Below, piece after piece: positions 1 through 64,000 of a stretch of 64,000 nucleotides of DNA. Each line of letters opens with the position of its first letter. Position 1 is the first letter of the stretch. A program made the position numbers and the translations under genes. The notes under the pieces are model-generated. The model had not been told where the DNA came from and did not search any database. It saw only the letters and a list, made by a program, of their open reading frames with translations. Origin of the DNA: Chloroflexota bacterium (GTDB lineage Bacteria; Chloroflexota; Dehalococcoidia; Lucifugimonadales; UBA3495); NCBI GenBank assembly GCA_022573285.1, contig JACZUF010000013.1, forward strand, positions 1-64,000, given 5' to 3'.

Positions 1-905
1 TCGGTGCCGATGCCCACGTGGTCAATGCCGATCAATTTCACCATGTAGTCGTAGTGGTCCAGGACGCATTCGATGTCCTGCTCCGGGTCGTCGCTGAGTG
101 AGTTGGGCACGGCGGTGATGCAGACCAGGCCCCCCTTGGCGGCGCAGGCCCTGAGTTCCTCGTCTTTCCTGGTGCGCCTGTTGGGCCGCAGGGTGTAGGA
201 GGCGTTGTGGCTGAAGACTACCGGCGCCCGGGAGAACTCGATGGCATCCATCGCCGTGGGCGTTGAGGCGTGGGAGAGGTCTACGGCCATGCCCAAGTCG
301 TTCATCCGGTGGACGACTTCGATGCCGAACTCGCTCAGGCCGCCTGGGTTGCGCTCGTTCATGCCGTCGCCGATGTAGTTCCTGCGGTTGTAGGTGATGC
401 CCGCGAGGCGCACCCCCATGGAGTGGAGCTGGTCCAGACGCTCCAGGCGGTTGCCGATGGGCAGGTGCTCCAGCGTGGGCATGAATCCCACCTTGCCGGA
501 CTGCTTGGCCGCCAGTATCTCTTCGGCGTTGCCCACCCGGACCACGTCTTTCTGGGCCGACACATCGGCCAGCATCATGCCAACCTCGGCCGCCACGTCT
601 TCGTACTCCACGAAGGACATCTCCGTGGCGTTCTGCAAAGCGCCGAACACGTTGGAGGTGGTCACGGTGGACCAACCGCCGTACTTCACCGCCTCGAACC
701 CCCAGGCGTAGCGGTTGGTGCGCAGGAAGTCGATGAACCGGTCCATGGCCTCCGGCAGCACGAAAGGGTGTTGGTGCACGTCGATCATGACCGCAGCTTC
801 GGCCAGAGATTGGAACCGGGTTTCTTCTTGGGAGTTCAGGGGGACAGTGGAGGACGGCACCCGTCCAATCTCTTTGACCAATGGGAAATCGTTGCTGCTG
901 GTCAT
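1..905 (-). CDS. Membrane dipeptidase (renal dipeptidase family), 3' end cut by the window
   Basis: The ORF track misses this gene because it runs off the window edge. Reading the minus strand from the ATG at 905 gives about 301 codons without a stop. Family motifs are visible in order: a DVHQHP metal-binding motif early on, VDLSHAS in the middle, then VVFSHN and finally DHVGIGT near the edge. These match zinc metallopeptidase family M19, which hydrolyses dipeptides and some lactam-like substrates. The start has GAGGGAC about 6 nt upstream. The remaining C-terminus lies beyond position 1. No signal peptide is seen, so a cytoplasmic enzyme is likely. The listed ORFs 22-675 and 270-935 are shadows of this gene. 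Confidence 0.88.
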   Translation of the reverse strand, partial: MTSSNDFPLVKEIGRVPSSTVPLNSQEETRFQSLAEAAVMIDVHQHPFVLPEAMDRFIDFLRTNRYAWGFEAVKYGGWSTVTTSNVFGALQNATEMSFVEYEDVAAEVGMMLADVSAQKDVVRVGNAEEILAAKQSGKVGFMPTLEHLPIGNRLERLDQLHSMGVRLAGITYNRRNYIGDGMNERNPGGLSEFGIEVVHRMNDLGMAVDLSHASTPTAMDAIEFSRAPVVFSHNASYTLRPNRRTRKDEELRACAAKGGLVCITAVPNSLSDDPEQDIECVLDHYDYMVKLIGIDHVGIGT

Positions 906-1017
906 TTGTCCCTCACGAGATATCTAACCGGATAGAATGGATCGAGCCCTTGGCGGGTTGGAGTGTAAATGAGGCCGGGATTGGCGTCAACGGGACGTCG
1001 GCTAGCTCCCCGGCGTC

Positions 1018-1326
1018 CTAATTCAATGATATGGCTGCTCCGGCTCCTTGGGTCTGCTCGTTGACCAGGAATGAAGCGTTGTCACGGCCGCGGGAGGTCT
1101 CCAGGTCGGCGTCGAACCGCTGGCCGCCGATGGTGCCGATAAGTTCGTAGCGTTGCTCGGTGTAGAGCCGCCCTTCATATTCGGCCCCTTTGACGTTCCG
1201 CTCTGTCTCCCCCGCCAGGTACATCTCCACGGCCTGGACCATCAGTTCATGGAATTGTTCGGTGTTCAGGTACGACGACGCCTTCAAGAAGACGTAGCCC
1301 CAGCGTATCCCTTTGTGTTCCAACAT
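1018..1326 (-). CDS. Small hypothetical protein, about 102 aa
   Basis: I do not recognise this family. The track ORF (1018-1485) would overlap the end of the MFS gene, so I prefer the internal ATG at 1326, which begins MLEHKGIRWG. Its ribosome-binding site is weak and the true start is uncertain. The predicted protein is soluble, with an amphipathic central helix and a charged C-terminal half. Codon use resembles its neighbours. It follows the two MFS pumps on the same strand and may be the last gene of that transcript. Confidence 0.5.
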   Translation of the reverse strand: MLEHKGIRWGYVFLKASSYLNTEQFHELMVQAVEMYLAGETERNVKGAEYEGRLYTEQRYELIGTIGGQRFDADLETSRGRDNASFLVNEQTQGAGAAISLN

Positions 1327-1412
1327 ATGGGCCGAATCGCTCCGATTTGCAATTATTGCCTTGCCCGGCGCCAAAATCCTATCGCACCCGGTCCGATGGG
1401 GCAAGCGATAGC

Positions 1413-2576
1413 TTATTCCTGAGTATTCGGCTGCCGCATGAACAGACCGATGACCACCGCCGAGAACACCGCCGCGCCCAGACATAGGTACCCAACCCCG
1501 GGGAACCCGCTGGTGGCCAACAACACGCCGCCCATGGCGGCCCCGCCGACGGCTCCCGTCTGGTTGCTCAGGCCCAGCAGCCCAACGCCGGTGGCCCGTG
1601 ACTGGTTGGACACCTCGGTGCTAAGAGTGAGCATCACCGGCCAGCCGACGCTGATGAGTGCAATCGCCCCCGTGGCGATGGCCACGGCCGCCCAGAGCGG
1701 GACGTCGACCGAGAACAGCAACAAGGCGGCGAGTCCGCCGGTCATAACTGAGGCCGCAATCAAGGGCATCCGGTCCTTCCGGCTCGCCACCGGACCGCCG
1801 GCGTAGGTGCCAATCACCGTGCCGATGCCCACAAACGCCATGGGCAGCGCAACCGCCCCCACGCTCATGTCGTAGCTGTCGATCAAATAGGTTGCCAGGT
1901 AGCTAAACAGCGCCATGTAGGCAATCCGCTGGGCAAAGTTAACCGTCAAGGCCGCCCTGAAGATGGGAATGGCCAACAGCGCCCGGTACCTGGAGAAGAA
2001 GGTGAAAGAACGGAGTCCCGCGCCCTCGCTTTTGGGGAACCAGAACCAGTTGAGCAGGGCGCACGCGGCCAACAGAGAACCAATGACCAGGAAGGGCAGC
2101 CGCCAGCCTCCCAAATCGGCCCCTATCGCCACCAGGGGTATGCCGATCACCGAAGACAGGGTGGCGAACGCCATCAGCCCACCCACCGCCTGGGCCCGGC
2201 GGGCCGGGGTAACGGAATCGGCGACAGCCGCCAGGCTGTTAGGGGGAATCATGCCGCCGCCAAGCCCGGTCACCACCCTCAGGGCCATCAAGATTCCGAG
2301 ATTGGGCGCGAAAGCCGAGGCCAACACTCCGATTGAGAGAAGTGTCAACCCAGCGAGAGCCACCGGCCTCCGGCCGATGGAGTCGGACAAGGGTCCAACG
2401 GTGACCACGGAGACGGCCCACGCTGCAAAAGTGACGGTGGCGAGTTGTCCGGTTACTGCCACGGAGGTGTCGAACTCCGTGGCCAAATCGACCAACAACG
2501 GAGCCAACATCAACGACGCGCTCATGGTGACGAACAGCCCCACGGCCACGGCGGCCAGGAAACGGAATTGGCTCAT
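1413..2576 (-). CDS. MFS transporter, drug:H+ antiporter-like (copy 1)
   Basis: The product is 387 aa with about 12 hydrophobic segments, the usual size of a major facilitator superfamily exporter. The N-terminal half carries the loop 2-3 motif as DSIGRRPVAL and a motif C-like glycine-rich helix (VVTGLGGGMIPP). The protein is closely similar in layout to the product of the next gene upstream on the same strand (2606-3799), including the shared segments LMLAPLLVDLATEFDTSVAV and MLGPLLVDIAEEFDTSVAVA. The two are therefore a tandem duplication 29 bp apart. The role is probably proton-driven efflux of a small molecule, and the substrate cannot be told. Confidence 0.88.
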   Translation of the reverse strand: MSQFRFLAAVAVGLFVTMSASLMLAPLLVDLATEFDTSVAVTGQLATVTFAAWAVSVVTVGPLSDSIGRRPVALAGLTLLSIGVLASAFAPNLGILMALRVVTGLGGGMIPPNSLAAVADSVTPARRAQAVGGLMAFATLSSVIGIPLVAIGADLGGWRLPFLVIGSLLAACALLNWFWFPKSEGAGLRSFTFFSRYRALLAIPIFRAALTVNFAQRIAYMALFSYLATYLIDSYDMSVGAVALPMAFVGIGTVIGTYAGGPVASRKDRMPLIAASVMTGGLAALLLFSVDVPLWAAVAIATGAIALISVGWPVMLTLSTEVSNQSRATGVGLLGLSNQTGAVGGAAMGGVLLATSGFPGVGYLCLGAAVFSAVVIGLFMRQPNTQE

Positions 2577-2605
2577 TGGGCAGCAGACCGGCGGTCAGGG
2601 TTCAA

Positions 2606-3799
2606 TTAAGCCGCCTTTTCCGGTTCCCGCATGAACAGCCGAATCACCGACGCGGAGAATATCACCGCCACCAGGCAGAAGATTCCCACCGCCGAATACC
2701 CGCCGATGGCCAGGAACGCTCCGCCGCCGGCCGCCCCAATAAATCCGCCCAGCCGGTTGCTGGCGCCCATCATGCCCACCGCGGTGGCCCGGGACTGCCC
2801 CGCCACGTCGGTCGCAAAGGTGATGAACACCGGCCAGCCGATGCTCAACAGGCAGACCCCACCGAAGGCGATGGCGACCGTGGCCCAGATGGACGGGTCG
2901 ATGGCGAACACCAGGGTCGCCGCCGCTCCTCCCGCCAACGCGCTCCCGGCGGCGAAGTTGAGCCGGTTCCTGTGACTGGCAATCACGCCGGCCCATAGGC
3001 TGCCGACCACGGCGCCCGACCCCACCACCGCCAGGGGGACCGCGGTTTCTCTAACACTCATCCCGTAGGTGTCGATGAGATAGGCCGCGATGTAGCCCAA
3101 CACGGCGTAGAACACGATGCGCTGGGAAAGGGTGGCCAGCATCCCAAAGCGGAACACGGAGATTGAGCCAAGTTCCTTGAACCGGCTGAAATATGAGAAC
3201 GAGCGGGGACCGGCCGCCGGGCCTTTGGGATACCAGACCCAGGATAAGACAAAGGTGGCCAGCAACAGCGCTCCTAACACGACGAATGGGAGCCGCCAAT
3301 CTCCAACGCTGGCCAGGACCGCGACGGCGGGAACTCCGATCACCGCCGCCGACATCATGACGCCCTGGGCGGCCCCAATAGCCCGGCCTCGCCGGTCCGG
3401 AGCGACCACGTCGGTGATGGCGGCCATGCTGTTGGGCGGGATCATGGCGCCGCCCAGTCCGGTGCCGATGAGTAACGCCATAAGAACGAAGAAATTGGGC
3501 GCGAAGGCCGCGGCCAGGACGCATGTCCCCATCAGCGACAGGCCCATCAAAGCCACCGGACGGCGTCCGAAAGAGTCAGAAAAGGGGCCGGCCAACGGAG
3601 CGAAGATAGCCCAAGAGGCAAATGTGGCCGCAGCCAACTGACCGGCCACCGCCACCGAGGTGTCGAATTCTTCGGCAATGTCCACCAACAGCGGCCCCAG
3701 CATCAGGGCCACGGTGTTGTTCAGGAACAACGCCGCCGCAATGATGGCAAAGGTCCTCGCCTGGCCCGGCGCGGGAAGGTTTGCTGCTTCGGTGGTCAT
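2606..3799 (-). CDS. MFS transporter, drug:H+ antiporter-like (copy 2)
   Basis: The product is 397 aa with about 12 membrane helices. It is paralogous to the adjacent downstream gene, with DSFGRRPVALMG in the loop 2-3 position and LIGTGLGGAMIPPNSMAA as motif C. The ATG at 3799 gives a short polar N-terminus and then helix 1 (FAIIAAALFLNN). No strong Shine-Dalgarno sequence is visible. It is likely co-transcribed with copy 1. The pair could be separate exporters of related substrates, or a recent duplication for dosage. Confidence 0.88.
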   Translation of the reverse strand: MTTEAANLPAPGQARTFAIIAAALFLNNTVALMLGPLLVDIAEEFDTSVAVAGQLAAATFASWAIFAPLAGPFSDSFGRRPVALMGLSLMGTCVLAAAFAPNFFVLMALLIGTGLGGAMIPPNSMAAITDVVAPDRRGRAIGAAQGVMMSAAVIGVPAVAVLASVGDWRLPFVVLGALLLATFVLSWVWYPKGPAAGPRSFSYFSRFKELGSISVFRFGMLATLSQRIVFYAVLGYIAAYLIDTYGMSVRETAVPLAVVGSGAVVGSLWAGVIASHRNRLNFAAGSALAGGAAATLVFAIDPSIWATVAIAFGGVCLLSIGWPVFITFATDVAGQSRATAVGMMGASNRLGGFIGAAGGGAFLAIGGYSAVGIFCLVAVIFSASVIRLFMREPEKAA

Positions 3800-3899
3800 G
3801 GGGGATCGCCGGGCATGAGTCTCAATGCATATCCAGGGAAATGAGAAACGCGACGGAGAGAAGAGATCATTGCCCGGGTATCGGCAGCCGTGGTAGAGG

Positions 3900-3972
3900 T
3901 GGTGGAGCTGCGGCCCCGATCCCTGTACCTTCCCGATTTCATCGGGACGCTCTTCCAGGGAGCTATATGCCG
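3900..3972 (-). repeat. Degenerate tRNA-Ala-like copy
   Basis: On the minus strand this ends with CAGCTCCACCA, identical to the 3' end of the intact tRNA-Ala at 4229-4304. It keeps a D-arm-like GCTC/GAGC stem. The anticodon arm is replaced by the hairpin TCCCGAT-GAA-ATCGGGA, the T arm is lost, and the 5' acceptor strand no longer pairs. The stop codon of the GIY-YIG gene (3963-3965) lies inside it. It shares the hairpin-at-anticodon architecture of the tandem copies at 4305-4630. Confidence 0.65.
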
Positions 3973-4211
3973 AGGTTCAACTTGGATTCGAGGTAGGTGC
4001 GGCTCTTCCAAGATTTTAATTGGGATTCCCTTTTCCGTGCCTCAGATAGGGACTCAAATTCCTCTTGATGAATCAGCCGCCTAGGGCGAAAATTCTTTGT
4101 TGATCTGGTCATCCCGACGTTGTGTTGCTCGACACGATTCCGCATGTCGCCGGTGCTTCCGATGTAATAACGCCCAGTGCGTTCACTACAAAGGATGTAA
4201 ACATGAAACAT
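3963..4211 (-). CDS. GIY-YIG nuclease family protein, 82 aa
   Basis: This is a single-domain GIY-YIG protein of the short YhbQ/UPF0213-like type. The motif pair appears as VYIL followed by YYIGST. A conserved arginine (MRNRVEQH) and a C-terminal segment rich in basic residues (RKRESQLKSWK) also fit the family. It starts only 18 nt after the CCA of tRNA-Ala on the same strand, so it is probably co-transcribed with the tRNA. Its last codons run into a degenerate tRNA-like copy. The family usually nicks or cuts DNA. Whether this protein mobilises the tRNA-derived repeats around it is inference. Confidence 0.82.
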   Translation of the reverse strand: MFHVYILCSERTGRYYIGSTGDMRNRVEQHNVGMTRSTKNFRPRRLIHQEEFESLSEARKRESQLKSWKSRTYLESKLNLGI

Positions 4212-4228
4212 ATCGGAGATGGAGTGGT

Positions 4229-4304
4229 TGGTGGAGCTGCGGGGACTTGAACCCCGTACCTCTTCAATGCCATTGAAGCGCTCTCCCAGATGAGCTACAG
4301 CCCC
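4229..4304 (-). tRNA. tRNA-Ala, anticodon GGC
   Basis: The minus strand folds into a full cloverleaf. The 7-bp acceptor stem GGGGCTG/CAGCTCC contains the G3:U70 pair that marks alanine tRNAs. The anticodon stem CTTCA/TGAAG encloses the loop ATGGCAT, giving anticodon GGC, and the T arm is CGGGG-TTCAAGT-CCCCG. The CCA end is encoded. The length is 76 nt including CCA. Confidence 0.96.
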
Positions 4305-4630
4305 ACTGTTGAAGTATACCGGCCTGCTATTGGCTGCGGCCCCGATTTATTGGGAGAACCCGGTGCCTTCCCGATGTCAATCGGGACGCTCTCCCAGATG
4401 AGCTACAGCCCCACTGTTGAAGTATACCGGCCTGCTAATCGGCTGCCGCCCCGATCTATTGGGAGAACCCGGTGCCTTCCCGATGTCAATCGGGACGCTC
4501 TCCCAGATGAGCTACAGCCCCACTGTTGAAGTATACCGGCCTGCTAATCGGCTGCCGCCCCGATTTATCGGGAGAACCCGGTGCCTTCCCGATGTCAATC
4601 GGGACGCTCTCCCAGATGAGCTACAGCCCC
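4305..4630 (-). repeat. Tandem array of three 108-109 bp truncated tRNA-Ala copies
   Basis: There are three units: 4305-4412, 4413-4521 and 4522-4630. Read on the minus strand, each begins with a stretch identical to the first 25 nt of the neighbouring tRNA-Ala. The anticodon arm is replaced by a perfect hairpin TCCCGAT-TGAC-ATCGGGA. A remnant of the T arm (GGGTTC) and a second hairpin of the form CCCGAT-TT-ATCGGG follow. The second hairpin is intact in unit 3 and carries one change in units 1 and 2. Each unit ends with a TATACT-containing tail just before the next tRNA start. The T arm and acceptor do not fold normally, so these are not functional tRNAs. The listed ORFs 4290-4677 are repeat artefacts. 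Confidence 0.85.
4313..4318 (-). promoter_or_regulatory. Candidate -10 box (TATACT) for tRNA-Ala
   Basis: TATACT lies 8 nt upstream of the tRNA 5' end on the minus strand. The same box is repeated at the end of each upstream tandem unit. I see no good -35 box at 16-18 bp, so support is limited. Confidence 0.35.
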
Positions 4631-4725
4631 ACGGAAGCGAGAAGCGAGAAGCGATCAGCTATCAGCTTTCAGGCTGACTGACTGCCGCATATCAGGATAG
4701 CAAAACCGACTTCCAGGTACAATGT

Positions 4726-5643
4726 TTATCCCTCGCGGGTATATTTCACCACCCGGCGGCCACGGCCCCAATCGCCGGGCATCACCACGTACAGGTCCTT
4801 GTGGGAGTCGACCCAGATGCCGTGGCAGGAACGGTGCAGCATCTCTCCCCACTGGGCCAACCGCTCACCGTCCAGGTTCAATACGCTGACCAGACCGCCG
4901 TTGTGCTCGGGGATGTAGACGGTGTCCTCATCGTCAACGTACATCAGCGCCGGGCCGATGAGCTTGGTGGGCCAGGTCGTGATGTGCTCGCCGTTCTGAG
5001 TGAACACTTGGACCCGGTCGTTCTCCCGGTCGGAGACCAAGACCCGTCCCCGGCGGTCGATCCAAACGCCGTGGGGCAGGTTGAACTGCCCGTCGCCCGA
5101 CCCGGGGTCGCCCCAGGACATGATCAACTTGCCGTCCGGGGTGAACTTGTGGACCCGGGCGTTGGCGTAGCCGTCGGCGATGAATATCTCGCCGGCGTCG
5201 TTCACCGCGATACCAGCCGGCATGTTGAACGGCGCGCCGCTGTGGGTCACGCTGGACCAGGTGGTGGAACTGTAGTCGTCCTGGGCGACCCCCGTGTCCG
5301 AACGGACCCCCTCCTCGCCGATGGTCATCAGGAGTTTTCCGTCAGTGGTGAACTTGTATACCTGATGCTTGTTCCGGTCCACCAGCCAAACGTTGTCCTG
5401 TTTGTCCAGGTAAATGGCGTGGGCGAAGGAGATGATGCCCGCGCCCCAAGACGACACGAAATTGCCGTCCCGGTCGAAGATGCAGACCGGATGGTCCGGG
5501 TCGCGGTTGAAGCAGTAGACCCGGTCCTGCGAGTCGCCGTAGACTGCGGCGGCCGGCATCTCCCAACCCTCGGGCAACTTGGCCCAGTCTTCGTTCACTT
5601 CGTAGGTGTATTTGCCCGTGCCTACGGTACTCACTGTAGCCAT
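4726..5643 (-). CDS. NHL-repeat six-bladed beta-propeller protein, 305 aa
   Basis: The protein is built from repeated NHL-type blades with signatures such as FNLPHGVWIDRRGRVLVSD, FAHAIYLDKQDNVWLVD and MPAGIAVNDAGEIFIAD, each followed by a V-x-KFT-DGK strand. This is the fold of peptidyl-alpha-hydroxyglycine lyases, lactonase-like enzymes and ligand-binding propellers. No signal peptide is present. Its start lies 24 bp from the stop of the SMP-30 family gene, so the two are probably one transcript. The function is probably hydrolysis or binding of a small organic substrate, which the sequence does not identify. Confidence 0.85.
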   Translation of the reverse strand: MATVSTVGTGKYTYEVNEDWAKLPEGWEMPAAAVYGDSQDRVYCFNRDPDHPVCIFDRDGNFVSSWGAGIISFAHAIYLDKQDNVWLVDRNKHQVYKFTTDGKLLMTIGEEGVRSDTGVAQDDYSSTTWSSVTHSGAPFNMPAGIAVNDAGEIFIADGYANARVHKFTPDGKLIMSWGDPGSGDGQFNLPHGVWIDRRGRVLVSDRENDRVQVFTQNGEHITTWPTKLIGPALMYVDDEDTVYIPEHNGGLVSVLNLDGERLAQWGEMLHRSCHGIWVDSHKDLYVVMPGDWGRGRRVVKYTREG

Positions 5644-5667
5644 TTCAATCTCCTTGGCGCTTGTCTT

Positions 5668-6567
5668 TTAATATGGGCGGATGCCCGGAGTCTTGACCCG
5701 GAAGCTGTACAGAGACACTCCGGGAGTGGTGTAGACGGTGCGGAAGTCGGGACCGCCAAAGGCGATGTTCCGGGGGACCTCGGGTCCCTTGATGACGCCC
5801 AAGCGAGTCCCGTCGGGGTCGAAGACCCAGATCCCGCCGGAGCCGGTGCAGAATATCCGGCCCAGTGTGTCGACCTTCATGCCGTCGGGCACGCCCACTT
5901 CGGCGGAGGCCATGCTGGCGAAGACCCGGTTGTTGCTCAGAGTTCCGTCAGCGGCAACGTCGAAGGCCCTGATCTTGCGGTGTTCGCAAACCAGGCCTTT
6001 CTCCGCCTCCTCGAAACAGACCTGGCTTTCCCGGCTGATGGCCACGTACAGGACGGACTCGTCCGGGGAGAACGCCAGTCCGTTGGGGTACTCGCAGCCG
6101 TCGGTGGCAACGGAGATCGCGCCGTCGGGCGCGATACGGAAAACGCCGGCGAAATCGTACTCACGGTCGGCCTCGGGCACCCGCAGCTGCGGGTCGGTGA
6201 AATAGATGCTTCCGTCAGACCGGCAGACCACGTCGTTGGGCTTGTTGAACCGTTTACCCTCCCAGCGGTCGGCGATGACGGTCACCGTGCCGTCGGCGTC
6301 CATGCGGGTGACCCGGCGGTGGTCGGCGCCTTCGCACATCAACAGACGGCCCTGGCGGTCGAAGGTGCAACCGTTGCCCTCGCCGGTGTTCTCCCGCACG
6401 ACGCTCACCCCTGCATTCTGGTCCCAACGCAGCAGCCTGTTTCCGACCAGGTCCACGAAGGTCAGGTAGCCCTCTGGGTGCCAGAGGGGTCCTTCGGTGT
6501 TGCCCAGGTCGGTGGCCAACTGGGTGTGCTCGGGTGACTCAAGGATGTCGGCGAGGTTGTCAGGCAT
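5668..6567 (-). CDS. SMP-30/gluconolactonase/LRE family protein, 299 aa
   Basis: This matches the SMP-30 family of calcium-dependent six-bladed propeller lactonases. An early glutamate in NTEGPLWHPEG, a KPNDVVCRSDGSIYFTDP motif and YPNGLAFSPDESVLYV give the expected metal-binding Glu, Asn and Asp positions. The family opens sugar lactones such as gluconolactone. It lies directly upstream of the NHL propeller gene in one operon. A TGTTATAAT extended -10 box lies about 50 bp upstream of the start. Confidence 0.9.
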   Translation of the reverse strand: MPDNLADILESPEHTQLATDLGNTEGPLWHPEGYLTFVDLVGNRLLRWDQNAGVSVVRENTGEGNGCTFDRQGRLLMCEGADHRRVTRMDADGTVTVIADRWEGKRFNKPNDVVCRSDGSIYFTDPQLRVPEADREYDFAGVFRIAPDGAISVATDGCEYPNGLAFSPDESVLYVAISRESQVCFEEAEKGLVCEHRKIRAFDVAADGTLSNNRVFASMASAEVGVPDGMKVDTLGRIFCTGSGGIWVFDPDGTRLGVIKGPEVPRNIAFGGPDFRTVYTTPGVSLYSFRVKTPGIRPY

Positions 6568-6615
6568 GGATTGCTCCGTTGGTGATGCCTAGGGCTCAGT
6601 TGATCAACAGGCGGG

Positions 6616-6624
6616 ATTATAACA
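6616..6624 (-). promoter_or_regulatory. Extended -10 promoter (TGTTATAAT)
   Basis: A consensus TATAAT with an upstream TG lies about 50 bp before the SMP-30 gene on the minus strand. No recognisable -35 box is present, as is common for extended -10 promoters. Confidence 0.5.
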
Positions 6625-6795
6625 GCATGCCGTGCGTGGCGCACTCTCTGGCGGACCTGCGCCGGCCCGTTGCCAAGCCCCGTCGGTTGACCGGCGATTG
6701 ACCGGCCAGCAGGGCTTGATTAGAATGCCAGTCACCTGCCCCGGACCTTATACCCCGGAACGGGCGGCCAGGACTGAAGGCTGTGGGAGAACAAC

Positions 6796-6984
6796 ATGGT
6801 CAACATGAAACCAAACGATTCTGTCGAGGAGATCGCCGTGGAGCTCCGCGCCCAGGCGGTCCGCCTGTGGGGCGAGCAGCGGGCCAGCGAACTGGAAGAA
6901 TCCCTGCAGCAGACCGCCCGCCAATTATGGGAGTTGGGTCAAGTGACCCCCCACCGCGACTTGGAGCCCGGCTTTTATCAATAG
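6796..6984 (+). CDS. AtzG/GatC-like small amidase partner, 62 aa
   Basis: This is a short acidic helical protein placed 53 bp before an amidase gene. It has a GGGAGA ribosome-binding site 5 nt before the ATG. Its C-terminus (HRDLEPGFYQ) resembles the end of AtzG/DUF4089 proteins, small GatC-like subunits that stabilise AtzE-type amidases. I base this on the pattern of a helix followed by a D-x-EP tail and on its position, so the family call is tentative. The overlapping ORF 6783-7028 in another frame is a shadow. Confidence 0.6.
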   Translation: MVNMKPNDSVEEIAVELRAQAVRLWGEQRASELEESLQQTARQLWELGQVTPHRDLEPGFYQ

Positions 6985-7037
6985 ACTGGGAGACCCGGCC
7001 CCTAGTCAGATTCCCAACTCTATCGTGAGGCCCAATC

Positions 7038-8396
7038 ATGCCCCAGCCCTATGAACTAACGGTGTCCCAGGCAGCCCAGCAGATTAAAGAGAAGACCCTA
7101 TCGCCGGTGGACTTGGCCCAGTCGCTCTTGGACCGTATCGACGCCACCGATAAAGACCTAAGAGCCTGGGTGACCATCGACCGGGAAGAGGTCTTGACCA
7201 ACGCCAAAGAGCGGGAAAAAGAGGCCCAGCAGGGAAAGTCTCTCGGTCTCCTCCACGGCGTGCCCGTGGGACTGAAAGACATCTTCTACACCGCCGGGAT
7301 GAAGACCGCGGCCGGGTCCAAGGTCTACGCCGACTTCGTGCCCGATTACGACGCCACTTCGGTGGCCAAGATCAAAGAGGCCGGCGGAATCATACTGGGC
7401 AAAGCGGTGACCACCGAGTTCGCCACGTCGGACCCGTCGCCCACCTACAATCCGTGGAACTTCGAACACACCCCAGGCGGGTCCAGCAGCGGGTCGTCGG
7501 TCGCCGTCGCCACCAAGACAGTGGGAGCGGCCTTGGGCTCACAGACCGGCGGCTCCACCTGCCGCCCGGCCGCGTACAACGGCATCGTGGGACTCAAGGC
7601 CACCTACGGCCGCATCAGCCGTTACGGGGTGGTGCCGGTGAGTTGGTCGCTGGACCACGTGGGCATCCTGGTGCGCACCGTGGAGGACGCCGCCTTGATG
7701 TTGCAGGTTATGTCCGGTGAGGACCCCAACGACCCCGGTTCCGCCAGCGAGCCGGTGCCCGATTTCTTGCAACAGATGACCGAGCACAACCGGCCGCCCC
7801 GCATCGGGATCGTGAGCCAGTATTACGAGGAGAAATCCACCCAAGAAGTTTGGGCCCATACCCAAGATGTGGCCCAGCGATTGGCCTCTGCCGGGGCCGA
7901 GATCATCGAACTGGGCCTTCCTGACAGCTTCAAGACGGCCCACAGCGCCCAGCGGATAGTGATGAACGTGGAGTGCGCCGCTTTCCACGAGCAGTTCCAC
8001 GCCACCCAGGCCGAGGACTACGGTCCCCGGGTCCGGTCCGGCATGGAGATGGGGATGCTGGTCCCGGCCACCAAGTACCTGCAGGCCCAGCGGCTTCGCC
8101 GTCAGTTCCGCCGGGACATGGTCCAGATGGTGCAGCAGGTGGACGCGGTGATTACGCCCACCACTCCGGCCCCGGCCCCCAGGGACCGGAACACCACCGG
8201 AGACGCTGCTTTCCAGGTGCCCTGGACCACCAGCGGCCTGCCGACGGTCACCCTGCCCTCCGGACTGAGCGAGGACGGGATGCCCCTGGCGGTGCAGTTG
8301 GGCGGGCTGCCCTTTGAAGAGGGCAAGCTGCTGGGCGCCGCCAAGTGGTGCGAATCGGTTCTCGGGGTGCAGCTCTCCCCGCCTAATTACAGCTAA
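7038..8396 (+). CDS. Amidase-signature family amidase (GatA/AtzE-like), 452 aa
   Basis: This is an amidase-signature hydrolase with the Ser-cisSer-Lys triad: Lys80 in GVPVGLKD, the glycine/serine-rich TPGGSSSGSS at about 146-154, and nucleophile Ser173 in SQTGGSTCRPA. The length is normal for the family. It is not a GatA of the Glu-tRNA amidotransferase by context, since no gatB or gatC is nearby. A GAGG ribosome-binding site precedes the ATG. It follows a small AtzG-like gene, suggesting a two-subunit amidase for small amides or carbamoyl compounds. The amidase at 14300-15655 is a close relative with the same N-terminus (MPQPY). Confidence 0.92.
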   Translation: MPQPYELTVSQAAQQIKEKTLSPVDLAQSLLDRIDATDKDLRAWVTIDREEVLTNAKEREKEAQQGKSLGLLHGVPVGLKDIFYTAGMKTAAGSKVYADFVPDYDATSVAKIKEAGGIILGKAVTTEFATSDPSPTYNPWNFEHTPGGSSSGSSVAVATKTVGAALGSQTGGSTCRPAAYNGIVGLKATYGRISRYGVVPVSWSLDHVGILVRTVEDAALMLQVMSGEDPNDPGSASEPVPDFLQQMTEHNRPPRIGIVSQYYEEKSTQEVWAHTQDVAQRLASAGAEIIELGLPDSFKTAHSAQRIVMNVECAAFHEQFHATQAEDYGPRVRSGMEMGMLVPATKYLQAQRLRRQFRRDMVQMVQQVDAVITPTTPAPAPRDRNTTGDAAFQVPWTTSGLPTVTLPSGLSEDGMPLAVQLGGLPFEEGKLLGAAKWCESVLGVQLSPPNYS

Positions 8397-8507
8397 ATAA
8401 AGTTGGATCCCAAATCTCCGCCGTGCCGGGTTGCATCATATCTCTGGGTCTGGCCGTGCAAGATATGTGGTGGCCACACAGCAAAAGCAGCCTGAGGTCG
8501 GGTCGCT

Positions 8508-8598
8508 GTCATTCTGAGGCGTAAGCCGAAGAATCTCGTTGCTACTGGAATCAAGACTGCGCGGGAACAAAGAGACCCTTCGCTTCTCTCAGGGTGAC
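8508..8598 (+). mobile_element. MITE-like element, copy A (91 bp)
   Basis: The left end GTCATTCTGAG and the right end CTCAGGGTGAC form imperfect terminal inverted repeats of roughly 27 bp, including GAAGAATCTC on the left and GAGACCCTTC on the right. The interior does not code. Copy B at 13096-13201 (inverted) has the same ends and shares GAATC-GTTGCT inside. The GIY-YIG element at 15731-16112 has the same ends. It lies between two genes and interrupts neither. Confidence 0.65.
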
Positions 8599-8630
8599 CC
8601 AAGCGAAATTGATTCCAGTCCGGCACACTC

Positions 8631-8642
8631 GTCATTCTGAGG
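8631..8642 (+). repeat. Solo terminal repeat at the reductase start
   Basis: GTCATTCTGAGG repeats the left end of the MITE-like element. It overlaps the GAGGA that serves as Shine-Dalgarno for the GTG start at 8650, so the repeat supplies the ribosome-binding site. Confidence 0.5.
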
Positions 8643-8649
8643 ATTTCCG

Positions 8650-10068
8650 GTGAAGAAAGACTACGACCTGCTGATCATTGGCGGGGGCTCCGCAGGGCTG
8701 ACCGCCGCCCGGTTCGCCCGCCGGATGGACCTATCGGTGGCGTTGGTGGAGAAGGCCCGCCTGGGCGGCGACTGCACCTGGACCGGGTGCGTGCCCAGCA
8801 AGACCCTGCTGAGGGCCGCCAAATCTATCCAGACCATCAAAGATGCCGCCCGTTTCGGGATAACCTCGACCGAGCCGGTAATCGACTTCAAATCGGTGAT
8901 GGGCCGGGTTAGCTCCGTGGTGCAGAAAATATTCGAGAGCGAATCGCCGGATACCCTGCAAGCCGAAGGCGTGGACGTGATCCAAGGCACGGCCCAGTTC
9001 ATCGACCGGCGGACGGTATCGGTGGACGGCAGAGGGATCAGCGCCCGCCGTTTTCTGGTCTGCACCGGGGCCCGGCCGGTGACGCCGCCCATCGAGGGCC
9101 TGGCCGAGGCCGGTTTCCTGACCTACGAGACGGTCTGGGACCTGGAAGAGCTGCCGCCGAGGTTGGCCGTCATCGGCGGCGGGCCCATCGGATGCGAACT
9201 GGCCCAGGCATTCTGCCGTTTGGGTTCATCGGTGACCCTACTGGAGGCCGCCGGCCGCATCATGCTGCAGGATGAGCCGGAAGCCGCAGATGTGGTCGCC
9301 CAGCGCCTGACTGAAGATGGGGTAGACCTGAGGGTTGACGCGGCTCTGGAACGGGTGGAAAAGACCTCGGTTGGCGTGCGGTTAATGCTAGGAGGTGGCG
9401 CTCAGGTGGAGGCCGACGCGGTGTTGGTCGCCGTCGGCCGGCGGCCCCAGGTGGACGGGCTGGGTCTTGACGAGGCCAAGGTCGTCCACGGTCTTGGCGG
9501 TATAGAGGTCAATAAAAACCTCCGCACCAGCCAGGCGAACATCTACGCTGCCGGCGATTGCACCGGCGGCTACCAATTCACCCACTACGCCGGTTACCAG
9601 GGGTTCATGGCGGTGCGGAACGCGTTCTTGCCCTTCAACAAAAAATCGGTGTTGGAGCATGTGCCCTGGGCCACGTTCACCGACCCGGAGGTGGCCCACG
9701 CCGGGCTGACCGAGGCTCTGGCCAGAGAGCGCCACGGGGGGAAGGTACTGGCCGCCACCTGGCCCATGGACCAGACCGACCGGTGGCTGACGGAGGGAGA
9801 CTCGCCGGGCTTCTTGAAGCTGGTTTACCTGCCCAACGGCAAGCTGTTGGGGGTGACGGTCGTGGCCTCGCGCGCCGGGGAGATGGTCCAAGAGTGGGCC
9901 CTGGCCCTGGACCGGGGCCTGAAGCTCTCCCACATGGCCGAGTCTCTCCACATCTACCCCACCTTTTCCCTGGCCTCCCAACAACTGGCGTCCAAACTGA
10001 GAGTGGACCAACTGCTGAGCGGCACGGTGGGCAAGATCGTGCGCAAATACGCCCGAATTGTGGGGTAG
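8650..10068 (+). CDS. Pyridine nucleotide-disulfide oxidoreductase, mercuric/dihydrolipoyl reductase-like, 472 aa
   Basis: This is a class I flavin disulfide reductase. The FAD motif GGGSAGLTAARFA lies at the N-terminus, with the redox cysteine pair in GGDCTWTGCVPSK. The NAD(P) motif GGGPIGCELAQ lies near residue 178, and the second FAD motif IYAAGDCTGG near 300. The C-terminus carries HIYPTF in the interface position. The Cys-x4-Cys spacing is normal, but the two residues TW inside it are unusual. No metal-binding MerA N-domain or extra cysteines are present, so mercury reduction is not implied. The start is GTG with GAGGA at -7. The last 28 codons are duplicated at 12956-13052. Confidence 0.88.
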   Translation: MKKDYDLLIIGGGSAGLTAARFARRMDLSVALVEKARLGGDCTWTGCVPSKTLLRAAKSIQTIKDAARFGITSTEPVIDFKSVMGRVSSVVQKIFESESPDTLQAEGVDVIQGTAQFIDRRTVSVDGRGISARRFLVCTGARPVTPPIEGLAEAGFLTYETVWDLEELPPRLAVIGGGPIGCELAQAFCRLGSSVTLLEAAGRIMLQDEPEAADVVAQRLTEDGVDLRVDAALERVEKTSVGVRLMLGGGAQVEADAVLVAVGRRPQVDGLGLDEAKVVHGLGGIEVNKNLRTSQANIYAAGDCTGGYQFTHYAGYQGFMAVRNAFLPFNKKSVLEHVPWATFTDPEVAHAGLTEALARERHGGKVLAATWPMDQTDRWLTEGDSPGFLKLVYLPNGKLLGVTVVASRAGEMVQEWALALDRGLKLSHMAESLHIYPTFSLASQQLASKLRVDQLLSGTVGKIVRKYARIVG

Positions 10069-10084
10069 GGCGGCTCGCCGCGTT
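9972..10084 (+). repeat. Duplicated 3' end of the reductase gene, copy 1
   Basis: Positions 9972-10055 match 12956-13039 exactly (84 bp). Weaker similarity continues past the stop codon to CGGCTCGCCGCGTT. This copy is the in-frame end of the reductase gene. The two copies are direct repeats flanking a two-gene minus-strand operon. Confidence 0.9.
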
Positions 10085-10159
10085 ATAGAACTGCGGTGAG
10101 ATCGCTATTTCTTAATCAGTGCCTTCATAAACCGCGATTTCCCTCATCCGGTGTTCCGA

Positions 10160-11431
10160 TTATTTGCTCGCCAGTGTAGGAATCTCTATGGCCGAGAGAC
10201 TTAAAAGGAATGAATCTAAGGGGGGGAAAAATTCGATTTGAAGAATAAAAATGTCTAGGCAAAGCGAGCCTTCGTAACCTGTAATTGCATCTTTTTGGTC
10301 TTTCAAGATTGCCAAGATTCCTTCGCAAGTGAGTACCATGCCATCGGCTGTCCGGACATCTTGACGAAGTTCAAAAATCCAAGCTAACTTAAGGCCAGGT
10401 AGCGGACCAGGCGGACCGAATTTCTCCAAGGCCAGGTCGGCGGACACATCTCCGTTTTCCTCCACCGAAATCAAATGCCTATGCCCCGAATCATGTTCTG
10501 GCATCGGCGGAGATGTTGGCTCAACAGTTGGCGCCGGCGGAGATGGTGACCCAACAGTTGGCGCCGGCGGAGATGTTGACCCAACAGTTGGCGTTCGCGT
10601 AGCTCTTATCGCTGGAGTCGATGTGGGCGGTGTTTCCGTTTCCTTTGTATCAGCCCCGTCCGTGGTATCGAACGACTTTTTTAATTCCTCGAACTCTCTG
10701 ACTTCTTCCGCCGTGAAGGTTGCGGGAGTTGGCGGCAGAATCGTCCGTTCTGTCACATCTACCAATACCTCTGTGTGTTCGCCAATCAAAATCGGTTCTG
10801 ATCCATACTCATCCCGAGGCGTGAGTAGGATGTGACCGCTAAAGACGGCGATTCTCGCCTTCTTATCGGCGCGAAGTACGACTCGTACCGTCGTACCCTC
10901 CGTCTCAATAAAGCCGACACCATCTATGTCGATGATTATTCCTTGGGTAGTCTTGCAATTGAATGCGCTGTCCTTATCCGAGCTCAATACTCTGAGAATC
11001 ACGTTTGGGATTTCGGAGATCGGACGTGTGAGACCAATGGCATTTGGCTTGCCGTTGCATCGCGCTTGCGCCACAAACATACCCTTGGCCTCGGAGAACC
11101 GCGCGAAAGAAATAATGAACGTGCCTGCCTGGCTGGCATTTATAGTCGTTTTTGTGCTGATCGGATTGACTTGATCAAGCGTCATACCCTCGGTATCCAG
11201 GTCAACTGCTGGACCTGAAGAAAGGGGGGTAACATTCACATCGGGTGTGAATTCTATGATTATGTCGTTAAAGCCCGAAGTGGGGCCGGCTGTGGGTGGG
11301 GCCTGACCATCGCAACCCACGACGAGAAATGTGGCAACGATTGCTATTATTAACAGAACCACTCTATGCACACGCCGAAGCAATCTCACCTTATCCTCCG
11401 ACCGAAGTTCGAATGTGACGATTTCAATCAC
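10160..11431 (-). CDS. Lipoprotein with FecR-like domain and Pro/Thr-rich linker, 423 aa
   Basis: The N-terminus has a basic region, a hydrophobic stretch (about 23-37) and the lipobox LVVGC, placing the lipid anchor at Cys40. Residues about 95-255 form a beta-rich region with TTVRVV, IAVFSGHILL and EHTEVLVDV strands that resembles the FecR periplasmic domain. This is a pattern match only. A linker at about 262-310 is rich in PAPTVGS repeats. A C-terminal domain of about 110 residues is unrecognised. The gene overlaps the upstream membrane-protein gene by 4 bp (ATGA), so the two are translationally coupled. The operon lies between duplicated ends of the reductase gene, and its lower GC suggests transfer. 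Confidence 0.6.
   Translation of the reverse strand: MIEIVTFELRSEDKVRLLRRVHRVVLLIIAIVATFLVVGCDGQAPPTAGPTSGFNDIIIEFTPDVNVTPLSSGPAVDLDTEGMTLDQVNPISTKTTINASQAGTFIISFARFSEAKGMFVAQARCNGKPNAIGLTRPISEIPNVILRVLSSDKDSAFNCKTTQGIIIDIDGVGFIETEGTTVRVVLRADKKARIAVFSGHILLTPRDEYGSEPILIGEHTEVLVDVTERTILPPTPATFTAEEVREFEELKKSFDTTDGADTKETETPPTSTPAIRATRTPTVGSTSPPAPTVGSPSPPAPTVEPTSPPMPEHDSGHRHLISVEENGDVSADLALEKFGPPGPLPGLKLAWIFELRQDVRTADGMVLTCEGILAILKDQKDAITGYEGSLCLDIFILQIEFFPPLDSFLLSLSAIEIPTLASK
10506..10593 (-). repeat. Tandem 30-bp coding repeat in the lipoprotein linker
   Basis: About three 30-bp units containing CAACAGTTGGCGCCGGCGG encode the decapeptide-like PAPTVG-SPP linker repeats. Units differ by a few bases, which suggests slippage-driven length variation. 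Confidence 0.7.
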
Positions 11432-12603
11432 CGTGCCCCAAACGGGCGTTCCTTAAATATGAAACTGATTAAACTCGCCAACGCCGGAAGAACCGAACTG
11501 AACAGACCCAATAGAGCCGCGCCTAAAGCGGTGACAAACGTGCGGAAGATAGGGCTCGCTTCTATTTTTCTGGGGAGTAGTTCAGATTCCCCTAGTTTGA
11601 CACTGGTGGCCACAGCCGCGCTTCCGAGGCTGATCTTTCCATCGTTTATCTCCACTCCGATTGACCTATCCTCAAGCAACATCAACTCAAGAGTATCGTT
11701 ACTGACCAAAGGGACTCTCGTTTGACCGATGTCGAAGAATCCCTCGGTCCCGCTCAGGACCAGCTTGGATACTCTGGCGTCGAAGCGAATCCCCGGAGAT
11801 TCGGACACAGTGTGGGCGTCGAAAGAACTACTCACCAGTGAATCCCCTGGAACAGAACTCGGAACCGGGCTTTGGGGAAGTTTCAAAGTTCTGCTCTCCT
11901 TGCCCATTAGCACTGATGTAGTGCCGTCAGCGTCAGTTATCGCCACCTTTCGATCTAGCTCTTCAAGGGCCTCGATTCTTACTTTCGCTTGGCTGCTCTG
12001 ATCGGCGACAGTTTGTACGTTGATCCTGGTAATGCCCGGGTCATTCTTCGATGGCCTCCGGAGTGTTACCTGCTGTACCTCAGTGGCAGATACCAAAACT
12101 GATATAGGAGCGGCCCGGTTCTCATTTTCGGCACTGTCCTCCCCAGATATTTCGAAGTCCAACCTATCTATGCTGCCCTCATCTATGTTGCTCTCCGACT
12201 CTTGGAAAGCGTCTCCATCCAATGGCAGAATAAGCTCAACCGGTAGTAGCAAGCCCTGCAGACGGGAAAAATGTTCAACCCCATTCAAAAGCAACAAAAA
12301 AGACTCCTGCTGAGAAGAAGGCGATTTGTCCTTGGAAAGAACCGCTGTTAATTTGGTGTCCACGAGGAAACGTGCATTCAGGACCACAGTTTGAGCGGGC
12401 CTGTGGGTCCAACCCCAAGTAAACAGCCCTACTAATATCATCAATGCGATCATGTACCCGGCGCCGGTGATCCGTCTTCTTCGGTCCTGGTCACGATCCT
12501 GTTCAATGGCAGCCCGTAAAATGCCCTTGGCGACGGCTCCGGAGATACCCTCTAGATCCTGATTTGATAAGGCGTCGGTTTGAAGATCAGTGGAATCGGT
12601 CAT
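11428..12603 (-). CDS. Two-TM membrane protein of unknown function, 391 aa
   Basis: I do not recognise a family. An acidic N-tail is followed by a basic patch DRRRR and a membrane helix at about 46-65. A long soluble, beta-rich region with a FecR-like feel (VSKLVLSGTEGFFDIG; SIGVEINDGKISLG) follows. A C-terminal hydrophobic region at about 355-383 ends with FKERPFGAR. The layout suggests a protein anchored at both ends with a large extracytoplasmic domain. It is the first gene of an operon with the FecR-like lipoprotein, with which it overlaps by 4 bp. An anti-sigma-like sensing pair without an adjacent sigma factor gene is one reading, but this is inference. Confidence 0.6.
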   Translation of the reverse strand: MTDSTDLQTDALSNQDLEGISGAVAKGILRAAIEQDRDQDRRRRITGAGYMIALMILVGLFTWGWTHRPAQTVVLNARFLVDTKLTAVLSKDKSPSSQQESFLLLLNGVEHFSRLQGLLLPVELILPLDGDAFQESESNIDEGSIDRLDFEISGEDSAENENRAAPISVLVSATEVQQVTLRRPSKNDPGITRINVQTVADQSSQAKVRIEALEELDRKVAITDADGTTSVLMGKESRTLKLPQSPVPSSVPGDSLVSSSFDAHTVSESPGIRFDARVSKLVLSGTEGFFDIGQTRVPLVSNDTLELMLLEDRSIGVEINDGKISLGSAAVATSVKLGESELLPRKIEASPIFRTFVTALGAALLGLFSSVLPALASLISFIFKERPFGAR

Positions 12604-12955
12604 CGCATGAACATTTGTTGATGCTGGGCAATTTCATTTTTGTCCAATGGTCGGACATGAGATTGAACCGTGGGTCCAGAGGTTGGCCGATGAGGATTAG
12701 CGGACAAGAACAAGGATCGACGGACGAACTTCGCCACCAAAGTAACCAACCAATTCGTGCAAATACTATACCAAAAGATTTAGCTGCCGCGACCGAATCG
12801 GAAACCGACAAACCATAATGTAAGACGAAACCGCCACGTTAAAAAATTGATGGCTCAATCGATGATATGTAGCATGGTCCCAGGCTCATCGGAACAGCCC
12901 GGAGTTACACCGGAGCAGCGCCGCGACCTAGCGCGGGAAATGTTTGATGAGATCA
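12604..12955. other. Non-coding region upstream of the two-gene operon
   Basis: No gene is supported here. It is AT-richer than the flanks and probably holds the promoter of the minus-strand operon. A short plus-strand ORF (12850-12984, 44 codons) runs into the duplicated reductase fragment in the wrong frame and is not called. Confidence 0.4.
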
Positions 12956-13071
12956 GGCCTCCCAACAACTGGCGTCCAAACTGAGAGTGGACCAACTGCT
13001 GAGCGGCACGGTGGGCAAGATCGTGCGCAAATACGCCCGCATGGTCGGCTAGGGAGGCGGCTCGCCGCGTT
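12956..13071 (+). pseudogene. Orphan 3' fragment of the reductase gene, copy 2
   Basis: This region repeats the last 28 codons of the reductase gene, with 84 bp identical to 9972-10055. In-frame it encodes the C-terminus ending KYARMVG before a TAG, against KYARIVG in the intact gene. It then shares the GGCTCGCCGCGTT trailer. No upstream part of the gene is present. It is either the original gene end displaced by an insertion or a duplicated remnant. Confidence 0.85.
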
Positions 13072-13095
13072 TTCGTGGGGCGATTCCCCGTGTCT

Positions 13096-13201
13096 GTCAC
13101 CCTGACCCCACCGCAGTCGGGGGATGGGTCTCATCGTCCCTGGTCAGTGTAGGGCTTGAGCAACGGGATTCTTCCCCGACGCGTCGGGGCCTCAGAATGA
13201 C
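13096..13201 (-). mobile_element. MITE-like element, copy B (106 bp)
   Basis: Read on the minus strand it starts GTCATTCTGAG and ends GGGTGAC, like copy A at 8508-8598. It shares the inner GAAGAATC-CGTTGCT segment and the GAGACCC right-arm core. Its left arm holds the perfect palindrome CCCCGACGCGTCGGGG. It codes for nothing. Confidence 0.6.
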
Positions 13202-13293
13202 AGGCCCCGGACCGTTCACCCCACGGCGCCAAAACTGGGCGGCGCATCACTAGAACGCACCGCTACCGAAGGTATTTGCCCCGGCTGCGCCGG

Positions 13294-14244
13294 CTAGAAG
13301 ATGGCTATGGGGTTTACGGGGGAGCCGGTGGTGTTGTGCAGGCGGAGCGGGCCGATGGAAATCATGAACTCCCAGCGGTTGCGCTCTTTGCAGGCTTGGG
13401 CCACCCCTTCCAGGTCGGCGTTATCCAGGATCCAGATGCCCATGGCCGTGATACTCACTTGGTGGATGGGACTGGGCACCTTCTCGTACTGGGGCGGGTT
13501 AACGTCGTTGCCGGTGTCCGAGCCCATCATGGCGATGCCCCGCTCGTAGAACAGGGGCAGCACCGACGCCTGACAGGCGGTGGAGCCCTTGGACCGTTCC
13601 ACGGGTCCCTCGACGTTGCGGCGGTGCAACTGCCCGGTGCGGATTAGCAGCACGTCGCCCTCCTCCACCTTGAACCCGCAGCGCTCCTCGGCGGCCAGGA
13701 TGTCGTCGATCATGACGCCTTCGCCCCGTTCCACCCAGTCGATGCCCCGGATCATGGGCACGTCGACCAATACCGCCCGGGAGATGATGCCCTCCTTGGC
13801 CTCCTCCACCGAGCCGAAGGTTGCGCCCAGACTGGTGGACACCAAGTGGGCCGGCTTGCCGTTGTAGGTCTTCCCGTTCCAGAAGAAATGGGAGAGGGCG
13901 TCGACGTGGGTCACGGTGGTGCCGTGGAAGATCATGCCGAAGTAGTCGGTGGCGGCCGGGAAGGCGCGGGAGCTCACCTTGTCTCCGCTGGCCCAGCCCT
14001 CGCCGCTCTCCACCATGAAGTGGACCGGTGGGCTTGGCGCGTCCACGGTCGGCTCGAAGCTGATGGTCCGTGACATGGTGATGCGGACCCCATCCTGCAC
14101 CGTGGCGATGGCCTGCTTGACCTTGGCGGGAGTGATGAAATTAGGCGCGCCCAACTCGTCGTCTTCGCCCCAACGTCCCCAATTGGAGAACTTGTCGAAA
14201 TAGCTGAGTACCTCTTCTTCACTGGGTATATTCGCCTGTGGCAT
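13294..14244 (-). CDS. Cyclase family protein (kynurenine formamidase-like metal hydrolase), 316 aa
   Basis: The protein belongs to the cyclase/KynB family of metal-dependent hydrolases, seen from HGTTVTHVDALSHFF, the H-x-G-T-H-x-D-x3-H-like metal motif. It also has EEGDVLLIRTG and the C-terminal GSPVNPIAIF. I place the start at the ATG at 14244 (MPQANIPSEE), which has AGGAGG 9 nt upstream. The track ORF extends 50 codons further into the amidase gene and is not credible. It lies 55 bp after an amidase gene on the same strand, so amide or formamide hydrolysis in one pathway is plausible. The exact substrate is unknown. Confidence 0.88.
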   Translation of the reverse strand: MPQANIPSEEEVLSYFDKFSNWGRWGEDDELGAPNFITPAKVKQAIATVQDGVRITMSRTISFEPTVDAPSPPVHFMVESGEGWASGDKVSSRAFPAATDYFGMIFHGTTVTHVDALSHFFWNGKTYNGKPAHLVSTSLGATFGSVEEAKEGIISRAVLVDVPMIRGIDWVERGEGVMIDDILAAEERCGFKVEEGDVLLIRTGQLHRRNVEGPVERSKGSTACQASVLPLFYERGIAMMGSDTGNDVNPPQYEKVPSPIHQVSITAMGIWILDNADLEGVAQACKERNRWEFMISIGPLRLHNTTGSPVNPIAIF

Positions 14245-14267
14245 CTTCTTCCTCCTAAATGCTGATC

Positions 14268-14286
14268 GCCCCGATAGAATCGGGGC
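14268..14286. repeat. GCCCCGAT-AGA-ATCGGGGC hairpin
   Basis: A perfect 8-bp inverted repeat with a 3-nt loop lies between the amidase and cyclase genes. It has the same CCCGAT/ATCGGG arms as the hairpins in the tRNA-Ala-derived repeats. Confidence 0.6.
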
Positions 14287-14299
14287 TGATAGCCGACAG

Positions 14300-15655
14300 C
14301 TAATTCTCGACTGGGGGAACCAGCCGGACGTCGATGACCCTCTCGCACCACCGGGCGGCCGCCAAGAGCCGGGCCTCTTCGAAGGGCGATGCAATCAACT
14401 GGATACCCAGGGGCAACCCTGATTCCGCAAGACCGATGGGCAGGGTGATTGTCGGCAGTCCGCACGAGGTCCACGGCCCCTGGAATCTGGTGTCGCCGGT
14501 GTTGGTCAGGTCGGCCAGCGGAGCGGTTGGGGTGGAGGGCGTGAGCAGAACGTCGGCCTTCTCCGCCAGCAACCTCATGTCGGCAGAGAACCGGAGCCTC
14601 CTTTCCAGGGCCTTCGAATAGGTCGTGGCGTCGGTCTCCAGGCCCTGCCGCAGCATCTCTCGCAGCTTAGGCCGGTAGTCCTGGGCCTGCTTCTCGTACA
14701 TGGGTTTGTGGAAGGCGGCGGCCTCGGCGCCCATGATCGTCATCTGGTCCTGGATGGCGGTCCCGAAGCTCTCCGGAAGGGTCAACTCCACCACTGACGC
14801 CCCGGCCGACGCAAGCTGCTCCACCACGGCTCTGGTCCGCCGCTGGGTTTCCTGGTCGGCTTCTTCCATGAAGAATGAAGTGATGAGTCCGATCCGTGGC
14901 GGCCCCGAAGACTCCAACCCCGATAGGTAGTCGCCGGCCGGCAAGCGCGAGGCCACTGGGTCTTGATCGTCGGGCCCGGCCATCACTTGCAGTAGGAGCG
15001 CGGCGTCTTCCACGGTGCGGCCCATCCAGCCCACGGTGTCCAGGGACCAGCTTACGGGCACCACTCCGCGGCGGCTGACCCGTCCGTAGGTCGGCTTAAG
15101 GCCGACGATGCCGCTGTAAGACGCTGGCCGGAGCACCGAGCCTATGGTCTGGGAGCCCATGGCCACCGGGCACATCCGGGCGGCAACGGCCACTGCCGAG
15201 CCGCTGCTGGACCCGCCGGGCGTATGGGCCGGGTTCCAGGGGTTCTTGGTGTGGGATGGGTCCAGGCAGGCAAACTCGGTGGTGACGGTCTTGCCCAATA
15301 TGACCGCGCCGGCGTTTTGGAGCAGGCCGATGGTGGCCGCAGTCTCATCGGGAACGTAGTCCGCGTAGACCTTGGAGCCGGCCTTGGTGGGCACGCCGGC
15401 GATATTGTAGATGTCTTTTATGCCGATGGGCACGCCGTGGAGCGGCCCGGTCTCTACGCCGCTGTCCAGTTCTTCTTGACGTTGCTTGGCGTCGGCCAGA
15501 ACCGTCTCCCGGTCAACGCGGACCCAGGCTTCCAAACGGGGTTCCAGGGAGTCCATCCGCTCCAGAAGCGACTGCGCCACTTGCACTGGAGTGATGTTTC
15601 GATCGCGGATCTGGCGTGCCAGTTCCGCCGCCGATAGGTCATAGGGCTGGGGCAT
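14300..15655 (-). CDS. Amidase-signature family amidase, 451 aa
   Basis: This is a paralogue of the amidase at 7038-8396, with the same start MPQPY and the same motif spacing. The triad is Lys80 (GVPIGIKD), the TPGGSSSGSA loop at about 146-154 and Ser173 in SQTIGSVLRPA. The usual TGGS is TIGS here, a change next to the nucleophile that could alter substrate choice. AGGAGTAACC directly precedes the ATG. It probably shares a transcript with the cyclase-family hydrolase downstream. It hydrolyses an amide or related bond in the cytoplasm, and the substrate is unknown. Confidence 0.92.
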   Translation of the reverse strand: MPQPYDLSAAELARQIRDRNITPVQVAQSLLERMDSLEPRLEAWVRVDRETVLADAKQRQEELDSGVETGPLHGVPIGIKDIYNIAGVPTKAGSKVYADYVPDETAATIGLLQNAGAVILGKTVTTEFACLDPSHTKNPWNPAHTPGGSSSGSAVAVAARMCPVAMGSQTIGSVLRPASYSGIVGLKPTYGRVSRRGVVPVSWSLDTVGWMGRTVEDAALLLQVMAGPDDQDPVASRLPAGDYLSGLESSGPPRIGLITSFFMEEADQETQRRTRAVVEQLASAGASVVELTLPESFGTAIQDQMTIMGAEAAAFHKPMYEKQAQDYRPKLREMLRQGLETDATTYSKALERRLRFSADMRLLAEKADVLLTPSTPTAPLADLTNTGDTRFQGPWTSCGLPTITLPIGLAESGLPLGIQLIASPFEEARLLAAARWCERVIDVRLVPPVEN

Positions 15656-15730
15656 GGTTACTCCTGGGGGCGTGGATTGCGTCTCGAATGCTGCGCTGAT
15701 GGATGTTGTTACAAAAAGCCAAATTACCCT

Positions 15731-16112
15731 GTCACCCCGAGAGAAGCGAGGGGTCTCATTGCTGTCGACCTACCTCGTACCAGTCCTCGGACAGGTCTTT
15801 CCACCTGGGATTGGCCGCTTCAATCAGGTCTATCTTCTTGGAGCGTCTCCATTTTTTCAGCTCTTTTTCTCTGTTGACCGCTCCCTCGATGCTGGACGTA
15901 GCGTCGAGATAGACCAATCGGTTCAATTTGTATCGTTTCGTGGATCCTTCGATCGACTCCGATTTGTGTTTGTGTACTCGTCGCTCCAGGTCATTTGTTA
16001 TCCAAACATAAAGAGTTCGTGATCGGTTGGTCATGACGTAGACATAGTATTGCCGTGTCATGGCCGGTTGTTAAGAAACGAGATTTCTCGTCGTTTCACT
16101 CCTCGAAATGAC
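15731..16112 (-). mobile_element. GIY-YIG-carrying element with terminal inverted repeats (382 bp)
   Basis: Read on the minus strand, the element begins GTCATTTCGAGG with GAGAAATCTCGTT. It contains one GIY-YIG gene and ends GAGACCCCTCGCTTCTCTC followed by GGGGTGAC. The ends are imperfect inverted repeats of each other and match those of the gene-less copies at 8508-8598 and 13096-13201. The gene fills the element almost completely. I read it as the parent form of the MITE-like copies. Confidence 0.6.
15756..16061 (-). CDS. GIY-YIG nuclease family protein, 101 aa
   Basis: This short GIY-YIG protein has YYVYVMTN and LYVW-TNDLERRV, then REKELKKWRR and the C-terminal IEAANPRWKDLSE typical of the family. 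The glycine usually found in the YIG-type motif is a tryptophan here (LYVWIT), which may impair catalysis. The residue corresponding to the metal-binding Glu is present in LIEAANP. It lies inside an inverted-repeat-bounded element (15731-16112). The start at 16061 is an ATG without a strong Shine-Dalgarno. Confidence 0.82.
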   Translation of the reverse strand: MTRQYYVYVMTNRSRTLYVWITNDLERRVHKHKSESIEGSTKRYKLNRLVYLDATSSIEGAVNREKELKKWRRSKKIDLIEAANPRWKDLSEDWYEVGRQQ

Positions 16113-16167
16113 ATGGGGCGTTTTGCTCATATGTGTAATTTGGTCACAAATGCAAATGGATGCTCGC

Positions 16168-17583
16168 CTACACCGGCGGGCGGCGGTTGTGCCAGTCGGT
16201 GGCCTGTTCGTAGGCATGGGCCACGCGGAAGACCGTTGACTCATCGAAGGGACGGCCGGCGATCTGCAGCCCCACGGGAAGGTCGTCCGAGGTGAAGCCG
16301 CAGTTGATGGACAGGGCCGGAACGCTGGCCAAGTTAAACGGGGCGGTGAAACTACGCCGCCCACCCAGCATCTCCAGGAATTCCTCCTTGCTGGCGATGC
16401 CGGCCTTCTCCGGGATCGGCGAGGCTGGTATGGAGGACGTTGGCATCACCAACACGTCCACCTTTTCCAGGGCCTCCAATATCTGCTGACGGAGCATGTG
16501 CCGCAGGCGCACCGCCTTCTGGTGGGCCTGGGCCGGCAGGATGGCCCCGGTGTACAGCCGGAGCTGGATGTTGTAGTCGTACTCTTTCAGATGCTGGTCG
16601 ATGCCTTCCCGGTGGGCCGCGGCGGCATCGGCGTAGATCACCGCCGTGGAGATGGCGGCTGACTGGGCGATCAGTGGGATATCGACCTCTTCCACCGCCG
16701 CGCCCAGTTCTCCCAGTTGGCCGATGGCCCGGACCACCAGGTCGCGCACCTGGGGGTCGACGGCGTCGCTCTGGACCCGTTCGGTGATGACGCCGACCTT
16801 CAGGCCTTGGATCCCACCGTCCAGCGATGCCAGGTAATCGGGCACCGGTACGTCCCAGGTGTAGCCGTCCTTGGGGTCGTGACCGGCGATGGCGCCCAGG
16901 GTCATGGCGCAGTCGGACACGGTGCGGGAGATGGGGCCAACCTGGTCCATGGACCATGACGCGCCGAGGACTCCGTGGCGGCTGACCCGGCCCCAGGAAG
17001 GCCGGATGCCGACCAGGCCGCAGAACGAGGCCGGACCGCGGATCGACCCGCCGGTGTCCTCGCCCAGTGATGTGGCGCAGAGGAAAGCCGCAGTGGCGGC
17101 GCCGGACCCGCTGCTGGATGTGCCGGGGTTACGGGAGAGGTCCCAGGGATTGCGGGGCCGGCCGTAGGGATGATGGAAGGCGTCGCCCATGGCGAACTCG
17201 CTCATGTTCAGCTTGCCAAGGAGCACGGCGCCGGCTTGGTTCAATTTGCTGACCACCGTGGCGTCTTCCTCGGGCACAAAGTCCTTCAGGATGTTGGAGC
17301 CGCCGGTGGTGAGTATCCCCTTGGTGTAGAACTGGTCTTTAACCGCCACCGGCACGCCGTGCATCGGGCCGCGGTACTTGCCGGAGACGATCTCCTGCTC
17401 GGCCAGGCGGGCGTCGGCCATCGCCCGGTCGGCGGTCACGGTGATGTAGGAGTTCAACTTGCCGTCAACCTGGGGAATCCGTTCCAGATAGGCCTCGGTC
17501 ACCTCCACGGGAGAGACCTGGCGGGACTTGATGAGGGATGCCAATTCGGTGGCCGAGAGAAATGGCAGCTGTGATTGTTCCAT
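16168..17583 (-). CDS. Amidase-signature family amidase, 471 aa
   Basis: This is the third amidase of the window, from a different subgroup than the other two. The triad is Lys82 (GVPVAVKD), the NPGTSSSGSG loop near 153-161 and Ser180 in GEDTGGSIRGPA. The start is the ATG at 17583 (MEQSQLPF), with AGAGGT about 7 nt upstream. The track ORF adds 128 implausible residues antisense to the glmU promoter and start. The layout resembles Glu-tRNA amidotransferase subunit A and also allophanate- or indoleacetamide-hydrolase-like amidases. With no gatB or gatC here, a catabolic amidase is more likely. Confidence 0.92.
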   Translation of the reverse strand: MEQSQLPFLSATELASLIKSRQVSPVEVTEAYLERIPQVDGKLNSYITVTADRAMADARLAEQEIVSGKYRGPMHGVPVAVKDQFYTKGILTTGGSNILKDFVPEEDATVVSKLNQAGAVLLGKLNMSEFAMGDAFHHPYGRPRNPWDLSRNPGTSSSGSGAATAAFLCATSLGEDTGGSIRGPASFCGLVGIRPSWGRVSRHGVLGASWSMDQVGPISRTVSDCAMTLGAIAGHDPKDGYTWDVPVPDYLASLDGGIQGLKVGVITERVQSDAVDPQVRDLVVRAIGQLGELGAAVEEVDIPLIAQSAAISTAVIYADAAAAHREGIDQHLKEYDYNIQLRLYTGAILPAQAHQKAVRLRHMLRQQILEALEKVDVLVMPTSSIPASPIPEKAGIASKEEFLEMLGGRRSFTAPFNLASVPALSINCGFTSDDLPVGLQIAGRPFDESTVFRVAHAYEQATDWHNRRPPV

Positions 17584-17739
17584 CCGTTGACCTCTGGTTG
17601 ACCCCACGGGCGGGCGAAGCTGAAGCACGGCCATTTTGCCCCCGGTCAGTCCCGTTGTCAACGCGAATCCGCCGGCGGAGGGCCGGGCCGGACGGGATGC
17701 AACGGGCTGTGGGCCAAGCACCGGAAAAACGGCCCCCGC

Positions 17740-17748
17740 TGGTATAAT
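17740..17748 (+). promoter_or_regulatory. Extended -10 promoter of glmU (TGGTATAAT)
   Basis: A perfect TATAAT with an upstream TG lies 50 bp before the glmU ATG. No -35 box is seen. The layout matches the box upstream of the SMP-30 gene. Confidence 0.6.
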
Positions 17749-17797
17749 CGTGGGAGTATCAAGACGTTTTTCGACGCACAACGGCAGGGGTAGAGAT

Positions 17798-19147
17798 ATG
17801 GACAACTTGGCAGGGATCATATTGGCCGCCGGAGAGGGAATCAGGATGAAGTCCCGGACTCCCAAGGTGCTGCACTGCCTCTGCGGCAAGGAGTTGATCC
17901 GGTATCCGGTGGAGTTGTTGGGCCGGTTGGGCGTGGACCGCATCGTCGTCGTGGTGTCTCCGGCCAATCAGGAAGCGTTGAAAAAGCTGCTGGGCGATTC
18001 GGTGGAATACGCCGTCCAAACCGCCAAGACAGGAACGGCCGGCGCGGTGGAAGCCGCTGCCTCAATGCTCCGGGGAGAGGCCCGGCAGGTCTTGGTCATG
18101 GGCGGCGATTCTCCGCTGGTGACCGAAGGCTCGGTGCGCCGCCTAATCGACGGGCACCTGGCAAATGCACGCCAGATGTCCATCCTCTCAGGCATCGTCC
18201 AAGACAGCGGGGGTCTGGGCCGCATTCACCGGGACCAAGGCTTCCAGCGAAACGTTCTGGGTATCGTCGAGGACACCGAGGACAGCGACAGGGACGGTCA
18301 ACCCGTCGAGGTCAACTCCGGGGTCTACTGCTTCCAAGCCGATTGGCTCTGGGAAAACCTGGGCCGGGTGGAAGCCGGCAATGGCCCAGAGCGGCGTCTA
18401 ACGGACCTGGCGGCCATCGCCGCGGAGCAGGGGGCGGTAGTGGCGGCCCTGCCGTCGGACGACCCTGCCGAGGTCCTGGGAATCAACAACCGGGTGGAAC
18501 TGGCCCGTCTGGAGGACATCCAGCGCCGGCGCATCCGCGAGCGCTGGATGCTGGAGGGCGTGACCATCTCAGACCCCTCATCGGTGATGATTGACGCCGC
18601 AGTGGTGATCGGACAAGACACGCTGGTCCTGCCCAACACCATGCTTTTGGGAAACACCGTCATCGGGTCCGGTTGTGAGGTTGGCCCCGGCTCAACGGTG
18701 AAGGACTCGACCATCGGCGACGACTGCCGGGTAACGTCGTCGGCGCTGGAAGAAGCGGTCATGGAAGCTGGGGTGGGCATCGGCCCGTTCAGTCACCTCA
18801 GGCCGGGGGCCTACTTGGAGTCCGGCGTGCACATCGGGAACTTCGTCGAAGTCAAAGAGAGCCGGTTCGCCGCCGGGGCCGTCATGGGGCATTTTGGCTA
18901 TGTGGGCGACGCGTCGATTGGGGCCAACGTCAACTTGGGCGCCGGCATGGTCACTTGCAACTACGACGGCAAGGACAAACACCGTTCGGTGGTCGAGAAA
19001 GACGCGTTCATCGGCTGTGACACGATGTTGGTGGCGCCGGTCACCGTTGGCGCCGGGGCGGTCACCGGGGCGGGCGCAGTCATCACGAAAGACGTGCCGC
19101 CTGCTAGACTAGCCGTCGGCGTACCTGCTAAGATAATAGACCGATAA
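17798..19147 (+). CDS. glmU: Bifunctional UDP-N-acetylglucosamine pyrophosphorylase / glucosamine-1-phosphate N-acetyltransferase
   Basis: This makes UDP-GlcNAc for peptidoglycan and glycans. The N-terminal uridyltransferase domain shows LAAGEGIRMKSRTPKVLH, where Ile replaces the usual Thr of G-T-R-M, and GGDSPLV. The C-terminal left-handed beta-helix has hexapeptide repeats and the acetyltransferase residues in GPFSHLRPGAYLE, VEVKES-like and YDGKDKHRS segments. The length of 449 aa is normal. I chose the ATG at 17798, because the longer track ORF begins antisense to the amidase. An extended -10 box precedes it. Confidence 0.96.
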   Translation: MDNLAGIILAAGEGIRMKSRTPKVLHCLCGKELIRYPVELLGRLGVDRIVVVVSPANQEALKKLLGDSVEYAVQTAKTGTAGAVEAAASMLRGEARQVLVMGGDSPLVTEGSVRRLIDGHLANARQMSILSGIVQDSGGLGRIHRDQGFQRNVLGIVEDTEDSDRDGQPVEVNSGVYCFQADWLWENLGRVEAGNGPERRLTDLAAIAAEQGAVVAALPSDDPAEVLGINNRVELARLEDIQRRRIRERWMLEGVTISDPSSVMIDAAVVIGQDTLVLPNTMLLGNTVIGSGCEVGPGSTVKDSTIGDDCRVTSSALEEAVMEAGVGIGPFSHLRPGAYLESGVHIGNFVEVKESRFAAGAVMGHFGYVGDASIGANVNLGAGMVTCNYDGKDKHRSVVEKDAFIGCDTMLVAPVTVGAGAVTGAGAVITKDVPPARLAVGVPAKIIDR

Positions 19148-19235
19148 GTGGTTCCAACTGACCTCCCGGTGGCGCTTCCCGCAGGCATAATCACCAAAGC
19201 GGCATATACGCGGGTTGACCGGGGGGACGGGGTGT

Positions 19236-20429
19236 TTGGAAACAGATTATTTACCACAAACCATAGTTTTTATCGCCTTCGTTCTCCTGTTCTCATACCT
19301 GAGCCTCCTGCGCCCAGGTGGGTCTACCGGTCCAACCGGCGGAGATGAGAATCCCTCGGCCCTCTCCGAACCGCTCATCTTCTGGCTAAAAGCGTCCTGT
19401 TTCTTCGCGGTTGTTCTCTCCGGTTTGGCCCTTGTTCAAAGCGTCGCAACCCCCGGTTGGTGGCCCATCGCCTTCATGGCTATTGGACTATTGGCCGGGC
19501 TTTTCTTGATCGACCGCGCGGCAAACTCCCTGATCAATCGTTATCCCGGACTGTCCCGGCCATGGGCCCGGTTGTTTTCTTCCGAGGGCCCAGGAGCGGG
19601 CAGGCCGGCGCTCATCGTCAACGGCCAGGTAAGCAACGGCAACGGCGCCTCGGCGGTCGAGCCTGAAGAGCCGGCCATCACTGAAGAAGAATTGACCAGC
19701 CTTGACGACCGGGACCGGGAGATGCTCCGTTCCATAATCCGTCTGGACGCCACCACCGTTAGAGAAGTCATGGTGCCACGGCTGGACATGGCCGTTGTCG
19801 AGGCCGACTCTCCCCTTAAAGAGGTCGCCGAAACCATGGTGAGCCGTGGCCACAGCCGCCTGCCGGTCTACGAAGAGACCATCGACAGGATACTTGGCAT
19901 TATCCATGCCCGTGACGTCATGGCTTCCCTGGCGATGTCCGACCCCAAGGACTCGCTGCGCAATCTGGTCCGCCCGGCGTTCATCATCCCCGAGACCAAG
20001 CGGGTCGACGACCTTCTGGAAGAACTGCAAGAGCGCCGCACCCAGATCGCCATCGTGGTGGACGAATACGGCGGCACCGAGGGCTTGGTCACCATGGAGG
20101 ACCTGCTGGAGGAGATCGTCGGCGAGATTGAGGACGAGTTCTCCCGGTCCAGGGACGCCCAGGTGATGCATCAACCCGACGGCACGGTGTTGGTGGACGC
20201 CGGGGTAACCACCGAACATGTGGCGGAGATCTTCGGGACCAGCATCGACGGCACCGAAGTGGACACGGTGGGCGGCTACGTCTACCACAGCCTGGGCCGG
20301 ATCCCCCAGACCGGGGACATCGTCGAAACCGGCCACCTGCACATAGAGGTGGTTTCCATGTTGGGGCGGCGTCTCCGGAAACTACGCATCCACCGCATCG
20401 ACGAGGGAGCGGTCAAACCAAGCGTGTAA
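19236..20429 (+). CDS. CBS-domain CorC/HlyC-type membrane protein, about 397 aa
   Basis: The N-terminus has three hydrophobic segments (about 9-25, 50-72, 76-95). It is followed by a linker, a CBS pair with TTVREVMVPRLDM, HSRLPVYEETIDRILGIIHA and IVVDEYGGTEGLVTMEDLLEEIVGEI, and a C-terminal CorC_HlyC domain. This is the CNNM/CorC group linked to magnesium and cobalt homeostasis. The membrane part is shorter than a usual DUF21 domain, with no clear DUF21 signature. The start is TTG at 19236, which has GGGGACGGGG upstream. The track start (TTG 19215) adds seven residues and is possible. A terminator follows. Confidence 0.85.
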   Translation: METDYLPQTIVFIAFVLLFSYLSLLRPGGSTGPTGGDENPSALSEPLIFWLKASCFFAVVLSGLALVQSVATPGWWPIAFMAIGLLAGLFLIDRAANSLINRYPGLSRPWARLFSSEGPGAGRPALIVNGQVSNGNGASAVEPEEPAITEEELTSLDDRDREMLRSIIRLDATTVREVMVPRLDMAVVEADSPLKEVAETMVSRGHSRLPVYEETIDRILGIIHARDVMASLAMSDPKDSLRNLVRPAFIIPETKRVDDLLEELQERRTQIAIVVDEYGGTEGLVTMEDLLEEIVGEIEDEFSRSRDAQVMHQPDGTVLVDAGVTTEHVAEIFGTSIDGTEVDTVGGYVYHSLGRIPQTGDIVETGHLHIEVVSMLGRRLRKLRIHRIDEGAVKPSV

Positions 20430-20451
20430 CTACCCCGGAATTGCAACAACT

Positions 20452-20486
20452 AAAGCGACGCGTAAAGGTGGCGTCGCTTTTTATTT
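20452..20486 (+). terminator. Rho-independent terminator after the CBS-domain gene
   Basis: AAAGCGACG and CGTCGCTTT form a 9-bp stem followed by TTATTT, 22 nt after the stop codon. Confidence 0.85.
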
Positions 20487-20562
20487 GGGGCCAACGTTTT
20501 TTCAAGCGTTGCAACGCGCGTCGGCCCGCAGTGGCAATCTACAGCAAGGGGCCGGATGAAGA

Positions 20563-20602
20563 ACGAGACCCCTCCCTTCGCTCGGAGCGACAGCGAGGGG
20601 TG
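20563..20602. repeat. Partial repeat related to the MITE-like right end
   Basis: GAACGAGACCCCTCCCTTCG resembles the right arm of the elements at 8508 and 15731. It is followed by a CGCTCGGAGCGACAGCG palindromic stretch. No matching left end is nearby. Confidence 0.4.
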
Positions 20603-20650
20603 CATGGTCTGCTTGTATGCCGAGGTGCAGCGTGGACGCCCGGACGGGTC

Positions 20651-21454
20651 CTACCTGAGGGCGATCAATTCCCCCGAGACCACCAGGCGGTAGTCGTAAA
20701 CGAACCGTGGCACAGAGGACACCAGCTTTATGTCCGCGTTCGGACTCGCATCCAGCCGCAGGTCGTCTTGGTGCACCACCCGGCTGGAGGTCGCCCGGTA
20801 GAGGAACTGGTTGATGCCGTTGTCGGTGATGATGAAGACGTCTTCGCCGTTGCGCAGCTTCTCCGGGACCTTTTGCAGATTGAAGAAGACCGACCCTTCC
20901 CGGCTGATGGGGCTCTCGGTATGCCCAAAGTACCAGGAGGTGCCCGTCTCGCCGGCGTTGGCCGATTCGGGGATGTGGCCCACGGTGTTGTCGGGGCTCT
21001 CATAGGTCCGGCTGTCTCCCAGGTCCAAGATGGCCAGTTCAGAGACCGTCGAATCAACGCCAATGGCCGGGACCAGAATCCTGGTGGAAGGCGGGATGTC
21101 GGCGAGGGTGACGCCGGTTTCGCCGATGGGTGAGAAACCGCTGAGCAACGCCTGTTCCCTCAAGTAGGCGGGCTCGTAGCCGTACAGGTTGTCCCAAGAG
21201 TCGGCTGGAACGGCCTTGCCGGGGAACAGACTAACGTCGGAGGCAGAACTCCCGGAAATGGCATTGACCGTCCTCGGTTGCAAGACGGCCGCCAGATCGT
21301 CCAGGTTGGACTTGGCTTTGGCCGAGTAGCCGTAGTAAGCGCCGCCCGACGCCAGCAGCAGAAAACCAAAGACTAGAAGAAATATTCCTGTGAATCTGGC
21401 GATACGCCGCTGTAGACGCCCTCGGATAAGCAGATAATCGTATCCGGCTTCCAT
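20651..21454 (-). CDS. Sortase-like protein with Ser in place of the catalytic Cys, 267 aa
   Basis: The fold resembles class D/E-type sortases. A membrane anchor lies at about 22-44, then ILVPAIGVDSTVSEL, the catalytic-histidine motif WYFGHTES (His178) and a C-terminal strand pair ending RLVVSGELIAL with Arg256. The position where sortases have T-C before the loop reads LVSSVPR, so Ser247 replaces the nucleophilic Cys. The DNA is unambiguous (GTGTCCTCT). The protein may be inactive as a transpeptidase or may have another role. The start is the ATG at 21454, preceded by AAGGAGGTGGC; the longer track start is less likely. I saw no LPxTG substrate in the window. Confidence 0.78.
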   Translation of the reverse strand: MEAGYDYLLIRGRLQRRIARFTGIFLLVFGFLLLASGGAYYGYSAKAKSNLDDLAAVLQPRTVNAISGSSASDVSLFPGKAVPADSWDNLYGYEPAYLREQALLSGFSPIGETGVTLADIPPSTRILVPAIGVDSTVSELAILDLGDSRTYESPDNTVGHIPESANAGETGTSWYFGHTESPISREGSVFFNLQKVPEKLRNGEDVFIITDNGINQFLYRATSSRVVHQDDLRLDASPNADIKLVSSVPRFVYDYRLVVSGELIALR

Positions 21455-21534
21455 GCCACCTCCTTCAACCCTCACCACCCGAAACCCATGGCTGTACGGA
21501 AAGCCCGGTCCTGGGAAATTATCTTATAAAGAGA

Positions 21535-21747
21535 CTAGCGTGCCCTGGGGGTGTTCATGCCGCCAGGGGAGATGGGCTCGTTGAGATAGATATCGCCGTT
21601 GCGAATCTTGATGTTGAACCCGCAGATTGGGTTGATGCAAACCCAGGCCTTGTAATGGACAGCGGCCCCCTGGCCGCCGTAGTCCGAGAGAGGGACGAGA
21701 CTCCCAATATCACAACTCAAACATTTGGGCATAGCCGATTCTTCCAC
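21535..21747 (-). CDS. Small zinc-ribbon-like protein, 70 aa
   Basis: A CLSC pair near the start and a CINPIC pair in the middle give four cysteines in a zinc-ribbon-like spacing. The C-terminus is polar. The GTG at 21747 has GGAGGAGG about 6 nt upstream, which decides the start over the internal ATG. I cannot assign a function. It sits between the sortase-like gene and rpoD, all on the minus strand. Confidence 0.65.
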   Translation of the reverse strand: MEESAMPKCLSCDIGSLVPLSDYGGQGAAVHYKAWVCINPICGFNIKIRNGDIYLNEPISPGGMNTPRAR

Positions 21748-21841
21748 GAACTCCTCCTCCCAACTCGGAATGGGCCGAGTATACCACCGTCAATTGGCCG
21801 GGAACTACAAAATATTGCATGATGTTTACTAATATTGACGA

Positions 21842-21886
21842 GACCAGGCAACATAATTATGAGATTCGTTATTATGTCGCCTGGTC
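21842..21886. terminator. Long hairpin downstream of rpoD
   Basis: GACCAGGCAACATAAT and ATTATGTCGCCTGGTC form a 16-bp stem with one mismatch and a 13-nt loop. It lies 26 bp past the rpoD stop. No strong T-run follows on the minus strand, so it may be a terminator or an RNA-stability hairpin. Confidence 0.55.
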
Positions 21887-21911
21887 ACATTTTCATTCTT
21901 TGCGATTATGT

Positions 21912-23519
21912 CTACTCTAAGAAGTCTTTAAGTTTCCGTGAGCGGGTGGGATGGCGCAATTTCCGTAACGCCTTCGCCTCGATCTGACGGATTCTTTCAC
22001 GGGTCACGCCGAACTCCCGGCCGACCTCTTCCAAGGTCCTGCTTCGTCCGTCCTCCAGGCCGAACCGGAGCTGTAGCACCCGGCCCTCGCGCTCGGTCAA
22101 GGTGTGCAGCACCTCGCTCACCTGCTCCTTTAGCAGTTGGAACGAGGCCGCGTCCGCCGGCGCCAGTGCGTTCCGGTCCTCGATAAAGTCCCCCAGATGG
22201 GAGTCCTCTTCCTCGCCGATGGGCGTCTCGAGGGAGACAGGCTCCTGGGATATCTTGAGGATCTCTTCGACCTTCTCGGGGCCGATCTCCATGGCCTTGC
22301 CAATCTCCTCAGGGGTGGGCTCGCGGCCGTACTCCTGGAGCAACCGGCGGTGTTGGCGCATCAATTTGTTGATGGTTTCCACCATGTGCACCGGGATGCG
22401 AATGGTCCGCGCCTGGTCGGCAATGGCCCTGGTGATGGCCTGCCGGATCCACCAGGTGGCGTAGGTGCTGAACTTATAGCCTTTGCGGTAGTCGAACTTC
22501 TCCACCGCCCGGATCAGGCCGATGTTGCCCTCTTGGATCATGTCCAATAGGGCCATGCCCCTTCCGATGTACTTCTTGGCCACGCTGACCACCAATCGGA
22601 GGTTGGCTTCGGTCAGGCGGGCCTGGGCCCGTTCGCTCTCGGCGTCGATCCGCCGGAAGTAGGCGCGGAACAGCGGGTCCAGTTCCTGCAGGTCGGAGAA
22701 GCTGCTCAGCTCGGAGAGTTTGGCGTCCAACTGGTCAAGGGTGCTGTCTGCCAGGACATCCACTGCATCGGGCGGGACGAGCCACGAACTGAGGGAGAGC
22801 GAGATGACCTGTTGGTAGACATCGTCCGGGTATTCGTTGAGGTCTTCAGCCATGGCCGCCAGCAGGTCTACCGAGACCTCGGCGTCGATGGCGTCCCTGA
22901 GTTTCTTGTGGTCCGTTATCTGGGAAATGGTCAGGTTGGATGGCAGTCCCAGTTGTTCGGATAGGGCGTTCACCAAAGGCCCCGCCGCGACCATCCGCTT
23001 CAACAACCCGGCCGTGATCTCCCACGGGCGTGGTTGGCGTCCTTCCAGTTCGGTTAATTCCTTTCTGAGACCTTCAAGGTGCTTGCCGCCCTCGATCTTC
23101 CGGGCCAGCGAGCGTTCATCGGCGGAGGTCAGGAGGCGGACCCGGCCGATCTCACGCAGGTACATGCGGACCGGGTCGTCCAAGACTTCCACGGACTCGG
23201 TCTCGGGCTCCCACTCCGGTTCGTCGGAGTCACTATCGGCGTCACTGTCGGGGCTCTCGGTACTGTCGGTACTGTCGGTACTGTCGCCCTCTTTTTCCGC
23301 CGGCTGGACGCCGTCCCACGGCGCTTCACTGGGGTTCTGGGCCAGGTTGGCCGGTCTGACGCCGGACATGCCCTCGCCATCGGCGCCATCATCGTCCCGG
23401 GTGGCGTCGACATTCCGGATTATGTCCAGTACGGGGTCCGGAGTATCGGAGTCTTCCTGCCGGGATTCTAGGAAGTCCTCCGGAGTCAATTCGCTTGAAC
23501 TGTTTCTTCTCTTAACCAA
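21912..23519 (-). CDS. rpoD: Primary RNA polymerase sigma factor (sigma-70)
   Basis: The product is 535 aa. An acidic, low-complexity N-terminus (TDSTDSTES) is followed by region 1.2 ([17 protein letters not shown]) and a non-conserved region. Region 2 then shows [20 protein letters not shown] and [12 protein letters not shown]. Region 3 ([16 protein letters not shown]) and region 4 ([20 protein letters not shown]) complete a housekeeping sigma factor. It lies 9 bp after dnaG on the same strand, the classical dnaG-rpoD arrangement of the macromolecular synthesis operon without rpsU. Confidence 0.96.
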
Positions 23520-23528
23520 TGCGCCTCC

Positions 23529-25361
23529 TCAGCCGGAGATTTCCTGTGCCTGGCCTCTCCGGAGGCCTTCGTTTTTCTTGATCTGTTGGTTCAAATGCAG
23601 GATATCGTCGTGCTCGCCGTCCTCCAAGTCGGGAGGCGATTCGGCGAAACGTATGACTTCTTCGGATTTTAGGTTTCTAAGGTTTCGCTCTTCCAGCCGG
23701 GACGCCACTTCCAAGAATGAGGTGGTCCGGCCGTTCGTGTCCAAGGGGATAACGGGCTTTTCCAGCAGCGCGTTAAGGTGTGCGGCGACCTCATCGTCGC
23801 CGTCCCGTCTAACCGTCGCCAACGTTTCAGCTTGGTCCATGCCAGGCCCAGCCTCCAGCCAGCGGGTGAAGAGCTCCCGGTTTTCGTGACGCCGGAAGAA
23901 TTCAGCGCGCAATCCATCCGCCAGCTCCCGCAGCTCCGGAAAACCCAAGAGCAATTGCAGGCAGTGTTCCTCCATCGGGTCGTGGTCCAACTTGGCGAAA
24001 GGCGACGCTGTCTCGGCAGCGGGACGCTGCTCCGCGCGGCGGGCGCGCCGGGCCACCGTCGGGCGGCTCAGGGCGGCCTTTACAGTATCGATGGGGACAC
24101 TTAGTTTGTCCGCCAACAATTCAACGGCATTTGCCTGCTGGACGCCCCCGCCAAGAAGGTGGATAAACGGAGCGGCCTCGGCAACGATCTGGGCCTTTCC
24201 CTGAGATGTAGTCGTATCGCCATGGTGCGTATATGCATCGATCCGGAAATTTATAGCTGGCACTGCGGAGTCAACCAATTTCGCCCAATCAGTGGGGGAA
24301 CGGTGAATCACTTCATCCGGGTCCTGACCCGGCGGCATGACGATTATTCTCGGGTCTGGATCGGCTGCCTGTGGAGAGCCATCCGGTCCCTGGTGTCTGT
24401 TCGCCTTGGTCCGGAAATTTTCCTGAATCACGTCCAGACTGCGCAGCGTGGCCGCCTGTCCCGCGGCGTCTTGGTCCAGCGCCATCGTAATTTTGCCGGT
24501 GAGGCGTCGAATCTCATCAACCTGGAACTCGGTCAGCGCCGTTCCCATCTGCGCCACGACGTTCTTGAACCCGGCCTGGTGGGCCGCGATGGCGTCCATG
24601 TAGCCTTCTACGATGACAGCGCCCTCTCGCCTCACTTCGGTCCGGGCCCGGTCCAGGGCGTACAGGAGCCGGCTCTTGTCGAACATGGGCCCCTGGGGCG
24701 AGTTCAGGTACTTGGGCTCCGAGCCGTCCAGAGACCTGGCCCCGAACCCCACCAGATTTCCGTGGGCGTCGCGGATGGGGAACATCAAACGTCCCCGGAA
24801 CAGGTCGTGGTTCAGACCGTCATCTCCGGTGCGCACCACTCCCGCGCTGGCCAGTTGTTCCGGCGAGTAGCCCTCCCGGGTCAGGTGGTTCTTGAGCGAC
24901 TCGCCGTCGGAGGGGCTGAGTCCCACCGCGAAGGCCTCGATGGCCTGTTTGTCCAGTCCGCGCTGCTCCAGGTACTCCCTGGCGGATGCTCCCTGGGCCG
25001 ACGCCAGCGTGCGCTGAAAGAAGGCCCGGGCGTCTTCATTTATCTTGTGGGCCGCTTCGTCTCGGGGGCTCTGTCCCCTCTGGGGAAGGGAGACGCCCGT
25101 CTGCTGGGCCAATTGACGCAGCGCCTCGCCGAACTCCAGGTTCTCGGCGCGCATCACGAAAGACAACACATCGCCGCCGGTGGCACAGGCCCCAAAGCAA
25201 CGCCACGACTGCCGGTCGGGAAAGACGTGGAACGAGGGCGTCTTTTCCTGATGGAAGGGGCAGTTGGCTTTATAGCTACGGCCGGACCGTTGCAGGGGAA
25301 CGCGCTGGGAAATTACCTCGACAATGTCCAACCGGCTCTTAACGTCATCGACGACGGTCAT
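23529..25361 (-). CDS. dnaG: DNA primase
   Basis: The product is 610 aa. The CHC2 zinc finger is seen as NCPFHQEKTPSF (Cys34, His37) with CFGAC (Cys55, Cys59). The catalytic core has FPIRDAHGNLVGFGAR and the TOPRIM motifs IVEGYMDAIAAHQAG and ALDQDAAGQ. The C-terminal part contains the DnaB-binding region. DnaG lays RNA primers for replication. The start at 25361 (MTVVDDVKSRLD) is preceded by AGAGGG; the track ORF adds 35 residues without support. It is transcribed with rpoD. Confidence 0.95.
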   Translation of the reverse strand: MTVVDDVKSRLDIVEVISQRVPLQRSGRSYKANCPFHQEKTPSFHVFPDRQSWRCFGACATGGDVLSFVMRAENLEFGEALRQLAQQTGVSLPQRGQSPRDEAAHKINEDARAFFQRTLASAQGASAREYLEQRGLDKQAIEAFAVGLSPSDGESLKNHLTREGYSPEQLASAGVVRTGDDGLNHDLFRGRLMFPIRDAHGNLVGFGARSLDGSEPKYLNSPQGPMFDKSRLLYALDRARTEVRREGAVIVEGYMDAIAAHQAGFKNVVAQMGTALTEFQVDEIRRLTGKITMALDQDAAGQAATLRSLDVIQENFRTKANRHQGPDGSPQAADPDPRIIVMPPGQDPDEVIHRSPTDWAKLVDSAVPAINFRIDAYTHHGDTTTSQGKAQIVAEAAPFIHLLGGGVQQANAVELLADKLSVPIDTVKAALSRPTVARRARRAEQRPAAETASPFAKLDHDPMEEHCLQLLLGFPELRELADGLRAEFFRRHENRELFTRWLEAGPGMDQAETLATVRRDGDDEVAAHLNALLEKPVIPLDTNGRTTSFLEVASRLEERNLRNLKSEEVIRFAESPPDLEDGEHDDILHLNQQIKKNEGLRRGQAQEISG

Positions 25362-25636
25362 GGTCCGCCCTCTTCGCCGGTGAGCCTGCCACCCGTTGGC
25401 CGCCCGTCTGATTCGCTCAAGTGCTCCGTGGCTCCACCGCCCAACAACAGGTTTGACTGGACTCAACTACACGCAATGCGCACAATAGGTCAAGCTTATT
25501 TTATCATGGAGGCCGACCTTTGGACAGGCGATCTTGACCGGCTAGCCATATCATTTGATGAAGCCGATGCCGGATGGGATGCAGGCTTCCGGCAGGAAGG
25601 GGACGAAGCCGCCGCCGCCAGAGACCTGAGCCGGAC

Positions 25637-26446
25637 CTAGGTAAGCCGTTCGGCCAGTTCCCGCTTCCGGTCCAGCATCTCTTGAAGGGAGTCGGTAACG
25701 ACGGCATCCAAGCGGGCGGCTGCCATCTTCTCCATGTTCCGGTCAAAATCCAGGTCCCAGGCCAGCACCCGGGAGCCTCGGGCCTGGAACTTCCGGTGCA
25801 GCGTGGGGTTGTAAGAGTCTTTGGCCGGGTCGTACCAGTCGGCCTGCACCAGGGGGCTGAAGCAGCGTGAGCGGATGGGAAAGGGGTGATGGCGGGACCA
25901 GATGTATCCCCGGGCGATCTGCGGCTCAATCTTCCTGAGTTCGGACAACGATATTGGGTTGAAGCTGGCCACCAGGGTGCTATCCCACCGCGCGTGACGC
26001 CGCACCACCTCCGCCACCCGGTGGGCGATCAGCCTCATCCCTTTCATGATGACCTTCATCTCCACGTTGATCAGGAAGTCCGCGGGAAGAGACTCGAACG
26101 CCTCGTCCAAAGTGGGTGGCGGCTCTCCCTCGAATCCGGGGCCGAACCAAGACCCAGCGTCCAGACCGAGGACCTCTTCTTGGGTGTAGTGGTTCACCGG
26201 CCCGCTGCCGTTGGAGGTGCGGTCCAGGCAACGGTCGTGGAACACCACCAACCTTTCGTCTTTGGTGAGGCGGACGTCCAATTCGATGCCGTCGGCGCCC
26301 AGGTCAAGGGCCTTCCTGAAGGCCGGAATGGTGTTCTCCGGCGCGTTGGCGACGTCACCCCGGTGGGCGATGATCAGGGGAAGGGGCTGAGAGCCGGGAG
26401 CGAAATCCCAGCGGGTCACACGTCCGGTGGTAATGTGGATTGCCAA
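25637..26446 (-). CDS. Glycerophosphodiester phosphodiesterase family protein, 269 aa
   Basis: The GDPD TIM-barrel signature is clear: IAHRGDVANAPENT near the start, then GADGIELDVRLTKDERLVVFHD with the catalytic His and metal-binding Glu/Asp, and LINVEMKV. The enzyme splits glycerophosphodiesters into glycerol-3-phosphate and an alcohol. No signal peptide is present, so it is cytoplasmic. The 275 bp between it and dnaG contain no supported gene. Confidence 0.92.
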   Translation of the reverse strand: MAIHITTGRVTRWDFAPGSQPLPLIIAHRGDVANAPENTIPAFRKALDLGADGIELDVRLTKDERLVVFHDRCLDRTSNGSGPVNHYTQEEVLGLDAGSWFGPGFEGEPPPTLDEAFESLPADFLINVEMKVIMKGMRLIAHRVAEVVRRHARWDSTLVASFNPISLSELRKIEPQIARGYIWSRHHPFPIRSRCFSPLVQADWYDPAKDSYNPTLHRKFQARGSRVLAWDLDFDRNMEKMAAARLDAVVTDSLQEMLDRKRELAERLT

Positions 26447-26650
26447 GTTGGGACCTCGATGCGCCGGTGGTTACGGCCAGGCCTATGCACCATACCCAGG
26501 GCCTTCGTTGGGTGTCAAGAAAGACTTGGAGGCCATGGCCGGACACTGGGAGTAGAATAACCAGGCTATCCCGCTTTCCCGTGGCTGCACGATCCGTGAA
26601 TTCCGTGCGATCCGGGCGATCCGGGCAGCCATCCGAGGCATTGTGGGGGC

Positions 26651-27952
26651 ATGAGGCGATTTTCAGGGGTTAGAGGAACGTTGTGGCCGGTGCTGCAAAG
26701 CGCCGATTTTCGCGTTATCTGGTATGTAGGCAGCCTGGGCGAGGTCGGCCGGCGTATGGAACTGCTGGTCTTGAGCTGGCTGATCCTCCAGTTGACCGAC
26801 TCTTACTTCCAACTGGGTCTGGTGCTGGCGTTCAATAATCTGTCCCGGCCGATGGTCTCCATGTTCTCCGGCTACATCGCCGACCGGTTTCCCAGGGGCC
26901 GGACCCTGCTGGCGGGTCAGGCGATAAACGTTCTGACCACGGCCACCCTGTTGTCGGTGATTGCCTATGACTTCGATCTGATCAAGCCTTGGCACGTGTT
27001 TGGGGCGGTGTTCATCCAGGGGATAACCAAGGCCATCGAGGACCCGTCCCGCCGCACCGCCATCTTCGACATCGTCGGCCAGCGGCGGTTGGTCAACGCT
27101 CTTTCCCTTGACGTGATCAGTCACAACATCGGGAAGATGGCCGGGCCCATAATGGGCGGGATTCTGCTGGACACCACCGGGTTCACCGGGGCCTACTCCT
27201 TCTTGCTGTCGGTCCATATCTGCAATCTGGCCCTGATGACCAGGCTTCGGATACCCAATTACCAGGGTCCGGCCCAGATCGAGCCGGTCTTGCGCAGCTT
27301 GAAGGTTGCTGTAAGTTACGCCTGGCGAAGCCCGGTGCTGGTGAGTTTGTTCTATATCACCATCGTGATGAACGCCCTGGCCTTTCCCGTCCAGCAGTTC
27401 ATACCCGCCATCGGCCGCGATCACTTGGGCGTTGGCGTCATATTGGTGGGCCTCCTGGTCGCCGCCGACGGGTTCGGGCAACTGGCGGGCGCGGGAATCA
27501 TGGCCATAAGCCGCGACCTGCGCTACCACGGACGGGTCTTCGTGCTGGGTTCTCTAGGAGTCCTGGTGATCGGCGCCATCTTTGTATGGTCGCCGTGGTA
27601 CGGGCTGACCTTCGGGCTGCTGACCATCAGCGGCATCGCGCAGTCGGGTTTCTCCACCATGCAGAGCGCCGTGACCATGCTGGCCACCCCCCACGACATG
27701 CGGGGCCGGATGATGGGGCTGCTCAGCGTGTGCATCGGCGCCGGAACGCCCTTGGGGGCCTTGGAGTTGGGGGCGTTGGCTTCGGCAGTCTCCATTCAGT
27801 CGGCCATATCCCTAAACGCCCTAGCCGGGTTATTGCTTCTCTTGCCAGCCATCGCCTTCACTTCCCTTCCTTGGAAGCCCCTGAGCCAGGCGGAAACCGA
27901 GCCAGCGCTGGAGCCGGATGCGGCCCCGGAGCCCGCCGCCGGCGAGGCCTAG
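26651..27952 (+). CDS. MFS transporter, EntS/MFS_3-like, 433 aa
   Basis: About 10-12 hydrophobic helices are seen. The first part reads FRVIWYVGSLGEVGRRMELLV, as in enterobactin-exporter-like MFS_3 proteins, with GYIADRFPRGRTLL as the loop 2-3 motif. The C-terminus ends in a Pro/Glu/Ala-rich tail. GGGGG lies 2 nt before the ATG, and the start is reasonable but not certain. It is unrelated in sequence to the tandem MFS pair at 1413-3799. The substrate is unknown. Confidence 0.87.
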   Translation: MRRFSGVRGTLWPVLQSADFRVIWYVGSLGEVGRRMELLVLSWLILQLTDSYFQLGLVLAFNNLSRPMVSMFSGYIADRFPRGRTLLAGQAINVLTTATLLSVIAYDFDLIKPWHVFGAVFIQGITKAIEDPSRRTAIFDIVGQRRLVNALSLDVISHNIGKMAGPIMGGILLDTTGFTGAYSFLLSVHICNLALMTRLRIPNYQGPAQIEPVLRSLKVAVSYAWRSPVLVSLFYITIVMNALAFPVQQFIPAIGRDHLGVGVILVGLLVAADGFGQLAGAGIMAISRDLRYHGRVFVLGSLGVLVIGAIFVWSPWYGLTFGLLTISGIAQSGFSTMQSAVTMLATPHDMRGRMMGLLSVCIGAGTPLGALELGALASAVSIQSAISLNALAGLLLLLPAIAFTSLPWKPLSQAETEPALEPDAAPEPAAGEA

Positions 27953-28066
27953 CCCTGAGAGCTTGTCCGGCCCGCTTTCCCTTGCCCACCTTCATGGGAA
28001 CCGTTATATTCTGGTAGGCTGACCGTACGACCTCCTGAGACGACCCGAACAAGACCCGGAGTAGAC

Positions 28067-28639
28067 ATGTCGCGAATCGTAGATTGGCCGGCCCGGATGA
28101 GAGAGGTTGCCGGGTTCGTGGGCCTGGACCAAAACGAACTTGAGATTATACAGTCCACCCGCGAATTGGTGCTGGCCAGGGGCGAGGAGTTGACCGCTGC
28201 GGTTTACGACCATTTTCTGAAGTTCCCCGAAACCCGCCGGTTCTTTCTGGACGAGGATGGCGAGGTCAACGAGGAGAAACTGGAGCGCCGCAAACGCAGC
28301 CTGATGCGCTGGCTGACAGGCTCCATCGACTTTAAGATCGACGAAGATTACCCCATCCGGCTGCTGGCCACGGGAATCGTCCACAGCCATCCCCCGTCCC
28401 ACCGGGCCCACTTGGGGTCCATCCCCAGCAGGTTCATGATCGGCTCCATCTCATTCATTCAGACAGCCCTGGCGCAGATATTTCAAGAAGAGATAAACGA
28501 CCCGCGGGAAGCCCAGAGAGCGTCCGTGGCCTGGAACAAGATGCTGATGGTCCAGCTCGATATCCTGCAGGCTGGCTACGTCAACGAGACCCCGACCGAG
28601 GCAACGGGCGAGGCCCCGGCCGGGCCTGATTTCGAATAG
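28067..28639 (+). CDS. Protoglobin-domain heme protein, 190 aa
   Basis: The protein covers a globin of the protoglobin/globin-coupled-sensor type. It has the LKFPETRRFF segment of helix B-C, and then GIVHSHPPSHRAH followed by IPSRFMIGS, which aligns with the region around the proximal histidine (probably His106). No signalling domain follows, so it is a single-domain protoglobin with an acidic tail. Such proteins bind O2, NO or CO. It lies 58 bp before the AroQ-like gene on the same strand. Confidence 0.85.
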   Translation: MSRIVDWPARMREVAGFVGLDQNELEIIQSTRELVLARGEELTAAVYDHFLKFPETRRFFLDEDGEVNEEKLERRKRSLMRWLTGSIDFKIDEDYPIRLLATGIVHSHPPSHRAHLGSIPSRFMIGSISFIQTALAQIFQEEINDPREAQRASVAWNKMLMVQLDILQAGYVNETPTEATGEAPAGPDFE

Positions 28640-28697
28640 AGTTTCGTTCTGATCGATAGACCAGATTTCCTGGCGACTTTAATTAGGAGAGAACAAC

Positions 28698-29123
28698 ATG
28701 GGTAAGGTGTTGGTGATCCAAGGCGCGGGCATGAACATGAGGGGCAAGGTCCAGGTGGAGACCTTCGGGTCCATGACCTTGGACGAGATGAACGAGCAGA
28801 TACTCGGTTTCGCCGAGGGTCTGGGGATGGACGTGGAGCTGTTCCATTCCAACATTGAAGGCGAGGTGGTGAACGCCCTCTACGACGCCCACGACCGCGA
28901 CTTCGACGCCGCGCTGATCAACCCGGCTGGTTACACCACCGTCGCCGGGCCCCTCCGGGGCGCCATATCCCAGGTGAAGTTCCCAGTCATAGAGGTCCAT
29001 GCTTCCAACCCCACGGCCCGCGGAACGGTCTCCCAGGTGTTGCCAGTCTGCAAGGGCGCCGTGTACGGGTTCGGGGTCTATGGCTACAAACTGGCCCTGG
29101 AAGCAGTCAAGCAGATGGCCTAA
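28698..29123 (+). CDS. Type II 3-dehydroquinase-like protein with altered active site, 141 aa
   Basis: The AroQ fold is recognisable from LFHSNIEGEVVNALYDAH, ALINPAGYTTVAGPLRGAI and PVIEVHASNPTARG, and the length is normal. In real type II dehydroquinases an N-terminal loop holds a catalytic Arg and Tyr (R-x4-YG). Here the same loop reads GKVQVETFG, so the Tyr is Phe23 and the Arg is missing. The His in the GGxTH position is Thr. The later Glu99-His101 pair is kept. The enzyme probably acts on a different substrate or has lost dehydratase activity. A good AGGAGAG site precedes the ATG. Confidence 0.8.
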   Translation: MGKVLVIQGAGMNMRGKVQVETFGSMTLDEMNEQILGFAEGLGMDVELFHSNIEGEVVNALYDAHDRDFDAALINPAGYTTVAGPLRGAISQVKFPVIEVHASNPTARGTVSQVLPVCKGAVYGFGVYGYKLALEAVKQMA

Positions 29124-29143
29124 CGGCTAGGAGCAACGGGCGG

Positions 29144-29335
29144 TCATTCACAGCGAAGGCAGCGGCTCTGCCCGAATACAGCGTCATGAACGTTCTGGGT
29201 GACCATCAGATAATCGATGGCGACCCGGAACGTTTTGCTGTCATCGGCGATCTCATATTTCTCTTTCATGGAACGGATGAAGGCCATTTGGTCCGGGTTT
29301 AGTTGGATCTCATAGGTTTCTTTAGGACCCGCCAT
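29144..29335 (-). CDS. Small hypothetical protein, possible ribbon-helix-helix type, 63 aa
   Basis: The short sequence YEIQLNPDQMAFIRSMKEKY followed by KTFRVAIDYLM looks like a strand and two helices, as in ribbon-helix-helix DNA-binding proteins. This is a weak pattern match. A C-terminal CLRCE gives a cysteine pair. GAGGTG lies 8 nt before the ATG. The gene is antisense to, and 20 bp away from, the AroQ-like gene end. Confidence 0.6.
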   Translation of the reverse strand: MAGPKETYEIQLNPDQMAFIRSMKEKYEIADDSKTFRVAIDYLMVTQNVHDAVFGQSRCLRCE

Positions 29336-29449
29336 CTCGTGTCACCTCGACCGTTAATTAGATTGCTCGTGATCTGACCGCCCAAGAACGCCGGACGGAA
29401 TTCCCTTAACCGAGATCAGTAGGCTGGCGTGAACCTTCAAAGGCGCCGG

Positions 29450-30550
29450 CTACAGGGCGGCGTCCTGGACCGCCTGTGAGATTGCCGCCAGCCTGGGCGT
29501 GTTGGTGGACTCGGCCCGGAAGCCGTTGGTAATGTAGGCCACGGCCAGTCCCGAGTCTTGGTTGGCCCAACCGATGGATGTACCCGAACCGGCGTGTCCG
29601 AAGGTACGGATGCTCTCGTTGCCGGGCGCCGCGGAGCGGGGGTCTCCCAAAGACAGACCCAGCGAGCGTTTCACGTTCCGGTCCAGGCTGTGGTCCAGTC
29701 CTTCGGCCTGTTGCTTGGTCACCTCCGCCACCGTCTCCGGCTTCATGGTGGTCACACCGTCCAGTGTCCCACCGCCCGCCATCATGGCGTAGAACCGGGC
29801 CAGCCCCCGGGCCGTGGCGATCCCGCCGCCGGCCGGCAGGACGGCGGTATGGACCTCCGGCCGATTGTAGATGGTCACCTGGCTGGTCCGGTCGCAGTCC
29901 TCCATGGCGTGCAACTTCGACACCCGCTCTTCCATGGATGGGTCGATGCCAAGGTGAAATTCTTCTATCTTCAGAGGGACGGTAATCTCTTCCCGAATGA
30001 ATTGGTCGATGGACCGCCCGTCGATGCGGCGGACCAATTCCCCCACCACCCAGCCGAAATTCCGGGCGTGGTAGGCAATAACCCGGCCCGGTTTGTAGTC
30101 CAGGGGTATCTGCTCCATGGCGTCGACCGCCGCCTCCCAGTCGTGCCACCGGTCCCAGGTCATATGACTGGGGGTGTCGGGGAAGCCGGATTGGTGGGTC
30201 ATGACGTGCCGGATGGTGACCTCCCCCTTGCCCTTCTGAGCGAAGCCGGACCAGTGGGATGCCACGGTGTCGTCCCAGTCGAACTTGCCCCGCTCCCAAA
30301 GGATGTGGAGACAGGCGGCAGTCACCGCCTTGGTGGAAGAATAGAGGACGAAGATCGTGTCCTCGGTCACCGGCTTGCCCGTCTCGCGGTCGGCCAGTCC
30401 GCCGTACAGATCGAGGACCGGCTTTCCGTGCCGGTAGACCGCCAACGCCGCTCCTGGGTGGCCCCCGGTCTCTATCTGTTGGTTGAATAGCTCGGTTACA
30501 CGGTCGAGTCCCCGGGGGTCCATCTGAGCGCTTTCCGCGGCTACCACCAT
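29450..30550 (-). CDS. Beta-lactamase/esterase-like serine hydrolase (class C fold), 366 aa
   Basis: The S-x-x-K motif is in LYSSTKAVTAA and the Y-x-N-like motif in AYHARNFGWVVGELV. A late HAG (FGHAGSGTS) replaces the KTG box. This is the beta-lactamase-related family that includes EstB esterases, D-aminopeptidases and LACTB. There is no signal peptide, so a cytoplasmic esterase or amidohydrolase is more likely than a drug-resistance enzyme. It is followed by the hydratase gene upstream on the same strand (30600-31397), 49 bp away. Confidence 0.88.
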   Translation of the reverse strand: MVVAAESAQMDPRGLDRVTELFNQQIETGGHPGAALAVYRHGKPVLDLYGGLADRETGKPVTEDTIFVLYSSTKAVTAACLHILWERGKFDWDDTVASHWSGFAQKGKGEVTIRHVMTHQSGFPDTPSHMTWDRWHDWEAAVDAMEQIPLDYKPGRVIAYHARNFGWVVGELVRRIDGRSIDQFIREEITVPLKIEEFHLGIDPSMEERVSKLHAMEDCDRTSQVTIYNRPEVHTAVLPAGGGIATARGLARFYAMMAGGGTLDGVTTMKPETVAEVTKQQAEGLDHSLDRNVKRSLGLSLGDPRSAAPGNESIRTFGHAGSGTSIGWANQDSGLAVAYITNGFRAESTNTPRLAAISQAVQDAAL

Positions 30551-30599
30551 TCAGTTATATCCTCTGCGCACTATGCCTAAGCCTTTGGGCCGGGTCCGG

Positions 30600-31397
30600 T
30601 TATACAATGTTCAGGTCCGCCCCGCCCAAGCCCTCAATCATTATGGAGGCCGTGTCGCCGGCCTTCACGATTTTGGGAGACACGATACTGCCGGTGATAA
30701 TCACCATGCCCGCCGTCAGACCCAAGCCCTGTTCCGACAGCTTGTTCGCCAGCCAGGCCAGGGGCTCCAGGGGGTGGCCCATCACGTCGGAGCCGTGGCC
30801 GTCTCCCACCATTTCGCCGTTTATGGTCATCGACCCGTAGGCCGCCGACAAGTCTAGACCGAGCCAATCGGAGACGGGTTCTCCCAGCACAACCCCGGCA
30901 TTGAAGATGTTGGCGGCCACACCGGTCATGAATTGGACCTTCGGGTCTTGGCCGGGTGTGCGTCTAATATCGATTATCTCGAAGGCGGCCGTCAGGGAAG
31001 CCACGGCTTCAGTCACCATTCCCCGGTCGTAGGGACCTCCCGAAGGAGGCAGGTCGGCGCCAAGCCGGACCGCCACTTCACATTCTAGGCCCAATTGGAC
31101 GAAATCAGAGGCTGCCAGGGTGCACGGAGACTGACGGATATTGTCCGCCAGCATTATCCCCAAACAGGGTTCACTGACGCCGTTGGCCTGCTGCGAGGCC
31201 GCTGTGGTGTAGGCCAACTTATATCCGGCTATGGGCCCTTGTTCCTGGGAGATGTCCGTCTGGAACTCCCGTTGGATCGAGTAGGCCTCGTCCAGATCGC
31301 TGGGCATCAGGCGGTCTTCCAGGAAGTACAATCGGTTGGCCCTGAATTGCTCCGAGAGGGTTTGGGCTGCCTGCTGCACCTTGACGTTTACCGACAT
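30600..31397 (-). CDS. 2-keto-4-pentenoate hydratase-like protein (MhpD family), 265 aa
   Basis: The sequence has the FAA-hydrolase/hydratase layout: GYKLAYTTAASQQANGVSEP, the metal-binding ECEVAVRLG and ITGSIVSPKIVKAGD near the C-terminus. The family hydrates 2-hydroxypentadienoate in meta-cleavage pathways or decarboxylates oxalocrotonate. It fits the aromatic or organic-acid catabolic theme of the window. No other meta-cleavage gene is adjacent. Confidence 0.88.
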   Translation of the reverse strand: MSVNVKVQQAAQTLSEQFRANRLYFLEDRLMPSDLDEAYSIQREFQTDISQEQGPIAGYKLAYTTAASQQANGVSEPCLGIMLADNIRQSPCTLAASDFVQLGLECEVAVRLGADLPPSGGPYDRGMVTEAVASLTAAFEIIDIRRTPGQDPKVQFMTGVAANIFNAGVVLGEPVSDWLGLDLSAAYGSMTINGEMVGDGHGSDVMGHPLEPLAWLANKLSEQGLGLTAGMVIITGSIVSPKIVKAGDTASIMIEGLGGADLNIV

Positions 31398-31486
31398 CTG
31401 ACCGATTCCTTTAGGGAGTTCCAGGCGTCGTTAGGCAAGACGGGGCCTAGTATAGCACCTGGATACAGAGCAGCCGTTGGTATGAG

Positions 31487-32245
31487 CTAGGCAATCTCGA
31501 TGCCCACCGGGCAGTGGTCGGAGCCCATGACATCCGGCAGGATAAACGCCCCGGTCAGGCGGCCGGCGAAGTCCTGGTCCACGAAGAAATAATCTATGCG
31601 CCATCCCACGTTACGGTCTCTGGCCCGGGTCATCTGGTCCCAGTAGGAATAATTGTCCGGCTCCTGGTTAAACAGTCTAAAGGTATCCTTGTACCCGAGG
31701 GCCAGAAATTCGTCCATCCAGGCGCGTTCCTCGGGAAGAAAGCCCGAGATTTTGGCGTTCTCATTGGGCCGGGCCAGGTCAATCTCCTTGTGGGCGGTGT
31801 TCACGTCGCCGCAGACCACCACGTGTTTGCCGCTCTGCTTGGTTTTCTCGGCGTAATCCAGGAAAGCGGCGTAGAAATCCATCTTGTACTTGAGACGCTC
31901 GGCGGACCGCTTTCCGTTGGGGAAGTAGATGTTGAACAGGACGAAGTCGCCGAAGTCGGCGATTATCGTCCGCCCTTCGCTGTCAAACCGGTCGCCGAAG
32001 CCGAATTGAATGCTCTGCGGCTCTTGCTTGGTGTACAGGCCCACACCGCTGTAGCCCTTCTTCTCCGGGGTGGAAAAGTAGGAGGCGTAGCCATCCACGG
32101 ACTTGACCTCCTCAGGAAGCTGCTCCTCGTGAGCCTTGGTCTCCTGTAGGCATAATATGTCGGGGTCTTCGCCGTTGAACCAATCGAGAAATCCCTTCTT
32201 ATGGACCGCTCTCAGACCGTTTACGTTCCAAGATATAACCCGCAT
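31487..32245 (-). CDS. xth: Exodeoxyribonuclease III (AP endonuclease)
   Basis: The 252-aa protein shows the EEP-fold motifs [42 protein letters not shown] and the C-terminal WRIDYFFVD with [12 protein letters not shown]. These contain the catalytic Glu, Asp-Asn and Asp-His residues. The enzyme cuts DNA at abasic sites in base excision repair. Confidence 0.94.
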
Positions 32246-32329
32246 GGGACCAACTCCTTGCTGGACGCTACCCGAATGGCTACACGCCCCGAAACCGAAG
32301 TATAGGATAACCTCTTCGGCCCCGGCGGC

Positions 32330-32460
32330 CTAGCCGTCCTTCAACAACTTGAGGCAGTTTTCGGGACTACCGGTCATGATGCTGCGTTCACCCAAATATT
32401 AGGAGGCCATGGTCTGCATCCGCTCCACGATGTCCGCGAAACACCGGATATGGCTGGAGC
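32330..32460 (-). pseudogene. Possible degraded gene fragment
   Basis: One minus-strand frame reads FADIVERMQTMAS, a TAA, then in the same frame YLGERSIMTGSPENCLKLL before a TAG. The text looks protein-like on both sides of the stop. I cannot name the family. The rest of the 489-bp gap between xth and the TM2 gene (32246-32734) holds no supported gene apart from a terminator-like hairpin. Confidence 0.25.
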
Positions 32461-32635
32461 GATGGCCCGGTTGGAGGGGATGGCAGGCAAGATGGCACGG
32501 AAGTATTTGAGTCGTCAGAACCCTTGGACCTGAGGGGAAAGGGCCACCACCCCCAAAACGACATAAGCATTGGCACCTGGAATCCCACAGTCGAACGCCT
32601 AGGAACCTCACGAAAGGTGTAAACTCGAGGCGACG

Positions 32636-32673
32636 AAATCCTCCTCCCAGAAATTCGGGAGAAGGATTTTTCT
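32636..32673 (+). terminator. Terminator-like hairpin with no obvious gene
   Basis: AAATCCT-C-CTCCC and GGGAG-A-AGGATTT form a 12-bp stem opposing one mismatch, followed by TTTCTC on the plus strand. No plus-strand gene ends nearby, so it may belong to an unannotated transcript. Confidence 0.5.
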
Positions 32674-32734
32674 CTGAAATGTAACTCCGGCTTTGCCCCA
32701 AGCAAATTGGAGCTAGGCAAAGTTTTAAATCTGT

Positions 32735-33094
32735 TCAGGTATTACTCTGGGCTTTGGCCATGGCTGCGATCTGTTGAGCCTTCACTAGATTGGCTTGGAA
32801 GGTTATTCGTTTGTGCCTGAATACGTCTATTATCGTGCCTACGTAACACAGGCCTCCAGTCAAGAGATAGAGAATCCCCATCCCGATATTGCCGACATAG
32901 AACCTTCCAATCCCTGCAAGTATGATGAAACCGATGATAGTTAAGATAAGGCAGGTTGTTGGATCTTTGCGTTGTGCGCGGTAGGCGACGGCGAAAGTTT
33001 GGGCTTGCTGATCGGTCATATCCGCTATGAGGCCAGAGATCAATAGTTGTTCTTCTCCTTCAGCCTCGGGAAACACCTGTAGAACGTTCGGCAT
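32735..33094 (-). CDS. TM2-domain protein, 119 aa
   Basis: A soluble N-terminal part is followed by the TM2 pattern: two membrane helices joined by a short turn with GIGRFYVGNIGMGILYLLTG and a following DVFRHK. TM2 proteins are small membrane proteins of unclear function. The next gene upstream on the strand resembles DUF2752, a frequent companion of TM2 genes. Confidence 0.8.
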   Translation of the reverse strand: MPNVLQVFPEAEGEEQLLISGLIADMTDQQAQTFAVAYRAQRKDPTTCLILTIIGFIILAGIGRFYVGNIGMGILYLLTGGLCYVGTIIDVFRHKRITFQANLVKAQQIAAMAKAQSNT

Positions 33095-33121
33095 AATTAA
33101 CCTTCCATGTGGTCCAGATTT

Positions 33122-33436
33122 CTACTTGGAACCGGGTGGCAAGGACTGTCTGAAAAACAAATGTAGAATGCGATACAAGATTATCGACATGGCTATCGGA
33201 CCCAAGTAATGGGCCTCTAATGATTGACGTAATTCACCTCTAAACAAAAATGAAATTGAATGGCCTAGTCCATAACCGGGACTCTTAATGTCAAACAATA
33301 AATCGGGCAAAAAGATTGTGAAGTGTTTGTCCGAATAAGGGTCCATGGCTGCCAAGATTGCGAGACCGCATATCCAAATCCAAGCCTCTAGAGAGGAAAT
33401 ACGTTGGACCAGAACATTCACACTCGGAAATGCCAT
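33122..33436 (-). CDS. DUF2752-like small membrane protein, 104 aa
   Basis: The central part SPGYGLGHSISFLFRGELRQ matches the DUF2752 pattern C-P-G-C-G-x-T-R with R-G-D/E-L. Both cysteines are replaced (Ser and Tyr), as is the Thr-Arg. Hydrophobic segments lie on both sides. It lies 27 bp from the TM2 gene and is probably co-transcribed with it. The start at the ATG at 33436 has only a weak AGAAG upstream. Confidence 0.55.
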   Translation of the reverse strand: MAFPSVNVLVQRISSLEAWIWICGLAILAAMDPYSDKHFTIFLPDLLFDIKSPGYGLGHSISFLFRGELRQSLEAHYLGPIAMSIILYRILHLFFRQSLPPGSK

Positions 33437-33655
33437 CTTCTAAACTTGAAGCCTCTTTCGCCCATTCATCGGCGGTGATCGTCAGCCATGGCGAGCCGCA
33501 AAAACGCGTTGAATTTTGATACCCGTCGAGATTAGGCAGGACGTTATACATATACCGTTAGTTTGTCAAGCAATTAGATCGGGTTTGATTACATCAACTG
33601 AGCAGGCGCTTTGGCGAGTAGTATTCCCAACTCTGGCCGGCCGCAAAGCCGGTGC

Positions 33656-33892
33656 CTAATTGGCGCCGGCTTTTTCTCTCTCCCGGCGGTGTCTTTGGGC
33701 AAAACGCCGGACGGCGACCAATGCCCATAACCCTTCGATCACCGTGATGGGGTAGACCTCCGCCAGCCCGCTGTAGAGTGAGGTCAGCGCCGATCCAAAG
33801 GCGAAAACCAGCACCAACCACTTGGAGCGTTCTTCGGTCCAGTAGGAAAGAAACATGATGCTAACGGCGATGGCGCCGAATAGGGTCAACAT
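33656..33892 (-). CDS. Small two-helix membrane protein, 78 aa
   Basis: Two hydrophobic helices (about 3-18 and 25-60, the latter broken) and a basic C-terminus (RRFAQRHRREREKAG) give a simple inner-membrane protein with its C-terminus likely inside. GGAGAAT lies upstream of the ATG. The family is not recognised. Confidence 0.6.
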   Translation of the reverse strand: MLTLFGAIAVSIMFLSYWTEERSKWLVLVFAFGSALTSLYSGLAEVYPITVIEGLWALVAVRRFAQRHRREREKAGAN

Positions 33893-34004
33893 CTGCGGTC
33901 TGATTCTCCTTTCCGCTCGCTGTTTTTGGGCATTGCCGGTCTAAGGAGCGCCTCATAGGCCAACGGTCCCACCGGCTCTCCCGCCAAGCGGAAAGATACC
34001 CGGA

Positions 34005-34478
34005 TCAGCCGGCCGGAGGGCCTTCGTCGAACTGGACCAGTATCCCATCGGGGTCGTGGACGAAGACGGTCCGGACGTCGCCCGAACCGTCGGTGAAGTC
34101 CTCCATGGTCCCCGCCAGGGTCACGCCTTTGGCCATCAGTTCCTGGGCGCAGGCTTTCACGTCCTCGACCTCAAAAGAGATATGGCTGATGCCCTTTTGG
34201 TCCAACTTGATCGGTTCGCCGCCTACCTGGTCACCCGGATGCGAGGTCAACACCAAGAATGGCTGGGGAGAGCCGGGGTCATCGATCCAGATGTTGGCCA
34301 CGGTCCGGGCTTTTCTGGGATGTTCGTACATCTCCGTCGATTCCGCGCCCGGCCGCCGCGCCATCTCCTGGGTGGTGTGCATCTTCACGGTCAGCCCCAG
34401 AAGGTCCCGGTAGAACTTCAAGGACTTCTCCAAGTCGGCCACACAGACTGCTATGTGGGATACGCCTTTGACTTTCAA
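34005..34478 (-). CDS. VOC family (glyoxalase/dioxygenase-like) protein, 157 aa
   Basis: The VOC fold is evident from VSHIAVCVADLEKSLKFYRD, the middle ISHISFEVEDVKA and FVHDPDGILVQFDE, which supply His and Glu metal ligands. The best start is the TTG at 34478 (LKVKGVSHIAV), which has AGGGGGAG about 7 nt upstream. The track start adds 21 residues without a ribosome-binding site. It could be a lyase, isomerase or dioxygenase. It is divergent from the CaiB-like gene. Confidence 0.85.
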   Translation of the reverse strand: MKVKGVSHIAVCVADLEKSLKFYRDLLGLTVKMHTTQEMARRPGAESTEMYEHPRKARTVANIWIDDPGSPQPFLVLTSHPGDQVGGEPIKLDQKGISHISFEVEDVKACAQELMAKGVTLAGTMEDFTDGSGDVRTVFVHDPDGILVQFDEGPPAG

Positions 34479-34661
34479 ATTGGACTCCCCCTGAAAGCGT
34501 TGAATGGAAGGGATTGCCGCGCGTCCCAGGCGGCGGCGCAATGCTAATGGGCAGCCATCGGAAAGTCAAAGGCGGCGTTGCTGCGGGCAACGTGTAAAAT
34601 GCTGGCACATATCCTTCCGAGCGACAGACTTGTGCCTCGGAAGGATGCAAGAGGTATTTGA

Positions 34662-35903
34662 ATGACCGAAGCAAGCGGGAAGCTGCCCCTGCCCCTGGAG
34701 GGCATCAGAGTATTGGACGCCACCCATATAGTGGCCGGGCCTTTTTGTTCCATGGTCCTAGCCGATATGGGAGCGGAGGTGATCAAGATCGAACGGCCCC
34801 GTACTGGAGACCTGGCCCGGAGCCGCGGCCCTTTCATCAAAGCCGAGGACGGCCGGGAGGTGAGCTCCCGCTTTCTGGGCGTGAACCGCAACAAAAAAAG
34901 CGTCTCGATAGACCTACGCAACCCTAGATGTAAGACGGCTTTCGAGGAGCTGGTCCGTCACTCCGACGTGCTGGTGGACAACTGGGGGTCCGGGGCCTTC
35001 CGCCGCCTGGGACTGGGTTACGACCACCTGAGCGAGATCAATCCCGGCCTGGTCTACGCCAGCATCACCGGCTACGGCGACAGCGAAGGCTTGAGCGGCC
35101 CCTACTCCAACTGGCCGGCCAACAACCTGAGCATCCAGGCCATGTCCGGGTGGATGGAGATCACCGGCGACCCTGATGGGCCTCCCCAGAGCGTGGGCGA
35201 CAACATCGGCGACTCCATCCCCGGCGTCTGGACGGCCCTGGGAATTGTCCTGGCCCTGGAGACCAGGCGCAAGACCGGCCGGGGCCAGTATGTGGATATG
35301 GCCATGTACGAATGCATGGTCTCCCACATAGAAAGCAACATGAACTCTTTCCAGGCCACCGGCGCCAACCCTGGGCGGTCCCGAGAGAGGCTGGCCACCG
35401 CCGGCATCACATTTCGGGCCAAGGACGGCTACGTGGTCATGGCCGGAGTGCGTAACGAGGAACGGCTGCGAAAGCTGTGGAAGGTGGTGGGCCGGGAGGA
35501 CCTGTTGGACGGCGACCCTAGATTTCTGGCCGGGCCCGGCATGGACGGCCAGTTCTACCAAGACCACATCATCCCAGCCATCGAAGGGTGGTCGATCCAG
35601 GTACCCAAGTTCCAGGTGGCGGCGACGCTTACGGAGATCGGCTTCTCCATGGGAGTCACCCAGACCATGGCCGACCTGGCCCAGTGCCCCCAGTTGGAAG
35701 CCCGGCAGATGTACGTTGACACCGGCGACACCCTGGGCGGCACCTTCCGCGGGGTGAAGACCCCCGCCCGTCTCACGGCCTGCGTTGATTCCCCCGAAGT
35801 GGCAGCGCCGCTGCTGGGCGAGCACAACTCGGAGATACTCTGCTCACTGGGCGGAATGACGCCGGAGGAAGTGTCCGAATTGGAGGCGAAAGGGGCGCTT
35901 TAG
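34662..35903 (+). CDS. CaiB/BaiF family (class III) CoA-transferase, 413 aa
   Basis: The N-terminus LEGIRVLDATHIVAGPFCSM and LADMGAEVIKIERP are typical of class III CoA-transferases. FLGVNRNKKSVSIDL, LVDNWGSGAFRRLGL and IGDSIPGVWTALGI follow, the last with the likely catalytic Asp184. The enzyme moves CoA between carboxylic acids. Such genes are numerous in organisms that activate organic acids. The acceptor is unknown. Confidence 0.92.
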   Translation: MTEASGKLPLPLEGIRVLDATHIVAGPFCSMVLADMGAEVIKIERPRTGDLARSRGPFIKAEDGREVSSRFLGVNRNKKSVSIDLRNPRCKTAFEELVRHSDVLVDNWGSGAFRRLGLGYDHLSEINPGLVYASITGYGDSEGLSGPYSNWPANNLSIQAMSGWMEITGDPDGPPQSVGDNIGDSIPGVWTALGIVLALETRRKTGRGQYVDMAMYECMVSHIESNMNSFQATGANPGRSRERLATAGITFRAKDGYVVMAGVRNEERLRKLWKVVGREDLLDGDPRFLAGPGMDGQFYQDHIIPAIEGWSIQVPKFQVAATLTEIGFSMGVTQTMADLAQCPQLEARQMYVDTGDTLGGTFRGVKTPARLTACVDSPEVAAPLLGEHNSEILCSLGGMTPEEVSELEAKGAL

Positions 35904-35946
35904 GCCGCTTCTGTAACCGGGTCACAAACATCAGGGTTATAAAATC

Positions 35947-36043
35947 CGCTCATGGTGAGCTCCGACCGGGGGTCGAGAGTCTCGATGTAATCGGACTTGT
36001 CGAACCACCTGCTATGCGCCCTTCGACAAGCTCAGGATGAGCG
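35947..36043. repeat. Intergenic inverted-repeat element (97 bp)
   Basis: The left end CGCTCATGGTGAGCTCCGAC and the right end TTCGACAAGCTCAGGATGAG are imperfect inverted repeats, with further TCGA-containing arms inside. It has a different sequence from the GTCATTCTGAG family. It lies between the convergent CaiB and Mo-hydroxylase genes. Confidence 0.5.
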
Positions 36044-36127
36044 AATTATATTAACGGCAATATTTGAAAGTAGTGATTTTCAGAGCGATGGGACGCGAGA
36101 CGGGCCGCAACATTTCAGGTAACAAGC

Positions 36128-38431
36128 CTATTCCCCCTTAGACTCAATGGCCGCCAGGATAACGTCGGGGGTCATGGGCAGGTCGCGCATCGGGACGCCG
36201 ATGGCGTTGGAGACGGCGATAGCCATGGCCGGCAAGGGAGGGATGATGGGCGCTTCGCCGACTCCCCGCAGTCCGAACGGATGCTTCGGGTTGGGGACCT
36301 CGATCATCACCGTGTCGATCATCGGCACGTCCAGCGAAGTCGGCATCCGGTAGTCCAGGAAACTGGAGTTCAGCATGGCGCCGTTCTCGTCGTAGACGTA
36401 GCTTTCGTTGAGCGCCCAGCCGATGCCCTGGACCGTGCCGCCTTGGATCTGGCCCTCAACATATGCGGGGTGTACGGCGGTGCCCACGTCCATGAAAGCG
36501 GTGTAACGCAGGATATCGACCTTGCCGGTCTCGGGGTCCACTTCGACGTCCACCAGATTGCCCGCGATGATGGGCCCGCTCCCTGGGGAAGCGGTTGAAA
36601 CCGAACAGGTCACCGGGCCGCCGGTCCGCATCAGCCGCGCCGACAGGTCTTGGAAGCTGATGGTGTCTTCGGTTTTGCCGCAGATGAACGTCCCGCTGTC
36701 GAAGTTGATATCTTCGTCCTCCACTTCCCAGAGGATGGCCGCCCGGGCTTTCATCAACCGTATGATCTCTTCCGCGGCCTGGATGGCGGCGAGTCCGGTG
36801 TCGAAGGCGGTGCGGCTGCCTCCGGTGACCCCGGTCCAGCCGATGGTGTCGGTGTCCACCACGGTGGGCGACACGTCCTCTGCGCGCAGTCCCAAGACCT
36901 CGGCGGCCTGCATGGCGACGGCGGTCCGGGTACCCCCGATGTCCACCGATCCGGTAATCAGGTTTATGGTGCCGTCGCTATTGACGTTGATGGTGGCCGA
37001 CGATGCCTGTCCGCCCTGCCAGCGGTAACCGATTGCGACGCCCCGGCCCTGGTTGGGGCCAGTGAGCGGAGTCTGATAGTGGGAATGGGCCTTCATAGCC
37101 TCTTCCATCTCCCTCACGCCGAAATGAGGGTGGGGCACGCCGTTGGGCATCCGGTCGCCCTCTTTGACAACGTTCTTCAACCGGAACTCCAGCGGGTCTA
37201 GGCCCAGCTTTTCGGCCAGTTCGTCGATGACCGGCTCCACGGAGAATGCCCCTTGGGGTTGGCCCGGAGCACGGTAAGCCTGGACCTTCTGTTTGTTGCA
37301 GACCACATCGTAGCCGTCGACGAGCAGGTTTTCGATGTTGTAGGCCCCGGTGGCGCACAGGGTCGCGCCGCCGATCGGGGAACCGGGATAGGCCCCGGCC
37401 TCGAAGGCCATCCACAGTTGGGCGGCCGTAATCTTCCCGTCCTTGGTGGCGCCGATTTTGGTTCGCATCCGGGACGCCGAGGTTGGGCCGGTGCCTTCGA
37501 ATACGTCTTTGCGGGTCATGACCACCTGCACGGGACGGCCGCTCTTCTTGGACAAGACCGCGGCCACGGGCTCTAAGTAGGTGGTGATCTTGGCCCCGAA
37601 GCCGCCGCCGATCTCAGTGGGGATTACCCTGATCTGCGATTCGGGGATGTCCAAGATGGCGGCGCAAGATGAGCGTATGGCGAACGAGCCCTGGGTGCAG
37701 GTCCAGATGGTGAGGCGTCCGTCTCCGGCCCAGGTGGCCGTGGAAGCGTGGGGCTCGATGTAACCCTGGTGGACCGTTTGGGTGGTGAATTCCCGTTCGA
37801 CGATCACGTCGGCCTCTTGGAACCCCTTTTCCACGTCCCCCAGTTTGTGCTGGATGTGGCTGGCGATGTTGCTTTTCACTTCGGTGTCGTCGCCCCTGGC
37901 GAAGCGCTCCAACTTGAAGTAGGTGGTCAGGTTCTCGTGGAGCAACGGAGCGTCTTCTTTCATGGCCTCAACTAAAGTGAGGACCGGCTTCAAGACCTCA
38001 TAATCGACCTCTAAAAGCTCCAATGCCTGCTCCGCGATGTGGGGGCTGGTGGCCGAAACGGCGGCCACGGCATGCCCTATGTAGAGGACCTTGCCGGCGG
38101 CCATGACGTGCTCCGCCATCATGCGGGCGTTGCCCTGGGTCTCGGCCAGGTCGATCATCTTATCGGCGATGATGGGGAAGTCCTTGGACGTGACCACTGC
38201 GGTGACGCCGGTCAGCGCCTCCGCCTTCTTGGTGTCGATGGACCGTATGCGGGCGTGGGCGTGGGGACTGCGCAGCACCTTGCCGTGCAGCATGCCTGAG
38301 AGCTGTATGTCGGCCCCGTACTTGGCCGCCCCGATGACTTTGTCCACACCGTCGTGGCGGATGGGCCGGGTGCCCACGACGTCGTATTTACTGGTTTCCT
38401 GGGACTGCTGGCCGGTGGTGGTCGTGGTCAT
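36128..38431 (-). CDS. Molybdopterin-binding subunit of a xanthine/CO dehydrogenase-type hydroxylase, 767 aa
   Basis: The large-subunit architecture is visible. An N-terminal domain starts VVGTRPIRHDGVDKVIGAAKYGADI, and Mo-cofactor loops follow as IGGGFGAK, AYRAPGQPQGAF and TGSVDIGGTRTA. Near the C-terminus the catalytic Glu lies in FGLRGVGEAP. The enzyme oxidises a heterocycle, aldehyde or similar compound with water. No FAD or 2Fe-2S subunit gene is adjacent, so it is an orphan large subunit or pairs with subunits elsewhere, such as those at 58291-59735. Confidence 0.92.
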   Translation of the reverse strand: MTTTTTGQQSQETSKYDVVGTRPIRHDGVDKVIGAAKYGADIQLSGMLHGKVLRSPHAHARIRSIDTKKAEALTGVTAVVTSKDFPIIADKMIDLAETQGNARMMAEHVMAAGKVLYIGHAVAAVSATSPHIAEQALELLEVDYEVLKPVLTLVEAMKEDAPLLHENLTTYFKLERFARGDDTEVKSNIASHIQHKLGDVEKGFQEADVIVEREFTTQTVHQGYIEPHASTATWAGDGRLTIWTCTQGSFAIRSSCAAILDIPESQIRVIPTEIGGGFGAKITTYLEPVAAVLSKKSGRPVQVVMTRKDVFEGTGPTSASRMRTKIGATKDGKITAAQLWMAFEAGAYPGSPIGGATLCATGAYNIENLLVDGYDVVCNKQKVQAYRAPGQPQGAFSVEPVIDELAEKLGLDPLEFRLKNVVKEGDRMPNGVPHPHFGVREMEEAMKAHSHYQTPLTGPNQGRGVAIGYRWQGGQASSATINVNSDGTINLITGSVDIGGTRTAVAMQAAEVLGLRAEDVSPTVVDTDTIGWTGVTGGSRTAFDTGLAAIQAAEEIIRLMKARAAILWEVEDEDINFDSGTFICGKTEDTISFQDLSARLMRTGGPVTCSVSTASPGSGPIIAGNLVDVEVDPETGKVDILRYTAFMDVGTAVHPAYVEGQIQGGTVQGIGWALNESYVYDENGAMLNSSFLDYRMPTSLDVPMIDTVMIEVPNPKHPFGLRGVGEAPIIPPLPAMAIAVSNAIGVPMRDLPMTPDVILAAIESKGE

Positions 38432-38566
38432 TATTCCCCCAATCCTGGCGGGCTTGGGCCCGGATGAGATTTTGCAGCTAATAGACTGTGCGCCCCACTA
38501 TATCCCTGGCGGTGTAGATGTCAATTGCAGTTTAGCGGCGCAGGCGCTTCTACGAGGCTAGAAGCT

Positions 38567-39526
38567 CTAGCCTCTAACGGCAGGCAGCACCTCTTTGCCG
38601 CAGAGTTCCAACTGGCCGGACTGGTCCGGGCCGCCGAATCGGATGACGATGGTCTGGACGCCGACGGCGATGAACCCCTTCAGCCAGTCCCTGGCCTCCT
38701 GGACGTTGCCGGTGAAAACGCTCTGCGAGCGGGCCATGGTCTCAAAGGGCGTGTTGTAGTAGCCCTCTATGAACTCACGCATCTCCCGCTCGGCTGTGGC
38801 CTTGTCCTCGTTGATGTTCAGGGTGGTGTACAGGGCCCGGTGCAGGCGGCCGGCGTCCGTGCCCGTCTCCTTGGCCAGGGCCTCGATCTGCTGCCACCCC
38901 TGGGTGAACGTCTCCGGCGAGGTGGGGTTGGGGAACCAGCCGTCGCCGATCCGCAGCATCCTCCGTTGGGGCTTCTCGGTGCTGGCGGCCATCCAGATTG
39001 GAACGCCGCCCTTCTGTACCGGATGCAATCCCAGGCTAATACCGTCCAGTTGAAAGTGGCGGCCAGCGAAAGTGACTTCGGGCTCGGTCCAGAGCCTCCG
39101 CATGACCGTCACGCACTCTTCGAAGATGCTCACCCGGTGCCGGAAGGACACTCCGCAGGCGTTGAATTCCTTCTCCACGGCCGGCGTCTTGCTGGCGATT
39201 CCCACGCCGAGGATGACCCGGCCCTGGGAGATGATGTCCAGGTTGGCGACCTCGTTGGCCAATATAACCGGGTTGCGCAAGGCGGGCAGGAACACGGCCG
39301 TGCCCAACTTCACCCGCTTGGTGCGCCCGGCGATGGCCGCAAGGGTGCTGAGCGCCTCCAAACGGGGACGGGCCAGTACGCTGTCTCCGCACCAGACGGA
39401 GTCGAACCCGTGGCCTTCGGCCCGTTCCGCCAGGTCGATCATCGACGCAAAATCGGGGTTTCCAGGGGCCATGACAACCTCTCGGGTGGGGAGCAGGTAG
39501 CCGAAAGAAGTCTGTGCGTTCGCCAT
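38567..39526 (-). CDS. LLM-class (luciferase-like) flavin-dependent oxidoreductase, 319 aa
   Basis: The bacterial luciferase-like TIM-barrel pattern is clear: GYLLPTREVV, HGFDSVWCGDSVLARPRLEAL, VKLGTAVFLPALRNPV, RVILGVGIASKTPAVEKEFN and VQKGGVPIWMAAS. The family uses F420 or reduced FMN for monooxygenation or dehydrogenation. It lies 135 bp from the orphan Mo-hydroxylase gene on the same strand. A perfect 28-bp palindrome lies between its start and the DUF4349 gene. Confidence 0.9.
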   Translation of the reverse strand: MANAQTSFGYLLPTREVVMAPGNPDFASMIDLAERAEGHGFDSVWCGDSVLARPRLEALSTLAAIAGRTKRVKLGTAVFLPALRNPVILANEVANLDIISQGRVILGVGIASKTPAVEKEFNACGVSFRHRVSIFEECVTVMRRLWTEPEVTFAGRHFQLDGISLGLHPVQKGGVPIWMAASTEKPQRRMLRIGDGWFPNPTSPETFTQGWQQIEALAKETGTDAGRLHRALYTTLNINEDKATAEREMREFIEGYYNTPFETMARSQSVFTGNVQEARDWLKGFIAVGVQTIVIRFGGPDQSGQLELCGKEVLPAVRG

Positions 39527-39566
39527 TAAAGGGCCTCGCTCTTCGATTTGCAGGGATACGGTAATT

Positions 39567-39594
39567 GGGGTGTCCTTCCGCGGAAGGACACCCC
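39567..39594. repeat. Perfect 28-bp palindrome
   Basis: GGGGTGTCCTTCCG is followed directly by its exact reverse complement with no loop. It lies 41 bp upstream of the LLM gene start and downstream of the DUF4349 stop. A TATAAT lies just upstream on the minus strand (39608-39613). It could be an operator or a terminator without a T-run. Confidence 0.6.
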
Positions 39595-39640
39595 TGCCAG
39601 GCCCTAGATTATAGCCTGCCGGGACGGATGCCGCGGCGCG

Positions 39641-40927
39641 TTAGTCTTCGCGCCGCATTCCCACCCGGTACGCTCCGTAGAGCATCATTCCCAGGACAGC
39701 CACCAGGCCCGCGCTGCCCAGGGGTGCGAAGATGGCCAGATTGCGGCCCAGGGTTGACGATTCCTGCTCCTGGAACGTTATGTCCAATCGGGCGCCGGGC
39801 TCCTCCGACCCGGTGTCCCCGGCTTGGCCCTCCTGGACCTCTTTGAAGACCAGCCCGCCCTGGTCCTCCACGGCGGTGACCAGCAGACTGAAGTCTTCAG
39901 CAAAGACCCGCACCGTCATCAGCGCCCGTTGGCGGCCGCCTTGGATCGTGGTGAATACCCGGTCGATCTCTCCGCCCACCTGGCCAACCACCCCTTTGAT
40001 CGCATTCACGCTGCCGCCCACATCTGAAGACTCGATGGTAAGCGAGCCCCACGGCGCTTGGCCGTTGTCCTTCTGGGGCGGGGTCAGGAAAACGGTGATG
40101 CTGGCCAGGTCAACCCGCCGTTCCAGGAAGTTCAATTGGCCCTGCAGCCGCTCCAACTCAGTGCGCACCCGTGTCAACTCCTGCTCGATGATCAGGATCT
40201 CGCTAATTTTCTCCGCCCGGTCCAACAGGGAGAGCAAACTCAGTTCCTCCCGCTGGGCGCCCTTCAGCCGGGCTTCCAGGTCGATGAACCGCTCGGTGAC
40301 GTCTTCGCTCCCGGCGTTCTCGTTCTGCACCTCTCCCAGGGCCTTGATCTGCTCGAACACCGAGAAAAACTCGGCCTGGGGCACCCGCACCGTCAGGGTT
40401 GACTCTTGGGACTCGCCTACGCCGAAGCTGGAGAGTTGCTCGACAAACCCGCCTGCGCCCTCGGCGATGGCCCGCACCCGGGCGGCCGCGGTGGGAACGT
40501 CGGGCACCTCCACGGACATGGAGCCTTGGGATATGACCTGCCGCTGGCCTAATGTACCGGAGACGATTCGACTGGCCGCGCTCGAGGTCTGGAAGGCCGT
40601 CTCATTGGCACGTCCAAAGCTAGGTCCGCTTTTGAAGGCGTCGTTGGTGACGGTTACCGTCATTGCGCTGTCTTCCCGGAATCCGCCCGGAGCCGGGGCG
40701 CTAGCCGGTATTGCGGCTTCGCCGAATCCCGTTGCTGGGCGGCCGGGCTCGATCGTCGAGAACGTACCGCCCCCACCGGCCAACGGCCCCGCCGTGAACA
40801 TCCAAGTCAAGAACACGGCAACTGCCACGGTCAGCGCCGCGGTTATCCCCAGCAGAGAAATTTTATTTAAATGCGGGTTCGGCCAGAACCGGCCTCGCGA
40901 GATGGCTGAAATTGCAGAGTTGCTCAT
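39641..40927 (-). CDS. DUF4349-domain membrane protein, 428 aa
   Basis: An N-terminal helix (about 24-44) is followed by an extracytoplasmic region with the DUF4349 features ISQGSMSVEVPDVPTAAARV, GFVEQLSSFG, STLTVRVPQAEF, SEDVTERFIDLEARLKG and FLERRVDLASITVFL. A coiled-coil of about 60 residues lies in the middle. A C-terminal helix and the short basic tail YRVGMRRED follow. The function is unknown and the protein is envelope-located. The ATG at 40927 has AAGGAGA 7 nt upstream, and the track start adds 18 residues. Confidence 0.86.
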   Translation of the reverse strand: MSNSAISAISRGRFWPNPHLNKISLLGITAALTVAVAVFLTWMFTAGPLAGGGGTFSTIEPGRPATGFGEAAIPASAPAPGGFREDSAMTVTVTNDAFKSGPSFGRANETAFQTSSAASRIVSGTLGQRQVISQGSMSVEVPDVPTAAARVRAIAEGAGGFVEQLSSFGVGESQESTLTVRVPQAEFFSVFEQIKALGEVQNENAGSEDVTERFIDLEARLKGAQREELSLLSLLDRAEKISEILIIEQELTRVRTELERLQGQLNFLERRVDLASITVFLTPPQKDNGQAPWGSLTIESSDVGGSVNAIKGVVGQVGGEIDRVFTTIQGGRQRALMTVRVFAEDFSLLVTAVEDQGGLVFKEVQEGQAGDTGSEEPGARLDITFQEQESSTLGRNLAIFAPLGSAGLVAVLGMMLYGAYRVGMRRED

Positions 40928-41176
40928 CAGGGTCTCCTTTCTGTCACCGGAGCGGTGGACGCTCCCGGCTGTGCGCGCCAAATTCCTGTTACTGAGCTAG
41001 ACGGAAAGGAGACGGTAAAAGTTCCCTGCGGAGTCGGAGGATTGGCCGCTGAAACAAAAGATCCGGCGCGATAGTCAGCGCTTTGGCTTAATATGGAGGT
41101 GAAACTTAATTAATCCAACCGCCGTTTTAAGATCATTGATGTGTAGTCTGACTTTTGTTAGGTGAGCTAAGCCCGT

Positions 41177-41725
41177 ATGGCTATTAACGCGAAACGGATA
41201 TCGAAATACGTCCGTGTTTTTCTGCTCGTGCTTGGGCTAGTTCTCGTCATTGCCTGTGGTTCTGAGGCGGTTGTGGAATCCGGGACCGGCCAAAACGTGA
41301 CGGCCATACCTACGGCTGTCCCAAGTCCTGACGCGGAAGCTGGCCGGCCACAACCTGGCGCGGCAAGAATCCTAGCGTCGGGCGAGTTTCGTTTGCCTGC
41401 TGCCAATGCCTTCGGAGAGCCTGGGTTTCACGAAGTGCTTACGGCCACCCACGATCTGCCTTCGGACCTGAGCAGCATTACCGGAAAGAGGTTGGTGCTC
41501 AGGCTCTGGGACGCTGGCCGGCCAGAGCGTAACTGCAACAGCGAACACCCGTTATCCGGCTGCGCAACCGTGGACTGGTCGGATGCGCCGGGCCGCCCCA
41601 ACGTTCCACCCCGTGGAGTATTCGACAACAGCATCACGTTCCAGTTTGCGGCCGGCGAGCGCAACTTCTTTCTCAGCGAGTCGAGCGATCTCAAAGATAA
41701 GCCGGATTCCTTCGACCCAGGTTGA
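41177..41725 (+). CDS. Lipoprotein, unknown function, interrupted by an in-frame TGA
   Basis: A basic start, a hydrophobic stretch and the lipobox VIACG place the lipid anchor at Cys27. A Pro/Thr-rich spacer is followed by a domain with FHEVLTATHDLP and a Cys pair (RNCNSEHPLSGC). The frame hits TGA at codon 183, but the same frame continues open for 56 codons with protein-like text ending GYEISLEPNQ before a TAG at 41894. The intact gene was probably 239 codons. Either a nonsense mutation or a base error truncates it. The family is not recognised. Confidence 0.6.
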   Translation: MAINAKRISKYVRVFLLVLGLVLVIACGSEAVVESGTGQNVTAIPTAVPSPDAEAGRPQPGAARILASGEFRLPAANAFGEPGFHEVLTATHDLPSDLSSITGKRLVLRLWDAGRPERNCNSEHPLSGCATVDWSDAPGRPNVPPRGVFDNSITFQFAAGERNFFLSESSDLKDKPDSFDPG

Positions 41726-41896
41726 CCGCACACGTCGGTGGGCGGTTCCGCCCGCGAGTGGAGCACCGCGGTTGAAACGGCGGTTGGCCCGGAGTCGGGC
41801 GCCGGCAGAGCGGTCCAATTGCGGCTGGTAATGACAAAGTTTGGGTCGCCAAGCGTCCGGATCGGGTACGAGATAAGTCTGGAGCCGAACCAGTAG
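41726..41896 (+). pseudogene. In-frame continuation of the lipoprotein gene past TGA
   Basis: Codons directly after the TGA stay in frame and read like a beta-rich C-terminus (AVQLRLVMTKFG, VRIGYEISLEPNQ). No ribosome-binding site or start lies inside, so it is best seen as the severed end of the gene at 41177. Confidence 0.5.
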
Positions 41897-41917
41897 TTCA
41901 AAACCCCGAACTCTTCG

Positions 41918-42910
41918 CTATTGCGTGCTTGTCCGCCACATCACTTCAAATATTTGTTCTTCTTCGTCGAACCCTTTGAGCGTTCTCCACCCAAGGTCCG
42001 AGTACTCATGCTCGGTGTTGGCATGGCCACTGGCGACTTTTCGCAATAGGTCAGACACAAATATTTGGCCTCCGGCGGCCTCATTCATGATCCTGGCGGC
42101 CACAACAACGGCGGTGCCAAAGTAATCATCTTCCTCTTTTATTACTTCCCCCAAATTGACTCCGATGCGTACCTTTAATTGCCGGTCCGGGTTTTGGCGG
42201 TTGAACTCTTCCAGTTCTTTTTGAATTTCCACCGCGCAGGAGACGGCTTTCCGTGCGCTGTAGAAGGCGATCATGAAACCGTCGCCGGTGGTTTTTACTT
42301 CCTGGCCGCCATGGTTGTCCAGTTGTTGGCGGATTATCCTGCTGTGGACCGCCAACAGCGACTGGTTTTCCTCATCGCCCAATCGAGTGAGCAACTGAGT
42401 TGAACCTTCCAAGTCGGTAAACATGATGCTGGCGGTGATTTCCCGTACGCGCCGCTCTAGCTGAGTGTAGGCTTGCTCCAATTCCTTGAGAAGATTCTGT
42501 TGCTGGTCCTCGGCATTCCTGCGGGCCTGCCGTCCTTCGGCCTCGCGCAGCTCCCTTTCAACTGCGGGGCCCAGCCTGGCCAGATTGCCCTTTAAGATGT
42601 AGTCATGGGCACCCGATTTCATGGCTGCCACGGCAAGGTCTTCGCCTATGCTGCCCGAAACGATGATAAACGGCAGGTCCAGACCCGTCTCGTGCAGCAG
42701 CTTCAAAGCTTGGAGGGAATTGAACCTGGGCAGACCGTGGTCACAGAGAACAACCTCCCACCCGCCTTCTTCCAACGCGGCGCTCATTTCTTGCTCGGTT
42801 TCGACCCGTTCGGATACCGGGTCGAACTGCGCTCTGCGCAGTTCCCGCAACATCAGTGCCGCGTCATCTTCCTGGTCTTCGACGATCAGGACCCGCAACG
42901 GAGTGCTCAT
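41918..42910 (-). CDS. Response regulator with C-terminal class III nucleotide cyclase-like domain, 330 aa
   Basis: Residues 1-120 form a receiver domain (RVLIVEDQEDDAALML; phospho-acceptor Asp in VVLCDHGLP; the switch Lys in YILKGN). A coiled-coil of about 35 residues follows. The cyclase domain then shows the metal Asp residues in ASIMFTDLEGST and KTTGDGFM, and IGVNLGEV. The usual Asn of V-N-x-A-A-R is Val (VVVAAR), though the Arg is kept. Cyclase activity may therefore be reduced. It is the last of three genes kinase-receiver-receiver/cyclase on the minus strand, which suggests phosphorylation control of a cyclic-nucleotide or cyclase-derived output. Confidence 0.88.
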   Translation of the reverse strand: MSTPLRVLIVEDQEDDAALMLRELRRAQFDPVSERVETEQEMSAALEEGGWEVVLCDHGLPRFNSLQALKLLHETGLDLPFIIVSGSIGEDLAVAAMKSGAHDYILKGNLARLGPAVERELREAEGRQARRNAEDQQQNLLKELEQAYTQLERRVREITASIMFTDLEGSTQLLTRLGDEENQSLLAVHSRIIRQQLDNHGGQEVKTTGDGFMIAFYSARKAVSCAVEIQKELEEFNRQNPDRQLKVRIGVNLGEVIKEEDDYFGTAVVVAARIMNEAAGGQIFVSDLLRKVASGHANTEHEYSDLGWRTLKGFDEEEQIFEVMWRTSTQ

Positions 42911-42922
42911 TCAGGCCTCCCA

Positions 42923-43360
42923 TCACCTGGGCGGAGGTTCGTTCAATACCAGCCAATACTGGCCAAGCTGACGAACCGCCTCGGTGAATTGCGTAAAGTC
43001 CACCGGCTTTTGAATGTAGCTATTGGCGCCGAGATTGTAGCTGTCGATCAGGTCTTGGTCCTCCTTGGAGGAGGTGAGGACGACCACGGGTAGGCGTTTG
43101 GTCCGGTCATCGGCCCGGATACGGCGCAAGACTTCCAGGCCGTCGGTCCGGGGAAGCTTAAGGTCCAGCAAGACCAATTTCGGCAGGTCGTTTACATCAC
43201 GGCCCGAATGGGAACCGGTGGCGAACACGTAGTCCAGCGCTTCGACCCCGTCGTGGGCCACGAATACTTCATTAGTGATGTCGTTTCGCTGCAGGGCGCG
43301 GATGGTCAACGCCTCGTCGTCGGGGTTGTCTTCCACCAGCAGGATAACCTCACCGCTCAT
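42923..43360 (-). CDS. Single-domain response regulator (Rcp1-like), 145 aa
   Basis: The receiver domain has LLVEDNPDDEALT, the phospho-acceptor Asp in KLVLLDLKLPRTDG, LTSSKED and the Lys in YIQKPVDF. The PDDE start and LKLP segment resemble the Rcp1/phytochrome-partner subgroup. No output domain is present. The ATG at 43360 overlaps the end of the kinase gene and has GGAGGAT upstream. It sits between the histidine kinase and the receiver-cyclase protein, and probably shuttles phosphate from this kinase. Confidence 0.9.
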   Translation of the reverse strand: MSGEVILLVEDNPDDEALTIRALQRNDITNEVFVAHDGVEALDYVFATGSHSGRDVNDLPKLVLLDLKLPRTDGLEVLRRIRADDRTKRLPVVVLTSSKEDQDLIDSYNLGANSYIQKPVDFTQFTEAVRQLGQYWLVLNEPPPR

Positions 43361-43376
43361 TGTTTCTGATCCTCCG

Positions 43377-44111
43377 TCACCCCAGGGTGAAAAAGAATGT
43401 AGCGCCCTGCTCCACTTCGGCCTCGGCCCAGACACGTCCCCCGTGGCGGTGGATGATGCGCTGAACGGTGGCCAGTCCGATGCCGGTGCCGGAAAACTCG
43501 GTCATGGCGTGGAGCCGCTGGAAGGCGCCGAAGAGATTGGCCGCGTAGGCCATATCGAAGCCGGCGCCGTCGTCCCGCACGAAATAGGCCGGCCGGCCAT
43601 CCTTTTCGGTAACGCCGAACTCAATTGTTGCTGTTGGATGGTTCCCGGTAAATTTCCAGGCATTCCCCATAAGGTTATCCAGCACCGTGCGCAATAGGTG
43701 CGGGTCTCCCATTGTAACGGCTCCCTCCGCCACTTCAAAGGTCACTTGACGTCCTGAGTCCTCTCGTTGCAGCTCCGTGGCCACCAGCCGGGCTATGGAG
43801 CTCAGGTCCACCTGTTCGCGGCGAATGTCTCCCCGCGTCACCCGGGACAGATTCAGCAGATCGTCGATTAATATACCCATCCGCTGACTGGCGGCGCGGG
43901 TGAGCCCCAGATAGTCTTTCCCCTGCTCATCCAACTTGTCCCCGTAGTCTTCAAGTAATGCCTGGCTGAAACCGTCGATGCTCCGCAGGGGCGACCGCAG
44001 GTCGTGGGAGACCGAGTAGTTGAAGGCTTCCAACTCTTCGTTGACTGCGGCAAGCTCGATGTCGCGGCGTTGCAGGTCTTCCGTCATCTTATTGAATGCG
44101 TCCGCCAGCAT
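43377..44111 (-). CDS. Sensor histidine kinase, C-terminal half (after frameshift)
   Basis: This ORF holds the end of a HAMP domain, the HisKA H-box in NYSVSHDLRSPLRSIDGF, and the HATPase motifs NLMGNAWKFT, DDGAGFD and GTGIGLATVQRIIHRHGG. Its start codon lies inside the HAMP domain. The preceding frame reads VIAGGDLSTRVEVGSRDEIG, which joins the upstream ORF (44125-45258) if one G is removed at 44171-44172. The two ORFs are therefore one kinase gene broken by one extra base, or a sequencing error. The ATG at 44111 is only the first in-frame start. Confidence 0.8.
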   Translation of the reverse strand: MLADAFNKMTEDLQRRDIELAAVNEELEAFNYSVSHDLRSPLRSIDGFSQALLEDYGDKLDEQGKDYLGLTRAASQRMGILIDDLLNLSRVTRGDIRREQVDLSSIARLVATELQREDSGRQVTFEVAEGAVTMGDPHLLRTVLDNLMGNAWKFTGNHPTATIEFGVTEKDGRPAYFVRDDGAGFDMAYAANLFGAFQRLHAMTEFSGTGIGLATVQRIIHRHGGRVWAEAEVEQGATFFFTLG

Positions 44112-44124
44112 TCCGATCTCGTCT

Positions 44125-45258
44125 CTAGAACCGACCTCGACTCTGGTGGAGAGGTCGCCTCCAGCAATAACCGTGCGTGGCCCGGGTCAACCGTTCCAAT
44201 GGACGGATTGTCCGCCACGTGACCCACAGCGCCATCGCGCAGATATACAGGAAAACACCTGTCAAAGCGACCAAGAACCACTGGATCTGGTCAATTTTCT
44301 CGCGGGCCTCCCGCTCGAACATGCCTATGGCCACGGTACTCTGCCGCACCAGAGGCTCGCTGCTGGCCGCAATCGCCTCGGCGGCCTCCAATCCCTCGGC
44401 AAACTCCTCCGCCACGGGAATCAAGGCCTGGATATCCTCGTAAAATTCATCCCACAGCACCGACAAGCCGTTTATCGGGTCCAGCAACTCCCGCCTGAGG
44501 GCGCCGCCAACCGGGCGCAAGGCCAGGGCCGGGTCGCCGTCGAGTAAAACTCGCAATACGTCGTCGGTGTTTCCGGAATCTTCGGCCAGATCCGGCGCGT
44601 TTTGCCGCGGGTCCTGGGCTATCTCCGACACCCGGAAGCGCATCCGGCTCAGGGCCTGGCCAACTCCGGTGAGCGCGGCCGAGGAGTTGAGGTCCACCTC
44701 GCTTTCCCCGGATAGCTCGAGGGTTTCCAATGCCCGGTCATGGGCTAGAAACAGGGCTGGGAAACGGCCGGTGACTTGCAAGGCCAGCTCCTGTACTTGC
44801 CGGCCGGCCGGGGCCGTTTCGCTAACCACCGTCGCATTCCGGTAGATGGGCTGCCAAATCTTGTCGATACGGTCGAACTGAGATTGGATGTAGGCCGGCG
44901 CCACCGGCAGATCAAAAGCGGTCCCGAGAGTGCCGAAGGCCAGGCCCCCATCGCGCAGCGCTTTCAAGTTCAAGTCGAATTCGTTGGCTGCTTGCTGCAG
45001 CCTGCCGCCGGACTGTTGGTCGCCGCCGATGGCCTTGGCCGCGCGGTCGACTATGCGCTGGACGGCCAACCGCTGCTCCGTGGCCACAGTCACTACCGAA
45101 GCGACGCCACCTTGCTGGCGCACCTGAAGAAAGACCGCGCCGATGGCGAACAGCATCAGCACGGCCATGACCGACAGTCCTAACCCTACCTTGCGGGTAA
45201 GGCTGGCGCCGACCCAGCCAAAGATGTTCATTGTTGCGAAGGCAGAGGTCAATGCCAT
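44125..45258 (-). CDS. Sensor histidine kinase, N-terminal half with PilJ-like sensor (before frameshift)
   Basis: Membrane helix 1 lies at about 27-47. A PilJ-type extracytoplasmic domain follows with the signature ATEQRLAVQRIVDRA and ANEFDLNLKAL, and helix 2 lies at about 325-348. The HAMP start reads WRTIRPLERLTRATH. The frame then departs from the HAMP pattern and stops at 44125. Its continuation is the ORF at 43377-44111. The GGGAAT before the ATG is a modest ribosome-binding site. The intact protein would be about 625 residues. Confidence 0.8.
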   Translation of the reverse strand: MALTSAFATMNIFGWVGASLTRKVGLGLSVMAVLMLFAIGAVFLQVRQQGGVASVVTVATEQRLAVQRIVDRAAKAIGGDQQSGGRLQQAANEFDLNLKALRDGGLAFGTLGTAFDLPVAPAYIQSQFDRIDKIWQPIYRNATVVSETAPAGRQVQELALQVTGRFPALFLAHDRALETLELSGESEVDLNSSAALTGVGQALSRMRFRVSEIAQDPRQNAPDLAEDSGNTDDVLRVLLDGDPALALRPVGGALRRELLDPINGLSVLWDEFYEDIQALIPVAEEFAEGLEAAEAIAASSEPLVRQSTVAIGMFEREAREKIDQIQWFLVALTGVFLYICAMALWVTWRTIRPLERLTRATHGYCWRRPLHQSRGRF

Positions 45259-45607
45259 CGATGGATTCCCAGCGAAATTGCCTTATTTATGAGGTTTATC
45301 GGAAATGGAGGCCTCGCCGCCCAACAGATTGTACACCGGCCTTGGTTCTGCCGCCCGTGAATTTCCATTCGGAATTAAAGAAGAGGTTGCCTCCGGGATG
45401 AGAGTAGACGGCCTCCACCAAATGGTGGTACGGCTAGAATTCACTGGAAAGCGTGAAGTGGCCACGCCGAGCAGGAGCTCCAACCCTAGGCGGGATAGGG
45501 CGGCGTTGCCTGAATAATCCACATTTGGCCTATTACGTTTCGGGAATGACGGTGGGCCAGACTGACCTTGATGTTACAATTGCTGCTCAAATACAGTCTG
45601 GTTCCCC
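45259..45607. other. Intergenic region between kinase and Crp/Fnr genes
   Basis: No gene is supported; the short ORFs 45305-45517 and 45283-45522 lack ribosome-binding sites and recognisable content. The region holds the divergent promoters. TTGATG followed 18 bp later by TACAGT (about 45571-45600) is a weak candidate for the Crp/Fnr gene. Confidence 0.4.
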
Positions 45608-46315
45608 GTGGCGGTGGTGCCGATGGACCGCATGACAACTCCCGAATTTCTCGCCAAGGTTCCCATCTTCGAAAACCTCACCCCCGAGCAGCTTAAGCCT
45701 CTGGGTGAGAAGATGCGCACCAGGAAATACCAACGGGGCGAGGTGGTGTTCCATCAGGACGACCCCGGCGACCGGATGCACATTATCGTCCAAGGGCGCG
45801 TGCGCATATCCATAGATTCGTATGACGGCCGTGAAAAGGACGTAGCCCTGCTGAATCCCGGCGACTGCTTCGGTGAGATGGCCCTCTTGGACGGCTCAAA
45901 CCGCTCCGCCAACGCCACCGCGGTGGACGACATCGAGACCCTGGTCCTGCTTCGTGACGACTTCATCAAGTTCATCGGGGAGTATCCCCAGGTGGCGGCC
46001 CAGACCACCGCGATCTTGACCAACCGCCTGCGGAACACCAATCAGATGATGGGTGACCTGGCGTTTCTGGACGTACCCACCCGCGTGGCCAAGCAACTCA
46101 TTGGACTTGCCGAGAACCAACTGGGCGGGGCCGCTCCCGACGGGCCCGTCGAGATATCCATCGGCCAGGACGAGCTGGCGCGCCTGGTGGGCTCAACCCG
46201 CGAGACCGTGAGCCGCGCCCTGACCAGCTACCGCCGCATGGGACTGCTCACCACCTCCCACCGCCGCATCTCCATCACCGACCTGGACGGCCTTGAAAGC
46301 ATGGCGTCCGACTAG
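45608..46315 (+). CDS. Crp/Fnr family transcriptional regulator, 235 aa
   Basis: The cyclic-nucleotide-binding-type jelly roll has GDRMHIIVQGRVRI, LNPGDCFGEMALLDGSNRSA with the Glu-Arg-like phosphate-binding cassette region, and a dimerisation helix. The C-terminal helix-turn-helix reads IGQDELARLVGSTRETVSRALTS. No Fnr-type cysteine cluster is present at the N-terminus. The FGEMALL and R-S-A segment is compatible with cNMP binding, so a link to the nearby cyclase-domain regulator is plausible. The GTG at 45608 and the internal ATGs at 45623 and 45632 are all possible starts. Confidence 0.9.
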   Translation: MAVVPMDRMTTPEFLAKVPIFENLTPEQLKPLGEKMRTRKYQRGEVVFHQDDPGDRMHIIVQGRVRISIDSYDGREKDVALLNPGDCFGEMALLDGSNRSANATAVDDIETLVLLRDDFIKFIGEYPQVAAQTTAILTNRLRNTNQMMGDLAFLDVPTRVAKQLIGLAENQLGGAAPDGPVEISIGQDELARLVGSTRETVSRALTSYRRMGLLTTSHRRISITDLDGLESMASD

Positions 46316-46386
46316 GTCTCGGTCTTCTCTCGCCGCCCAGGTTATGTTCGCTCCAAACCTAATCGATAAGTATTTGCCGGCGACCG

Positions 46387-48657
46387 CTACCTGGAAGCGG
46401 CTTTCACCGCCTTGCGGTATCTAAAAAGGGCCGGCTCCACGTAGGCGCTGGGAGAAGACAAAGCGTCATCGATGATCTGTAATACGGCGGAGATGACCGG
46501 CTCCTTCAACAGGCCGGACCGCTTTTCCTCGGTATCCGTCATCGGCACGTACCCAGGCTGCCCTAGGTTCTGTTGGTCCAAGATCTCGGCCGCCTTTTTG
46601 ACCGCATCCTCGATCTCCTGCTGGCTAACCACGCCGTGTAGTTTCCAGTTGGCGATGATTGCACCGTCGATCCGCTCGGTGGCCCGGTCCTTCATCTCTT
46701 CGATCTGGCTGAAGTTGGGTACGCCACTACACCCGATGCCCCGGTGTACCCAGGGTTCCACGTAGGCGACCATGCTATGAGCGTAGCTCAATAAGAGCGT
46801 TTCTTTTGCTTCAGGCTCGGCCAGCTTTTCGATTTCCAATGCCGGGAAAGTCAAAAGGTCCCTCCTCGATATATCCGGCGAAGGGGAATCCTCCATCATC
46901 CTCTGGACCTGGTCGACATCGATCATGTGGTAATGCATGGAGTGAAGGTGGCTGGGGTTCGGCGCCGGGACCCAGGCTGTGTTTCCTCCGCTCTTGGGGT
47001 GGTCTATCTTCTTCTCTAACATCTCCGCCATGGCCCGGTTCCTGACCTGCATCCCCTTGCCGATTTTCCCCTGGTTATGTACCCCAGCCCGGAGGCTCAC
47101 AGCAACATTGTGCAGCTCATAACTGGTATTGAAAACGGACTTGGTAAGATCGTCCCTCAGGTCAACCGGCCCGGCATGGGTCTGCACCCGGATCTGGGAA
47201 CCCGTCCGGTCCAAGAACCCGGTATTGGTGAAGAAAGTCCGGCTCTGGGCCGCCCTGAGCGATTCCGCGAGTTGCAGGGTCATCCCAAGCTCTTCGTTCA
47301 TGATGCCGATGAGCATGGCGCCTTTGGCCAGACCCAACCTATCTTCGACGGCCTCAAAGAACCGCACCTGCTCGGCCACTTCTTCGGAGGTCTGCAGTTT
47401 GGGGGTAACTTGGTAAACGTACCCCTTCTTGCTGTTGGGTCCTCTAACGGGTGGGTGGCTGGAACCTGGCGCACCGTCTGAACCATGGTCGTGGGCGGTG
47501 GCGATCAAAGTCGTCAGCAAGACCCCAAGGATCCTTTCCGGAATCTGATGTCCGTCCACTTTTACCATGTCCGTATACATGTGCAACGAGACGTTGCGGA
47601 CGGACATCAAGCTGGTTCCCTTCATCGTCTGAGCGGCCCCGTAAACGTCGATGAAGCCGATGTCGGAATTCATGGTCTTGAGAGCGCCGCGGGAACTGTA
47701 CGCTTGGATGTCACCCCTGATCAGCCCCAGGTAGTTTCGTAGCGCCAATACCATGTCCTCTGCATCGACGATGGCCACCGCGTCCTCAAAATCGACTATG
47801 GTGGTGACGGCCGACTCCACCACGAGGTCCTTGAATTGGCCGTTCTCCTCATTGACCTTGCCGCCTTCGTAGAGCTGGAATCGTATCTTCAGGCCATTGT
47901 CTTCCAGGAAGAACTCGGTCAGTTGGTCTTCGTGCTGGTTGAATCCAATGAACTTGGCGGGGTCTTGTAATCCGGATTCGGCACCGTTAGCGGTACGGCC
48001 GATAAGTTCGTACCTACCGTCCGGGTTTGGGCGCGCGGAGTAAGACACGAAATCATTGAATCCTAGGCCGTTCTCCCACTGGGCCAGGTGGCTATCCAGA
48101 TATTCATTGGTCCGGTCCACCACCATCCGCAGCCGCTCGATGCGGCTCGCCTCGCGGTCTATCTCGGGGTTTATGTCACTAAGGAAATAGGCATCGTAGA
48201 GACTGCCCCATCTGGCGTTGGCGCCGCCGACCGCCATGCTCGCGTTGTTGACCGGAGTAACTAGCTCGGGACCGTTTTGGGACATTTCGAGGTCGAGCTG
48301 CGGAGTCGTCATGCTAAATTCGACGGTGGTTTCCGATGAATTTTCCGGTTCCAGGTAGCCCTCATGCACCAGAAACTGCCCAAACTCCGCTGCGTCTTTG
48401 GCCGCAGACTCGGCGGTGGGCTCCCAACCTGCTTTCCGCTTTTCGAGGTAATATTCGTCGATCCTCGATTGCCGGTCGGCGCGCTTGGCCAGAAGTTCCC
48501 GGTTCCTGGGATCAAATTGCAGCACCAGTTCGCCAAGTATGGAGAACACCTCTTCTACGGTCCTACCCGTAGCCGGAACAACCTCGTCTCTGACGAACGC
48601 GTACAGTACTTCGTCGATTTCCACGGATGCTCCAGATGGCAGCATTAAGGTCGTCAT
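46387..48657 (-). CDS. glcB: Malate synthase G
   Basis: Motifs of the G isoform are seen: VVDFEDAVAIVDAEDMVLALRN, SLMSVRNVSLHMYT, KLQTSEEVAEQVRFFEAVED, IGIMNEELGMTLQL, FFTNTGFLDRTG and VHNQGKIGKGMQV. The active-site Asp/Arg regions are present. The enzyme condenses glyoxylate and acetyl-CoA to malate. At 756 aa it is somewhat longer than usual because of an extended N-terminal part. The ATG at 48657 (MTTLMLPSG) has GGAGCC upstream, and the track start adds 34 residues. No isocitrate lyase is in the window. It follows serC by 82 bp on the same strand. Confidence 0.92.
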   Translation of the reverse strand: MTTLMLPSGASVEIDEVLYAFVRDEVVPATGRTVEEVFSILGELVLQFDPRNRELLAKRADRQSRIDEYYLEKRKAGWEPTAESAAKDAAEFGQFLVHEGYLEPENSSETTVEFSMTTPQLDLEMSQNGPELVTPVNNASMAVGGANARWGSLYDAYFLSDINPEIDREASRIERLRMVVDRTNEYLDSHLAQWENGLGFNDFVSYSARPNPDGRYELIGRTANGAESGLQDPAKFIGFNQHEDQLTEFFLEDNGLKIRFQLYEGGKVNEENGQFKDLVVESAVTTIVDFEDAVAIVDAEDMVLALRNYLGLIRGDIQAYSSRGALKTMNSDIGFIDVYGAAQTMKGTSLMSVRNVSLHMYTDMVKVDGHQIPERILGVLLTTLIATAHDHGSDGAPGSSHPPVRGPNSKKGYVYQVTPKLQTSEEVAEQVRFFEAVEDRLGLAKGAMLIGIMNEELGMTLQLAESLRAAQSRTFFTNTGFLDRTGSQIRVQTHAGPVDLRDDLTKSVFNTSYELHNVAVSLRAGVHNQGKIGKGMQVRNRAMAEMLEKKIDHPKSGGNTAWVPAPNPSHLHSMHYHMIDVDQVQRMMEDSPSPDISRRDLLTFPALEIEKLAEPEAKETLLLSYAHSMVAYVEPWVHRGIGCSGVPNFSQIEEMKDRATERIDGAIIANWKLHGVVSQQEIEDAVKKAAEILDQQNLGQPGYVPMTDTEEKRSGLLKEPVISAVLQIIDDALSSPSAYVEPALFRYRKAVKAASR

Positions 48658-48739
48658 TCTTGGCTCCGATTTTGTTTGGTGCAGGTTTACTTGGCCTCGC
48701 GCCCGGTAATAGCAACTGCTCGAATGCGGAGATCGAACT

Positions 48740-49819
48740 TTAGCCGTGGGTCCGCTCAAATTCTTTCATGAATGACACCAAGGCCTCTACGCCCTCTCTC
48801 GGAAAGGCATTGTAGATCGAAGCCCGGATGCCACCCACCGAGCGGTGGCCCTTGAGTTCAACAAGCCCTTCCGCGGTCGACTCGTTGGCAAATTGGGTCT
48901 CCAACTCGGGGCTGGGCAGACGGAAAGTCACATTCATTCGGGACCTATTCTCGGGCAGGGCGTGGCCACGGTAGAACTCGGACGAGTCGAGCTCGTCATA
49001 TAGCAACCTGGCTTTGTCCTCGTTCAGAAGTTCCATGTGCTCCAGGCCGCCCTGTTCAGCAAGCCATTTGACCACCAACCCTAGGATGTAAATCGAGAAT
49101 ACCGGCGGCGTGTTGTAGGCTGAATGTCCCTTGCAGTGGGTGTTGTAATTGAGCATCACAGGAAGACTTTCAGGGCTGCGGGACAGCAGGTCGTCTCGAA
49201 TCATCACCAGTGTGACCCCTGCCGCCCCCAGGTTTTTCTGCGCGCCGGCGTAGATCAGGCCGTATCGCGTGACATCGATCGGTTTGCTGAAGATATTGGA
49301 CGAAAGGTCCGCCACCAGAGGAACACTGCCTACGTCCGGCTCCGTGGGCCATTCGGTCCCGTAGATGGTGTTGTTTCCGGTGAAGTGCACGTAATCGGCC
49401 TCAGGGTCGAGATGCAATTCATCCTGATTGGGGACGCGGTCGAAGTTCCGTTCCTCGGTGGAACCTGCTACCCGTATGTCGCCGATTTTTTGCGCGTCTT
49501 GCAGCGCCAATCTGGCGAAGTTGCCGGTGACTATGTGATCGGCCTTGCCGTCCGGGGTCAAGAGGTTCATGGGCACCATGGAGAATTGCAGCGAAGCGCC
49601 GCCCTGAAGAAACAAAATATGATAGTTGTCCGGAATTCCGGCCAGCTTGCGGATGTCTTCTTCCGCGCTCTCGATCATCCCCTGGACCGGTTTTGACCGA
49701 TGACTCATCTCCAGCAAAGACATCCCTGCACCGGGAATCGAGACCAAGTCCCTCTGGGCTTCTTGAAGCACCGGCGCAGGTAATGTTGCCGGTCCCGCAG
49801 CAAAATTATAGATACTCAC
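48740..49819 (-). CDS. serC: Phosphoserine aminotransferase
   Basis: The class V aminotransferase of the SerC type is seen from YNFAAGPATLPAPVLQEAQ, MSLLEMSHRSKP, LFLQGGASLQFSMVP, the PLP lysine in YAGAQKNLGAAG and GGIRASIYNAF. It makes 3-phosphoserine in serine synthesis and can also serve pyridoxine synthesis. The start is GTG at 49819 with AAGAGA upstream. It is placed before malate synthase G in what looks like one operon. Confidence 0.94.
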   Translation of the reverse strand: MSIYNFAAGPATLPAPVLQEAQRDLVSIPGAGMSLLEMSHRSKPVQGMIESAEEDIRKLAGIPDNYHILFLQGGASLQFSMVPMNLLTPDGKADHIVTGNFARLALQDAQKIGDIRVAGSTEERNFDRVPNQDELHLDPEADYVHFTGNNTIYGTEWPTEPDVGSVPLVADLSSNIFSKPIDVTRYGLIYAGAQKNLGAAGVTLVMIRDDLLSRSPESLPVMLNYNTHCKGHSAYNTPPVFSIYILGLVVKWLAEQGGLEHMELLNEDKARLLYDELDSSEFYRGHALPENRSRMNVTFRLPSPELETQFANESTAEGLVELKGHRSVGGIRASIYNAFPREGVEALVSFMKEFERTHG

Positions 49820-50398
49820 TGATGATCTCTTTCGCCCTTCCCAGCGCCCTCAAATTTAGATACCAAAACCAAACAACAAACTATGCTAGCCGACCCCGAA
49901 TACTTTGGCAAACTGGGAAACCTCCAAGAGGGTTGACCCTCCTACCTCCGCTATGCCACATCCGCCAACTAATGTACCCAGGACTCAATTCCTACGCCTC
50001 CCGTCTTTGACGAGAAGCCGTCTGGGCTATCCCTAGTCCAAAGAGCGGAGCTGCGGCTTCCGGGTCAGGGGCCTCCGTACCTGTCGCCAAGACAGTCCCA
50101 GCAGTCCCGCATCCCCTGGACCAGTCAGACCCCCTCGTTGTATCTGCCGGAGCACCATCGTGCGATGCCGTTCGTTTACGTTGAATGGGATTGTGTCTCT
50201 TCTCATGGGGCGCCATTTTCCTGGGCTAATCAGGGATGTCATCTTCTCCGGTCTACCACATCTGGTTTGACACATGAGGTAATTCGGATTAAAATCGTAA
50301 CGATTGTGACGGTATTCAACGCAGACAGAACTTAACATAACTTTTCGGTCACACAAGTTCGGTCGCAGGCAACGATTTGCCGAGGGAGCGAAACTCAG
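49820..50398. other. Intergenic region with divergent promoters
   Basis: I see no gene in these 579 bp. The listed ORFs are low-complexity shadows. A GAGGGTTGACCCTC palindrome lies at about 49931, and a good plus-strand promoter at 50267-50295. No riboswitch could be recognised. Confidence 0.45.
50267..50295 (+). promoter_or_regulatory. Sigma-70 promoter of the coiled-coil protein gene
   Basis: TTGACA (50267-50272) and TAAAAT (50290-50295) are separated by 17 bp. The -35 is perfect. The predicted leader is about 95 nt. Confidence 0.75.
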
Positions 50399-51241
50399 AT
50401 GGTAGAAAACAGTCAAGGGTCGCAAGGACTCGAAGCGGGCCACCAGCCAGAGGCAACTCCGAAAGAAGGAAACAAGCAGTCATTGTTGCTTAAGCTCGCC
50501 GAACGGACCGTTCTCCAGGCCGAAGCCTTGGCGCAAGAGATTACTGACCATGCCAGGCAAGAGAGCGAAGCCGAGGGCGCCAAAATTCTAGCGGAATATA
50601 CGGAAAAAGCTAAATCTGAAGCTCAGCAGACGATCGAGTCCGCCCAACTCCGTAGCGAAACCCTCCTCAATGAGGCAGCTGCCGAAGCCCTCGCAGAAAG
50701 CGAAAAGACGTTGAAAAAGGCTCGATCAGAAAGCGAAAAGACGTTGAGCAAGGCTCGATCAGAAAGCGAAAAGATGGTGAGCAAGGCTCGATCAGAAAGT
50801 GAAGACGATTTGGACAAGGCCCAGACCGAAAGTCAGGAGATCCTGGGTAAGGCCCGGCAGGAAGCGCAGGCCATCATCAAAACTTCACAAACCCGCGCGG
50901 AAAGCACCGAATCCAATGCCAGGATGAAAGCAGAGTTCATGATCAGACAGACGACCCAGAACGTTGCCGAAGGAATCCGAAGCGCGGTCTTGGAAATTTG
51001 CAATAACCTGCTGCCGGCTGTGGAAGAATTCGGGAATGAAGCCCCGGGAGCACTCATCGCTAACCAGGCTGACGGAGCTTCGGCAATTGAGACGAAGATG
51101 CTGGAAAACGCGGCCTCCAGCGAGACAGCGGAGAGCTCTTCTTCGCCGGACTCGGTTCGCACCAATACCGGTACTCAATCTTCGGACAGGGCATCCGGCG
51201 GGAAGGCCAAGTCTTCTGCCAGTAAGAAGATTGCGGCGTGA
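50399..51241 (+). CDS. Long coiled-coil protein of unknown function, 280 aa
   Basis: The protein is highly charged and helical. Residues about 30-190 form a continuous coiled-coil rich in Ala, Glu, Lys and Ser, with three near-identical 11-residue units of the type ESEKTLSKARS. A conserved-looking segment (AEGIRSAVLEICNNLLPAVEEF) follows, then a Ser/Ala-rich tail ending in KKIAA. It resembles DivIVA-like or ATP-synthase-stalk-like coils, but no family can be named. There is no membrane helix. It has its own strong promoter and a strong terminator, so it is a single-gene transcript. Confidence 0.75.
   Translation: MVENSQGSQGLEAGHQPEATPKEGNKQSLLLKLAERTVLQAEALAQEITDHARQESEAEGAKILAEYTEKAKSEAQQTIESAQLRSETLLNEAAAEALAESEKTLKKARSESEKTLSKARSESEKMVSKARSESEDDLDKAQTESQEILGKARQEAQAIIKTSQTRAESTESNARMKAEFMIRQTTQNVAEGIRSAVLEICNNLLPAVEEFGNEAPGALIANQADGASAIETKMLENAASSETAESSSSPDSVRTNTGTQSSDRASGGKAKSSASKKIAA
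50695..50793 (+). repeat. Three 33-bp coding tandem repeats
   Basis: Units at 50695-50727, 50728-50760 and 50761-50793 start AGAAAGCGAAAAGA and end GGCTCGATC. They keep the 11-residue period of the coiled coil and probably arose by slippage. Confidence 0.85.
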
Positions 51242-51313
51242 CAAGGTTTTTACACTAAGGAAAGCGCTTCGGGACTCAATTTAAGGAGCGCAGCGTGCAT
51301 TGGAGAACGACTG

Positions 51314-51351
51314 AACCCCACGACATGATAATCGTCGTGGGGTTCGTTTTT
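51314..51351 (+). terminator. Rho-independent terminator after the coiled-coil gene
   Basis: AACCCCACGA and TCGTGGGGTT form a perfect stem of at least 10 bp, followed by CGTTTTT. Confidence 0.85.
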
Positions 51352-51435
51352 AAGGTCATCCAATGGGTCACGCCATTAACGCAATTCTCCCAGGCACCGC
51401 CCGATTCCTCAGTCACCTATTAAGGCAATTTCATC

Positions 51436-52107
51436 TTATCGGTCGCCACCGGCCACCGACCGCAGTCTGGCCGCCCTTGCGAAGTCCCTTTCAGATTCAG
51501 CGTATTTGCCGAGACGCTTCAACGTGACTCCCCGGTTGTTGTAGGCGTCTGAATAATCGGGGTTGAGGCGGATTGCTTCGTCGTAGTCCTTTAAGGAACG
51601 AGCATACTGGCACAACCTGGACAGGGTGTTTCCCCGGTTGATGTAGACCTCCGTATCTGTGGGGTCGAGACGGATGGCTTCGTCGTAGTCCTCGATGGCA
51701 CGCTCATGCTGACCTAGGTCGTGGTAGGCGGTCCCCCGGTTATTGTAGGCTGCGGAACATTCTGGGTTGAGGCGGACGGCCTCATCGTAGTCTTCGATGG
51801 CACGCTCATTTTGACCTAAGGCGTGGTAGGCGGTCCCCCGGTTGTTGTAGGCCGCGAAATCTCCAGGGTCGAGGCGGACGGCCTGATCGTAGTCCTCGAT
51901 GGCACGCTCTTGTTTACCTAGGGCGTGGTAGGCGTTCCCCCGGTTGTTGTAGGCCGCGGCATGCTTAGGGTTGAGGCGGACGGCCTCATCGTAGCCCTCT
52001 ATGGCATTCTCATGTTGACCTAGGGCGTAATAACCGATCCCGATCTGCCTTCGCAACTCGGCCAGTTCGTCCAATAGCTGCTTTTTCGTTTTTCTCTCGT
52101 CTTTCAT
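51436..52107 (-). CDS. TPR-repeat protein, 223 aa
   Basis: Five tetratricopeptide repeats of 34 residues follow each other after a short charged N-terminus (KTKKQLLDELAELRRQ). Each has the form AYNNRGxAYHALGQ-x-ERAIEDYDEAVRLNP. There is no signal peptide or catalytic domain. TPRs form protein-binding solenoids. The repeats are also strongly similar at DNA level (102-bp period), so the array may change length easily. Confidence 0.88.
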   Translation of the reverse strand: MKDERKTKKQLLDELAELRRQIGIGYYALGQHENAIEGYDEAVRLNPKHAAAYNNRGNAYHALGKQERAIEDYDQAVRLDPGDFAAYNNRGTAYHALGQNERAIEDYDEAVRLNPECSAAYNNRGTAYHDLGQHERAIEDYDEAIRLDPTDTEVYINRGNTLSRLCQYARSLKDYDEAIRLNPDYSDAYNNRGVTLKRLGKYAESERDFARAARLRSVAGGDR

Positions 52108-52145
52108 GCGAGGCTTACATCGGTATGGAAGGTCGGGTTCTGGTC

Positions 52146-52151
52146 ATTATA
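52146..52151 (-). promoter_or_regulatory. -10 box (TATAAT) of the TPR gene
   Basis: A perfect TATAAT lies about 40 bp upstream of the ATG on the minus strand. The -35 region is poor. Confidence 0.5.
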
Positions 52152-52629
52152 GTAAATTGGGAGAACCGTCGAAAAGGTTGCCGGTTTTTCTTAAATTAGT
52201 GGAGACGGGACCGGCCTACTCTTTCCCGGATGGGGGATTCGCTCCTCTCGATGTCCATTATCGTGGAATAGTAATACGGCCGCATCTACATGTCCACAAC
52301 AACCAGGTCCGTGGTTCTCCGAAACGGGAGCGCCATGCGCCCTAATAACGTCGGGGATAAAATAACGCCCTCCAAATGTACTTGGATTCGTGGCGTTTAA
52401 AGATAAACGCCCCAAATAATGATGCTGGAGCATCAATTCGCATATTGGCGGAGACGGCGGTGCGGATTCAGACCGGAAAAAGTGCACCCGCGAGACACCT
52501 GAGGAGGTGGGTCTGGTCACCATGGCGCAAATATCGGAATGTACGTTCTTTCTTAACCAAAAGACACAAGGAGGTCCATTCAAGATATGCGTCCAACTCC
52601 GAATGGGTACTTAGACTGGTTGGTGTGGG
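52152..52629. other. Non-coding or degraded region
   Basis: I find no supported gene in this stretch. Short ORFs on both strands have either no ribosome-binding site or no protein-like composition. Confidence 0.4.
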
Positions 52630-52950
52630 TTAGTGGATGTGGAGACCGGGGAGAGCCGGTTTTTCATTATTTGCAAATGCCGTTCGTTCTACGTTTGCCT
52701 GGTGGGCGATCAAACGCTTTTGGAATTCGCTGAACGGGATGTAGGGAGGAACCGTAATCGCAATCGCAAACGTGGGGTAATAACCAGCCGCGCCGTTCAG
52801 ATCATCGATCCCTACCCAGGGGATGCTAACCACCGGTCCTTCGACATTGACTTTCGCATTCGAATCCGAACCGGTGTACGCCAAGTCTGCCCCCAACATC
52901 AGAACGCCCAACACGACCATAGCTGCCGCAAGTACTTTCATTCGCCGCAT
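52630..52950 (-). CDS. Small exported protein, 106 aa
   Basis: The ATG at 52950 gives a basic start (MRRMKV) and a hydrophobic segment LAAAMVVLGVLMLGADLA that fits a signal peptide or anchor. A short domain follows with VVSIPWVGIDDLNGAAGYYPTF and a C-terminal HIH. GGGGAT precedes the start. The track ORF adds 29 residues without support. The family is not recognised. Confidence 0.6.
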   Translation of the reverse strand: MRRMKVLAAAMVVLGVLMLGADLAYTGSDSNAKVNVEGPVVSIPWVGIDDLNGAAGYYPTFAIAITVPPYIPFSEFQKRLIAHQANVERTAFANNEKPALPGLHIH

Positions 52951-53063
52951 CAGAGGATCCCCTAATTTGAAAAACATTAGGCGGCTAAGGCCGATATTTG
53001 TGGGTAGCGGCAGGAAACTTTGTGAACTGGCTTGCAACTGATACCCCCCCGTGGTTAAGGTGC

Positions 53064-53210
53064 CTACAGCTTCTTAGGTGTCGTACATACGGTGGTATCG
53101 GAACCAACCAACTTTACGCCCGTGATTGGAGCAAATCCCCGGGTAGTCGAGACGACGGTGTCTGGCTCGGTCCGCTTGGCGCGGGTGGCGATGAGCGTGT
53201 AACTACGCAT
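53064..53210 (-). CDS. Possible small protein, 48 aa
   Basis: This ORF is absent from the track. From the ATG at 53210 it reads MRSYTLIATRAKRTEPDTVV and ends VCTTPKKL. The composition is protein-like and beta-rich, but the ribosome-binding site is weak. It may also be a remnant. Confidence 0.25.
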   Translation of the reverse strand: MRSYTLIATRAKRTEPDTVVSTTRGFAPITGVKLVGSDTTVCTTPKKL

Positions 53211-53387
53211 ATCCAACCGATGGTCTGAGCTCGTTGCGGGAAAAGCTTGATCGCGCTCGACTGCATGTTTCGAGCGCGTGATTCGATCCGCAAGTCCGGG
53301 GCTCGGCGGCCATATTCAGCGGCCTTTGTCCGTGCCGTTGGCTTCGCGTTCAATTAGTCGAGCCGTTATGGCAGTCTCTTCTAATGC

Positions 53388-53425
53388 GGTGGGGGCCGGC
53401 ACTTCGCGGTGTGCCGGCCCCCACC
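53388..53425. terminator. Perfect 15-bp hairpin after the small peptide gene
   Basis: GGTGGGGGCCGGCAC and its exact complement are separated by 8 nt. It starts 10 bp past the stop of the 44-aa ORF on the minus strand. No T-run follows, so it may be a stability hairpin. Confidence 0.6.
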
Positions 53426-53434
53426 GCCGGCTGA

Positions 53435-53569
53435 CTAACAGAAACAGCCGATTTCGTCACTTCCGCCACTAAATCCAGCGGAGGCCACCGCGGGCACCAA
53501 TGCGCCGGCGATGATTCCGACGATAAGGATGAGCCACCGGTACTTCCAGAGCGTGTAAAGATTTGCCAT
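53435..53569 (-). CDS. Small exported or membrane peptide ending in Cys-Phe-Cys, 44 aa
   Basis: This gene is too short for the ORF track. From the ATG at 53569 it has a basic start, a hydrophobic core (WLILIVGIIAGALVPAV) with an AVASA signal-peptidase-like site, and a short polar tail ending IGCFC. GGGGAGGA lies 9 nt before the ATG, one of the best ribosome-binding sites in the window. A strong hairpin follows the stop. The mature peptide after AVASA would be about 13 residues with two cysteines. I cannot assign a function. It lies 215 bp downstream of the large MalT/BTAD regulator on the same strand, but a terminator separates them. Confidence 0.6.
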   Translation of the reverse strand: MANLYTLWKYRWLILIVGIIAGALVPAVASAGFSGGSDEIGCFC

Positions 53570-53699
53570 GGTTTGGGTTCCTCCCCTGCTTGGTGATTTG
53601 GACTGACAAGGAGAGGATGAGCCGTGGCCGTTGCCAAACCGTTACCACACCCATTGAAAGACGGGCCGGCTTAGAGCCTGGCACGTCAAATCATGGAAA

Positions 53700-53733
53700 A
53701 CAAAAAGAGGGCCAACCGAAGTTGGCCCTCTTT
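53700..53733 (-). terminator. Rho-independent terminator of the MalT/BTAD regulator gene
   Basis: AAAGAGGGCCAAC and GTTGGCCCTCTTT form a 13-bp stem with a 4-nt loop. It is followed by TTTTTG on the minus strand, about 50 nt past the stop codon. Confidence 0.88.
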
Positions 53734-53783
53734 GACTGATCTGAATTCGGGAAGCGAGCTAAAAAATCCCGGTGTCTCTTACG

Positions 53784-56700
53784 TCAACGGTCCTGGCGCT
53801 CCTCCATCAAAGATTCGAATAGGGACCGCAGTTTGGCGCCGGGACTCAGCCCCATTTCCCTGCTAATTAACTGCTCGAAATCCCGATATACGCGCACCGC
53901 CGAGGCCGGCCGTTCCACCAGGATAAGCAAGTTCATCAGTTGATACAGGGCCGCTTCGTTTAGGCGGTCCAATTCCACAACTCGGCTCAACGTGCGCACT
54001 GCGTCTTCTAGGCGTCCGGTTTCAATCTGCGCTTCGGCCGCACCGAGCCCGGCTTCGACCGCGTCCGTCTCCAATGTTGCCCTGGCCTGAATCGACCAGT
54101 CGGAATAAAACTCCTCGACGAACGGACCCTCGTATATGGAAATTGCTTCCGACAACATGTTCTCTTTCACGGGATTGGTACTTGGGAGGCTCCCAGCCTG
54201 GTGGATGAGGCTTCGGAACCGGTCGACGTCATAGGTTAGGTTGGCGTTGGCATCCAAGCGCAAGTTTTTGGCCGTGCTCTGCACCAAATCGAAGTAAAGA
54301 GCGCGTCTCAAGCGAAACAGAGTGGACCTCAGACTGCTCTCAACTGACCCGGGAGACCGGTCCGGCCAGAGGTCTTCGATCAACTGGTCCCTTGTGACGG
54401 ACCCTTGATTGGTGGCCAGGTAGAAAAACAACTCCTTTGCTTTGCTGCTTCGCCATTGTGACGGCGAAACTATCGTTCCGTCGGCGTACACCTCGGTCCG
54501 GCCCAGGCCAAAGGCCACGATGCTCGGCTTAGATACTTCGGTCGGATTGGGATTTTCAGCTTCTTGGCTGATTTGGGAAATGTGATTACCGGTCCGAAGG
54601 TCGAACAGCGCCGACTCAAAATTCTGAGCCAGCGCTGCGTCTTCGCAAGCAAAGACCAGGGCTTCCTCTGCAATCGGTCCAAGCCGTTTGACGAATCCGT
54701 GATGTCCCAGGGCCTGGGCCATTTTTGCGGCGTATTTGATCTTCTCCTTGGCCAACGTAGTACGCCCTTGCCGGAGGTGGACCACGCCCAGTAGAAGAAC
54801 GGCTCCCGCCTGCTCCCACAGACACGAATTTTGATCGAGAATCTCAGTGGCCGCAATTAGGTCTGCTTCCGCCCCACCTAGATCGCCCGAAGCCAGAAAA
54901 ATCTCGCCTCTAATGGCCAATTGAGAGCCTTCCTGCATAGACTCTCCCAGATGGCGTGTAAGGAGCAGCGCTTCATCTATCAGCCTTGCCGCCTGGGCCG
55001 TTTTGCCCGTTAGTTCCTTTGCCCTGGCCATCTCTCCCTTGGCGCAACTGAGGAGGTGGGCATCGTTGAGGTCGGCGGCGATTTCCAGTGCCTGTTCAAA
55101 AACACCGATTGCCTGTTCCGCGTTGGCAGCGCTACTTAAGACCTTTGCAATGGACGTAAGTACGTACCCGCGAATCCGCGTTAGGTCAAAATCTTCGCAA
55201 ATGCCATTGCTTCTATTTAGGAATTCAAGGGCCAGGTCGTAGTTGCCGGTCTCGTGGTACAGGGTGCCGTAGCTGTTAAGGCATGACGCCAGCCGGGAAT
55301 GGTTCCCAAGCTGCTGCCAGCCCCTGGCTGCCGCGTCCAGTTCGATGATTGCGGTCTGAATTTCGCCGGCGTCTTTGCAGGCCACGCCAAGATAATGATG
55401 GCCTGAAGACGATTGCGCGGTATCACCTACGGACTCGAAATATTGGGTGGCCTCGGTGAGATGCGTCCTAGCTTCTCTTAGCATGCCAAGACGAAGATAA
55501 CATAGACCTACTTGGTAATTTGCGGCGGCAACGTCCGCAGAAGGCGCATGGGATTCCTCAAGTTGAGATAGCGCCTCAAGGGCCAAGTCGAGCGCAGGCC
55601 GAGTCATTCCCTTGAGCCTCAACGCCATGACCTTGGATAAAAGGCTGCGGGCGTACCCCAGACAATCTCCGGATTCGCCAAACGCCTTCAAAGCGTCATC
55701 GCTTAACTTTAAATGTTTGTCTGGCTCCCCCAACTCCCCGTGGGCGCGGGCGAGTCCCAACAACAAATGGGGGTGCTTGGCCAGAGAGGCGCCGGACAGT
55801 CCATTCAACTTCTCACAAATCGTGACCCACAGCCCCTGTGCAACTAGGCCGTCCACGGCTTTATCGGCCACTACCGCTGCGTGGTCCTCCATATCTGCCA
55901 GAAGGAAGTGATCGAAAGAGTCGATCCAACGCCCGGTCTCTTGGAACCAGGTCGCAGCCTTCAGGTGAAGGTCGGTCTTCCCATTGGCGGCTGCATCCAA
56001 CTCGCTCTTTAGATGCTCCCGCAAAAGGCTGTGCAGCACATAGGAGTCTTCCCCGGTCTTAATGACCAGAGGGTTGCTCTCAGAAAGCCCCTGCAGCACG
56101 GCTTGCGCTTCATTGCCGCCTAATATGTGGTCACAAATAGCTGGGTTGAGTTCGTTTAGCACACTGGTGCGAACCAAGAAATCCCGGACATTTGGGGCCT
56201 CTCGGTCAAGGACTTCATTGGCGAGATAGTCGATCAAGAGGTCATCGTGAAGATCGAATTGGGGAGCCTCTGGATCGACCAATTGTCCAGGTGGAGAGAT
56301 AGCGAGGATCGCGGCCCACCCGCGTGAGCGATGCCAGGCGAGGTCGCACTGCGCTGAATCAAGGGTGATTCCGTGGGTCGCGGCGAAGAAATCGTGCACC
56401 TCTTGCTGAGTGAAGCGCAGATCATCCGCAGTGAACAGAGCCGCGAGCCGGTTCGCGAAACGGCGGGAGAGGCTGTGGAATGGCAGCCGTTGCCTAGTTG
56501 CAATTAGAAAATGCAGGCTATCGGGCAGTTGAGACGTAAGCGCCTCAAGAAAGGCCATGGCCGCCGGCTCGTCTATAACCTCGTGTACGTCATCGAGGAC
56601 GACCAAAGTATAATCAGTGACCCGATTTGAGATGTCCGAAAGGAAAATCTGCGCCAGTGCTTCCGCCTCGGGTTCGCCTGCTGCACCCGTGTCCAAAAAG

Positions 56701-57002
56701 CCTAGGGTCTGCTGGCCGAACTCGGGGAAACTTGCCGACAAGGAGGAGACGAGTCCGTGGACCAAGGTCCGTAAGTCGCGGTCCACCGGGCTCACCTGAT
56801 ACCAGCAAACGGGGAAGTCGAGTTCAGCGGAGAACTGGCCGAGCAACGTGGTCTTGCCCATGCCCGCTCCAGCCTGGACCACGACCAATTGGCAGCCTAC
56901 GCTTTGGTGCAGGCGGTCCAGCAACCGGCGCCGTTGTATCAGGTCCGGCCGCAGATTCGGTCCGTTTATCTTGGCTGCGTCAAGTCCTATCGCAATCGAC
57001 AT
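53784..57002 (-). CDS. MalT-like ATPase/TPR regulator with C-terminal OmpR-type and BTAD domains, 1072 aa
   Basis: The N-terminus is a STAND-type ATPase: Walker A in QAGAGMGKTTLL (about 43-54) and Walker B in LVVLDDVHEV. LuxR/MalT-like helical arm segments follow (LHDDLLIDYLANEVLDRE; LLREHLKSEL). A long TPR superhelix covers about 380-800. The C-terminal part has a winged helix of the SARP type (WRSSKAKELFFYLATNQGSV, SSLRSTLFRLRRAL) and a bacterial transcriptional activator domain ending near RVYRDFEQLISREMGL. Such proteins are ligand-triggered transcription activators. The SARP module at the C-terminus rather than LuxR is a known but less common arrangement. No obvious target operon is adjacent. 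Confidence 0.9.
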   Translation of the reverse strand: MSIAIGLDAAKINGPNLRPDLIQRRRLLDRLHQSVGCQLVVVQAGAGMGKTTLLGQFSAELDFPVCWYQVSPVDRDLRTLVHGLVSSLSASFPEFGQQTLGFLDTGAAGEPEAEALAQIFLSDISNRVTDYTLVVLDDVHEVIDEPAAMAFLEALTSQLPDSLHFLIATRQRLPFHSLSRRFANRLAALFTADDLRFTQQEVHDFFAATHGITLDSAQCDLAWHRSRGWAAILAISPPGQLVDPEAPQFDLHDDLLIDYLANEVLDREAPNVRDFLVRTSVLNELNPAICDHILGGNEAQAVLQGLSESNPLVIKTGEDSYVLHSLLREHLKSELDAAANGKTDLHLKAATWFQETGRWIDSFDHFLLADMEDHAAVVADKAVDGLVAQGLWVTICEKLNGLSGASLAKHPHLLLGLARAHGELGEPDKHLKLSDDALKAFGESGDCLGYARSLLSKVMALRLKGMTRPALDLALEALSQLEESHAPSADVAAANYQVGLCYLRLGMLREARTHLTEATQYFESVGDTAQSSSGHHYLGVACKDAGEIQTAIIELDAAARGWQQLGNHSRLASCLNSYGTLYHETGNYDLALEFLNRSNGICEDFDLTRIRGYVLTSIAKVLSSAANAEQAIGVFEQALEIAADLNDAHLLSCAKGEMARAKELTGKTAQAARLIDEALLLTRHLGESMQEGSQLAIRGEIFLASGDLGGAEADLIAATEILDQNSCLWEQAGAVLLLGVVHLRQGRTTLAKEKIKYAAKMAQALGHHGFVKRLGPIAEEALVFACEDAALAQNFESALFDLRTGNHISQISQEAENPNPTEVSKPSIVAFGLGRTEVYADGTIVSPSQWRSSKAKELFFYLATNQGSVTRDQLIEDLWPDRSPGSVESSLRSTLFRLRRALYFDLVQSTAKNLRLDANANLTYDVDRFRSLIHQAGSLPSTNPVKENMLSEAISIYEGPFVEEFYSDWSIQARATLETDAVEAGLGAAEAQIETGRLEDAVRTLSRVVELDRLNEAALYQLMNLLILVERPASAVRVYRDFEQLISREMGLSPGAKLRSLFESLMEERQDR

Positions 57003-57682
57003 ACGCCAATCTAAGGAAGGCGTCTAGTATAAATGCCGGTAGTCTGCAACTTAAACTAGGGCAATCACGCCTTTCCTCGTCCCACGCCGGTATTCTAACA
57101 TTTCAATGGGGTTCTCACGAATTGCACACTGAATCCGCTTTCTATTTGAAAGACGGCGCCGGAATGCTACGGAGCGTCGGCATTTTATTACTGAATTGGT
57201 AATACGCAAACCAGAGGAATCCCGTTAAAACGCCGGCATTCGTGTGAGTGGTCTGAGGGTGGCGACGATTTGGCAAAAATGCGTCCAGGTGGGGCCTCTG
57301 CAGCGGGTCGTCCCAGAGCAGATTGTTGATATCTTGGCCGATCCGTAACGAATTTTAGACGAAGTGAAACGAATTAATGCGCAATCTTTTGCCGAATCGC
57401 AAGCAATCCGAGTGGGCGAAGAGCTAGAAAAGGTGGAAGAGCAACAGGCCAGACCCGCGGACGCGTACTCCAAAGTATCGTTGCCCCAGAATGTCCTAGA
57501 GACCAAGAGCGAAGAGTTAAGCCAACACCGGAATCGTCTCGAAGCGGAAAATAGAATATTACTTCCGTCGCGCTCCGAAAGGCTAGACTATTAGCGGCCG
57601 GCTGCGACCGTGCCCGACGCAGTTGGCAATCTCGCTTCTTGTTTGGACCCTGGACCCGTAGTGTGACCTACAATCGTGATAC
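57003..57682. other. Largely non-coding region with a doubtful ORF
   Basis: The region upstream of the MalT/BTAD gene contains its promoter. A GTG ORF at 57364-57594 (76 aa) is rich in Glu, Gln and Ser and lacks a ribosome-binding site, so I do not call it. A short frame ending QIVDILADP lies just before it. These may be the remains of an old gene. Confidence 0.35.
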
Positions 57683-58021
57683 CTAGACCGGCCAGCCTTC
57701 CACCGAAATGTCTACCCGGTAGCCTTCGGCGTCGTAAATCATGCTTTCCCCCACGGCGGCCGCCGAGTTGGCCACGGCGGTGGTCTCAGCGATTTCTTCG
57801 ATCTGGTTGATGCTATCCACTTGGAAGCCGAAGTGGTTGATGCCCCAGGGCATCTCGGAGCGGCTGATCAAGGCCACGCCCACGAACCCGTCGGAAAGAT
57901 AGATCGTCCCGTTGGGCCCCCGGCTCTTCTCTTCCATGCCAAATACCCGCTTGTAGTATTCAGCCTCCTTGTCCCGGTCCTTTACGTTCAGGGCGATGTG
58001 GCGTATCCTCGGCCGTTCCAT
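57683..58021 (-). CDS. VOC family (glyoxalase-like) protein, 112 aa
   Basis: A single VOC half-domain pair is seen: IRHIALNVKDRDKEAEYYKRVFGM, INHFGFQVDSINQIEE and IYDAEGYRVDISVEG, which carry the His and Glu ligand positions. This is the small, single-module size of many VOC proteins. It is divergent from the Mo-hydroxylase operon. The reaction is unknown. Confidence 0.85.
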   Translation of the reverse strand: MERPRIRHIALNVKDRDKEAEYYKRVFGMEEKSRGPNGTIYLSDGFVGVALISRSEMPWGINHFGFQVDSINQIEEIAETTAVANSAAAVGESMIYDAEGYRVDISVEGWPV

Positions 58022-58290
58022 ATTGCTGCTCCTTGGTCAAAACTTCCGTAGGGCAGTCGGTTGGAGTGAGTATAGCTCCCAATGGAGCGGGCAGGCAATC
58101 AACTCGCAGACCAGAGATGGGTACGCCGGAGGTGGATTCTGTCGATGTCCCACCCGCATCGACGGCTCGCTTGTCAGGCTGGGTGGCCCGGTCTATCATG
58201 TCCCTGACCTCGCCCTTTGGTGCTTCCAGCCTGCCTGTCTAAAGAACGCACGCGAACGCAAGGGAGCGGAAGCTGATACGCCCCTTTAGA

Positions 58291-59184
58291 ATGCACGAGC
58301 CCGAGACCGTGGCCGACGCCGTTTCATTGTTGGAACAACACGGTGCCGAGGCGGCGCTTTACGCAGGCGGCACGGAACTGTTATTGGCCATGAAAGAGGG
58401 GCTGCTGCGGTACGGGCATTTGGTCAACCTCAAGACGGTTCCGGGCCTGGACCGGCTGGAATACCACCAGTCCGCTCATGAACTGCATATCGGTCCGGCG
58501 GTTACCCATCGGGCGTTGGAACTTTCTCCGGAAGTGGCGGCCCAGTTTCCCCTCATCGCCAAGGCCGAAGCCAGCGTGGCCAACGTGAGGGTGCGCAACG
58601 TGGGCACTCTTTGCGGCAATCTATGCTTCGCCGAACCCCATTCCGACCCGGCGGCGTTCCTGCTCCTCTACGACGCCCGCGCCGAGGCCCAAGGGTCCAG
58701 TGGAAGCAGGACGATTCCCTTGGACCAACTGGTCTTGGGTCCCTACGAGACCTGTTTGGAAGAGGGTGAAATGCTCACTTCAGTTTCCGTGCCCCAGTTT
58801 GGACCGGAGATGAAGGCGGCCTACCAAAAATTTGGATACCACCAACGGCCGACCCTGGGCTTGGGTGTGGCCGTCAGGCTGGAAAACGGTTCAGTGGCCG
58901 AAGCCCGCATCGCCGTGGGCTCCGTGGGGCCCAAACCGGTGCGGGTACCGGAGGCCGAAGAATTGCTTGGTGGCAAGGACGTTGGCGACCTTTTGGGGAC
59001 AGCGTCCCAAACGGGCCCATCGGTTCTGGACGTGGCCGGCCGAATGGCAGCCGAAGCGGCCCAACCGATGGACGATCTGCACGGGGCCGCCGACTACAAG
59101 GAGCACTTGGTCCGCGTCTTCCTGGAGCGCGTGTTCGCCGAAGCAGTGGGGGCCGCGCCGGCGGCCCAGCCGTCCGCAGCCTGA
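58291..59184 (+). CDS. FAD-binding (medium) subunit of a Mo-hydroxylase, CoxM-like, 297 aa
   Basis: The FAD-binding motifs are AGGTELLLAMKEG and, in the second part, VRVRNVGTLCGNLCFAEPHSDPAA, then the C-terminal CO-dehydrogenase flavoprotein domain. The subunit passes electrons from the 2Fe-2S subunit to its acceptor. In-frame codons just upstream of the ATG read KLIRPFR, which fits the family N-terminus (P-F-x-Y/M-x-x-P), so the true start may be a rare CTG at 58273 with AAGGGAG upstream. It is the first gene of an operon with the 2Fe-2S, Mo and CoxG-like genes. Confidence 0.9.
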   Translation: MHEPETVADAVSLLEQHGAEAALYAGGTELLLAMKEGLLRYGHLVNLKTVPGLDRLEYHQSAHELHIGPAVTHRALELSPEVAAQFPLIAKAEASVANVRVRNVGTLCGNLCFAEPHSDPAAFLLLYDARAEAQGSSGSRTIPLDQLVLGPYETCLEEGEMLTSVSVPQFGPEMKAAYQKFGYHQRPTLGLGVAVRLENGSVAEARIAVGSVGPKPVRVPEAEELLGGKDVGDLLGTASQTGPSVLDVAGRMAAEAAQPMDDLHGAADYKEHLVRVFLERVFAEAVGAAPAAQPSAA

Positions 59185-59201
59185 ACGGATAGAGAGGTAC
59201 A

Positions 59202-59735
59202 TTGTCGAGCGAGGATCGAAAAAACGGGCGAGACAACGGGCACAGTCCCGATGGAATCGGGATCTCCATCGGGCTGACGGTCAACGGGCGCCGGGTCTCC
59301 CTGGACATCCCGCCCCAACTGACGCTCTTGGACCTGCTCCGGGACCGGCTTAGCCTCAAGGGAGCCAAACGTTCCTGCGACCTTCAGGTCTGCGGCACCT
59401 GCACTGTCTTGGTGAACGGGAAGGCGGTCAGCGCCTGCACTTACCTGGCTTACGAAGCGCGGGGCGCCGAGGTGCTTACCATCGAGGGCGTGGCCGACGG
59501 CAACCGCCTCCATCCCATACAGCAGGCGTTTATCGACAACGGCGCCTTTCAGTGCGGCTTTTGCACGCCGGGGATGATTCTGGCCGCCAAGTCGCTGCTG
59601 GACGAAGTCCCTCGGCCCAGCGAAGAAAAAGTCAAAGAATACATGCAGGGCAATATCTGCCGCTGCACCGGCTACCGGAAGATCGTCGAGGCCATCCTGG
59701 ACGCCGCCGGCAAGACCGTGGGACCAACGGGTTAG
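59202..59735 (+). CDS. 2Fe-2S (small) subunit of a Mo-hydroxylase, CoxS-like, 177 aa
   Basis: The first cluster motif is CDLQVCGTCTVLVNGKAVSAC and the second is CGFCTPGM with ICRCTGYRKI. Both are complete. The protein carries about 23 extra N-terminal residues before the usual start of the domain (GLTVNGRRVSLD). That extension contains the hairpin at 59246-59262. The start is TTG at 59202, preceded by GAGAGGTACA. It lies 17 bp after the FAD subunit gene. Confidence 0.93.
   Translation: MSSEDRKNGRDNGHSPDGIGISIGLTVNGRRVSLDIPPQLTLLDLLRDRLSLKGAKRSCDLQVCGTCTVLVNGKAVSACTYLAYEARGAEVLTIEGVADGNRLHPIQQAFIDNGAFQCGFCTPGMILAAKSLLDEVPRPSEEKVKEYMQGNICRCTGYRKIVEAILDAAGKTVGPTG
59246..59262. repeat. TCCCGAT-GGA-ATCGGGA hairpin inside the 2Fe-2S gene
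   Basis: A perfect 7-bp inverted repeat with a 3-nt loop lies in the N-terminal extension and encodes part of SPDGIGIS. The arms are the same as in the tRNA-derived repeats at 3931-3947 and 4369-4604. Confidence 0.6.
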
Positions 59736-59744
59736 GGGAACAAA

Positions 59745-62018
59745 ATGGACATCATCGGGGTCTCCGTACCCAGAATCGACGCGGTGGACAAGGTAACCGG
59801 CCGCGCTGCTTACGTGGGCGACCTGGAAGTATCCGGTATGCTCCACGGCAAGATACTCCGCAGTCCGCTGCCCCACGCCGTGGTGCGGGAGATAGACGCC
59901 AGCGAGGCCCTGAAGCTGCCCGGCGTGGTGGCGGTGCTGACCCGGGACGACTTGGAAGGGCTGGACCCATTCTACGGCGCGGTGGTGCGTGACCGGCCCT
60001 TCATCGCCACCGACAAGGTCCGCTATCAGGGAGAGCCGGTGGCCGCCGTGGCCGCCGTGGACCCGGCCACCGCGGAAGAGGCGCTGGATTTAATCCAGGT
60101 GGAGTACGAGGAGTTGCCGGTGGTCTCCGATACGGTTGAGGCCCTATCGGGCGTTGGGGCAACGGTCCACGAAACCAACCTGTGCAACCAGAGCGGCTAC
60201 GAGTGGGGAGACGTGGAAGACGCCTTCGCCAAGGCCGACCACATATTCGAAGACACCTTCACCTTTCCCATGGTCTACCACTACGCCATGGAGCCCCACG
60301 CCGTCATCGCCGACTATTCCAACCAGGGAATCACCGTCTGGTCCACGGCCCAGCACCCCTTCCTGGTGCGGGAAGACCTGGCCCGGATGTTCGGCTTTCA
60401 GTTGCATCAGGTGCGGGTGGTGGTGCCCTACCTGGGAGGCGGGTTCGGCAGCAAGTCCTACACCAAGCTGGAGCCCTTGGTGGTGGCCTTGAGCAAGGTC
60501 GCTGGGCGGCCCGTCCGAATCGCTCTCACCGTTGAAGAAGCGTTCAAGACCATCCGCAGGCATGCCGCCCGGTGCACTGTCAAGACCGGGGTGATGGACG
60601 ACGGCGAATTCGTGGCCCGGGAGTGTCTGATCCATCTGGACACCGGCGCCTACGCCGATAACGGGCCCTTGGTGGCCAACCGGGCCGCCCAGCGCATCAT
60701 GGGCGCGTATCGTTGGGCCAACGTAAAGATTACTTCCTACGCGGTCTACACCAACAGCACACCCGCCGGTTCCTTCCGGTCCATCGGCGCTCCCCAAGCC
60801 GCTTGGGCCAGCGAGTCCCAGGTGGACATCATCGCCCACGCCTTGGGCTTGGACCCATTGGAGATTCGACTAAAGAACCTGGTGGCCAGGGGCGAGGAAT
60901 TCCGGCCGGGAAACCGCCCGCTGGACGCCGACCCGGCCACCGGGCTGCGCCTGGCCGCCCAAGCCGTGGGCATGAGCCTGGACCGAGAACCGGAAGAGCA
61001 GGAATCGCCGCTTCCTATAAAGACCGGCCGGGGGCTGGGCTGCAACCTATCGGGCGTGGGCTCGTCGCCAACGTCCACCGCCATCGTCCGCCTGCACGTG
61101 GACGGCACGGTCACGGTCTTGGCGGGGACCACCGAGATCGGGCAGGGCTCCCGCGGCGTCTTGGCCCAGGTGGTGTCCCAAGAGCTGCAGGTGCCCATGG
61201 AGCAGGTGGCCATGGTCTCGTCGGACACCGGGATCGTGCCCTACGACCGGTCCACCGGTTCCAGCCGCTCCACCACGATGATGGGACTGGCGGTGCAGGG
61301 CGCGGCGAAGGAAGTGAGGGAACAGTTGCTGGAACTGGCCGCCTTGCACTTCGATTGTGACGTGGAGGAGCTGTCGGTGAACGACGGGCTGGTAATGCGG
61401 GGCACAGAGTCGGTCACTTATGGCGCTCTCATTGAAGAGGAGTTCGGCCAGCGGGCCGGCGAGCTACTGGGCCGGGGGTACGTTACTCCCCGCCGGGACA
61501 ACGGCCGGCTGAGCCAGTCGCCCGCCTTCTGGGAGGTGGGCATCGCCGCCGCCCGAATAGAGGTGGATACCGAAACCGGCGCCATCCGCATACCCCACTA
61601 CGTCTCGGTGGCCGATGTGGGAGTCGCGATCAATCCCCAGCAATGCGAGGGCCAAGACGAGGGCGCTTGCATGCAGGGCCTGGGCCACACCCTGTTCGAA
61701 GAGATGCTCTACGAAGACGGCCAGTTGCTCAATCCCAACCTGGTGGACTACAAGGTGCCCACCTTTGCTGATTTGCCCGGCAACCTGGAAACCATCATGA
61801 TCGAAAACCACGACGGGCCCGGCCCCTTCGGCGCCAAGGGCTTGGGCGAAGGCGGTATCGTATCCGCCGCGCCCTCCGTGGCCAACGCCCTATTTCAGGC
61901 CACCGGCGTGAGGATCAAGGACCTGCCCTTGACCCCGGAGCGGGTCTGGCGGGCGCTGAGAGACGCCGGGGCAATATCCGGCGAACAGGGCGGCGAACAG
62001 GGCGGCGCCAACAAGTGA
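59745..62018 (+). CDS. Molybdopterin-binding (large) subunit of a Mo-hydroxylase, CoxL/XdhA-like, 757 aa
   Basis: It starts IIGVSVPRIDAVDKVTGRAAYVGDL. Cofactor loops are PYLGGGFGSKSYTKLEP, FRSIGAPQAAWASE and GTTEIGQGSRG, and the catalytic Glu is in GAKGLGEGGI. The CO-dehydrogenase-specific selanyl-Cys loop (AYRCSFR) is absent; the corresponding stretch reads SFRSIGAPQ. It is therefore a form II-like or other hydroxylase rather than a true CO dehydrogenase. The stop codon overlaps the CoxG-like start by 4 bp. Confidence 0.94.
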   Translation: MDIIGVSVPRIDAVDKVTGRAAYVGDLEVSGMLHGKILRSPLPHAVVREIDASEALKLPGVVAVLTRDDLEGLDPFYGAVVRDRPFIATDKVRYQGEPVAAVAAVDPATAEEALDLIQVEYEELPVVSDTVEALSGVGATVHETNLCNQSGYEWGDVEDAFAKADHIFEDTFTFPMVYHYAMEPHAVIADYSNQGITVWSTAQHPFLVREDLARMFGFQLHQVRVVVPYLGGGFGSKSYTKLEPLVVALSKVAGRPVRIALTVEEAFKTIRRHAARCTVKTGVMDDGEFVARECLIHLDTGAYADNGPLVANRAAQRIMGAYRWANVKITSYAVYTNSTPAGSFRSIGAPQAAWASESQVDIIAHALGLDPLEIRLKNLVARGEEFRPGNRPLDADPATGLRLAAQAVGMSLDREPEEQESPLPIKTGRGLGCNLSGVGSSPTSTAIVRLHVDGTVTVLAGTTEIGQGSRGVLAQVVSQELQVPMEQVAMVSSDTGIVPYDRSTGSSRSTTMMGLAVQGAAKEVREQLLELAALHFDCDVEELSVNDGLVMRGTESVTYGALIEEEFGQRAGELLGRGYVTPRRDNGRLSQSPAFWEVGIAAARIEVDTETGAIRIPHYVSVADVGVAINPQQCEGQDEGACMQGLGHTLFEEMLYEDGQLLNPNLVDYKVPTFADLPGNLETIMIENHDGPGPFGAKGLGEGGIVSAAPSVANALFQATGVRIKDLPLTPERVWRALRDAGAISGEQGGEQGGANK

Positions 62019-62470
62019 AGATTTCCGACAGTCTGGAGGTCGAGTTTCCAATCCAGCGGGTGTGGGACCTGCTACAGGACCCGCGGCGTTCCATGGGGGC
62101 CATGCCCGGAGTCCAGTCCATCGAAATCCGCGACGAAACCACTTTCGACCTCACGGTGGCACAGCGGGTGGGCCCATTTAGAGTCCAGTTTCAGGTGACC
62201 ATGCACCTGATCGAAGTTGCGCCGCCGACACGCCTGGTGGCCACCGGTCAGGGGAAGGAATCCGCTGGGACGTTGTTGCGGATACCCTCGGCCGTCTTGG
62301 AGTTGGAAGCCTTGGGCGAGGAGCGGACCCGGCTGTCCTACGAGATAGAGTTCAGTCTCATGGGCAAATTGGGCACTCTGGGTTATCCCATGATCAAGCA
62401 CAAAGCCGGGGAGATGTCCAAGACATTCGCCGATAACCTGCGAAAGGAACTGGCCAGCGCGGCTTCCTGA
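62015..62470 (+). CDS. CoxG-like SRPBCC protein, 151 aa
   Basis: The SRPBCC/CoxG fold is seen from LEVEFPIQRVWDLLQDPRRSMGAMPGVQSIE and FADNLRKEL at the C-terminus. CoxG proteins anchor or help assemble Mo-hydroxylases at the membrane, but this one lacks a C-terminal membrane helix. The GTG start overlaps the large-subunit stop (GTGA), so the two are translationally coupled. Confidence 0.88.
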   Translation: MKISDSLEVEFPIQRVWDLLQDPRRSMGAMPGVQSIEIRDETTFDLTVAQRVGPFRVQFQVTMHLIEVAPPTRLVATGQGKESAGTLLRIPSAVLELEALGEERTRLSYEIEFSLMGKLGTLGYPMIKHKAGEMSKTFADNLRKELASAAS

Positions 62471-62618
62471 CTCCCTAACCAACCATCTGTCTGGAGCGAT
62501 GAAAATGCCCAGTTCCGTGTTTCCTAGCTACCTAAGGTTTAAATCAACGGCGCCAAAAGGACTTCTTTTCGGTGCGTCGAGACAGCCAGTTTAGCCAAGC
62601 CGTAGAACGAGGTTACTG

Positions 62619-63677
62619 ATGCAATACTACTTGTATGTTTCACTGCAAGACGATGACAAGATATCGATATTCACTATGGATTCTGGGACGGGCAAGCTAA
62701 CGCCGAATGCCGAGGTGCCTGTATCGGGGGGGCCGTCCCTGCTGACAATAAGCCCGGACCGAAAAGTTCTCTACGCCGGGCATCGCACCGTTCCGGAGAT
62801 ATCTAGCTATCGGATAGACCACGGCACCGGCGGACTTACTCAGAATGGTACAGTATCGCCTGACGACCCTCCCGCTTTTCTGTCCACTGACCGCAAGGGT
62901 AGGTATTTGCTGTCATCCTATTATCAAGGCGGGCGTGTGGCGGTACATCCGATCGGCGATGACGGAGCTGTGGGAGAACCACCCATCGAATGGCTGGCAA
63001 CAGACAATGGCGCCCACGCGATGCAGACCGACCGATCCAACCAGTTCGCCTTCGTGCCTCACATCGCCCGCTTAAACGATAACGTATTGGAACCGGTGAA
63101 GGAGGCATATGGGCCAAATGTGATTTTTCAGTTTAGGTTTGACGGAAATACCGGCCGTCTTACCCCCAATTCTCCGCTAAAGGTCGAGCAGGGGGAGCGG
63201 CTTGGCCCCCGCCACTTTTGCTTTCATCCAACCCAAGATGTCGTCTACTTTTCCAATGAGCAAGGCTGCAGTGTCACCGGCTACCGTCTAGACACTTCGG
63301 CTGGAACGCTGTCGGCTTTTCAAACTATAACGACCCTGCCCGACGGCTACGCAGAAAGGAACACTTGCTCCCAGATTCAAATCACTTCTTCGGGGAAATT
63401 CTTGTACGTTCCCAACCGAGGCCACAACAGCATCGCAGGCTTCTCGGTAGACGCTTCCAGCGGGCGGCTGACGGCCATCGGTCAAGTTTCGACCGAAGCT
63501 GTGCCTAGCGCCTTCAGCCTGGACCCTGAGGGGAATTTCCTCTTCGCCGCCGGCTCGGCGTCGGGCCGTCTCACCTCGTACCGAATCAACGGAGATACCG
63601 GTGAGCTTACTCCGTTGGAGACATATTCTGTAGGCCAGCGGCCCATGTGGGTGCTGGTAACAAGTCTCGGAGACTAG
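62619..63677 (+). CDS. Lactonase family seven-bladed beta-propeller (6-phosphogluconolactonase-like), 352 aa
   Basis: The repeating pattern is that of the Pgl/YbhE lactonase family: YVSLQDDDKISIFTMDSGTG, SPDRKVLYAGH, GRYLLSSYYQGGRV, GPRHFCFHPTQDVVYFSNE, SGKFLYVPNRGHNSIAGFSV and a final PMWVLVT. It may open a lactone made by the neighbouring oxidations. It lies 148 bp after the CoxG-like gene and just before another Mo-hydroxylase gene. Confidence 0.9.
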   Translation: MQYYLYVSLQDDDKISIFTMDSGTGKLTPNAEVPVSGGPSLLTISPDRKVLYAGHRTVPEISSYRIDHGTGGLTQNGTVSPDDPPAFLSTDRKGRYLLSSYYQGGRVAVHPIGDDGAVGEPPIEWLATDNGAHAMQTDRSNQFAFVPHIARLNDNVLEPVKEAYGPNVIFQFRFDGNTGRLTPNSPLKVEQGERLGPRHFCFHPTQDVVYFSNEQGCSVTGYRLDTSAGTLSAFQTITTLPDGYAERNTCSQIQITSSGKFLYVPNRGHNSIAGFSVDASSGRLTAIGQVSTEAVPSAFSLDPEGNFLFAAGSASGRLTSYRINGDTGELTPLETYSVGQRPMWVLVTSLGD

Positions 63678-63771
63678 CAGCTGGCGTTACGGCCCTGATC
63701 AACCTCTGCGATCAAGATGGTGGGGATTAATCGGCAGATTGATTGAGCCCTTTACCGAAAGGAGGACCGAA

Positions 63772-64000
63772 TTGACCACTTACGAAGTAGTTGGAAGACC
63801 CGTGACCCGGGAAGATGGGCCGGAGAAAGTGTCCGGCGCCCATTTGTACCCCGCCGACGTGGTCCGGCCAGGGATGATCTTCGGCAAAGTATTAAGAAGC
63901 CCGTTTCCACACGCGAAGATCGTTCGTATCGATACGTCTCGGGCGGCGGGCCTGCCCGGGGTCCGCGCCGTGGTTACCGGCCAGGACTTGCCCGGAATGC
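63772..64000 (+). CDS. Molybdopterin-binding subunit of a Mo-hydroxylase, 5' part only
   Basis: This gene is not in the ORF track because it leaves the window. From the TTG at 63772 it reads TTYEVVGRPVTREDGPEKVS, then MIFGKVLRSPFPHAKIVRID and AVVTGQDLPG, matching the N-terminal domain of the other two large subunits. AAAGGAGGACC lies 3-4 nt before the TTG and decides the start. It is the third large-subunit gene in the window. Confidence 0.9.
   Translation, partial: MTTYEVVGRPVTREDGPEKVSGAHLYPADVVRPGMIFGKVLRSPFPHAKIVRIDTSRAAGLPGVRAVVTGQDLPGM

Follow-up and report, generated by a model that had tools for sequence, protein, structure and literature searches.

We show that a GIY-YIG nuclease gene, a tRNA gene and a signature hairpin recur together in bacterial genomes, and we describe the anatomy of this arrangement, its association with tRNA and its presence or absence at one syntenic locus. 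As judged from sequence, the tRNA-Ala locus in a 64,000-nucleotide stretch of a Chloroflexota bacterium (GenBank assembly GCA_022573285.1, contig JACZUF010000013.1, positions 1 to 64,000; below, the window) is one case of this cross-phylum arrangement. It is probable, in our opinion, that we are dealing with a small mobile, homing-type element of tRNA genes organised around a free-standing single-domain GIY-YIG endonuclease, and that the tandem units upstream of the tRNA are its hairpin-tagged by-products and not RNA genes.

The tRNA-Ala locus of the window

Read 5' to 3' on the minus strand, the locus consists of an upstream region, three units, the intact tRNA-Ala(GGC), the GIY-YIG gene, a 3'-type tRNA copy and an MFS-type gene (Table 1). 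The three tandem units of 108-109 bp, reported at 4305-4630 in the initial annotation, were confirmed by Tandem Repeats Finder (period 109, 3.3 copies, 97% matches, 4279-4632), but the further 3'-type copy and the nuclease had been missed. As was also claimed, the units open with the exact 5' part of the tRNA-Ala, identical over positions 1-26 in every unit, and the perfect TCCCGAT-TGAC-ATCGGGA hairpin follows where positions 27-43 would stand. The hairpin at the anticodon position was thus read correctly, but the change exceeds the anticodon arm, since the T-arm is altered too (a TCCC(A/G)ATA(A/G)ATCGGGG hairpin after GGGTTC, with a mispair in units 2 and 3) and the acceptor stops at CAGCC. 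The window contains five occurrences of the perfect 7-bp palindrome TCCCGATN{0,12}ATCGGGA, where dinucleotide shuffles lead one to expect 0.01, and a DNA search of the genome found no exact copy of the tRNA-Ala(GGC) 5' half besides those in the units. The TATACT box ascribed to each unit is present in each leader, but it is -10-like at most: a sigma-70 scan of 3880-4780 returned zero promoter-like sites, the TTGTAC-17 nt-TATCCT region and the TATACT boxes included, and a promoter of the units' own was rejected on this ground. Sequence comparison finds the TTGTAC-17 nt-TATCCT region kept in sister genomes, where it lies 5' of either the first unit or the tRNA.

Table 1. Features of the tRNA-Ala locus, positions as in the window
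Feature	Positions	Strand	Basis
Putative upstream promoter region of the tRNA locus, TTGTAC-17 nt-TATCCT	4685..4722	-	sequence comparison; function inferred
Unit 1, most upstream: body 4550-4630 (tRNA 1-26, hairpin 4587-4604, second hairpin 4558-4573 in altered T-arm, CAGCC), TATACT leader 4522-4537	4522..4630	-	sequence comparison, Tandem Repeats Finder
Unit 2, plan as unit 1: body 4441-4521, hairpin 4478-4495, second hairpin 4449-4464 with one mispair, leader 4413-4428	4413..4521	-	sequence comparison, Tandem Repeats Finder
Unit 3, adjoining the tRNA, plan as unit 1: body 4332-4412, hairpin 4369-4386, second hairpin 4340-4355 with one mispair, leader 4305-4320	4305..4412	-	sequence comparison, Tandem Repeats Finder
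Intact tRNA-Ala (GGC)	4229..4304	-	ARAGORN; Rfam 59.4 bits
Free-standing GIY-YIG endonuclease gene, 82 aa, catalytic domain only	3963..4211	-	ORF; Pfam PF01541
3'-type tRNA-Ala copy (positions 8-76), hairpin TCCCGATGAAATCGGGA at 3931-3947 in anticodon position	3900..3965	-	sequence comparison, ORF
MFS-type gene, next after the 3'-type tRNA copy	2606-3799		

The 3'-type copy mirrors the units: it is devoid of the 5' acceptor strand, begins at tRNA position 8, and its initial TAG doubles as the stop codon of the nuclease. The insert measures about 330 bp, and the GIY-YIG ORF is the sole gene between the tRNA and this copy. Its product matches PF01541 (2.5e-14) over residues 2-72 of 82, that is, a near-bare catalytic domain encoded outside any intron or intein; the nearest solved relatives by sequence profile are UPF0213 (1zg2, 1ywl) and SLX1 (7wme, 6seh). 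Among the window's genome (G000; other G numbers denote further genomes compared), G005 and G009 the nuclease appears constrained (dN < dS), a rough estimate with dS near saturation. A group I intron with a homing endonuclease was considered and rejected, the window having no Rfam match other than tRNA, no group I intron family among them, and the tRNA being uninterrupted. A phage or plasmid origin was rejected as well on the grounds of weak protein matches only; the phage-record search with the window protein gave six of these, T4 not among them.

In the genus the neighbourhood is shared, with an NHL-repeat gene 5' of the tRNA and, where readable, an MFS gene 3' of it. At this one syntenic locus the nuclease gene is present in G000, G005, G009, G010 and G011, whereas G004 and G007 have the tRNA and a locus otherwise empty. 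G009 and G010 possess the nuclease and the 3' copy with zero upstream units, the G010 nuclease being frameshifted; G011 has one unit and a broken nuclease, G005 two units and G000 three; G001 and G008 retain relics only, with the nuclease gone. The 5' fragments of the units are near-exact matches to the local tRNA, genome by genome, and in G009 the tRNA 3' end together with about 11 bp beyond it flanks the insert on both sides. Comparison of unit number among relatives had been proposed at the outset, with random decay and no conserved folding named as the outcome that would count against the units; the zero to three units and two degraded relics found among the sisters mean that this outcome is partly what is seen. 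The accompanying suggestion that the units are not just debris and could be landing sites went in the right direction, as they are part of a recurrent, apparently mobile arrangement.

Recurrence across phyla

A scan of named genomes with an alignment of five protein sequences yielded 72 loci. According to ARAGORN, a tRNA lies within 400 bp of the nuclease in 33 of them, on the same strand in all, while for a random gene a tRNA that near is expected by chance in about 1.6% of cases; the 33 include a few arm-replaced copies called as tRNA (L124) as well as L150, a distant locus that falls outside the clade. The tRNA types are Ala, Val, Asn, Pro, Ser, Gly, Glu, Met and Arg, and the phyla, about ten, are Chloroflexota, Patescibacteria, Acidobacteriota, Methylomirabilota, Thermodesulfobacteriota, Neomarinimicrobia, Elusimicrobiota, Bacteroidota, Saccharibacteria and Verrucomicrobiota. 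Partial tRNA copies accompany 26 of the 33 nuclease-linked loci, as compared with 4 of 35 other tRNA genes of the window's genome. The copies agree with the tRNA to about position 26 and resume at about position 44, with an unrelated hairpin between; in nearly all readable copies the replaced part is the anticodon arm, and a [T/C]CCCG...CGGG[A/G] hairpin stands instead. Thirty-seven distinct hairpins, collected by hand from the locus outputs, have an almost fixed CCG/CGG core, and their pairs 1, 6 and 7 vary with compensation. Within 400 bp of tRNA-linked nucleases there are 2.32 hairpins of this shape per kb, versus 0.10 per kb beyond 800 bp. Such arm-replaced copies were mislabelled by tRNA finders as tRNA-Ser or tRNA-Pro.

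One group of 43 rows in the nuclease tree (moderate support, 84/94, from a short alignment) contains 36 of the 37 tRNA-linked rows, and five of its seven other rows (L117, L127, L136, L144, L163) turned out on inspection to have hairpins in tRNA-like copies. Phyla are intermixed within this group, which suggests horizontal transfer. Since the arrangement is carried by named strains, Terrimonas ferruginea DSM 30193 and Polaribacter sp. BAL334, our reading can be tested.

Within the same order, 147 genomes were later scored by profile and fell into a high group of at least 92 bits, plus one at 74, and the rest at 67 bits or less. Inspection covered six high-scoring loci outside the window, of which G059 had already been met as L030 and L237 is the L105 locus, leaving four fresh ones. 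Hairpin-replaced tRNA copies are present at all four, in one case at tRNA-Ile, a new type, and in two no intact tRNA was called nearby; around ten lower-scoring GIY-YIG loci (3 kb each, about 1.5 kb either way) no tRNA was found. L247, a truncated lower-scoring copy that terminates in a hairpin-bearing tRNA-Asn-like copy, was added post hoc, and a count of 7/7 includes it together with the repeats; the fair figure is 4/4 versus 0/10.

Several loci in Patescibacteria have a more complex layout. At L116, in T. ferruginea DSM 30193, the tRNA-Pro by the nuclease has a GC-rich hairpin, CCCCGTCTTTGGCGGGG, as its D-arm, and the anticodon arm is not replaced. At L100, L102 and L104 (Patescibacteria, Methylomirabilis) the intact tRNA sits within a longer inverted repeat with the ends TC(T/C)TCGAT...ATCGGGA or similar. 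In the window's genome, L213 (contig C34, tRNA-Gly CCC) has a copy of tRNA positions 34-75 about 670 bp 3' of the gene, and small open reading frames lie in the interval.

Dispersed hairpins and competing explanations

The window's genome contains 84 copies of TCCCGAT...ATCGGGA and none of a reversed control pattern. In the 50 copies that were read, the hairpin often tips unrelated REP-like palindromes, the loop letters being typical of the family concerned. Complementarity between its flanks exceeds that of permuted flanks (0 of 2000 permutations). Hairpins exceed controls in most genomes that have the nuclease clade, the opposite being seen in, for instance, G083, and in the order the median is 42 hairpins in carriers against 2 in the others (p=0.0012, uncorrected for kinship). 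High counts are also met in genomes without the nuclease clade (186 in G109, 157 in G140), so that the hairpin may have a spreading agent of its own. Y1 (PF01797) transposases, which are known to mobilise REPs, were undetected in G005, G009, G025, G059, G100 and G149 and marginal in G000, and mobilisation by RAYTs was rejected on the evidence of these six element genomes.

A tRNA-Met array was also observed in the window's genome (L230, contig C41, about 3771-4100, reverse strand), where four tandem tRNA-Met-derived units of about 63 bp lie directly 5' of an intact tRNA-Met and the TCCCGAT...ATCGGGA hairpin replaces part of the D-arm. Downstream, HicB- and HicA-like genes (PF15919, PF07927) are followed by a 3' tRNA-Met copy into which a different hairpin is inserted; within 3 kb, a GIY-YIG gene was not seen beside this array.

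We propose that the nuclease, or the repair that follows its cut, would act either on tRNA arms or on the hairpin, that the tRNA halves would serve as homology arms steering the break to tRNA genes, that the intact tRNA carried with the element would preserve tRNA function, and that the hairpin would mark or terminate the mobile unit. Each 109-bp unit could then be a hairpin-tagged tRNA copy produced by one round of cutting and unequal repair, and the array, as a set of such leftovers, would be a by-product rather than an RNA gene. The hairpin itself may be a target of the nuclease, a resistance mark or a signature of another element. We may even suggest, tentatively and with somewhat less than an even chance of being right, that a short DNA hairpin is recognised by a minimal GIY-YIG nuclease, which installs it arm for arm in tRNA gene copies and at the tips of other palindromes, with guidance to new tRNA genes coming from the tRNA halves, a resident intact tRNA keeping the host alive and the hairpin spreading as REP-like repeats; this would constitute a new class of bacterial mobile element. 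The abundance of hairpins in G109 and G140, the nuclease-less tRNA-Met array, the D-arm case at L116 and the more complex Patescibacteria loci would speak against an element.

Some of these observations lend some weight to the idea that a separate REP-like hairpin family inserts into or replaces DNA hairpins, tRNA arms included, with the tRNA copies being ordinary tandem duplications and the GIY-YIG gene a repeat-favouring passenger: several unrelated REP-like families of the window's genome are tipped by the hairpin, the tRNA-Met array bears it with the nuclease absent, and there are more than 100 copies in some genomes devoid of the clade. We nevertheless hold this rather unlikely in view of the tight clustering of hairpins round the tRNA-linked nuclease in phyla with otherwise different repeats, the occurrence of the arrangement in high-scoring clade members while the lower-scoring GIY-YIG genes examined were without tRNA, and the Y1 transposases, undetected or, in the window's genome, marginal. 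Hardly credible is a conventional tRNA-integrated island, left after duplication of the tRNA 3' end by a site-specific recombinase and deletion of the remainder; duplicated tRNA 3' ends do flank the insert in the manner of attachment sites, but the nuclease gene is alone in this short insert, with no recombinase gene there, 5'-half copies also occur and bear a hairpin that the tRNA lacks, and an identical minimal layout is found in distant phyla.

An RNA interpretation of the units is unlikely. The tRNA-like RNAs or decoys offered in the initial annotation are not supported, and we find it very improbable that the units are expressed as small tRNA-like RNAs, or as decoys, and kept by selection. 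No unit was called as tRNA by ARAGORN or Rfam, and the predicted RNA folds are non-cloverleaf and unlike one another, and a functional tRNA-like RNA was rejected on these grounds; the truncated acceptor stem, the lack of a promoter-like match and the variation from no units to three, with relics, among sister genomes count against it too. The TATACT box of every leader, a unit folding energy below that of shuffles (z -2.1 to -3.7) and the compensating hairpin pairs among loci would favour such RNAs, but the hairpin is equally palindromic in dispersed DNA repeats, and its pairing therefore need not imply RNA function.

Relation to known systems

A mobile element of the kind we propose would join three topics that are usually separate, namely homing endonucleases, tRNA genes as insertion sites and dispersed bacterial palindromes, and would account for tRNA-like tandem repeats missed or mislabelled by tRNA finders. 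If the nuclease recognises the hairpin, bacteria would have a second route for the spread of palindromes besides RAYT transposases. In the open-access literature we found no earlier description of GIY-YIG genes on bacterial chromosomes that are accompanied by hairpin-replaced tRNA copies, and a 2006 survey of the GIY-YIG superfamily mentions tRNA in other connections only (PMC1564403).

By analogy, SegB of T-even phages may be taken as a tested precedent for tRNA amplification by a GIY-YIG enzyme. It is a GIY-YIG enzyme of a tRNA cluster (PMC13096335), experiments have shown that a tRNA segment undergoes tandem amplification only if the enzyme is active, and its motif RAWTSGAAC equals the T-loop sequence in reverse complement; in T4, segB lies between tRNA-Arg and tRNA-Ile (AF158101). 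Common to both systems is a free-standing GIY-YIG gene among tRNA genes, associated with many tRNA types. SegB differs in being phage-borne, in its gene length of 666 bp against 249 bp here, and in that the sections of PMC13096335 consulted describe neither arm-replaced tRNA copies nor a signature hairpin.

UPF0213 and SLX1 resemble our protein in being a minimal catalytic domain, SLX1 being a structure-specific endonuclease; folds that include structure-specific nucleases would fit an enzyme acting on hairpins. To our knowledge, UPF0213 and SLX1 proteins are not mobile elements of tRNA genes, and among sponge mitochondrial hairpins we know of no nuclease-linked, arm-for-arm replacement in tRNA copies. 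The latter repetitive hairpin-forming elements, as described in PMC2800124, are likewise small hairpins that apparently spread in a genome, but an organellar one.

REP/RAYT systems (PMC2817692) are similar in that a nuclease-type gene is flanked by palindromes also dispersed in many copies, with palindromicity maintained by paired changes. RAYTs, however, are Y1 (HUH) transposases with GTAG-type heads, whereas here we have a GIY-YIG protein, a TCCCG/CGGGA hairpin and flanks of tRNA copies. Standalone GIY-YIG genes without tRNA were also encountered (for example L050 and L052 of the window's genome, L079, L083, L094, L240 and L255); a repeat common to both near flanks occurs in 17 of 32 such genes versus 1 of 32 for the farther flanks (Wilcoxon p=1.7e-5), and these flank repeats recall REP-flanked RAYT genes.
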